Shown: piece after piece, positions 1-30,251 of the stretch
Position numbering within the stretch: the stretch's first letter is position 1
How the letters are laid out: every line of letters starts with the position of its first letter
Source of the DNA: a virus
IMG/VR virus record: IMGVR_UViG_3300045999_001311
Span: 1-30,251 of that record
Length of the DNA stretch: 30,251 nucleotides
Direction: 5' to 3' (one strand)
Notes under the pieces: generated by a model
What the model was told of the DNA's origin: nothing
The model's input: the letters and a program-made list of their open reading frames with translations, nothing else
Databases searched by the model: none
Made by a program: the position numbers and the translations under genes

Positions 1-104
1 GAAGCGCTATCTTCAGCAGTTAAAGTTGTTGCACCTGTTAATGTTTCAACTACGCCTACTTGACGTAAAGAATCATTCGAAATGCTTGTGAATGTTGTAC
101 TCAT
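1..104 (-). CDS. Head decoration/fibre-like protein, N-terminal part only (contig-end duplicate)
   Basis: This is the first ~35 codons of the same protein that is complete at 29613-30035, starting at the ATG at 104. It is cut by the window start and appears twice only because the contig ends overlap by ~312 bp. Bases 1, 2 and 4 differ from the other copy, as expected at the ragged end of an assembly. It should not be counted as a second gene. Confidence 0.85.
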   Translation of the reverse strand, partial: MSTTFTSISNDSLRQVGVVETLTGATTLTAEDSA

Positions 105-316
105 TTTTTTTGTTTTTTAAATTATTACTTATTTAGTTTATTTAATACTGAATCCATAATTGTGCGACTTCTTTTAGTTGCAAATTTTACGGCTTCAACT
201 TTATTCTCGTTTTCAGGGTTAAAAGAAATTGGTTTAACCTCTTCGTCAGATGAAAGTTCAACTTCTTCTTTAATTTCTTTTAATTTGCTTAGTTCAGCTT
301 TTAAAGTTTCGTTTTC
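5..316. repeat. Terminal direct repeat, left copy
   Basis: Bases 5-316 are identical to 29936-30247 (offset 29931). Just outside, bases 1, 2 and 4 and base 317 differ from the other copy. Identical contig ends mean either an assembly overlap of a circular or circularly permuted genome, or a true terminal redundancy. Mismatches at the extreme ends favour the overlap explanation. The repeat cuts through two genes, which is typical of an arbitrary opening point rather than a fixed genome end. Confidence 0.95.
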
Positions 317-706
317 TTCTTTTAGTTTTTGTATTTCAGAAAAGAAAGTTTCTTTAACTACGCTTTCGATTGTTTTCTTAGCAGTTGGTTTTGAAGTTTC
401 CATTTCTTCCTTTTTCTCGGTTTCAACTTCTACCTCAGCCTCTGGCTCTTCAACTTCTTCTTCTTTTTCTTTAACTTCGGAAATAACACCCTCTTCAACA
501 ACGATCAACATACGTCCGTCTTCGAACTCATATTCACCTATTGGCAAAGGAATTTTTTGTTCGTCTTCCGTTACGATAAATACTTCGTTACCTGCTTCGA
601 ATGAGTCTGCTTCTAAGATAGTTACTCCATCCATTAATTTCATTTGCTCAAGTTTTACTTCCATTCCGAGCAAAGTTTTGATTTGATTTATTAAGCTATT
701 TTTCAT
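125..706 (-). CDS. Probable capsid scaffold / head assembly protein
   Basis: A 193-residue acidic protein. Residues 1-75 form a compact, probably beta-rich domain. Residues ~78-105 are almost all Glu/Val/Lys, and residues ~115-150 form a predicted coiled coil. The C-terminus is short and basic (KRSRTIMDSVLNKLNK). A charged, helical protein with a small basic tail, coded just upstream of the capsid gene across the circular junction and downstream of the prohead protease, fits a scaffolding protein. This is inference from composition and position; I do not recognise a named family. The Glu-rich stretch is low complexity and could vary in length. The 3' end is repeated at 30056-30251. Confidence 0.6.
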   Translation of the reverse strand: MKNSLINQIKTLLGMEVKLEQMKLMDGVTILEADSFEAGNEVFIVTEDEQKIPLPIGEYEFEDGRMLIVVEEGVISEVKEKEEEVEEPEAEVEVETEKKEEMETSKPTAKKTIESVVKETFFSEIQKLKEENETLKAELSKLKEIKEEVELSSDEEVKPISFNPENENKVEAVKFATKRSRTIMDSVLNKLNK

Positions 707-723
707 TTTTATTTATTTTAAAT

Positions 724-1110
724 TTATCCTAATTTGGCTCCAGATGCTAACATTTTAAGCGAACCATAAAATCTTTTATTAATATCAATTAATGAATTTA
801 TGCTTGCTTCTGCTTTTGAAATTGGTGCTTTGGCTTCGTTTAGTAATCCTAATTCTTGAGCATTTTGTTTAAAATCTGCTAATGCTTTATCTGCATTTCT
901 TCTTGCTAAATCATATTTTTTTTGCCAAGAATCAATTGAATCAGAAAGTTTTTTTAATTGTTGACCAACCTGCATAACTTCATCAATAACCTTTTGATTA
1001 TTAGCTTCAATTTCATTTAATACTTGAACACTTTTTAATTCAACTTCATGTGAAGCTAATTGTGTTTCCTCTTTAAAGAGTTTACCGTAAACTGTTTTTC
1101 GTGTATTCAT
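724..1110 (-). CDS. Coiled-coil protein of the head region, unknown function
   Basis: A 128-residue, almost entirely helical protein with heptad-like spacing through residues ~10-100 and a short Gly/Ala-containing end. It has no membrane segment and no motif I recognise. It lies between the small Cys-rich gene (1147-1347) and the scaffold-like gene (125-706), with only 17 bases to the latter, so it belongs to the head assembly group. It could be a scaffold partner, a minor capsid protein or a portal-associated protein. The function is open; the gene itself is well supported by length, packing and strand. Confidence 0.6.
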   Translation of the reverse strand: MNTRKTVYGKLFKEETQLASHEVELKSVQVLNEIEANNQKVIDEVMQVGQQLKKLSDSIDSWQKKYDLARRNADKALADFKQNAQELGLLNEAKAPISKAEASINSLIDINKRFYGSLKMLASGAKLG

Positions 1111-1146
1111 AACTTATTAACTTTTAAATTTATACTTGTTCCTTTT

Positions 1147-1347
1147 TTATCCGTTTTGACGAATGATAGTTCTTACTCCGTCTATTTCTGTTATCGTTAC
1201 ATTTTGTTGCGTTACACTCGCTGTTTTTCCTATCCCTTGAGCTTGTAAACTACCGTCGCAACATTCCTTTGAGTATTTTCCGTCTTTACATAAACAACCC
1301 CTTTTGCCACCTCGTGGACTTACTTTGCTTAGTGTTTTTTCTGCCAT
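1147..1347 (-). CDS. Small Cys-rich head-region protein
   Basis: A 66-residue protein with a tight cysteine group in the first half (RGCLCKDGKYSKECCDG: one CxC and one CC). This could bind a metal ion or form disulfides in the particle. The second half is a probable beta hairpin (QQNVTITEIDGVRTIIRQ). I recall proteins with this 'CLCKDGxYSxxCCDG' pattern in Flavobacterium-type phages, always small and unnamed. It starts one base after the protease stop, so the two are translated together. A minor virion protein is the likeliest role, but this is inference. Confidence 0.6.
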   Translation of the reverse strand: MAEKTLSKVSPRGGKRGCLCKDGKYSKECCDGSLQAQGIGKTASVTQQNVTITEIDGVRTIIRQNG

Positions 1348-1348
1348 G

Positions 1349-2254
1349 TTATTTGTTTCTAATTTGTTCTAACTTTCTTTGCGCCCATTCAACTCCAGCG
1401 TCACCACCCCAGCTTAGCCACATTAAACGACCGCACCCGTCACCTAACTCCTTTTGTGAACTTTGTCTATGTCGCTCAAAACTTGCCATTCGTGCAATAG
1501 TATCTTCGCTTATATTCTCACCGTTTGCTAATTGGTTTGCTCTTGCTTTTCCTACAGGCGTACCACAATCACCCCATCCGTTTTCTTCAGCATAACGTAA
1601 AGCTATCTTTGCGTTATCACTTGCTTCTTTTGGGTAGTCGTTGTAAGTTTCTAAATTGTAGTTTTCGTCTTTTAGTATTAAATCACGAATCGCTTTTATT
1701 AATCTATCATCTTCGGTTTCTTGTAAACTCATTTCATATTTATCAACAAAATAACCCTCAATGCTGAATCCTTTTACTTCACCAGCTTTTACCTTATTCC
1801 AAATTTCATCGTTGTTTACTTTCATTGAAATCATCCAAGTTCCTTTTGGTAAATTGAATCCGTATTTTGCTGACTTGTCTTGTTTCTCGTCTTCTATTAT
1901 CCAGCTTTCAACAACTGACATACCGTCTAACATTTTCTTTTCGTGTTCTAACGTTGCGTTATTTTGGTTGGCTCTCATTAAAAATAACTCCGATGCTTTG
2001 CGTACCGTGTCCTCACTAAAATAAATGTAGAATTCTTTGTCTCCGTTTTTACGGTAAATCTGTTTGTTAGGAACTAAAGCCGCACCCATTAAAATGCGTT
2101 TCTCTCCGTCAATTTCTTTAAGTTCTACTTCGTGTTTTTTTAAGGCTACAAAATTCTCTTCTATCGCTGGGCTTTCAACAACTGAAACCGCATTGATACC
2201 GCTTTCGATTTTATTCTCATCAATAAGCAATTCTATAATTTCCATCTTTGCCAT
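1349..2254 (-). CDS. Prohead serine protease (XkdF/S78-like) with fused C-terminal domain
   Basis: A 301-residue maturation protease. It cuts scaffold and capsid proteins inside the prohead. Residues 15-172 match the XkdF-type S78 peptidase pattern: ESPAIEENFVAL near the start, MGAALVPNKQIYR at 56-68, the catalytic His in LEHE (His104) and the catalytic Ser in KGFSIEGYF (Ser164). Residues ~200-300 form a second domain (YNDYPKEASDNAKIALRYAE ... CGTPVGKARANQLA ... MASFERHR ... GCGRLMWLSWGGDAG). I know this domain from the C-termini of phage proteases and minor head proteins; its role is unclear. The gene lies after the tape measure rather than beside the portal, which is an unusual order. Confidence 0.85.
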   Translation of the reverse strand: MAKMEIIELLIDENKIESGINAVSVVESPAIEENFVALKKHEVELKEIDGEKRILMGAALVPNKQIYRKNGDKEFYIYFSEDTVRKASELFLMRANQNNATLEHEKKMLDGMSVVESWIIEDEKQDKSAKYGFNLPKGTWMISMKVNNDEIWNKVKAGEVKGFSIEGYFVDKYEMSLQETEDDRLIKAIRDLILKDENYNLETYNDYPKEASDNAKIALRYAEENGWGDCGTPVGKARANQLANGENISEDTIARMASFERHRQSSQKELGDGCGRLMWLSWGGDAGVEWAQRKLEQIRNK

Positions 2255-2265
2255 AACTCTTTAAC

Positions 2266-4371
2266 TTATAATGTTGCGTTTTGTACTCTATTTCTGTCTA
2301 AACTTTGTGCGCTTGTTACTTCACCACTTACTACATACGCTTGTACTGGCTGTTGTTGTAACGTTGCTAATTGGTTTATTCCACTTGAACCTATCGTGTT
2401 AAATTGAGGGGCTGCCATTTGACCACCACCTCCAGCACTTGTATCAGGAACTTGCTGTTGACCACCATCAAATTTTGCTTTAGATATTGCTGCAATTTGC
2501 ATTGCTCCCATTGCACCAGCCGCAACTCCAAATGGAATACCTGCAGGAATACCACCACCATTTCTCACCGATTGAACAATATTTGAAGCCGTGTCAATTA
2601 CAGTCTGAACAATTCGTAATTTTTTATCACGTTCAAACATTTTACGTTTAATAGCTTCCTCTTCTTTACTACCTTGTTTTACATTTTTTAATCGCGCTTC
2701 ATCGTTTGCATTTAACAATCCATTTAAAGATGACATTGCTTGTCCAAAAGTTTGAGCATATTTTAGAATTAAATCTACCTTTTGTTGTTGGTCATGCTTT
2801 TGTTTTTCTAAATACTTTTTATTTATAGCATCTAATTGAGCTCCTTTGGCTTCGGCAATTATTTTCTCTTGCTCTGCGTTTCCTTTTGCAGCCTCTTCAA
2901 GTGCAAAGTATTTTTGTCTAACTAACTCTTTTTCATAATCACTTTCACTCATTGATTTTTGTAAACGAGCTTGAAAGTTTGATTCGTCTATTTGTTCAAT
3001 TTGAGCTTGAAATTCTTCTTCAGCTTGTTTCTTTAAATCATTAGCTTGTTTTATTGCATCAAGTTCTTTTTGTCGCGCCTCCTCTTTTTGTTTGTAGTCC
3101 TCTTCTTGGTATTTTAAACGAACTCCATTTAATTCATTTGCTTGCGCTATTTCAAGTTCTGAGGTGTCCTTTCCGTGTTTTTTGAAAAGTGCAATTTGCT
3201 CTTTGTATTTTTCTGTAATTGCATACTCTTCATTTTCTTGGTCTGTCCTTAATCTCGCTGCGTTTTGCTCTTTAGCTTGCTTATTAAATTCTTTAATTTG
3301 TTTTAATTCATTGTCAATAGCTTGTTTTTGCGCATCGTAAGAAGTTTTGGCGGCATCTTTTTTATCTTTTATTTCATTTGTTTGCTCTTGTTTAATTTCA
3401 ATTCGTTGCTGTTTTTTTAAATCAACTAATTCATTATACTCTTTTTGAGCTATTTCTCGCATTTCTGTTGCGGACTCACCAGCTTTTTTAACAAGTTCTT
3501 CTTGTTTTTTAATAACTTCGTCATCAGCATCATTGGCTTTTAAAGATGATAAAATATCTTTCTCACGTAAATAAGTAGCCTTTGCCAGCTCTTTGTTTTT
3601 ACGTGCTAATGCTAATTCTTCTTCAGCGTGTTTTATATTTAATTTTCGTATTTCTTCTACTGATTTTCCTGAAGCCTTTGCATAATCTTCTTGGAATTTA
3701 TTTGATTTTTCTAAACGTGTTTGTGATTTTTCTAACTCTTGGTTTTGTTTATTTAAAGCCTTGTTATGTTCATTAATTGAAGCAGTCGCCTTTTCAGTTT
3801 CTTCTGCTTGGTCTTGAAAATATTTAACCAATAAATAACCCGCTGCAATTAAAGCCGTTATTGCTACTATAAGCGCACCAATTGGACTCGCACTCATTGC
3901 TAAGTTCCATAATTTTTGACCTGCTGTTACAACTTTTTGAACAACAGAATACTGCATTGCTTTTGCGCCTAATTTCTTAAACGCATCGCCAGCTTCAAGA
4001 AGTCCGTCTATACCTTGGGTTAAAGCCATAACGCTCTGAACGCGTAGCATTGTTTCCTGTAATGCTTCGCTTTCAACCCCTATCATTCCCATAGCACCTT
4101 CAACAGCTTGGAAACCATTTAAAACACCACTTAATGAACCACTTAATGCGTTAAATTTTGTGTCAGGGTTAAAGCCGTCAATTAAATCTTTACTAAATTC
4201 AATTTGGTCTTTTAATTCAGCTGCAGCTTTGGCGGCTTTAACAGCTTCTTGCGAAGTTTCACCGTAGGCAGCTTGAACCTTTTGTAATTCCTGAACCGCT
4301 TCTTTATATTGAGCCTTTAAAGATTTACTATTGTCTTGTATCTCTAACTCAATTGTTCTTTTTTCTGCCAT
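2266..4371 (-). CDS. Tail tape measure protein
   Basis: A 701-residue protein that sets tail length and is expelled on infection. It has long charged helical stretches (residues 5-60 and ~190-560), one hydrophobic segment at ~160-183 (SASPIGALIVAITALIAAGY), and a Gly/Ala/Gln-rich C-terminus. It is the longest helical protein of the tail cluster and lies at its end. At roughly 1.5 angstrom per residue the tail would be near 105 nm, which suits a siphovirus. The ATG at 4371 lies inside the upstream 52-codon gene, so translation is coupled. There is no lysozyme or peptidase domain that I can see. Confidence 0.88.
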   Translation of the reverse strand: MAEKRTIELEIQDNSKSLKAQYKEAVQELQKVQAAYGETSQEAVKAAKAAAELKDQIEFSKDLIDGFNPDTKFNALSGSLSGVLNGFQAVEGAMGMIGVESEALQETMLRVQSVMALTQGIDGLLEAGDAFKKLGAKAMQYSVVQKVVTAGQKLWNLAMSASPIGALIVAITALIAAGYLLVKYFQDQAEETEKATASINEHNKALNKQNQELEKSQTRLEKSNKFQEDYAKASGKSVEEIRKLNIKHAEEELALARKNKELAKATYLREKDILSSLKANDADDEVIKKQEELVKKAGESATEMREIAQKEYNELVDLKKQQRIEIKQEQTNEIKDKKDAAKTSYDAQKQAIDNELKQIKEFNKQAKEQNAARLRTDQENEEYAITEKYKEQIALFKKHGKDTSELEIAQANELNGVRLKYQEEDYKQKEEARQKELDAIKQANDLKKQAEEEFQAQIEQIDESNFQARLQKSMSESDYEKELVRQKYFALEEAAKGNAEQEKIIAEAKGAQLDAINKKYLEKQKHDQQQKVDLILKYAQTFGQAMSSLNGLLNANDEARLKNVKQGSKEEEAIKRKMFERDKKLRIVQTVIDTASNIVQSVRNGGGIPAGIPFGVAAGAMGAMQIAAISKAKFDGGQQQVPDTSAGGGGQMAAPQFNTIGSSGINQLATLQQQPVQAYVVSGEVTSAQSLDRNRVQNATL

Positions 4372-4507
4372 CGTGTTTTCTTTTCACTTGTTTATAAATC
4401 TTTTTTATACTTGACGTATATTCGTGTTTTCCTTTTGCTATGTCGACAATCTCACTTACATTAAAGAAATCATCGGTTTTTAAAAGTTCTAATATCTGTG
4501 CTATCAT
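4349..4507 (-). CDS. Small basic protein between tail protein and tape measure
   Basis: A 52-residue protein starting MIAQILELLKTDDFFNVSEI and ending in a basic tail (KQVKRKHDGRKKNN). Its ATG overlaps the stop of the 775-residue tail gene as ATGA (4504-4507), and its end runs 23 bases into the tape measure start. Both overlaps are strong signs of real, coupled translation. The slot directly before the tape measure is where tail assembly chaperones usually lie, so a short chaperone-like role is possible. No family is recognised. The N-terminal half looks helical. Confidence 0.65.
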   Translation of the reverse strand: MIAQILELLKTDDFFNVSEIVDIAKGKHEYTSSIKKIYKQVKRKHDGRKKNN

Positions 4508-6831
4508 TGTTGGTTAATTATTATTTGATTACTTGACTGGCTACCGTCACTAAATGTATATGTTACTAATAACGTTATAACTTGACTTGAGCTATTTTCA
4601 GTAATGAAGTTTTGTAAAACCTCACTTATTAAAAAGTCACTATTTTCCGCTAATATAAAACTTGGCGTGTTTGGGTTTGCTGGAATACAAACTTCGATCG
4701 ATTGACTTGTTGTAATTGTGCTTGGCGTTATAGTTACTCCAGCCGTTGCCGTTGTTATCGTTGCACTTACTGCTCCGTTTGGCATCTGAACACGAACGTC
4801 TAAACATTGTGAGTTAGGGTCGGGGTTAATAATATCCTGAGCTTGTAACGGTCGGAAGTCTAAATATAAACTAAATTCTACTTCACCATTTGTTAGGTTA
4901 CTTTTCATCTCGTTTATAATATACCTTTTGTCTCGTATTATAAGCCTGTCGTTCAATCTAAGGTTAGTTAAAAGGCTAATTGGTAAAATAGTCTTTACGG
5001 TAACTAAACGCTGCTTTAAATCGAATAAATTACTTAGGTAAGGAAAATAATAAGTAGCGTATAAACCTTGTTGGATTGTTTCATTGTGAATAATTGAGTT
5101 GTCTGCTCCAAAATTTAAACTATATTTCGTGTTTTGATAGGTTAAGTCCTGACCAAATAAAGCGTAAGTGTCAATATCTTGGTGAGTTGAACCGTCGTAA
5201 AATTTAATATCGTGAACTAAATTATCGCTTTCACCATACAAATAAAACAAACATGGCTTTGGCGTGTAAGCTTGTATGTTTTCATTAAGTGCAAATCCAA
5301 GTATTGCGTAATTATTTGAATTATCTAAGGCTCTCGTAAATAACAAATTCTCAAATGGACTTTCTATTACATAGTCGCTCCCATCGTATGGAAACTGATA
5401 TTCTAAATTACCGTACTGTTGGTTGGTTGTTTTAAAATAATCTTTATTTACGAACGATTCGCTTTCCTGATATTTAAAGATAATCTTCTTATATAACTTC
5501 ATGCGCTCCACGCCTATTTCATCCGTGTTTGTGTATTCAGTAACGTCAACTATTGCACCTTGAGAATACCAGTCATCTAAAGGCAAAACTTCGTAAACGT
5601 TTTCTTCAACACCTACGCAAGTCATGTTAAACTCTTTCAAAACACCAGCGAAGAAATCAGCAACTTTCATATCAGGCATTACGTTGTTTAAGTTTACGTT
5701 TCCTGTTACTGTTGTACTTGCGTTATTTGCTGTATATATTTCGGAGTTAGGTTGGTTTGAACCATCCAAATAATTCATTTGGTAAGTTATATACGAAGCA
5801 AATGTAAAACTTTGTAAACCTCGAACATATATTTTAATTTGGCTTTGAAGACCTGGGGTGTTAGCCGAAGTGTAAACCACATAATTATTTGCACCTGAGC
5901 CGTTAATTGTAGCGTAAAAATTATTGTTTATAAATACGTCAATATAATATTCATCTGAAACACCTCCTAATATAGTAACATTAACAATATGAGTTGCAGA
6001 GGAAGCGTTAAAAGATAAACCCCCTAAACTTGTTGTATAGTTTACATTTACTGTATCCGTTACAAAATCAAATATATTTGCTGCTGCTGCTGGATAACTT
6101 ACTATGTCTAATAATTCAGCTTCACTTACCCACGTGTATTCATTCGTGTTTTTGCCCCATAAAAAAGCTTGGTTAAACCTCGGGTCACTTAAAAACGTAC
6201 CCTGAAAAGTAACCCCGTAATCGTTCTCGATAGCTTCGAATAGCTTACTTACTTTAATTGCTGGAAACAACTCATCGTACTGAATAGCTTTTGAAGTAGA
6301 ACAAATATTTTCAGGACCAACATTATACGTCCATTGTCGCGTACTTGCTATTAATGGGTAGCGAACATCGTAGTCAGTTGCTAAGTCCGTAATACGGTCG
6401 TAAATTTCAGTGCCATTAAATAAAAACTCTAAGCTACTTAAATCTAAGTTGTTTAGTTTATCCTCTCCAAACTTGTCTTTTAAAGCTAACACGTCACCAT
6501 AAAAAGTAACCGTGTAACTATCAACGTGACCGTTCTTTACGTTTGACTTTTCTAACTGTATTTTACCACGTCTAAAAAAAGTAAGGTCTATTTCTATAAA
6601 AGCATTACGCCTTAAGTTTTGGTCTATTGTTTGCTCAAGGTCGGACTCATAAAAATATTGAAAGATGTTATTATTATGAGGTGAAGCCGGAACGGTGAAA
6701 CTTTGCGAAAAGTCGGTAAACACTTTTGAAATATCCGAAATATTTTGAACGCTGGAATTTACACTTATTTGTTCATCGTTGAATAACTCTACTTGAACAC
6801 CCTCTACAAATAAACCTACTATACGTTTCAT
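4504..6831 (-). CDS. Large tail / baseplate protein
   Basis: A 775-residue protein, predicted mostly beta, with a conserved-looking N-terminus (VQVELFNDEQISVNSSVQNI ... DFSQSFTVPAS). The region ~625-665 (RLRDRLIIRD-like: RLNDRLIIRDKRYIINEMKS) resembles hub or distal-tail domains of Bacteroidota phages, where proteins like this lie beside the tape measure. The last ~120 residues are Thr/Ser-rich and look like an Ig-like or exposed beta domain. It overlaps the preceding tail gene by four bases. Most likely a baseplate or tail-tip component; the exact part cannot be told from sequence alone. Confidence 0.65.
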   Translation of the reverse strand: MKRIVGLFVEGVQVELFNDEQISVNSSVQNISDISKVFTDFSQSFTVPASPHNNNIFQYFYESDLEQTIDQNLRRNAFIEIDLTFFRRGKIQLEKSNVKNGHVDSYTVTFYGDVLALKDKFGEDKLNNLDLSSLEFLFNGTEIYDRITDLATDYDVRYPLIASTRQWTYNVGPENICSTSKAIQYDELFPAIKVSKLFEAIENDYGVTFQGTFLSDPRFNQAFLWGKNTNEYTWVSEAELLDIVSYPAAAANIFDFVTDTVNVNYTTSLGGLSFNASSATHIVNVTILGGVSDEYYIDVFINNNFYATINGSGANNYVVYTSANTPGLQSQIKIYVRGLQSFTFASYITYQMNYLDGSNQPNSEIYTANNASTTVTGNVNLNNVMPDMKVADFFAGVLKEFNMTCVGVEENVYEVLPLDDWYSQGAIVDVTEYTNTDEIGVERMKLYKKIIFKYQESESFVNKDYFKTTNQQYGNLEYQFPYDGSDYVIESPFENLLFTRALDNSNNYAILGFALNENIQAYTPKPCLFYLYGESDNLVHDIKFYDGSTHQDIDTYALFGQDLTYQNTKYSLNFGADNSIIHNETIQQGLYATYYFPYLSNLFDLKQRLVTVKTILPISLLTNLRLNDRLIIRDKRYIINEMKSNLTNGEVEFSLYLDFRPLQAQDIINPDPNSQCLDVRVQMPNGAVSATITTATAGVTITPSTITTSQSIEVCIPANPNTPSFILAENSDFLISEVLQNFITENSSSQVITLLVTYTFSDGSQSSNQIIINQQ

Positions 6832-7901
6832 ATTACGTTGTTAATTACATTGTAAGCAAATTCAAATTCTAATTGATAGTTAATCGTCTTTTGGTTTATG
6901 TTCTTAAATAATTCAGTACTTTGTGTTTTTAAAGTAGCAGGTAAACTATTAATTAATATCCTTTCACTTAACATAAGTTGTTTGAGTAGATCGTTATAGC
7001 TTTCATCTACCCAATCCGTATTTACCTTTATTGAACTTTTACCGTTTGTGTTAAAGCTCTTTGTTTGACCTTCCAAAGTATTGTAGTTTGGAAAAGTACT
7101 TTGCATTAAATTGTATTTCGTGTTTTCAACGCTTAGCGTGTTATTTGAAGCAGCATAAAACCAAGTTCTTTGCCATGCGCCATACTTATTTACGAAGTCA
7201 CATAAAACTGGCTCATAACGACAATTTAAGTTAGGTTTAAAAATACCCGTCCATTTAATTGCGCTTAACGTTCCTATAATTTCTAACTTGTTTCCGTCTG
7301 CATAATAATTAGGATGAACTCTATAAACGTCACGCATTGCATTCGTTCCTGTAAGTGTAACCGTTAAAGTTGCCCCAGTTCTTAAATTAGTATATTTAGC
7401 ATCCCAATTTACTTGACGTTCTAACATAATATGACCGCCTCTGTACGCGTTATTTGTACTCGGGTTAATACTTGGGTCATAAGCATAATTAAACGTTCCT
7501 TGGTCGTGTAAAACAACATCGCTTAACGAATAGTTATAACCTTGCTCGTAATACCCGAATCCGTCAAATGCTTTATCCGTTACCGTGTTTAATAACGTGT
7601 AAGTTCCTGAATCTAATTTGTAGCGTTTTATTTCTACGTTACACCATTGTGATGTTTCGGAAGCTGGGGTTGTGTTGTAAATTTCTTGGCGTACATTCCA
7701 ACTAATATATTCACGAATGTAAGGTGAAATATTATAGTACGTGTTTACGTTGTTTGAAGCGGGTATTAATTTATCTAAAATATAAGTTGGGTTTACGGGT
7801 GCTGAACCCGTACCGTTCCAAATTCTTAATTCAATCTTTGAACCCTCTTGGCCACTTTCGGCTATTGTTACTATATAAGGTGAACGTGCAAAAATACTCA
7901 T
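6828..7901 (-). CDS. Tail / distal tail-like structural protein
   Basis: A 357-residue protein. The first half is beta-rich (PYIVTIAESGQEGSKIELRIW; ISPYIREYIS) and the middle is rich in aromatic residues (WFYAASN). There is no signal peptide or membrane segment. Its stop overlaps the start of the 775-residue tail gene (ATGA) and its start overlaps the end of the gp10-like gene. This places it in the tail tip block between the head-tail joining genes and the tape measure. Distal tail protein or baseplate component is inferred from position; the fold is not confirmed. Confidence 0.6.
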   Translation of the reverse strand: MSIFARSPYIVTIAESGQEGSKIELRIWNGTGSAPVNPTYILDKLIPASNNVNTYYNISPYIREYISWNVRQEIYNTTPASETSQWCNVEIKRYKLDSGTYTLLNTVTDKAFDGFGYYEQGYNYSLSDVVLHDQGTFNYAYDPSINPSTNNAYRGGHIMLERQVNWDAKYTNLRTGATLTVTLTGTNAMRDVYRVHPNYYADGNKLEIIGTLSAIKWTGIFKPNLNCRYEPVLCDFVNKYGAWQRTWFYAASNNTLSVENTKYNLMQSTFPNYNTLEGQTKSFNTNGKSSIKVNTDWVDESYNDLLKQLMLSERILINSLPATLKTQSTELFKNINQKTINYQLEFEFAYNVINNVI

Positions 7902-8413
7902 TTTATATTTTTTAAGTTTTGATTTAATATTGAATTCAATTCCGTTTCTGCATCTAATCCGTATTTATCTATTAACACATCAGGCAACTTCTTAAATGCT
8001 TTCTCAAATGGCTTAGTAAAAAATAAGCTCGGTTTAATTCCAAACTTAAATATGTTTTTAGCGATTGCAAATTGTAAACCTTTCCTTGTTTGAAATTTAC
8101 CCTGCGCGTTTCTTGGTGCTATGCCTTTTCGAACTATCCACTTATCCAATTTGCTCGGGGGTGGCATTTTACTTTTATAGCTGTAGTCAGTATCGTATTT
8201 TTTAAACTTACCTGAAACCCCTTTATCCTGAAAGTTTCCATAAGGCTCCATTTCAAAATAAATACCTATTGAGTTTTTAAACTCTTTTACTTCGCCTTGT
8301 ATTGAGTTCGATAGTTTTCCAGACGTGTCTTTGTTTTGGCGTTTAAGTTCGTCTTTTGCACCCTTAACAACTTCGTCGCGGAATTTTTCTAAGGCTTTTA
8401 ATGTTTCACTCAT
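7898..8413 (-). CDS. HK97 gp10-like head-tail joining / tail completion protein
   Basis: A 171-residue basic protein. The N-terminal helix, the DTSGKLSNSIQGEV stretch (residues ~29-42), the G-N-FQDKGVSG turn and the Cys-free, Lys-rich body resemble the HK97-gp10/neck protein pattern of tail completion proteins. I chose the ATG at 8413, which shares one base with the stop of the previous gene (TAATG), over an in-frame TTG two codons earlier. The next gene downstream overlaps by four bases. The family match is by recall, not by search. Confidence 0.65.
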   Translation of the reverse strand: MSETLKALEKFRDEVVKGAKDELKRQNKDTSGKLSNSIQGEVKEFKNSIGIYFEMEPYGNFQDKGVSGKFKKYDTDYSYKSKMPPPSKLDKWIVRKGIAPRNAQGKFQTRKGLQFAIAKNIFKFGIKPSLFFTKPFEKAFKKLPDVLIDKYGLDAETELNSILNQNLKNIK

Positions 8414-8868
8414 TAGCAAATAGTCATTGAGTTAGGAACTAAAATATCTAAGGTCATCGTCCAACCTGCTAAATAGTTTTCAAAGCGTTCAGCAAATGGC
8501 TCGCAACTTGCGTTACCGTCAACCATGAAATTATCGCTAAATAACTCGCCACGTCTTAAACTTTCGTAAAGTCTATTTTGAACTGCGAACATTGTATTTA
8601 ATACATCTTGCTCGTTGTTGTTTCCTATAAACGTGTTTGGGTCTTCGTCTTTTGATATGTCAACGATATCCATGCAAAGAATACTTACATTAAAACGAAT
8701 GATATTATTTTCAATTGAACTTGAGTTAACAATAATATGAGCCAAAGGAAAAATTGTTTGCTTAGACAAGTCAACTGCAAATATATCTCCTTCCGTTACC
8801 GTGTTTATAAACGCATCATTATCGAAGTGTCCTTTTAAAGTATCCAGTAAATTATAATAATTACCCAT
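8413..8868 (-). CDS. Probable tail terminator protein
   Basis: A 151-residue alpha/beta protein. The pattern NTVTEGDIFAVDLSKQTIFP, then LCMDIVDISKD, then the NNEQDVLNTMFAVQNRLYE helix, then ERFENYLAGWTMTLDILVPN is one I recognise from Flavobacterium phages, where it lies between neck and tube genes. Tail terminators cap the tail tube and bind the neck, and have this size. It is followed directly by the gp10-like gene, the usual pairing. The assignment rests on pattern memory and neighbourhood. Confidence 0.6.
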   Translation of the reverse strand: MGNYYNLLDTLKGHFDNDAFINTVTEGDIFAVDLSKQTIFPLAHIIVNSSSIENNIIRFNVSILCMDIVDISKDEDPNTFIGNNNEQDVLNTMFAVQNRLYESLRRGELFSDNFMVDGNASCEPFAERFENYLAGWTMTLDILVPNSMTIC

Positions 8869-8883
8869 TTTTAAATTTTCTTT

Positions 8884-9630
8884 TTAATTCTCTATTTTCA
8901 ATTTCAGTTCTTTGTCGCTCGTAAGTAAGGTAGGTAAGGCACTTGCGAATTCCCAATTTGGTAACTTCATCAAACTTTGTAACATCTCCTTTAGCGAGTG
9001 CATAGATTGAATTATACCATCCCCACTGTTTATTGAATTGAGTCCGTTCTGAATAGTCGTTTTGAGTTCCTTGTTCTTCTTCATCTCCACTTCCAAAGAG
9101 GTAAGCGAAGCTTGAACTAAGTCGTTTCCTAAATGATAAAAAAAAACCGAAGCAGCCATTGCAATATCCAAGGGAGCGTATTTCATTAACTCAGCAAATT
9201 CATCCGTTCCTGAATAAGGCATTATTTCGTAAGTGCCTTGTTTCGTCTTTTTGGTTATCGGTCTGTAAAGAACTGCCATTGCTTTGTGGAATGTTTCAAC
9301 CTTGCCTATATTGTGGTCTAAGTCTACATACTCACCGAAGCTCATATCTTCTAAATTAGGAATGAAACCGAACTCTATGTCTTTTATTTTAAACCTTGTT
9401 TTGAATTCCGTCTTTTGCTGGAATAACTCATTAAAGTGGTTAGCTAACCCAACAACATCGCTCCATTTTATTTTGAGTACTTCTTGCATATTTAAACCGC
9501 AAAAAATTTCAATAGACTTTTGTGCTATTAACTCTTCATCGTTTGAACCCTCAACCAGTTTCATGAACTTTTGGTAATTCATTAATGGTATTTCACTAAG
9601 TGTTGTTGGAATTACTATTTCCGTTTTCAT
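8884..9630 (-). CDS. Tail-region structural or assembly protein
   Basis: A 248-residue, mainly helical protein starting MKTEIVIPTTLSEIPLMNYQ. The middle (GFIPNLEDMSFGEYVDLDHN, residues ~89-108) and the following helix with AVLYRP are familiar from Bacteroidota phages, where such proteins are called tail assembly chaperone-like or simply structural. It has no membrane segment or enzyme motif. It opens the run of tail genes after the large terminase. I see no clear slippery site that would join it to another frame. Role uncertain; the gene is certain. Confidence 0.55.
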   Translation of the reverse strand: MKTEIVIPTTLSEIPLMNYQKFMKLVEGSNDEELIAQKSIEIFCGLNMQEVLKIKWSDVVGLANHFNELFQQKTEFKTRFKIKDIEFGFIPNLEDMSFGEYVDLDHNIGKVETFHKAMAVLYRPITKKTKQGTYEIMPYSGTDEFAELMKYAPLDIAMAASVFFYHLGNDLVQASLTSLEVEMKKNKELKTTIQNGLNSINSGDGIIQSMHSLKEMLQSLMKLPNWEFASALPTLLTSDKELKLKIEN

Positions 9631-9642
9631 ATTTATATAACT

Positions 9643-9813
9643 TTATATTTGGTAATTGTAGTAAGCTAAGGCAATATCGAATGCTTGCCCTAACATTTTT
9701 GTGTGTATTCGTATTTTCATAGGGTCATCAAACACTATTTTAACCCTTATACCTTTCTTTTCTAAGATGAATTTCTCAACTGTGCGCACCATTAACGGTA
9801 GGTCATCTGTCAT
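9643..9813 (-). CDS. Small protein after large terminase, unknown
   Basis: A 56-residue open frame from the ATG at 9813 (MTDDLPLMVRTVEKFILEKK...) to the TAA at 9643. It fills the 193-base space between the large terminase and the 248-residue tail gene, leaving 10 and 12 bases on either side, which is the packing seen across this genome. It has an N-terminal helix, a beta pair (GIRVKIVFDDPMKIRIHTK) and a C-terminal helix. No family is recognised. Codon use resembles its neighbours. Confidence 0.6.
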   Translation of the reverse strand: MTDDLPLMVRTVEKFILEKKGIRVKIVFDDPMKIRIHTKMLGQAFDIALAYYNYQI

Positions 9814-9823
9814 TTAGTTGAAA

Positions 9824-10984
9824 TTAGTGTATAAAATACTGCCCATAATGAGGGTTAACCCCTAAAACTTCCATTTCGTGGTAACGTGCTGCGTCAATAC
9901 TATGGTTGTTGAAATCAATAGGCTTGTTTAAACGAACGCCAGTTTTATCAGTGTCCCAAATGTAACCACGTAATTCTTTGATTAGGTTGGTACTGTTTGA
10001 CGTTATCAAATATTCTTGGCTTTGCATTATTTGAATTCCGAAGTTTATTGAGTCTTTGCCCTTTGTTACGCCTTTAATCGTCTTTCCGTATCTTCTTATT
10101 TCTTCGATTGACTTAGGTTCGGAGCTATCCGCATATATCGGTACGTTATCAGGAAGTATTTTAGCAATATCGCTATTTATCATTCCTGTTCTATAAACAA
10201 GTTCATTAAGTATTCTTTGACCGTTCCATGTATAAACTTCAACTGCTGCCGTAGGATCGTTCGTATAACCAAAGTCCAAACCAATTCCTATTAATTTTGC
10301 TTCTGCAGGAACTTTGTCTATTTGCTTCCAGTTGCTGAATATAACACCTTCTAACATTCCGATTTCACCTAAGCCATAAACCTTAAACCAATTTTTCCAA
10401 TAATCGCTTGTTTCTCCTTTTATTTTTGCTTTTTCAATAAAATCTATTGCACTTTGTGGCGCGGCTTCATTATCTTTATAATTTAAAATAATAAAATCTA
10501 CATTTTCATCGTTCATTATTTCATTATGAAACCAAAATGTATTAGACGGATTCCAGTCTAAAAAAATAGACTGTTTTGTTCGCATTGCTAATTCAGTAAA
10601 AGAATTAAAATCAATATTATTACATTCGTTTATATACAGCCTATCTCTTCTTGCTCCACGTAATTTTGAACTATTATCTGCTGAAAAAAACTCAATAAAA
10701 CTTTTGTTTGAAAACGTATATCTAAAATCACTTGCATTCCAATTAGCATCAATCCACCTATTAGTTGATTCCATTATTTTTTTAAAGTCTCGCATAGCAC
10801 CTCGTTTTAAATGAGGTATGCTTTCTGAAACTATTGATATTTCTGTTTTTGGATTTTTTATAGCGTAATCAATTTCAATTGGAATAATACCAAACGTCTT
10901 TCCAGCCGACGAACCACCCTGAACTCCCTTTATAAACTTATTTAATTTTAATAGCTTATTTATAGCCGTTGTCCGTATAAACAT
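9824..10984 (-). CDS. terL: Terminase large subunit
   Basis: A 386-residue packaging motor of the Terminase_3 type. It threads DNA into proheads with an ATPase and cuts it with a nuclease. Walker A is GGSSAGKT (23-30), Walker B is LYINE (116-120), and a coupling-like motif lies at LDWNPSN (142-148). The nuclease acids are Asp237 (GLDFGYTNDPTA), Asp286 (YADSSEP) and Asp364 (HSIDAARYHEM). Length and start (MFIRTTAINKLLKL) match relatives, so the protein is intact despite the homing endonuclease gene whose end overlaps its start by 25 bases. Bases ~10440-10720 are richer in A/T than the rest of the gene. Confidence 0.93.
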   Translation of the reverse strand: MFIRTTAINKLLKLNKFIKGVQGGSSAGKTFGIIPIEIDYAIKNPKTEISIVSESIPHLKRGAMRDFKKIMESTNRWIDANWNASDFRYTFSNKSFIEFFSADNSSKLRGARRDRLYINECNNIDFNSFTELAMRTKQSIFLDWNPSNTFWFHNEIMNDENVDFIILNYKDNEAAPQSAIDFIEKAKIKGETSDYWKNWFKVYGLGEIGMLEGVIFSNWKQIDKVPAEAKLIGIGLDFGYTNDPTAAVEVYTWNGQRILNELVYRTGMINSDIAKILPDNVPIYADSSEPKSIEEIRRYGKTIKGVTKGKDSINFGIQIMQSQEYLITSNSTNLIKELRGYIWDTDKTGVRLNKPIDFNNHSIDAARYHEMEVLGVNPHYGQYFIH

Positions 10985-11445
10985 ATAGCTTGTTGTTTTG
11001 CTTCTTCAAATGAATTAAATCTTTTACCAAACTTATAAACCCGATATTGATTTCTTTTAGAATCATAATACACGTAAGGATGTTTTGATTTATATATTTT
11101 ATCCGTGTTTCTAAATGTTAAATTTTCACTATTTGTAACATATCTTAAATTTGATAAATTATTGTTTTGTTTGTTTCCGTCTACATGGTCAACGTATAAA
11201 TCACTTTGATGTAAAAATGTTTGTAACACTAATCGATGAACATAACAACTTTTACCAACTGAATTATTATCATACAACACAATTCGTTTATATCCTTTAT
11301 TGTGAGTGCCTTCTTTTATTTTTTCTTTAATAGTTCTTTTTCTTCCGTCAGAACGTAAAATAATTCTATTTAAAGATTTAACATTACCAAAATTACTTAC
11401 TTGATACAAACCCTCATACCCTAAAATGTCTTTATATATTTCCAT
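10960..11445 (-). CDS. HNH homing endonuclease (NUMOD4 + HNH)
   Basis: A 161-residue free-standing homing endonuclease. The N-terminal NUMOD4 DNA-binding motif is EIYKDILGYEGLYQVSNFGN. The HNH core is YVHRLVLQTF ... DHVDGNKQNNNLSNLRYVT, with His/Asn/Asn-type residues around 81-110. The C-terminus (SFEEAKQQA) looks like an AP2-type DNA-binding end. It is inserted between small and large terminase genes, a classic homing target. The ATG at 11445 is preferred to an upstream GTG (11472), because a good promoter lies between them. It is much richer in A/T than its neighbours, which supports recent arrival. Confidence 0.88.
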   Translation of the reverse strand: MEIYKDILGYEGLYQVSNFGNVKSLNRIILRSDGRKRTIKEKIKEGTHNKGYKRIVLYDNNSVGKSCYVHRLVLQTFLHQSDLYVDHVDGNKQNNNLSNLRYVTNSENLTFRNTDKIYKSKHPYVYYDSKRNQYRVYKFGKRFNSFEEAKQQAICLYGQRL

Positions 11446-11449
11446 AATA

Positions 11450-11481
11450 CAAATATAAGATAAACATTCCACTTATCCAAA
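11450..11481 (-). promoter_or_regulatory. Promoter of the homing endonuclease gene
   Basis: On the minus strand the -33 box TTTG (11478-11481) is followed after 20 bases by the -7 box TATATTTG (11450-11457), the Bacteroidota promoter pattern. The last base of the -7 box is four bases from the ATG, so the transcript would be leaderless or nearly so. It overlaps the last bases of the stop side of the small terminase gene region. Confidence 0.65.
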
Positions 11482-11892
11482 TTATTCATTATCTGGGAAA
11501 AGGGGTTGCTCAATAATGATACTTTCAGTTTGCTCTTTTAAGCCGTTTAGACGTTGTGTAATGCTTGGATTGTATTGTCCTACCATACCGCCTTCGATTT
11601 GGTCTCTACGGATTTCTTTGCGTATACGTAAGCAGATGGCGGAAAATTCGTTGTACTTTTTATCTCGATTGTAAAAATAATCTTCGACTTGACCTACTTC
11701 GTCCCAACAAAAAACCTCAAAGCCTTCCATTGTTAAGGGTCTTTCGAGGGGTTCTGCTCTTTCTTCGAATTCTTTACCACCGAATACGCTTTTTATTCTT
11801 GGGTTCGCCTTTACGTCTGTTTTATATCTTTCGAATAGTCCATATAGTTGTTCGGGGCTATCTAAGTTTCTTGGTCTTCCTACTTTTGCCAT
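11482..11892 (-). CDS. terS: Terminase small subunit
   Basis: A 136-residue protein. It begins with a Gly-Arg-Pro hook (KVGRPRNLDSPEQLYGLFERY), followed by EERPLTMEGFEVFCWDEVG-like text (PLERPLTMEGFEVFC, residues ~51-65) and a helical stretch (FSAICLRIRKEIRRDQIEGG). This is the gp3-type small terminase that recognises phage DNA and loads the large subunit. The C-terminal tail (IIIEQPLFPDNE) is probably the large-subunit contact. It lies directly upstream of the homing endonuclease and large terminase, as expected. Confidence 0.82.
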   Translation of the reverse strand: MAKVGRPRNLDSPEQLYGLFERYKTDVKANPRIKSVFGGKEFEERAEPLERPLTMEGFEVFCWDEVGQVEDYFYNRDKKYNEFSAICLRIRKEIRRDQIEGGMVGQYNPSITQRLNGLKEQTESIIIEQPLFPDNE

Positions 11893-11907
11893 AATTTAAT
11901 TCGTGTT

Positions 11908-12069
11908 TTAGTTAGAATTGTATTGATATGTGTTAAATTCTTCTTTTGTTACTGCGTGTATTTCTAAAGAATAAATTTCATAGTCTATAAAAACACAGTA
12001 GTTTATTTCTGCTACTTTCATTATTAACCTTAGAGCGTTCCAATCTTGTTTATGTTTACTTGGGTTCAT
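11908..12069 (-). CDS. Small protein upstream of terminase, unknown
   Basis: A 53-residue frame from the ATG at 12069. The frame stays open to a TTG at 12108 (66 residues), which overlaps the stop of the preceding 54-residue gene, so coupled initiation there is also possible. It looks like a small alpha/beta domain (WNALRLIMKVAEINYCVFIDYEIYSLEIHAV). No family is recognised. It sits in the tight run of small genes that leads into the terminase genes. Confidence 0.5.
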   Translation of the reverse strand: MNPSKHKQDWNALRLIMKVAEINYCVFIDYEIYSLEIHAVTKEEFNTYQYNSN

Positions 12070-12104
12070 AAATACAATATAGTAATCACTGGTTAATGTT
12101 AGGC

Positions 12105-12269
12105 TCAATTTTCGTTCGTGTTTTTGGATAGGTTATCTTCATAACTTGTTGAACAAACCGCTAATCTTTGGTCGGTGTTTTCAAACTCATTAACCATTGT
12201 GTTATCAGTCATACATCTTTGAATGAACTCTGACTTTGTTTCTTCTACTGTTGGTTTAGGAATTGGCAT
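12105..12269 (-). CDS. Small 'PIPKP' phage protein
   Basis: A 54-residue protein starting MPIPKPTVEETKSEFIQRCM and containing TDQRLAVC. I recognise this 'PIPKP..E....FI.RCM.D..M..EF....QRLAVC' pattern from small proteins, or N-terminal pieces of larger ones, in many tailed phages, usually near packaging or protease genes; no function is established. Its start overlaps the 132-residue gene by 14 bases and its end overlaps the next frame, so it fits the coupled operon. Confidence 0.75.
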   Translation of the reverse strand: MPIPKPTVEETKSEFIQRCMTDNTMVNEFENTDQRLAVCSTSYEDNLSKNTNEN

Positions 12270-12654
12270 CTTCGTATGTGTTATAAACTTGTTTTAATTG
12301 GTTTACTCTTTCTAAAATACACGATCCGCAGCTTGTTGGTTCGTTGCGTACTCCAAACACTCTGCTATGAATTGCAAGTATTGTTTTTTGTTCACTTGGT
12401 TTTATTACTTCCGCCTTTTTGTCAAACCATTCTTTTAACCAGTCGTACTCAGCTTGTTCTAAACACTTCGCCTTTCTGTAAGGAAATAATTCGTTTAACT
12501 TTGCTTTGCGTTCATCGCATCCGCAATCTTCTCCTAATAACCATTTAGCAACCTTTGCTACTCCAGTTACTTCGAGTACCTTTTCAACGGTATCTCCTAA
12601 TCCTTTGCTTTCAGCTGCTAATATTTCAGCTTTTGTTCGTCTTTTTCTTGCCAT
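12256..12654 (-). CDS. Conserved Cys-containing protein of Bacteroidota phages
   Basis: A 132-residue protein with a basic N-terminus (MARKRRTKAEILAA, like a DNA-binding hook), a short hydrophobic helix (TGVAKVAKWLLG) and two Cys groups: CGC at ~43-45 and CGSC at ~109-112. Together these could bind zinc. I recall this arrangement (LLGEDCGCDERKAKLNELFP, CGSC..R...L..VY) as a frequent neighbour of terminase genes. It could be a packaging accessory or small-terminase-like DNA-binding protein. Function is unproven. Confidence 0.65.
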   Translation of the reverse strand: MARKRRTKAEILAAESKGLGDTVEKVLEVTGVAKVAKWLLGEDCGCDERKAKLNELFPYRKAKCLEQAEYDWLKEWFDKKAEVIKPSEQKTILAIHSRVFGVRNEPTSCGSCILERVNQLKQVYNTYEDANS

Positions 12655-12658
12655 GTTT

Positions 12659-13201
12659 TTATTTTATTAATTCGTAATCCTCGTTTTTGTAGTCCTCATA
12701 ATGTTCTCCTACTTCTATTTTTAAACTATCCTTGCAGTATTTTAACGTTTGCCATACTGACTTAAAACTTATTCCAGTACATTTTTGTATTTGGCGTGTA
12801 CTCATTCCGGTATCTCGGTAAAGTTCATATAGTAATTTATCATACCAATGCCAACTGTTTACTGTTTCGTTTATTTTTACTTCTAATTGCTTTTGAGCGT
12901 TCGTTTTTTCGTATGGGCTACTTTCATCAACTAACTGAATTGCTTCCGTTATATCGACTTTTTGAAGCCTTTGTTTAGATTTTTCAAAGTCGTAGTACAT
13001 ATTTCTTAAAACAATCCATACAAACCCCTTGTAAATAGTTCCGTTGCGGTAAAATCTTTCTTTGTTTTCGTGTTTTGCTAACTTTAAGTACATTTCCTGA
13101 ACTATATCTTCAGCTAAATAATACTCTCCAAACGAGCGCACAACTTTAATCCAGTGTTTATGGTCTGCGTAAAGGTCATTTAAAAATTGATTAGTCTGCA
13201 A
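12659..13201 (-). CDS. Sigma-70-like RNA polymerase factor
   Basis: A 180-residue protein with the layout of a small sigma factor. The region-2-like part is at ~10-80 (YLAEDIVQEMYLKLAKHEN at 28-46, then FVWIVLRNMYYDFEKSKQR). The region-4-like helix-turn-helix is at ~131-162 (TGMSTRQIQKCTGISFKSVWQ). It would direct host RNA polymerase to phage promoters, plausibly late ones. The only start is a TTG at 13201, overlapping the membrane-protein gene by 11 bases; the next ATG would remove region 2. An alternative is a packaging-associated DNA-binding protein that borrowed the fold. Confidence 0.75.
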   Translation of the reverse strand: MQTNQFLNDLYADHKHWIKVVRSFGEYYLAEDIVQEMYLKLAKHENKERFYRNGTIYKGFVWIVLRNMYYDFEKSKQRLQKVDITEAIQLVDESSPYEKTNAQKQLEVKINETVNSWHWYDKLLYELYRDTGMSTRQIQKCTGISFKSVWQTLKYCKDSLKIEVGEHYEDYKNEDYELIK

Positions 13202-13400
13202 GTAAGAATATTAATAAACAAAATAAAACAACGATCAACCCACCTAAAACACGAACTATACTTTTACCCATTTCCACCTCATTAAACAACCACTTTTTAA
13301 TCGTAATACTCGGAACATTCCAAATAAAAAGCAAAACAGCCCTATCCAAAAAGAATAAGGCTATAATGAAAGGAAATAAAAGTATCGTTAAGTATTTCAC
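13191..13400 (-). CDS. Small two-helix membrane protein
   Basis: A 69-residue protein with hydrophobic segments at ~3-30 (LTILLFPFIIALFFLDRAVLL) and ~50-68 (VLGGLIVVLFCLLIFLLA), and a short basic loop between. The start is GTG, overlapping the stop of the zinc-finger gene (GTGA). It lies between the zinc-finger gene and the sigma-like gene. The topology could suit a holin, an anti-sigma-like membrane partner or a membrane-modifying protein; nothing in the sequence decides. Far from the endolysin, so holin is less likely. Confidence 0.6.
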   Translation of the reverse strand: MKYLTILLFPFIIALFFLDRAVLLFIWNVPSITIKKWLFNEVEMGKSIVRVLGGLIVVLFCLLIFLLAD

Positions 13401-13753
13401 CCGACTAAGTTATGCAATTTTCTTTTATAGTTCAACAAACGACCTAAACCACGTGAACAAAGTTCTAATCTATCCGTGTATTTTTGAGCTAAATTAGGTA
13501 AATAACCCTTGTTTGCTGTTTTAATAAAGTCGCTTAACATTCTAATACGTCCTTGCATTCCCTGAATCATATCGTCAATTATACCGATTCTGTCCTCAAC
13601 CTCTTCTTTGTCTAAGGCTATTCCTTTGCCGTCACATGACATACAAGTAAAGTCAACTGGGTTTTGTTCATACGGAATGTGAGTATCATTTAAATCAATA
13701 GTAACATAACCGTCACCGTCACACCCTTGGCAATTCATAAATAAACTTCTCAT
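13397..13753 (-). CDS. DnaJ-type zinc-finger protein, first gene of the late operon
   Basis: A 118-residue protein with two CxxCxGxG units (CQGCDGDG at ~8-15 and CMSCDGKG at ~37-44), enough to bind one zinc ion as in the DnaJ central domain. A long helical part follows (residues 50-118). It starts 30 bases after promoter A. Small proteins of this kind often act as adapters or transcription helpers; here its operon partner is a sigma-like factor. It has no J-domain, so it is not a full chaperone. A second ATG six codons in (MNCQGC) is also possible. Confidence 0.7.
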   Translation of the reverse strand: MRSLFMNCQGCDGDGYVTIDLNDTHIPYEQNPVDFTCMSCDGKGIALDKEEVEDRIGIIDDMIQGMQGRIRMLSDFIKTANKGYLPNLAQKYTDRLELCSRGLGRLLNYKRKLHNLVG

Positions 13754-13783
13754 AATTTTTGGTTTTTAATTGTTAATTGTCTA

Positions 13784-13814
13784 CAAATATAACTATTCTT
13801 TTTAATATAACAAC
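13784..13814 (-). promoter_or_regulatory. Promoter A, late operon (four-copy motif)
   Basis: On the minus strand: GTTG at the -33 place, then a 19-base spacer, then TATATTTG (13784-13791). The spacer holds the 16-base block TATATTAAAAAGAATA (13794-13809), which is identical in all four copies. Thirty bases separate it from the ATG of the zinc-finger gene. Bases 13783-13813 are identical to promoter B (16439-16469). Confidence 0.78.
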
Positions 13815-13820
13815 TATATA

Positions 13821-13852
13821 AACAAAAAAAAACGGAATTTTTTACGTTCCGT
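13821..13852 (-). terminator. Rho-independent terminator before promoter A
   Basis: On the minus strand ACGGAA (13847-13852) and TTCCGT (13832-13837) pair around a 9-base loop, followed by a run of nine T. This ends transcription from the recombination operon just before promoter A. The region 13754-13961 otherwise holds promoter A and a second stem. Confidence 0.7.
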
Positions 13853-13876
13853 CTTTCTGTTGGTTTACCAGAGCCA

Positions 13877-13941
13877 AATTTTAAAAACCCCCTATCTGTA
13901 TTTATTCAATTACTTCTCAGGTTTTTGATTTGAATAGGGGG
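13877..13941 (-). terminator. Second terminator-like stem after the HTH gene
   Basis: On the minus strand CCCCCTA (13935-13941) pairs with TAGGGGG (13888-13894), with an inner TTCAA/TTGAA pairing, and is followed by TTTTTAAAATTT. The long loop (about 40 bases) is unusual. It begins about 20 bases after the stop of the HTH gene. Probably a terminator acting in tandem with the one at 13821-13852. Confidence 0.55.
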
Positions 13942-13961
13942 CGGGTTTTGCCGAACCTCAG

Positions 13962-14165
13962 TTATTTACTAAAAAATTCACCTATCTTTTCAATTGATCT
14001 ACTCGAAAGGGTTTTACCGCTCATGAATTTATGCAAGTTAGGTTGTCTTATATCTACTAACTTAGAAAAAGCGTTAAGGCTTAATTCGTGTTTTTGTAGG
14101 TATTGTTTAACCATTGCCCGTGTTACTTCATTCGCTTCGCTTAATACTTGTGCTGCGTAATTCAT
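13962..14165 (-). CDS. Helix-turn-helix DNA-binding protein
   Basis: A 67-residue Cro/C1-like protein. The helix-turn-helix is at ~29-55 (LSLNAFSKLVDIRQPNLHKFMSG), where RQPNLHKF is the recognition helix; the preceding helix (VTRAMVKQYLQKH) completes the fold. It is the last gene of the recombination operon, overlapping the previous gene (ATGA), and lies just ahead of the terminators and promoter A. It could repress promoters A-D, for example by binding their shared spacer. There is no integrase, so a lysogeny repressor role is not implied. Confidence 0.7.
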   Translation of the reverse strand: MNYAAQVLSEANEVTRAMVKQYLQKHELSLNAFSKLVDIRQPNLHKFMSGKTLSSRSIEKIGEFFSK

Positions 14166-14410
14166 AAGTTGCCTAAAAAATCGTCAAAGTCTTTATTGCC
14201 GTAACTTGGCTTTCCAGCTGTTGGCTTCGCTTGTTCCTGAACTGGTTTAAAACTTAGGCTTTGAAACTTTCCTTTTTGTCCGTCTTTTACCCATGCTGAA
14301 ACGTAATATTCAACGCCACCTATCGTTGCTTTTCCCTGATAGTGCGGGTGCGTTTCCTTTTCTCTTTTGTCGTTAGTGAATAACGCTCCACTGTTGTCTC
14401 TCTTTTCCAT
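14162..14410 (-). CDS. Single-strand-binding-like protein with acidic tail
   Basis: An 82-residue protein. ALFTNDKREKETHPHYQGKA, then a beta stretch (TIGGVEYYVSAWVKDG), then FQSLSFKPV, resembles the DUF736-like small OB proteins of phages. The end (FDDFLGNL) is acidic with a terminal hydrophobic residue, like the protein-docking tail of SSB. Position with ERF and exonuclease genes supports single-strand DNA binding in recombination or replication. This is inference from pattern; the standard SSB fold length is longer (~110 residues for the OB part). Confidence 0.6.
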   Translation of the reverse strand: MEKRDNSGALFTNDKREKETHPHYQGKATIGGVEYYVSAWVKDGQKGKFQSLSFKPVQEQAKPTAGKPSYGNKDFDDFLGNL

Positions 14411-14422
14411 TTTTACTTTGTT

Positions 14423-14599
14423 TTAAATTTCGTCTTTATTTGGATCTTCCGTGTTTTCTAACGCCCATATTAATTGGTCTGCTGCTAATACCGCCCATTT
14501 AGCTGTTTTTTCAAATGGTAATTCACCATCAATTACTAAACCTTGCATTGCTAAAGCTGCAAACAATTCACGTTTTGTTAAGCCTTCTACTTCTTTCAT
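14423..14599 (-). CDS. Small 'AMQGL' phage protein, unknown
   Basis: A 58-residue protein starting at the ATG at 14599 (MKEVEGLTKRELFAALAMQGL). The start follows the stop of the upstream gene by one base; an in-frame ATG at 14638 would overlap that gene by 38 bases and is less likely. LTKRE-FAA-AMQGL followed by an amphipathic helix (AVLAADQLIWALE) is a pattern I know from many phage genomes without a function. It lies among the recombination genes. Confidence 0.65.
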   Translation of the reverse strand: MKEVEGLTKRELFAALAMQGLVIDGELPFEKTAKWAVLAADQLIWALENTEDPNKDEI

Positions 14600-14600
14600 T

Positions 14601-14786
14601 TTACTTTGTTTTAATATATAACCTTTTAAATCTTTCAATCGAACAACAAAACTCCGTTATAGGGTTTGTTTCGTGTTGCTTTATTGTTTCGTACCAAAGT
14701 TTATCTTTTTTAAAGTCTTTGATTTGTACTATTTGCTCTCGGGTCGTGTTTTTGTAGTAACCCATTACTTTTAAATCTTCTTTCAT
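14601..14786 (-). CDS. Small hypothetical protein
   Basis: A 61-residue basic protein rich in Lys and aromatic residues (MGYYKNTTREQIVQIKDFKK). The ATG overlaps the exonuclease stop (ATGA at 14783-14786), which supports real translation. No family or motif is recognised. It could be a small nucleic-acid-binding helper of the exonuclease, but only position hints at that. Confidence 0.55.
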   Translation of the reverse strand: MKEDLKVMGYYKNTTREQIVQIKDFKKDKLWYETIKQHETNPITEFCCSIERFKRLYIKTK

Positions 14787-15454
14787 AATTCATTAATTAA
14801 ATTGTTATAATATACTCTTGCTAACTCTATTCGTTCTTTAATTTGTTCAATTACACTTTCGTCTTTTGCTATTTTAAAAACTTTCACGCGCTTTTCTTTT
14901 GGTATATGGTCAAAGTTATGTTTAGACTGAACAAAGTCCCTTACATCCAAACTTTCATCTATTAACCCTTGTTTCCAATGTTCACGCCTTACCTCATCCT
15001 CTACGATTTGAAAAGGTGTATTTACTAAACAATAACAAAGTAACGCTTCGTCTTTTCCTGTTAACCACATATAACCCTGTAACTGGTAGTAATAATCTTT
15101 GTTAGGCACTTCGGTTTCAAAAAACGGAAACGTCGTAGCATCCCAACTGCATTTGACATCCAAAAGAATTTCATTCGTGTTTACGTCGGGTGTTCCTGTT
15201 AAACAATCGTTGGTTAAATTCTCTTCATTCTTGTAAATAAAGCCTAAGTTCAACACATCGTTAACAAGTGCTATGCCTTCATCTTCTACTTCGTTACCTT
15301 TGTCCGTGTACCTGCTCCAAAACTCCTTACGTATTCCGTATTTATGTTCAATTGCAAGTTCTTGAATGTAGGTTTTAGTAGTTTTAGAAAGAACCTCCCC
15401 TTTTGTTTTAGGGAGACTCATTACTTTTCCTATTTGTGATGCTCTTATTTTCAT
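14783..15454 (-). CDS. YqaJ-type PD-(D/E)XK exonuclease
   Basis: A 223-residue nuclease that would resect double-strand ends to make single strands for the ERF protein. The catalytic core is [19 protein letters not shown]: Asp90, then Asp99-x-Lys101. It is followed by a [13 protein letters not shown] helix (residues ~121-133), typical of lambda-exonuclease/YqaJ relatives, and by an upstream Glu-rich helix ([13 protein letters not shown]). It lies two genes after ERF in the same operon, and its start overlaps the DUF7448-like gene (ATGA). Confidence 0.85.
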
Positions 15455-15888
15455 AACTTAACAAAATCTACTGATTCAGAATAATAACCATTACTTGCGC
15501 CATACCAACGAATATCTACATAACCTTTTATAGTTGCTAATTTGTAAAAAGTCCAATTATAAGACTCGGGTTTACTTTCTCCAAACTCATTTTTATAGTT
15601 CCATTCATAGTCGGGGTTTTTTCCTTCTTCTAATTTAAAAGATTCTTCAAAGTTTTTTACAAACTCATCGTTATTTATGTCCTCAGCTATTAAAATTGGG
15701 TAACCTATTAAATCAGTTAAATCTCCGTTAATATCTTCAATATAAACACTTTCGCAACAATCTTCTTCGTGATACATTTTATATTGAGTTCCGTCATTAC
15801 AAGTAAATAAAATCTCATCTAATTCTCTATCTACACGAATATACAATAATGTTTTTCCCTGTAATTCTGTTATATCTTGCTTTTCCAT
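15451..15888 (-). CDS. DUF7448-like protein between ERF and exonuclease
   Basis: A 145-residue acidic protein. [45 protein letters not shown] is the signature I recall for DUF7448: a beta sheet with the HxxDCCExV motif (residues ~40-48). The end ([24 protein letters not shown]) also fits. No activity is known. Its place between recombination genes may reflect a link to them or simply operon packing. It starts one base after the ERF stop. Confidence 0.65.
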
Positions 15889-15889
15889 A

Positions 15890-16417
15890 CTATATCAGTA
15901 ACAATGCTTTTTGTTGAACTTCATTTAATTCAAACTTCGCTTGTAGCTCTTGGGCTGTAAATTCTCCGTTACGGATAGCTTCTACTGCTTTTAAGAATCG
16001 TTCACCTTGTATTGTAGGCTTTTTTGCTTCCGTCTTTACGGCTTTTATTTGTTCTCCAGCTGCATCAACGTCTTTATCGGTTACAATACCTAAAATCGAA
16101 GAAAGTGCGTAACGTCTTAAATAAGTAATTGCAGAACCTAAAACCTGAAAGTCATTCATCCCTTTTAATTGTACTCCTTGAGGAATATCCGTTTGGCTGT
16201 CTATTTGTTCACCGCTTTCGCAATGAAATAAACAAGTTACTATTTGTTGCCCGTTAATTAATTGGGTAAATCCTAATCCGTGTTTTTGTAATAATGGATT
16301 AATAACTTCAAAGATTTTCGGAAGGTCAGCGTACGAATATCCGTATCCTTGCGTTCCTTTGTGAATCACTGGCACTTCTTGTTGAAATGCTGCTAAACTT
16401 TTAAATAGGTTTTTCAT
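15890..16417 (-). CDS. erf: ERF-family single-strand annealing protein
   Basis: A 175-residue recombinase that pairs complementary single strands. The ERF signature is clear: [25 protein letters not shown] (residues 24-48), then [13 protein letters not shown], then [29 protein letters not shown] (residues ~91-119). It is followed by an exonuclease and an SSB-like protein, the usual set for phage recombination and for processing concatemers. It is the first gene after promoter B. Confidence 0.88.
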
Positions 16418-16439
16418 AATATAAATTTTAATTGTTTGA

Positions 16440-16470
16440 CAAATATAACTATTCTTTTTAATATAACAAT
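16440..16470 (-). promoter_or_regulatory. Promoter B, recombination operon (four-copy motif)
   Basis: On the minus strand ATTG at the -33 place, a 19-base spacer with the invariant TATATTAAAAAGAATA (16450-16465), then TATATTTG (16440-16447). The ERF ATG is 22 bases further on. Sequence 16439-16469 is identical to promoter A. Confidence 0.78.
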
Positions 16471-16485
16471 GGAAATAAAAAAAAA

Positions 16486-16848
16486 TTATAAAAATTTTCT
16501 AAGACCTTGCGCGCATCGTTCAATGCTGTTTGCTCGTTCCTGAAGGCTTTGTATTTGTTCTTGGATAGTTTCCTTACAATCAGTTGTAAAATAACCGTTA
16601 GACGTAGCTATCAGAGGGATGATTCCATTTGTACGTATGTAGTTAACTATTTTACGTAAACGCGGACCATTCATTTTAATTTTATAACCTTTCGTGTTTA
16701 GGTATTCGTTCATTCGGGTTACTATTAATTCACTTTTAATTGGGTTCGCCTTTTTGTAGTTTCGGAAACCATGAACCACTACTGGCAAAATCTCCATTTC
16801 TTCGCTTGTGAGTTCGTGTGTGAACTCTTCAAAATTTGTTACGCTCAT
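16486..16848 (-). CDS. Winged-helix-like small protein, unknown
   Basis: A 120-residue protein. KSELIVTRMNEYLNTKGYKIKMNGPRLRKIVNYIRTNGIIPLIATSNGYF (residues ~38-88) looks like a winged-helix domain: three helices, then a beta wing. A helical end follows (QEQIQSLQERANSIERCAQG). Proteins of this kind occur in many phages and plasmids near replication genes. It could bind DNA or another replication protein. The start overlaps the preceding gene by four bases. Confidence 0.65.
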   Translation of the reverse strand: MSVTNFEEFTHELTSEEMEILPVVVHGFRNYKKANPIKSELIVTRMNEYLNTKGYKIKMNGPRLRKIVNYIRTNGIIPLIATSNGYFTTDCKETIQEQIQSLQERANSIERCAQGLRKFL

Positions 16849-17075
16849 TTTTCAAAAGTTTTGTTACATTCTTTTAATAATTCAACCGTTTTATCCATAC
16901 CTAATATTTTGGATACTTTTCCTATAAACATTTGACGTTTTAAATCTTCGTGTTTTTCTATTTCAATGGCATCTTTAAATAAATTATCCATCATAACCCA
17001 TGACATATGGATACCTGCCCTTGTTGATAGTTGTTCTACTTGTGCGTAAAACCATTTTAATCCTGACTTTTTCAT
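16845..17075 (-). CDS. Small helical protein, unknown
   Basis: A 76-residue basic, helical protein (MKKSGLKWFYAQVEQLSTRAGIHMSWVMMD...), first gene after promoter C and overlapping the next gene (ATGA). No conserved motif is recognised. The operon consists of this gene and the winged-helix-like gene only, before promoter B. Confidence 0.55.
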   Translation of the reverse strand: MKKSGLKWFYAQVEQLSTRAGIHMSWVMMDNLFKDAIEIEKHEDLKRQMFIGKVSKILGMDKTVELLKECNKTFEK

Positions 17076-17098
17076 AATTTAAGTTTTAATTGTTGGTT

Positions 17099-17129
17099 CA
17101 AATATAGTTATTCTTTTTAATATAACTCT
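17099..17129 (-). promoter_or_regulatory. Promoter C (four-copy motif)
   Basis: On the minus strand the invariant TATATTAAAAAGAATA (17109-17124) is followed by TATATTTG (17099-17106), 24 bases before the ATG at 17075. The -33 place reads AGAG, unlike TTTG, so the spacer block rather than the -33 box is what has been kept. It overlaps the last codons of the NinG-like gene. Confidence 0.75.
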
Positions 17130-17641
17130 AATTGTTTAATCTTTAATTTATAGATGTTAATTATTTCTTTTAGCTCGTCCTTTGTGAACTTCCGTGTTTT
17201 ATGACCTTCCGCTTCTAAAAGTGTTAATTGTTCTTCTCCTATCTTGTTAATTAATCCTTTGCGATATTCAATTAAATTACCTGAAAGATACGTGTTACAA
17301 TGTTCACATTGAAGATGAACGTTTAATTCATTAAAGCGAACGTTCCAATGGTTGTTCGCATTGAAGTAATGACCTGCGTTTTCTTTTAATGGTTTCTTTT
17401 GGCAGCTTATACAAACTTGACCTTTATCCCTTAGTCGAATGTACTTGTTAAATATTATTTGAGTAGCTTTAATTAGTTCCTGAACAGTCTCAAGATCGTT
17501 TTTCATTTTAGCTTTCGTCTTTTTCCAAGTCTTTGCCTTTTCGGATTCTACCCAAACACGAACGCACTCAGCTTGTAAGCAAAATTTTTGGTTAAAGCGT
17601 ACTGGCTCAAACTTATTTCTACAATGCTTACAGCGTGACAT
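17117..17641 (-). CDS. ninG: NinG/Rap-like recombination protein
   Basis: A 174-residue zinc-binding protein like lambda NinG (Rap), which handles branched DNA. An N-terminal zinc ribbon (CKHC at 4-7, then C21 and C26) is followed by a helical linker. The second Cys/His cluster is CISCQKKPLKENAGHYF ... HLQCEHCNTYLSGN (residues ~77-122), the typical NinG block. The length agrees with the family. It overlaps the coiled-coil gene by 14 bases and ends the replication operon. Confidence 0.85.
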   Translation of the reverse strand: MSRCKHCRNKFEPVRFNQKFCLQAECVRVWVESEKAKTWKKTKAKMKNDLETVQELIKATQIIFNKYIRLRDKGQVCISCQKKPLKENAGHYFNANNHWNVRFNELNVHLQCEHCNTYLSGNLIEYRKGLINKIGEEQLTLLEAEGHKTRKFTKDELKEIINIYKLKIKQLELY

Positions 17642-17921
17642 CTTTCATTTTTAATTGTGTTTCTAAATCCTTTACTTTAAATTTCTCCTCCATTAATAGT
17701 TTTTCAAGTCTAAAATTCTGCTGTAGTGCTGCTCTTAGTTCCTTTTCCATAGCATCGTAACTTATTTTTACTTGTTGTAAGTCTGCTAAGCTACGTTCCA
17801 TTGAGTTAATTAAATCATATCTATTTGAAGCACGTTCTTTTATTTCTTCAAGACTTAGTTTAATCTTTAAATATGTAGTGTCTAAGTTTACTTTGCCAGT
17901 TATAATTGTCAGTTCATCCAT
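17628..17921 (-). CDS. Coiled-coil protein in replication operon
   Basis: A 97-residue protein, helical almost throughout (KLSLEEIKERASNRYDLINS; ELRAALQQNFRLEKLLMEEK), with no other motif. It lies between the ATPase and the NinG-like gene. It may bridge replication proteins or be a small assembly factor. Function not recognised. Confidence 0.55.
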   Translation of the reverse strand: MDELTIITGKVNLDTTYLKIKLSLEEIKERASNRYDLINSMERSLADLQQVKISYDAMEKELRAALQQNFRLEKLLMEEKFKVKDLETQLKMKDVTL

Positions 17922-17948
17922 AATTCGTGTTTTTGCTTGTTATAATAA

Positions 17949-18920
17949 TCAAAACGGAACATCTTTATTATTCATTTTTTCTGAAAACGATCGTATTTCT
18001 TTTCCGTTTACTATATCAGGTTCAATCAAAGGTAGTTGTTTAGCTGGAAAACTATTTGACATTTTAGGTCTTACGTTTTGTAATGGGTCAACTCCATTAA
18101 CTTTAAATCCTAACCCCGAATTAAAATCAAACATAATAGGGTCATTTAATGCTGTGTGTTTACCACCCGTATCCATATCTTTGACTTTCTCAACATTTAC
18201 CCACGTTACATATTTCATTGTTTCGTGTTTTACTAACCTATGAATAACAAATAAGTCATCACAACGATTTGAAAATGCTTTACCACCTTCGATATGGTCT
18301 TTCAATGGTGCTTTTAAATGTCCTTTATATTCGCCTTCCTGATAAACGTTACCACTTCTACCGCTTTCGCTGTTTGGATGCGTGTTTATGTATATCGTTA
18401 CTCCAAACTTATTGCAGAAATCACGACAAGTATTTAAGAAATTGTAATTGCTTTGAAAATCCATTTGCCTATCTAATCCAGTAAATGGGTCAATTAAGGC
18501 TACGTTGCATTCGCTTTCTTCAAATAACTTCAATAACTCATTTGGCTTGTAAAGATTTTTATTACTTATAAATTTAAACTGTTGTTCAAGTATTGTTGTT
18601 CCTGTTGTTATTTGTTGGTAGGTTAAATCTTTAAATCTTATTCCATAATACATTTGAAGCAAGTCACGTAATATTGTAGCTTTCTTATTTTCACCACTCC
18701 AAATGCAAAACTTTAAATCGTGTTTAAGTGCAAGTGTTAAGAAATACCAATTTATCCAATAGGTCTTACCAACGTTATCGTGTCCGAGAATTATGTTTAG
18801 TTGGTTAGGTTTAAATCTAATGTATTCATCTAAATTGCAACCTATCATTAATCCGTCTTTTATTTTGCCGTCTTTGTAGTCAAGTAAATATTGTAGGCAA
18901 TCGCCTTCTTGTGTTATCAT
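17949..18920 (-). CDS. RecA-fold replicative ATPase (DnaB/RepA-like)
   Basis: A 323-residue ATPase. Walker A is GHDNVGKT (46-53), Walker B is VALIDPFTG (Asp144), and a further motif follows at TIYINTHPNSESGRSG. A loop-type segment (HIEGGKAFSNRCDDLFVIHR) resembles RepA/DnaB-like AAA_25 proteins. It would act as replicative helicase or loader. It lacks the N-terminal DnaB domain and is shorter than full DnaB (~450 residues), so it fits RepA-like enzymes. It pairs with the DUF6291 initiator-like gene, overlapping it by four bases. Confidence 0.8.
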   Translation of the reverse strand: MITQEGDCLQYLLDYKDGKIKDGLMIGCNLDEYIRFKPNQLNIILGHDNVGKTYWINWYFLTLALKHDLKFCIWSGENKKATILRDLLQMYYGIRFKDLTYQQITTGTTILEQQFKFISNKNLYKPNELLKLFEESECNVALIDPFTGLDRQMDFQSNYNFLNTCRDFCNKFGVTIYINTHPNSESGRSGNVYQEGEYKGHLKAPLKDHIEGGKAFSNRCDDLFVIHRLVKHETMKYVTWVNVEKVKDMDTGGKHTALNDPIMFDFNSGLGFKVNGVDPLQNVRPKMSNSFPAKQLPLIEPDIVNGKEIRSFSEKMNNKDVPF

Positions 18921-19510
18921 TGTTTAGGTTTTAGGAATCCGAGTTTAATTGCTTTCAGTTCTTCAGGTGAAATACCTTCTTTTTGATATTGTTTAGGGTT
19001 TCTGCTTAACCAAGTTCGTAACCTTTGAGATATACCGAATGTTTTTTCTTTTTCAAATCTAAGTTTTTTATCATTCTCTCCGTGTTCCGTCCAATAGAAA
19101 TAAAAGTCGTTTAGCATATCCCTACCATACTCATCTAAAAAAGGTTTAAGCGCATCAGCAAATTTTAATTTGCGTTCTTCTATATTCTCATTCTTATTTA
19201 CATTAACATTTACATTTACATTGTTATTAGCTTCTACTTTGCTTTCTTTTTGCTTATCTTTTGCTTCTATTTTGCTTTCACTTTGTTTTGTTTTTGGTTT
19301 TTTACCATTCTCGAACCGCTTAATATTTGCGTCAAGCTGTGGTTTAATTAAAGTAAACATTGCTTTGGCTACATTATCTGTAAATTCAGGTTCTGTAAAG
19401 TCAAGCGCATATTTAAAAATAGCGTCATAAACTTCAGCTTTAATAACTGGCGACATACCTTCAACGCTTTCGTAAAAGCTTCGGTAAAATATCATTGAAT
19501 CACGTTTCAT
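18917..19510 (-). CDS. DUF6291 replication-initiator-like protein
   Basis: A 197-residue protein. The N-terminal part (MKRDSMIFYRSFYESVEGMS ... AIFKYALDF ... AKAMFTLIKPQLDAN) is the DUF6291 signature. A low-complexity linker follows (residues ~85-115: KQSESKIEAKDKQKESK, then alternating Asn/Val). The C-terminal part (FADALKPFLDEYGRDMLNDF..YW) is DnaD/initiator-like. It probably binds origin DNA and loads the ATPase that follows. The start at 19510 is chosen over an upstream ATG (19555) because MKRDS is the family start and the leader lies upstream. The linker DNA has short ACATTT-type repeats. Confidence 0.75.
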   Translation of the reverse strand: MKRDSMIFYRSFYESVEGMSPVIKAEVYDAIFKYALDFTEPEFTDNVAKAMFTLIKPQLDANIKRFENGKKPKTKQSESKIEAKDKQKESKVEANNNVNVNVNVNKNENIEERKLKFADALKPFLDEYGRDMLNDFYFYWTEHGENDKKLRFEKEKTFGISQRLRTWLSRNPKQYQKEGISPEELKAIKLGFLKPKQ

Positions 19511-19523
19511 TTGTTGTTGTATT

Positions 19524-19632
19524 AAAATAAAAAAACCCCTTGAAATCCTGTGCATCCTACCTCACATTCATTCAAAGGGTCAATAATACCTTTACGAGTT
19601 TATAATGTAGGATGAACTCGAATACAAATATA
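19524..19632 (-). ncRNA. Structured leader RNA, copy 2 (kissing-loop element)
   Basis: Read on the minus strand: a TATATTTG box (19625-19632) right after the nuclease stop, then hairpin P1 CGAGTT/AACTCG (19615-19620 with 19595-19600) with a 14-base loop CATCCTACATTATA. Terminator stem ACCCTTTGAA/TTCAAGGGGT (19571-19580 with 19535-19544) follows and ends in a T run. Inside it lies hairpin TGTG/CACA (19563-19566, 19549-19552) whose loop GTAGGATG (19553-19560) pairs perfectly with CATCCTAC (19607-19614) in the P1 loop. The same plan, with different bases, occurs in copy 1. No TTTG lies at the right place for -33, so the promoter may be weaker than in copy 1. Confidence 0.75.
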
Positions 19633-20082
19633 TTAATTATTTTCTAATATTAATTTTTTTATGCAAAATTTATCAGCTGTTAATTTGTCTATTAAAAAAC
19701 CTTTACTTGTTGCCGTTGCAACTTCCTTTAATTTGTGTGAATTGTACATTAATTTTAAATGCTGTTTTGAAAATATAAATATTTCAGTATAGTCACCAAT
19801 TAAATAAAGCCAAGTGTTATCGTTTCTAAATATACCTGAACTAACAAAATTAAAATTATTAGCATTGCTTTTTTCAGCTATTTCAATATATAAATTTCCA
19901 GTTTCTTTATATTTATCATCAAACTTAATTTCAAAACCTTGTTTGTTTTCACCTTTTATGTTTTGATATTTTATTGAACTATAACTACTCAGACAAATTC
20001 CTATTTCCTTAAGTAATATATCTGTAACAAAGTCTTGAAACTCCAAGCCTTTTTCTAACATTTTTTTATAATATTCTGTCAT
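19633..20082 (-). CDS. Possible PD-(D/E)XK-type nuclease paired with methyltransferase
   Basis: A 149-residue protein. GLEFQDFVTDILL (residues 12-24) is a typical first helix of restriction-like nucleases. It is followed by GENKQGFEIKFDDKYKETGN (residues 45-64) and LYIEIAEKSNAN, two beta strands carrying acidic and Lys residues at the places expected for a PD-(D/E)XK site. The exact catalytic set is not clear, so this is a hypothesis. I recall this pattern as an unnamed protein of Bacteroidota phages. It follows the methyltransferase by two bases, suggesting a modification/cleavage pair. Rich in A/T compared with the replication genes. Confidence 0.5.
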   Translation of the reverse strand: MTEYYKKMLEKGLEFQDFVTDILLKEIGICLSSYSSIKYQNIKGENKQGFEIKFDDKYKETGNLYIEIAEKSNANNFNFVSSGIFRNDNTWLYLIGDYTEIFIFSKQHLKLMYNSHKLKEVATATSKGFLIDKLTADKFCIKKLILENN

Positions 20083-20084
20083 AA

Positions 20085-21233
20085 CTATATTTCATTGCCC
20101 CATCCATACCATTTATCCTTTTTTATGTTTCTGCAAAACATTTCTAATTTATTTCCGTAATTATAAATATCATCTATAATATTTAAAAATTCAATTGGTT
20201 TTTCACTGTGGTTATCATTTCGTTCAATTGTTTGAACACTGTCATAAAGTTTTTTATTATCAGGAACACAACTTCCTTTAGTAGCTATTAATAAAAATTC
20301 GTGTCTTACTGAATTATAATGCCCCATGTTATGTTTAACTTTATCCCAAACAAAAGAAGTTTTATATTTAAAACCCCAACTTTTAATAACCGTAAAAGCA
20401 TCTTCAAGTAATGGTGAAGTTACCCAAAGAAATAAAACACTATCTTTTTCAGATATTTTATTTACGGGCAAACTACAAATTTCATTTACTGTCATAGTAT
20501 TATAATGTTTAGAAGCCCCACCTAATTGTGGCGTATCTTGTTTGTCATTATAACTCCAAGCTGGATCAGCATAAATAACTCTAAATTTATTTGTAGTATT
20601 AAAAATGTCAATTTTAAATTCGTTGTTTGTTACCGTTTCAATTCTTTGTTCATATTCTTTTTTCTTTTCAATATGAATTTCTTTCTTTTCTTCTTTCTTT
20701 ATTTCTTGATAAGCTTGGTTTATACTTATTTCGCCAGTGCTTAATTGTGCTTTTACTTCAGGTGTTGCAACGGCTTCTATTTTCTTAACCTTTGCTATTG
20801 TATCGTGTGAAACGTTAGCAACTTTTGATATTTCTTTTATAGTGTTTATTGGTTCTATATTCGACTTTTCAGATTTATGAAAAGTGGTTTTTCTTTCCGT
20901 TTCTTTTTCCTTTGCTCTTTCACTAAATACACTTTCTAACTGTAACGCCAAAACGCTTCTTTGGTAGTTGCTTAAATTTCTTCTACCAAATTGGTTGTTT
21001 ATCATCCATTCCTTAACATCGTTTTCGTTTTTAAAATATTTACTTTCAGTTTGGTAGTCTAAGTTCCAACGCGTAGCTATTTCATAACGGTTGTGTCCAT
21101 CAATAATAAACCCGTTCCAAGTTATTATTTTTTCCCTAATTCCTTCATCTAAACAATTTTGTTCAAGTTGCTTAAATTCTTCAGCTGTTAACGCTGGTAT
21201 TAACTTCTTAAATTCTTCTTTAATTTCTAACAT
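20085..21233 (-). CDS. ParB-like / MT-A70 DNA adenine methyltransferase
   Basis: A 382-residue fusion. Residues 1-85 are ParB/Srx-like (IIDGHNRYEIATRW at 43-56), and residues ~130-160 hold a helix-turn-helix (ISKVANVSHDTIAKVKKI). A charged linker follows. Residues ~215-380 are an MT-A70 adenine methyltransferase: the catalytic DPAW (223-226, DPPW-type), VTSPLLEDAF, a CxxxxD-type core and NDNHSEKP. It would methylate adenine in DNA, perhaps to mask phage DNA from host restriction or to mark it for the nuclease that follows. It has its own structured leader. Confidence 0.82.
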   Translation of the reverse strand: MLEIKEEFKKLIPALTAEEFKQLEQNCLDEGIREKIITWNGFIIDGHNRYEIATRWNLDYQTESKYFKNENDVKEWMINNQFGRRNLSNYQRSVLALQLESVFSERAKEKETERKTTFHKSEKSNIEPINTIKEISKVANVSHDTIAKVKKIEAVATPEVKAQLSTGEISINQAYQEIKKEEKKEIHIEKKKEYEQRIETVTNNEFKIDIFNTTNKFRVIYADPAWSYNDKQDTPQLGGASKHYNTMTVNEICSLPVNKISEKDSVLFLWVTSPLLEDAFTVIKSWGFKYKTSFVWDKVKHNMGHYNSVRHEFLLIATKGSCVPDNKKLYDSVQTIERNDNHSEKPIEFLNIIDDIYNYGNKLEMFCRNIKKDKWYGWGNEI

Positions 21234-21245
21234 ACATTTTTGTTT

Positions 21246-21376
21246 AAATAAAAAACCCCTTAACTCCTTTGGGTCTTCACGTCCAAATTCATTAAAGGGT
21301 CTTAATAACTTCTTTAAGTTCTATAATGTGAAGACGAACCGTTAACAAATATACTAATTATTCAGTCAAACTCAAA
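21246..21376 (-). ncRNA. Structured leader RNA, copy 1 (kissing-loop element) with promoter
   Basis: Read on the minus strand: -33 TTTG (21373-21376), 19-base spacer, -7 TATATTTG (21346-21353). Then hairpin P1 GGTTC/GAACT (21336-21340 with 21317-21321) with the 14-base loop GTCTTCACATTATA. Terminator stem ACCCTTTAA/TTAAGGGGT (21292-21300 with 21255-21263) follows, with T run TTTTTTATTT. Inside it lies hairpin TTTGG/CCAAA (21283-21287, 21268-21272) whose loop GTGAAGAC (21273-21280) pairs perfectly with GTCTTCAC of P1 (21328-21335). The T run ends 12 bases before the methyltransferase ATG. Confidence 0.78.
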
Positions 21377-21478
21377 ATTCTTGTAAAAATTATTCGCTAC
21401 GTTAACACGAATCTTCCATCGCTTTATTTTACGATAGTCAATCTTTTGTTTACCATTGTATAGCTTAAACACTTTCAT
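21362..21478 (-). CDS. Very small basic protein
   Basis: A 38-residue frame (MKVFKLYNGKQKIDYRKIKR...) whose ATG overlaps the stop of the upstream gene as ATGA (21475-21478). Ten of its residues are Lys or Arg and several are aromatic, fitting nucleic-acid binding. Its last codons overlap the promoter of leader copy 1. Short length leaves some doubt, but the coupling matches the other genes of the operon. Confidence 0.45.
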   Translation of the reverse strand: MKVFKLYNGKQKIDYRKIKRWKIRVNVANNFYKNFEFD

Positions 21479-21657
21479 AGTTTCTCAATTTCTGTTATTA
21501 CCTCTTTTAAAAACTTAATTCGTGTTAATGTAAGCGTTTCTTGAATACGCTGGTGACAAGTAAAGATAGCGCAGTTACGTGCTACTCTATAATCTTTTAT
21601 TCCAAGTCCAATGTAGAACTTGTCTACTAATTCTATTGCAAATTCTTTTGGTGTCAT
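21475..21657 (-). CDS. Small early protein, unknown
   Basis: A 60-residue protein (MTPKEFAIELVDKFYIGLGI ... EVITEIEKL), with helical ends. MTPKEFAIELVDKF..G..Y..AR.CAI.C..R..E pattern is familiar from small phage and prophage proteins without a function. Overlaps its neighbours on both sides by four bases (ATGA). Confidence 0.6.
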   Translation of the reverse strand: MTPKEFAIELVDKFYIGLGIKDYRVARNCAIFTCHQRIQETLTLTRIKFLKEVITEIEKL

Positions 21658-21881
21658 ACTTTAGATTTAATTATTATTACGTCTTTATTTACTACAAAGT
21701 TTCGTGTTTTTTTATACTCTTGCATAAATTGAAGGTAGCGTTTATTTTCGTTTCCGTCTTTAATCATGTCCTCGAAATATTCTTTACCTTCCATTAATTC
21801 ATGCTTTAAACGCTCAATCATTATTTCTAAACAATCAAAGTTCGTGTATTCAAAGCTTACTGTTACCCTTTTAGCTTTCAT
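21654..21881 (-). CDS. Small early protein, unknown
   Basis: A 75-residue protein. A beta strand (KRVTVSFEYTN) leads into an acidic helix pair (IMIERLKHELMEGKEYFEDM), ending in a basic strand (NKDVIIIKSKV). No family is recognised. Four-base overlaps with both neighbours. It may be a small alpha/beta host-takeover protein, but only the early position suggests that. Confidence 0.55.
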   Translation of the reverse strand: MKAKRVTVSFEYTNFDCLEIMIERLKHELMEGKEYFEDMIKDGNENKRYLQFMQEYKKTRNFVVNKDVIIIKSKV

Positions 21882-22129
21882 CGCTGAATAAATAAAATTA
21901 CAATAATAGACCCTAACAAATAACCAAAGGCACTCGAGAAAGCCATTTTAATACGCTCTAACCACGTTTTAGACTCTACGACATAGCCAATAAAGGGCAA
22001 ACCTAAAAACGGGCTTATAAAAGCAAAGAACATCATTCCGTATATTTCACCTTCAGCTACAAACCGAATGTAAAAAGTCGAACATATCTCAATAATTAAA
22101 GCAGATAACCCAATAATAAAGTATTTCAT
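21878..22129 (-). CDS. Early membrane protein
   Basis: An 83-residue protein with three hydrophobic segments (residues ~2-22 YFIIGLSALIIEICSTFYI, ~30-50 GMMFFAFISPFLGLPFIGYV, ~62-82 SSAFGYLLGSIIVILFI). I chose the ATG at 22129, which overlaps the stop of the 57-residue gene as ATGA, over an in-frame ATG four codons upstream. Early phage membrane proteins often block superinfection or change the host membrane; that is a guess here. Confidence 0.65.
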   Translation of the reverse strand: MKYFIIGLSALIIEICSTFYIRFVAEGEIYGMMFFAFISPFLGLPFIGYVVESKTWLERIKMAFSSAFGYLLGSIIVILFIQR

Positions 22130-22299
22130 ATTCTTGACCATGTTTTATTATCTTCATTCCACCTAACATTATACGCTTTTGCTTCACAAACTTTCATATA
22201 CAGCTGCATATTTAAACGTCCCGTGTTTTTTTTCTTTTGATCGTGCCAGTAATTAATAATCTCTATTAAAGTTGGATTTGCTTTTTTATTCGTTCTCAT
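22126..22299 (-). CDS. Small early protein, unknown
   Basis: A 57-residue basic protein (MRTNKKANPTLIEIINYWHD ... YNVRWNEDNKTWSRI), rich in Trp, Asn and Lys. The ATG overlaps the stop of the 48-residue membrane protein (ATGA, 22296-22299), and the end overlaps the next ATG. No family is recognised. Confidence 0.6.
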   Translation of the reverse strand: MRTNKKANPTLIEIINYWHDQKKKNTGRLNMQLYMKVCEAKAYNVRWNEDNKTWSRI

Positions 22300-22442
22300 G
22301 GCATTAAAATAAAAAGTGATACCAACATACCAAACGTACCGAGAAATAGCGTTAAACCGAACGTAACGACCCTTAAAAACTCTTTGTGTTCTTCATTCGC
22401 TGGGGTAACTTGGTCTAACAAGTCTAAAAAGTAATTTTTCAT
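22296..22442 (-). CDS. Small membrane protein, first gene of the early operon
   Basis: A 48-residue protein with an acidic start (FLDLLDQVTPANEEHKEF) and one or two packed hydrophobic stretches (residues ~24-47: RVVTFGLTLFLGTFGMLVSL...). It starts 24 bases after promoter D and overlaps the next gene (ATGA). Could insert in the host inner membrane early in infection. No family is recognised. Confidence 0.6.
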   Translation of the reverse strand: MKNYFLDLLDQVTPANEEHKEFLRVVTFGLTLFLGTFGMLVSLFILMP

Positions 22443-22465
22443 AATGTTTTATTTAATTGTTTAGG

Positions 22466-22496
22466 CAAATATACGTTATTCTTTTTAATATAGTTA
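22466..22496 (-). promoter_or_regulatory. Promoter D, early operon (four-copy motif)
   Basis: On the minus strand the invariant TATATTAAAAAGAATA (22477-22492), then three bases instead of two, then TATATTTG (22466-22473), 24 bases before the ATG at 22442. The extra base shifts the spacing compared with copies A-C. The -33 place does not read TTTG. Confidence 0.72.
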
Positions 22497-22520
22497 CATT
22501 TTTTTTAGATATTTTTTTTC

Positions 22521-22622
22521 AGAATTAAGAATTAGCAGTAATTGCTTACGGGGGTATCTCTTAAAAATTTAATTTATTTATACATATATACCCAATAGGA
22601 GTGTTTCTTAATTCTTAATTCT
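22521..22622. repeat. Large inverted repeat in the main intergenic region
   Basis: AGAATTAAGAATTA (22521-22534) and its exact complement TAATTCTTAATTCT (22609-22622) flank 74 bases. Inside, GGGTAT (22552-22557) and ATACCC (22588-22593) form a second, nested pair. Long A or T runs lie next to it (22498-22519). No gene is seen in 22443-22696; besides this repeat it holds promoter D, a terminator and a possible promoter. Candidate origin or regulatory site. Confidence 0.6.
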
Positions 22623-22629
22623 ATAAACT

Positions 22630-22655
22630 AAAAAACCCCTACCGAAGTAAGGGTT
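22630..22655 (-). terminator. Terminator of the lysis genes
   Basis: On the minus strand AACCCTTAC and GTAGGGGTT pair (one G-T) around a TTCG loop, followed by six T. A very stable UUCG-capped intrinsic terminator, 42 bases after the last lysis-region gene and just before the early control region. Confidence 0.88.
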
Positions 22656-22688
22656 CATTAACAATTAAAATTATGAAATTATGCGCTA

Positions 22689-22718
22689 CAAAGATATTAC
22701 TTTATTCTACGTAACAAA
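22689..22718 (-). promoter_or_regulatory. Possible promoter at the end of the lysis genes
   Basis: On the minus strand TTTG (22715-22718), 18-base spacer, then TATCTTTG (22689-22696), overlapping the last codons of the 73-residue gene. It would start a transcript of about 55 bases ending at the terminator 22630-22655. The spacing is slightly short, so support is modest. Confidence 0.4.
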
Positions 22719-22918
22719 ACTTTTCCTAATATTTTTCCTACTAACTTGAAAAAACCGCTTTGTGCGTCAACTTTCACCTCAACGTTGTCAGCGGTCTTCT
22801 CAACCTTTACATCTAAATTCTTAGAATCGTAGTTAACTTTTACTTCTCCGTCTTTTCGTTCAACATTAACATCTATGTTTTCAGTGTCAATATTTACGTT
22901 TAAATTTTTCTTTGCCAT
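22697..22918 (-). CDS. Small beta-repeat protein with cationic C-terminal helix
   Basis: A 73-residue protein. Residues 1-52 hold repeated beta-type units alternating Val/Asn/Asp with charged residues (VNIDTENIDVNVERKDGEVK, VKVEKTADNVEVKVDAQ). Residues 54-73 form an amphipathic basic helix (GFFKLVGKILGKVLLRRIK) like a membrane-active peptide. It directly follows the endolysin, so a lysis role (membrane disruption or spanin-like) is plausible. No lipobox or signal peptide is present. Family not recognised. Confidence 0.6.
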   Translation of the reverse strand: MAKKNLNVNIDTENIDVNVERKDGEVKVNYDSKNLDVKVEKTADNVEVKVDAQSGFFKLVGKILGKVLLRRIK

Positions 22919-22919
22919 T

Positions 22920-23438
22920 TTATGCTTCGTTTGTTGTTATTACTCCTTTTGCTTCTAATTTAACCTTTCGAACATTTGCAGGCTGTGCTACTTTCCATGC
23001 TGTTCTTCGTGCCTGATTTAATCTACTCTTAGCGATCCGTGAAACGCTTACCGAATTATTTTGATTGCCACCTAAAACGTGATAGTGTGTATCGTCTTCA
23101 CCTACGTAAATTCCTACGTGACCGCCACCATTTCTTTTGAATGTAAGAACATCTCCTAACATTGGTTCAGAAACACGGTTACCAAATTTATTCCAGTTCA
23201 AAGCCCATAACGGTCTCTCAACTACTTCTAACCCTGCAGCATGACAACAATAAGCTATAAACAAACCGCACCATGGAATCTCATCGTTTGTGTAAATTTT
23301 TGAAAGTCCTAACTCTTTTGCCCAACCTAAAATAATAGGGTTATGTGTTTTACCCACAATTTCTTTAACTCCAAGTTGTTTAACGGCTTGAACTAATATT
23401 CTCGGAGCCTTTTCGTCTTTTAACCAGTCGTAACTCAT
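22920..23438 (-). CDS. Endolysin, CHAP/NlpC-P60-like cysteine peptidase
   Basis: A 172-residue lytic enzyme of the TIGR02594 type that would cleave peptidoglycan peptides or amide bonds. The catalytic Cys57 is in EIPWCGLFIAYCC. His107 is in GGGHVGIYVG, and the polar third residue is likely Asn125 (LGGNQNNSVSV). The N-terminal GVKEIVGKTHNPIILGWAKE is the usual substrate-side region. There is no signal peptide, so it needs a holin. Its start overlaps the upstream one-helix membrane protein gene (ATGA), the candidate holin. Confidence 0.85.
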   Translation of the reverse strand: MSYDWLKDEKAPRILVQAVKQLGVKEIVGKTHNPIILGWAKELGLSKIYTNDEIPWCGLFIAYCCHAAGLEVVERPLWALNWNKFGNRVSEPMLGDVLTFKRNGGGHVGIYVGEDDTHYHVLGGNQNNSVSVSRIAKSRLNQARRTAWKVAQPANVRKVKLEAKGVITTNEA

Positions 23439-23650
23439 TCTTCGTTTATTTCGTCTTTTGGTATTACGGCGTAGCTTTGGTTATCTTCAATTTCCTTAGT
23501 TAAAGACGAACTTTTACCTTTTCCGTAACAGTCATAAAGTCGGTGTTTAAGGTCTTGAACGTCGCTGTGCGTGTACCATAACCATAACGCAAGAACTCCC
23601 GTAGCTCCTTGCTTTTTAATTATTTCTAATATTTGTGTAATTGGTAGCAT
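23435..23650 (-). CDS. One-helix membrane protein, candidate holin
   Basis: A 71-residue protein with a single hydrophobic segment (GATGVLALWLWYTHSDVQ, ~15-28), then an amphipathic part (DLKHRLYDCYGKG) and an acidic tail. The arrangement resembles BhlA/UviB-like holin proteins, and it sits directly before the endolysin with a four-base overlap. The membrane segment is short, so holin is likely but not certain. Confidence 0.6.
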   Translation of the reverse strand: MLPITQILEIIKKQGATGVLALWLWYTHSDVQDLKHRLYDCYGKGKSSSLTKEIEDNQSYAVIPKDEINEE

Positions 23651-23654
23651 CTAA

Positions 23655-23909
23655 TTAATTTTCAAAAGGTGGTGGTGTTGGCTTCGGCTCGTATGGAATC
23701 AAATCTAAGTCTTTTACCCAAAGAAAATCAGGATTTACACATTGCTCCATTTCTTCTACTGAGATAACCCATTGATTATTCAAGTCCTGAATAGGATTAA
23801 AATAAGAATCAGGTGCATACCATTGACCGACTAATTCGTCTTTTTGTAATTCTGTAAGTAACCCTACATAGGTTAACTTTTGTTCTTTTGTTAATTCGTT
23901 TAGTTTCAT
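23655..23909 (-). CDS. Small protein after tail fibre
   Basis: An 84-residue acidic protein starting MKLNELTKEQKLTYVGLLTE and ending with a Pro-rich tail (YEPKPTPPPFEN). The middle (WYAPDSYFNPIQDLNNQWVI) is rich in Trp, Tyr and Asn. I recall this pattern right after fibre genes in Flavobacterium phages. A fibre chaperone or fibre-attached protein is possible. No established function. Confidence 0.55.
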   Translation of the reverse strand: MKLNELTKEQKLTYVGLLTELQKDELVGQWYAPDSYFNPIQDLNNQWVISVEEMEQCVNPDFLWVKDLDLIPYEPKPTPPPFEN

Positions 23910-23918
23910 ATCTTATAA

Positions 23919-24830
23919 TTAAACTTGGCGAGCCAAGGCTGTGTTAAATGCTTGTACCACTGTGTAAAAGTTAGCAGCTTCGGTATCTGTTAAACCGTCA
24001 CCTATTGAAGCGAAAGCACATTGTTTTGTTGAATAATACAAAGTGCCAGGGCTTGGTATGTTATTGAAAGCTCCTAACCAGTGATTTCCATTTGGTAAAG
24101 TGTTTGAGGTAGTTGTACCTGTTGCTGCCTTTACTGAGTTACGCCAAATATTTAATACATTTGATGCCGTTCTATTTGCTATATAAAAAGCCCTTGAATC
24201 TGAATCCGCAAAAGTTGTATATGTAGCCGCTGAATTTATAGCAGCATAAGTAATATTTGATACTCTAAGTGAAAGTAAATTTAATGCATTGCTTGATGAG
24301 GTAACACCTGAATCAACTTCGAATATATTTGAACTTGTAATAGTTCTTGAATAAAAGCTAAAATGAGTAGAATTTAATAAACTATTTGTGCTTGGGTTAA
24401 AATTAGTATCTCCAATTCCATTAACCCCGCCAAATTGAACACCATTACTTGAATGTGTAACACCACCACTCCAAAGTATTCTAAATGCTGCATTAGTATC
24501 TAAAGGGTTTTTAAGGTTAAATTTATGCGTTGAAGCCGTACCCCCAACAAACGGATACAAGGCTTTCATCTTAGTCCAAATGTTATACCCTTTCAAGTCA
24601 ACTACCAAAGTATTAATAGCCGCTTGTTGTGTTGGGTCTGTAATTGCAGCAGCTGTTATGAATGCTTGTGCATCGGGGTCTACGGGTGGCGTTGTAATAC
24701 CTACGATATCAGTAGCACCCGCCCAACTATCTGCGTGTATATCTCCCCAACCAATAGCGTTGTTTGCACCTTGCCCCCAACCTATTGCGTTGTTGGCTGC
24801 TCCGTCACCCCAACCGTTACTATTTGCCAT
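23919..24830 (-). CDS. Putative tail fibre / receptor-binding protein
   Basis: A 303-residue protein. The N-terminus has imperfect repeats around GWG (NGWGDGAANNAIGWGQGANN, then NAIGWG), a motif frequent in Flavobacterium phage and prophage fibre proteins, probably the attachment part. Next is DAQAFITAAAITDPTQQAAI, a helix followed by KALYPFVGG. The rest (residues ~105-300) is rich in Ser, Thr, Asn and Gly, like a concanavalin-type beta sandwich. It probably binds the cell surface. It has the best claim to host range in this window. Confidence 0.72.
   Translation of the reverse strand: MANSNGWGDGAANNAIGWGQGANNAIGWGDIHADSWAGATDIVGITTPPVDPDAQAFITAAAITDPTQQAAINTLVVDLKGYNIWTKMKALYPFVGGTASTHKFNLKNPLDTNAAFRILWSGGVTHSSNGVQFGGVNGIGDTNFNPSTNSLLNSTHFSFYSRTITSSNIFEVDSGVTSSSNALNLLSLRVSNITYAAINSAATYTTFADSDSRAFYIANRTASNVLNIWRNSVKAATGTTTSNTLPNGNHWLGAFNNIPSPGTLYYSTKQCAFASIGDGLTDTEAANFYTVVQAFNTALARQV
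24745..24815. repeat. Imperfect tandem repeat coding for GWG units
   Basis: CCCCAACC occurs at 24745-24752, 24775-24782 and 24808-24815 (spacing 30 and 33 bases), each followed by similar sequence. On the minus strand these code for the GWG-containing repeats at the start of the fibre protein. Unit number could change by slippage or recombination. Confidence 0.65.
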
Positions 24831-24832
24831 AA

Positions 24833-25270
24833 TTAAGTAGTTTTATCACCCCACATAACCCATTCGTTAGTTAGGCGTTTTCTTAATACTATAACTGAAT
24901 ATTGTCCGTTTGTCTTATATTCAGCGTTTGAACTTCTTAAAGTTACACCAGCAGCACCCGAAATTGTTACTTGCCCTGTGCCTAACTGACAAACATAAAT
25001 TACCGTTCGGATAGGAATTGCCGTAGTTGCATTAGCTGGAATAGTTACTGTTTCAGCAGTTGAACTGTCAATCTCTACCATGTAATAGGAATTATCCAAA
25101 GTAAGCGTGTGTGACGAGCTATATTTAACTCCAGCCACTTGTACTACCTCAGCACCCGTAACATACTTAGAATCGTACGTGGAGCCGTTAAACTCTGCTA
25201 TTGCTAACCTATCTGTGCGCTCTAACGTTGCGTTCTTCGCTGTTAGTTGACTTATCTTGACATTTGCCAT
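24833..25270 (-). CDS. Head-fibre / fibre-like structural protein
   Basis: A 145-residue protein. The N-terminus (KISQLTAKNATLERTDRLAI) is an attachment-like motif, followed by beta repeats. The part from residue ~55 (HTLTLDNSYYMVEIDSSTAE, TVTIPAN, VYVCQLGTGQVTISGAAGVTL, SVIVLRKRLTNEWVMWGD) has the 'TIPA..G..I...Q.G.G.VTI.' pattern of trimeric phage fibre proteins. It shares this layout with the protein at 29613-30035, which suggests a related fold. A short attachment fibre is likely. Confidence 0.65.
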   Translation of the reverse strand: MANVKISQLTAKNATLERTDRLAIAEFNGSTYDSKYVTGAEVVQVAGVKYSSSHTLTLDNSYYMVEIDSSTAETVTIPANATTAIPIRTVIYVCQLGTGQVTISGAAGVTLRSSNAEYKTNGQYSVIVLRKRLTNEWVMWGDKTT

Positions 25271-25330
25271 TTATCTTTTTTAAATAAATTTCTAATTTTC
25301 TAATATTTTCAGCCTTAGGCTTGTACTTTT

Positions 25331-25831
25331 TTAAATGAACCATCCAAAATAGTTGTTTTGTGTGTCTGGGTACATATCCCCGTTTGAATTCAAGTTGTAT
25401 TCAGGAAATAAGTCTTGGTTAAAACTCATGTAGTCAATAAACCTTTCCGTGTAATGCTGTGCTATTGAACGCTCTTTTTCAATTAAAAAATCGATTTCGT
25501 CTTTTTCTACGTTTGTAGCATTCTCGCTATTATGTTTAAATACGCCTTTGTTAGCGATTGTATACGCTGCGAAAGGTAAATACTCAACCATTGCCCAATG
25601 TATCAGCATTGGTTTAATATACGTCGTTACAAGCGACAAATAATTACCGCCCAAAGTTTCAGCTACAATATCGGCTTTTATTTTGTCCAATAATTTAGTA
25701 CCTAAATAAGTTTGAATGTGAATATCTTGAGCGACCTTTATCCATTGAATAAAGTTATCCGTGTCTACGTTGCCATTCATAGCAGTAAACTTTACTACAT
25801 CCTCGCGAGTAATTAATAATGCTTCCGCCAT
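25331..25831 (-). CDS. Head-tail connector-like protein
   Basis: A 166-residue, mainly helical protein (MAEALLITREDVVKFTAMNG ... HIQTYLGTKLLDKIKADIV ... KPMLIHWAMVEYLPFAAYTI). The pattern agrees with the gp6-like connector/DUF6712 proteins of Bacteroidota phages, which form the ring under the portal. The ATG at 25831 (one base after the portal stop) is preferred over one at 25867 inside the portal gene. The Tyr/Asn-rich end (YPDTQNNYFGWFI) may contact the portal or tail. Confidence 0.65.
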   Translation of the reverse strand: MAEALLITREDVVKFTAMNGNVDTDNFIQWIKVAQDIHIQTYLGTKLLDKIKADIVAETLGGNYLSLVTTYIKPMLIHWAMVEYLPFAAYTIANKGVFKHNSENATNVEKDEIDFLIEKERSIAQHYTERFIDYMSFNQDLFPEYNLNSNGDMYPDTQNNYFGWFI

Positions 25832-25832
25832 T

Positions 25833-27578
25833 TTATTTTCTGTAATATCCTTGGTTCGGCATATCAATCGGTCGTTGACTTACCAAACTTGGGTTTTTAA
25901 CAATATAACCTAATTTCGCAGCTTTTGCGCCTGCTATTTGCTTTACTTCTTTGCTGTTAATATTTAAAGCCTTACCAGAAAGCGTTGCGTAAACTCTTTT
26001 ATTCCATCTATGGTGACAATTTGCACCGCCTTTATATAACCAAATTGAATAAGTAGGAGCTCCGTCAATTCCTAACCCCGGGTTAACCGCTTGACTACCC
26101 ATTTTTATAATATCTTCTTTTCTGTAAACTCTTTTTTGTTTAGCAAGTGACATCATTTTTTTACAAAACTCCCTACCGTTTTCCTTTTCTTCACCTGCGT
26201 AAATATATCGTGTAATGAATTTAACACCGTCTATTACTTGATCTTGCGAACTTCTTAAATTAGGTCGAGGGTCTCCAGTTGAAACTAAATTAACAACCTT
26301 AGATAGTAAACTTTGTTTAGGCTCTTTGCTTAATAGCTCGTTATCCGTTTCGTCCGTGTCGTAGTCTACTTCGTGTTCGTCTATTAATATCCATTCAGGG
26401 TTTTCATCTTCGCCTAACTCCATTAAAGAATTAACCGCGCTTAGTTCCGTTCCTGTTTCTTCAGCTACTTGCTCCTCGGTTTGTGCGTTCTCTAAGTCCA
26501 TGAACTCCAAAGGTTGTAAAGTCTTAAAGAATAACTTTAACGAAATACCATTGTAAGCTAATATCCTATCGAAAGCCTCAAGTAATTCATCTTGCATAGG
26601 TTTAATAACCATGTTATCGAACAAAATACTTGAGTTCTTAAGTTCATCAGCATTCGAACTAAAACCCGTTGACGTTGCAATACCAAACAAAAGCGGTGAA
26701 GTTACATTATGACCTAACATAATTTTACGTAAACACTCCTCACTCAAATACGAATAATGTTCAGGTGCATCGTTTAACGGAATATCATCAACAGTTGTTT
26801 TACTTGTTTCACTTGCATTAAAAGCTACAATAGTTCGCAGTCCCTTAGAACCCGTTAATTGCGCGTTTACTTTGTTTGTAATGATACTTTGTTGCTCTTC
26901 GGTAGGAATACCATTGTTGAAGTTTATAACCTTTGTACCGCTGAAACCGTGTTGAACTTCGTTAATCAAATAGTCTGCTATTTCTTCTTCTAATTTAGCG
27001 TATGGAACGGCACCTTGATAATCAGGATAGGCGTAATACTTCATTCCAACCGTGTAAGGCTTTACAAAAAGTATTTCTATTAACTCATTTGAAAACCCAT
27101 AAGCAGGTATTCTCTTTGGTGCGTACTTTTTAACATCCAACCAATTGTCAGAATAATAATAGCCTTCTATTTCTCCGTCTTTATTACACTTTTCAGCACG
27201 TAATAAATTAACAGGCATATGGTAAGCCTTTAAAATTCTTTTACGGTCTTTTGAATAATGAACTTGAATAGCACATTGCCCTAACATTTTCCTATCCACT
27301 ACTAATTTACGTACACAATCAGCATGAAACAAAGACATCATTTGAGCGTACTCATTTGGCTTTTTAGAGCCATCTAAGGCACTTAAACCACGTCCGTAAA
27401 CCAATCTACTAATATTGTTTATTATTGCGTTATTCGTCGTAGAATACGTGTATCGGTCAATTAAATATTGAAAGTAATTATTGTCCTCCCCAAACTCAAC
27501 CCAATTATCTCTTTTAGATTCTTGAATTAATGGCGTTTGGTAAGAACTTAAATTAATAATATGTATGTTATCACTCAT
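25833..27578 (-). CDS. Portal protein with fused minor-head-like C-terminal domain
   Basis: A 581-residue protein. The first ~370 residues are portal-like: NWVEFGEDNNYFQYLIDRYT near the start, NNISRLVYGRGLSA, GFSGTKVINFNNGIPTEEQQ (stem region), then LLFGIATSTGFSSNADELKN. The portal is the DNA gate of the capsid. From ~440 the sequence (FITRYIYAGEEKENGREFCKK ... YRKEDI ... YSIWLYKGGANCHHRWNKRVY ... PIDMPNQG) matches the terminal module of minor head (SPP1 gp7/MuF-like) proteins. The fusion would explain why I find no separate minor head gene. It starts inside the 110-residue gene. Confidence 0.85.
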   Translation of the reverse strand: MSDNIHIINLSSYQTPLIQESKRDNWVEFGEDNNYFQYLIDRYTYSTTNNAIINNISRLVYGRGLSALDGSKKPNEYAQMMSLFHADCVRKLVVDRKMLGQCAIQVHYSKDRKRILKAYHMPVNLLRAEKCNKDGEIEGYYYSDNWLDVKKYAPKRIPAYGFSNELIEILFVKPYTVGMKYYAYPDYQGAVPYAKLEEEIADYLINEVQHGFSGTKVINFNNGIPTEEQQSIITNKVNAQLTGSKGLRTIVAFNASETSKTTVDDIPLNDAPEHYSYLSEECLRKIMLGHNVTSPLLFGIATSTGFSSNADELKNSSILFDNMVIKPMQDELLEAFDRILAYNGISLKLFFKTLQPLEFMDLENAQTEEQVAEETGTELSAVNSLMELGEDENPEWILIDEHEVDYDTDETDNELLSKEPKQSLLSKVVNLVSTGDPRPNLRSSQDQVIDGVKFITRYIYAGEEKENGREFCKKMMSLAKQKRVYRKEDIIKMGSQAVNPGLGIDGAPTYSIWLYKGGANCHHRWNKRVYATLSGKALNINSKEVKQIAGAKAAKLGYIVKNPSLVSQRPIDMPNQGYYRK

Positions 27579-27903
27579 AAACTATAAAAGTATTTGTTGT
27601 AGCATTCGAAGTATATTGCCCGTTATTAACCGAGAATGTAACTAACGGTTGATCGGTGCAAAATATCCTATCACGGTAAACGATATTCGTTCCGTCTTTT
27701 AGTACTAAATTGTAAAAATGATTTTCAACTAATTCAACTTCAACTTCCAATGTCGAATAGTAATCACCAGCCGTAAACTCCCACTCTTCAACAACCGTTG
27801 TTTCGTTAGTTTGGTCGTCCGTTATTTCAACAGTATCGAAGTCTCCATTTCGCGGAATTAAAGCAAATGTTTGCGCATTTGTTGAAGTAGTTAAAACTAT
27901 CAT
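27571..27903 (-). CDS. Small beta-rich structural protein
   Basis: A 110-residue protein, mostly beta strands (TSTNAQTFALIPRNGDFDTV, YSTLEVEVELVENHFYNLVL). It resembles small Ig-like virion proteins, and I recall relatives upstream of portal genes in Flavobacterium phages. It overlaps the portal start by eight bases and follows a terminator, so it may open a separate transcription unit or depend on readthrough. The exact role is unknown. Confidence 0.55.
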   Translation of the reverse strand: MIVLTTSTNAQTFALIPRNGDFDTVEITDDQTNETTVVEEWEFTAGDYYSTLEVEVELVENHFYNLVLKDGTNIVYRDRIFCTDQPLVTFSVNNGQYTSNATTNTFIVYE

Positions 27904-27942
27904 ACTTTATTAACTTAAAACACTTCAAATTGTTTCTTAAAT

Positions 27943-27969
27943 AAAAAACCCCACCTAAAAAGGCAGGGT
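27943..27969 (-). terminator. Terminator after the tail-tube-like gene
   Basis: On the minus strand ACCCTGCC and GGTGGGGT pair (two G-T pairs) around a short A/T loop, followed by TTTTTTATTT. Lies between 27997 and 27903 within the structural gene run. Confidence 0.8.
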
Positions 27970-27996
27970 CTTAAACCTATTTATGGAAAGGCAATC

Positions 27997-28569
27997 TTAA
28001 GAAGTTACAATTAAAGCATCGTCAACTCCATCAGTAAAGATTTCAGATAATTCAGTTTCGTTTGTGCAATCCAAGAAATTAGCAGGTAATTTTTCCATTC
28101 CCGTGAATGTCAAGTTATACCCATTGAAGTCACCCATTGCAGTTCCTGAAGATACAGTTCCCGCAGTTACATCACATCCTTGGTCTAAACCAGCTAAGTA
28201 ATACTTATGGTCTCTTGTTTCAACAACAATTCTTGGACGTCCGTAAGCCAATAATTTAACGTTCTTATGTGTAGCAATATCTTGTTTTTTTAATTGTACA
28301 GTCAATACTTGCTCAAAAAACGTTGTTCCGTTGTCTCGTGACGTTTGAATAGTTTGCTCAAAACCGTTAGCACCTTTTAATTCGTACTTGTAAAGAGAAA
28401 CACGCGCATCTGCAGGCCATGAATCAATTACATCTGAATTTGCTCCACTATCTTTATAAACAACGTCGTCTACATTTAAAGCACCGTAGTTAATAAAGTA
28501 AATATTTAGAAGTCCTGAAATTGCATCCTTGCACGCTTCTAATCTTCCATTTGCTATATCACAGCTCAT
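27997..28569 (-). CDS. Probable major tail tube protein
   Basis: A 190-residue protein (MSCDIANGRLEACKDAISGL ... NIYFINYG). A beta-rich body with FEQTIQTSRDNGTTFFEQVL and GDFNGYNLTFTGMEKLPANF, the latter close to the 'NGYxLTFTGxEKxPA' loop of siphovirus tube proteins. It lies between the capsid and portal genes and is enclosed by two terminators, consistent with control of its amount. If it is the tube, its separation from the other tail genes is odd. An alternative is a head-associated protein. Confidence 0.6.
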   Translation of the reverse strand: MSCDIANGRLEACKDAISGLLNIYFINYGALNVDDVVYKDSGANSDVIDSWPADARVSLYKYELKGANGFEQTIQTSRDNGTTFFEQVLTVQLKKQDIATHKNVKLLAYGRPRIVVETRDHKYYLAGLDQGCDVTAGTVSSGTAMGDFNGYNLTFTGMEKLPANFLDCTNETELSEIFTDGVDDALIVTS

Positions 28570-28593
28570 TTTTTTATTTTTTTAATGTTAAAC

Positions 28594-28622
28594 AAAAAAG
28601 GGAAGGCATTTTACCTCCCCTT
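28594..28622 (-). terminator. Terminator after the major capsid gene
   Basis: On the minus strand AAGGGGAGG and CCTTCCCTT pair (one G-T) around a 7-base loop, followed by six T. It lies 19 bases after the capsid stop codon and 25 bases before the next ATG, so it probably lowers transcription of genes beyond the capsid gene. Confidence 0.82.
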
Positions 28623-28640
28623 CGTTATAGTTTAGTTTGA

Positions 28641-29591
28641 TTAGTTAGCTGAATTTACGATACCGTAAGTAACTACGTCGGAAGCAAAACCATACTTAGC
28701 ATCAGCAGTAAACCTGAGAATTACTCGGACATTCTGAGATCCGTCAAGGTCTCCCATATCCAAAACTTTAACTTCGTTCATGTCATTCATCAAACCAGTT
28801 GCAAAATACAAGTTAGAAGTTTGAGAAAGCAAAGCTGTGTTTGAAGCAAGTCCGTTAGCTAAGAAAATCTTAACCCCGTCAAAGTAAAGGTTATCCAATA
28901 CTTGGTTAGTTCCTTTGTTTTCGTAACCGTTAGCACCTACACCTGAAGCAGCAAAACCACCCAATGCACGAACGTAAGCTCTATAAATGTTGTTAGAAAC
29001 ATAAAGAGTTAAATCTTCTTTTCCGTACAATGCAGCAGGTAAAGCGTCAATGATAGAACCTAACTCAGCGATAACGTTAGAAGCAGTTACAGTTGTTCCA
29101 GCAACTTCTTGAGCAGCAGGTAAAGCAGCATCAGTAGTTAATTGAGTCATGATTCCAGCAAATTGTCCAGCTGTTGCGTTAACACCTCTCCAAATTGAAG
29201 TCTCCATTCCAGCAGCAACTTTCTCAGCAGCGTGTGCAATTAAGAAATCAGCGAATGATTTTGGCAATACGTCGAATGCAGAATAACCCATTTGAATGGC
29301 ATCCCAATCAGCTCTAAAGTCAGACTTACAAAGTTGCAAGTTAACTTGGAATGATTCAGGTTGAAGAACTCTTTCTGTTAAAGTTACAGTTGAAGTTGGG
29401 TCAAAATCGCAAGTCGCATTTTTAATAATGTCATCAGTTGCTACTCTTTTGATAACTTGTTTGTATTTAACGTTAGGCATGATAGTAATTCCGCCTTTTT
29501 CTAAAGTTGGAGCAGACAATAAAGCTGCTGCAATATACTTACCTGCAAACTCGCCAGCGTAAGTAGTTGTAATTGATTGTGTTGTACTCAT
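28641..29591 (-). CDS. Major capsid protein
   Basis: A 316-residue protein, the right size for an HK97-fold capsid subunit without a long delta domain. The N-terminal helix is followed by LEKGGITIMPNVKYKQVIKR; then a central part (AEKVAAGMETSIWRGVNA, ASNVIAELGSIIDALPAALYGKEDLTLYVSNNIYRAYV) and a C-terminal part (GVKIFLANGL, SQTSNLYFATGLMNDMNEVK, VRVILRFTADAKYGFASDVV). These are typical of capsid proteins of Bacteroidota siphoviruses. Codon choice is less A/T-rich than in neighbouring genes, as in highly expressed genes. Preceded by a decoration/fibre-like gene, followed by a terminator. Confidence 0.88.
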   Translation of the reverse strand: MSTTQSITTTYAGEFAGKYIAAALLSAPTLEKGGITIMPNVKYKQVIKRVATDDIIKNATCDFDPTSTVTLTERVLQPESFQVNLQLCKSDFRADWDAIQMGYSAFDVLPKSFADFLIAHAAEKVAAGMETSIWRGVNATAGQFAGIMTQLTTDAALPAAQEVAGTTVTASNVIAELGSIIDALPAALYGKEDLTLYVSNNIYRAYVRALGGFAASGVGANGYENKGTNQVLDNLYFDGVKIFLANGLASNTALLSQTSNLYFATGLMNDMNEVKVLDMGDLDGSQNVRVILRFTADAKYGFASDVVTYGIVNSAN

Positions 29592-29612
29592 TTTATGAAT
29601 TTTTTATTTTAT

Positions 29613-30035
29613 TTATACTACTGTTAATGTAATTGCTCCAGCAGCAGTTCCCAATCCGAAAACATACCAGTTAGAACCGTCACCATGTAATTCTACGAAG
29701 TCACCGATTGTGTCAGCTGAAGCTGAAAATGTAATCGTGTTTTCGTCTGCTCCAGGTACGTTAACGCTGTTTACGATAACACCACCTTGAATTTTGTTTG
29801 AAGCCGCTTTAATAGTCCATGCAGTAGTAGCGAATAACGCACCTACGACAAACTTATAAGATTGACCAGCTCCGTCAGCAACAGCAGGAAGTGTAATTTG
29901 CGCACCTGCAGCAGCGTTAAGAATAAATACTTTACCGCTATCTTCAGCAGTTAAAGTTGTTGCACCTGTTAATGTTTCAACTACGCCTACTTGACGTAAA
30001 GAATCATTCGAAATGCTTGTGAATGTTGTACTCAT
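29613..30035 (-). CDS. Head decoration / fibre-like protein
   Basis: A 140-residue protein (MSTTFTSISNDSLRQVGVVE ...). Beta-rich, with AAAGAQITLPAVADGAGQSY and FVELHGDGSNWYVFGLG, which share the 'ITLPA..DG.G..Y.F.V' and final 'W.V.G' pattern with the protein at 24833-25270. It is coded just before the capsid gene, and codon use is similar, so it may be made in large amounts as a capsid surface or decoration protein. The 5' end recurs at 1-104 through the contig overlap. Confidence 0.65.
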   Translation of the reverse strand: MSTTFTSISNDSLRQVGVVETLTGATTLTAEDSGKVFILNAAAGAQITLPAVADGAGQSYKFVVGALFATTAWTIKAASNKIQGGVIVNSVNVPGADENTITFSASADTIGDFVELHGDGSNWYVFGLGTAAGAITLTVV

Positions 30036-30247
30036 TTTTTTTGTTTTTTAAATTATTACTTATTTAGTTTATTTAATACTGAATCCATAATTGTGCGACT
30101 TCTTTTAGTTGCAAATTTTACGGCTTCAACTTTATTCTCGTTTTCAGGGTTAAAAGAAATTGGTTTAACCTCTTCGTCAGATGAAAGTTCAACTTCTTCT
30201 TTAATTTCTTTTAATTTGCTTAGTTCAGCTTTTAAAGTTTCGTTTTC
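29936..30247. repeat. Terminal direct repeat, right copy
   Basis: Identical to bases 5-316. Base 30248 (C) differs from 317 (T) only at the far end, like the mismatches at 1, 2 and 4, as expected where reads end. Removing one copy gives a circular map of about 29,931 bp. Confidence 0.95.
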
Positions 30248-30251
30248 CTCT
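30056..30251 (-). CDS. Scaffold-like protein, C-terminal part only (contig-end duplicate)
   Basis: The last ~64 codons of the protein complete at 125-706, repeated because the contig overlaps itself. It is open at the window end. The only base difference is at 30248, near the contig edge. It should not be counted as a separate gene. Confidence 0.85.
   Translation of the reverse strand, partial: EENETLKAELSKLKEIKEEVELSSDEEVKPISFNPENENKVEAVKFATKRSRTIMDSVLNKLNK

Follow-up and report, generated by a model that had tools for sequence, protein, structure and literature searches.

The window, one IMG/VR virus record with a length of 30,251 bases, carries on its minus strand portal and tail genes, lysis genes and small open reading frames (ORFs), followed by a first copy of a leader-like RNA element, a ParB-MT-A70 methyltransferase gene, an ORF of 149 aa and a second copy of the element. 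After copy 2, the order continues with genes for a DUF6291 protein, a primase/helicase-like protein, NinG, Erf, an exonuclease, the terminase, a tape measure protein and a protease. The gene after copy 1 (20085 to 21233, minus strand) encodes a 382-aa product with a ParB-like N-terminal part and an MT-A70 DNA methyltransferase part (Pfam MT-A70, 1.3e-23), and its PHROG matches are DNA methyltransferase and ParB-like. Copy 2 is followed by the DUF6291 gene (18917 to 19510, minus strand; Pfam DUF6291, 1e-18), a relative of which in the cultured flavophage elemoA, found with a related DUF6291-type query from a different contig, is annotated as a "replication protein" and has a primase/helicase after it. 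Beyond the DUF6291 gene of the window lies the gene for the primase/helicase-like replication protein (17949 to 18920, minus strand; PHROG DNA primase/helicase, 4.7e-21). The closest cultured relatives of the portal protein (35% identity) and of a 775-aa protein (4504 to 6831; 28%) are those of Nonlabens phages P12024S/L; because these phages are the nearest cultured relatives, the host of the virus is probably a member of the Flavobacteriia. A weak sigma-factor-like match (PHROG 1740, 6.5e-6) at 12659 to 13201 (minus strand) marks a possible phage transcription factor, and an ordinary intrinsic-terminator-like hairpin lies at 22633 to 22656 (minus strand), where the lysis genes give way to the early small ORFs.

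Two leader elements with a loop-loop helix

A first-pass annotation had placed two leader RNAs with a common plan at 21246 to 21353 (copy 1) and 19524 to 19632 (copy 2) on the minus strand, and both the positions and the plan were borne out from the sequence. The 5' half of each copy consists of the -7 box TATATTTG, a hairpin (P1) whose 14-nt loop comprises an 8-nt kissing strand (K5) and the segment ATTATA, and a linker (J12). The 3' half comprises the 5' strand of a terminator stem (P2), a short internal segment, an inner hairpin (P3) with a 10-nt loop made of 2 nt and a second 8-nt kissing strand (K3), the trinucleotide GGA, the 3' strand of P2 and a U-tract.

In copy 1, the Bacteroidota-type -7 promoter box (21346 to 21353) is followed by the P1 strands GGTTC (21336 to 21340) and GAACT (21317 to 21321), which enclose K5, GTCTTCAC (21328 to 21335), and the ATTATA segment (21322 to 21327), which is near-invariant in the alignment of homologues described below (A2). 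J12 (21300 to 21316) begins with purine-rich AAAGR and continues with TTATT. The terminator stem is formed by CCCTTTAA (21292 to 21299) and TTAAGGGG (21256 to 21263); within it, the P3 strands TTTGG (21283 to 21287) and CCAAA (21268 to 21272) present K3, GTGAAGAC (21273 to 21280), after the dinucleotide AC, and the U-tract TTTTTT (21250 to 21255) follows the stem. Copy 2 repeats this order with the same -7 box, TATATTTG (19625 to 19632), P1 strands CGAGTT (19615 to 19620) and AACTCG (19595 to 19600), K5 CATCCTAC (19607 to 19614), ATTATA (19601 to 19606), P2 strands CCCTTTGAA (19571 to 19579) and TTCAAGGGG (19536 to 19544), P3 strands TGTG (19563 to 19566) and CACA (19549 to 19552), K3 GTAGGATG (19553 to 19560) and the U-tract TTTTTTT (19529 to 19535). 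All of these features lie on the minus strand. Boxes, linker and U-tracts were read from the sequence, to which covariation was added for the kissing strands and folding for the stems; the stems of copy 1 were further assigned from the consensus, P1 of both copies also from covariation, P2 of copy 2 from the covariance model and ATTATA of copy 2 from A2.

The claim of a perfect 8-bp pairing between the two loops, made of different bases in each copy, also held: K is GTCTTCAC/GTGAAGAC in copy 1 and CATCCTAC/GTAGGATG in copy 2. By simple counting, loops of 14 nt and 10 nt would contain a perfect 8-bp match by chance with odds of about 3e-4 per copy. Minimum-free-energy folds computed without pseudoknots recovered P1 in both copies, as well as the terminator stem and the inner hairpin it encloses, with z about -2.2 each. 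Both terminator stems have four G on the 3' side, followed by six to seven U. A simple terminator scan flagged neither site, its loop limit of 8 nt excluding both. No third copy was found in the window with a covariance model and a promoter/kissing scan; a weak third match at 28604 to 28516 (E 0.27) was rejected, having a broken P1 pair and failing the promoter/kissing scan.

Searches with Rfam 15 gave no match in the window at the gathering score, nor any at E<=5 around both copies. The literature searched, which lay outside subscription journals and preprints, held nothing matching on the element or on flavophage transcriptomes, so that the statement that no described family matches stands for Rfam 15 and that literature.

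Homologues, covariation and genomic setting

A first exact pattern, built from bases common to both window copies with K left unused, yielded about 35 more copies in viral contigs, and two further patterns widened this set, termed type I, to 85 distinct cores, among which K5 takes 32 different sequences; they occur in over 100 gene contexts on IMG/VR phage contigs. Alignment of 46 type I sequences with MAFFT (A2) gave an RNAalifold consensus, in which the kissing helix cannot be modelled, that contained P1, P2 and P3; 19 of its 20 pairs showed double changes. Once K was included, 91.5% of the cells were paired, and 331 cells had changed on both sides, compared to 108.7 +/- 9.2 in 500 shuffles and 40 to 65 with slid partners. 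K itself comprised 8 bp that were 99.2% paired without any G-U, with double changes in six of the eight pairs and the other two invariant. The terminator stem frequently contains G-U pairs, unlike the strictly Watson-Crick K. Thus, the original proposal of an RNA-level structure with four covarying helices is strongly supported, since covariation was seen across the 46 homologues in every one of P1, P2, P3 and K, and K was kept in further homologues recovered with a covariance model. It is these homologues, beyond the two window copies, that provide the decisive structural evidence.

Both A2 and the homologue screen had been chosen by exact kissing and were biased by construction; therefore, the claim for K rests on tests that were blind to kissing. 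When sequences were selected by the promoter box, an ATTATA-like segment and the terminator only, at least seven of the eight K positions matched in 74 of 77, the remaining three being unrelated sequences. A covariance model without K (R1) was run on loci that had been fetched for another motif; all 11 strong matches (at least 55 bits, the next at 28) had an 8-bp kissing match, compared to only 10 of the 110 cross-pairings among these copies reaching at least 7. Among 211 deduplicated candidates defined by promoter, P1 and terminator, 87 showed a match of at least 7 bp between their own loops versus 4.7 per round with shuffled partners.

The homologues used have a GC-rich terminator stem followed by five to seven U, with a mean terminator hairpin energy of -17.5 kcal/mol, and share the conserved unpaired motifs ATTATA, AAAGR, TGAA and GGA. 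J12 mostly measures 12 to 14 nt, counted to where pairing of the folded terminator begins. A leader peptide starting from the conserved ATGAA was considered and rejected, because the ATG is missing from some copies in A2. The -7 box TAnnTTTG is present in nearly all homologues. The three copies without it are L023, L026 and L051, the latter two of which have TATTATAAATTGG in its place. K was nonetheless present in these three R1 matches, and, given that they lack the box, the element may also function when transcription starts at a promoter farther upstream.

K stands out from its surroundings in its GC content (55% versus 34%), and its duplex energies fall in a narrow range of -10.8 +/- 0.9 kcal/mol, compared to -7.9 +/- 2.8 kcal/mol for random duplexes of 34% GC. 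K5 lies immediately 3' of the P1 5' strand and K3 immediately 5' of the P3 3' strand, so that P1, K and P3 may stack. The distance from the end of K3 to the U-tract is 17 to 20 nt, and roughly 14 nt of RNA are held inside the polymerase; K3 should therefore be free before the 3' side of the terminator is complete. By this spacing, K could form ahead of the terminator and influence it. Two copies, L301 and L302, are identical except in K, and L339 and L378, which occupy the same locus, have a single base difference outside K and two compensated pairs that differ within it. In most other close pairs K is unchanged; thus, K is exchangeable but not generally fast-changing.

The setting of the type I elements is uniform. 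In 104 contexts, the upstream stop codon lies a median of 10 nt before the -7 box, and the terminator GGG lies a median of 29 nt (interquartile range, 26 to 30) before the start of the downstream ORF. Since the gap of roughly 20 nt between the U-tract and the start codon has no visible promoter, the downstream gene would be reached through the terminator. The genes downstream are many and unrelated, with most belonging to one replication module: a DUF6291/replisome-organiser cluster, one member of which was confirmed as Pfam DUF6291, is found among the four ORFs next downstream in about 90 of the 104 contexts (42 times as the first and 41 times as the second). Copy 1 of the window is placed ahead of a methyltransferase and not a replication gene. 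Directly upstream of type I copies there is often a gene that by eye resembles the DnaA DNA-binding domain; a Pfam search with one tested member of this cluster gave no match. On 30 records, R1 found one copy in 27, two copies in 2 and none in 1.

A second family and elements of cultured phages

A second family (type II), first met by chance in type I phages and then scanned for in viral contigs, has the motif GTAGAG-N-K3-CTCGAAAG and the same plan of a 5' hairpin connected to the terminator loop, with a sequence unrelated to type I. Among the matches listed, a kissing match of 7 to 8 bp was present in each of the 38 distinct copies that have a promoter box. In 24 aligned copies, 97.9% of the cells were paired and 109 cells showed double changes, compared to 28.8 +/- 3.8 after shuffling and 8 to 14 with slid partners. 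Type II elements stand ahead of the same replication cluster as type I or ahead of HNH endonucleases, and both types occur together on some contigs (L032, L332, L414 and L494). Type II is abundant in viral contigs (L032, L332, L353, L356 and L414-L504).

The layout was also found in cultured phages. Flavobacterium phage 11b (L529:2733) carries it with the kissing strands CGGGCAGG/CCTGCCCG and elemoA (L531:19622) with TGAGAGC/GCTCTCA, each with a clear P1 and each just upstream of the replication region, in sequences that differ from types I and II. These two share the P1 strands GTTATTA/TAATAAC and differ in their kissing strands; a third family defined by this P1 was rejected, as no further kissing member appeared in the viral scan. 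In Cellulophaga phage phi13:2 (L530:2886), the match to the terminator loop spans 9 bp, but P1 is weak. None of these three elements is annotated. Singletons with the kissing-terminator layout outside both families were seen at L284:3908, L336:802, L348, L415, L419:8256 and L007:3948, and further families of this layout are likely to exist.

Neither type was found in Flavobacteriaceae genomes by pattern search (type I, 0 of 399; type II, 0 of 120); thus, no prophage copies were found. The promoter- and terminator-filtered matches of the genome scan were, among the matches listed, due to chance, with the element absent. BLAST searches with one type I and one type II copy gave no real match in cultured phages, and type II produced only chance matches against plasmids. 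A covariance-model match in Nonlabens phage P12024S (E 0.0024) was rejected, having neither promoter box nor kissing strands.

Proposed function and comparison with known systems

The sequences show the helices, their covariation and the position of the element; from these we infer promoter activity, termination and regulation, and we propose as a reasonably probable reading that the leader RNA is a cis-acting attenuator, i.e., a regulated intrinsic terminator, that gates genes of the phage replication module. The TAnnTTTG promoter lies a few bases 5' of P1 and would start transcription; P1 would fold first and display eight bases in its loop. The emerging inner loop of the terminator would then pair with these bases through K and tie the 5' end to the terminator. 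On reaching the U-tract, the polymerase would either stop, which frees a transcript of about 95 nt, or continue into the downstream genes. We favour a sign of effect in which K assists terminator formation; relief of termination may come from a factor, of phage or host, that recognises the conserved motifs left unpaired (ATTATA, AAAGR, TGAA and GGA). The letters of K could drift because K itself need only pair. The linker AAAGG could pair with CCCTTT in many copies, and in A2 the linker motif persists where the 5' strand of the terminator has changed.

Of the three functions that had been offered at the outset, the conditional terminator fits best, in view of the near-constant short distance from the terminator to the start codon and the mostly single replication module downstream, with termination itself being predicted; and since the element recurs before this module in two unrelated RNA families, control of read-through is the simplest function. 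The second function, a stable small RNA, is possible, as the terminated transcript itself would be one. Its stronger form, in which the element is a transcription unit of its own that acts elsewhere and the downstream gene is a mere neighbour fed by leakage, agrees with the compact build of a unit that has both a promoter and a terminator, with the conserved unpaired motifs and with near-identical sequences of the CATCCTAC type preceding different genes; however, it leaves the narrow terminator-to-start distance and the recurrence at replication genes unexplained, no separate promoter is visible for the downstream genes, and we consider it rather unlikely. The put-like antiterminator, in which the folded RNA would bind the polymerase and let it pass its own and later terminators, has found no support and seems very improbable: the element does act as RNA only, begin at a promoter and lie in a phage operon, but HK022 put consists of two stem-loops of about 70 nt (PMC9378689), whereas here a terminator with its U-tract kept lies within the fold. 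We would give still less credence to a function at the DNA level, for example as a replication origin or as a protein-binding dyad. The location in the replication module and the strictly Watson-Crick K would suit such a site, but the fixed orientation from promoter through element to start codon, the one-sided U-tract and the frequent G-U pairs of the terminator stem argue for RNA.

The exchangeability of K (L301/L302 and L339/L378), its difference between copies of the same genome (the window, L040 and the L046 group) and the position ahead of replication genes would also agree with autocontrol in trans, in which the terminated RNA pairs via K5 or K3 with a leader being transcribed from the same phage, thereby setting termination, and K serves as a specificity tag for immunity or incompatibility. 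Both K strands are, however, already paired with one another within each RNA, K is unchanged in most close relatives, and genomes with two copies are too few to set their K difference apart from chance; we consider this mechanism decidedly unlikely. A broader speculation, which we regard as unlikely, is that kissing-locked terminators are a general, repeatedly evolved device of Bacteroidota phages whose exchangeable K acts as an address separating co-resident or co-infecting leaders, a form of RNA-encoded incompatibility; the repeated evolution would be read from a minimum of two families without shared sequence, together with several singletons, in which a 5' hairpin is tied to the terminator loop ahead of replication genes.

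Returning to the cis-acting attenuator, Bacteroidota phages are abundant, and almost nothing on the timing of their transcription was found in the literature searched. A conserved RNA with exact base pairs at the entrance of the replication genes offers a direct handle on flavophage gene control, and its 32 natural K variants are ready compensatory mutants and possibly orthogonal parts for engineering. A terminator loop tied to the 5' end of the RNA would be a new layout for transcription attenuation. We rate the architecture as undescribed and its kind as that of an attenuator leader; a relative may stand in the lists of a 2021 survey (PMC8040213) that reportedly presented candidate structured RNAs in human microbiomes.

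Attenuators based on intrinsic terminators comprise a promoter, a structured 5' leader, the terminator and the regulated gene, and the flavophage element likewise has its terminator between promoter box and ATG (104 contexts). It differs from them in that neither a ligand nor a leader peptide nor a competing antiterminator fold was found and in that the loops of its 5'-terminal hairpin and of its terminator hairpin pair with each other. Purine and ZTP riboswitches also control genes through terminators and contain loop-loop contacts, with two hairpins joined by a tertiary helix; the contact helix of the flavophage element, in contrast, is 8 bp long and free in sequence, with no Rfam match and no conserved ligand pocket recognised. 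In the CI RNA of satellite phage P4 and the C4 RNA of P1, a processed RNA pairs in trans with a leader and termination is Rho dependent; P4 CI RNA, like plasmid copy-control RNAs, sets termination by pairing with the nascent leader. These systems and the flavophage element share short stretches of complementarity within a phage operon leader and control of expression by termination; the strands of the flavophage element, however, pair within one RNA and around an intrinsic terminator. The ToxI RNA of type III toxin-antitoxin systems consists of tandem repeats ahead of a terminator and is linked to one toxin family, whereas the flavophage elements are single units followed by many unrelated genes. 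HK022 put is likewise a structured RNA of similar size near a phage promoter with a supposed cis effect on termination (PMC9378689); no terminator has been described within put, whereas the flavophage element is a kissing-loop fold that ends in one.
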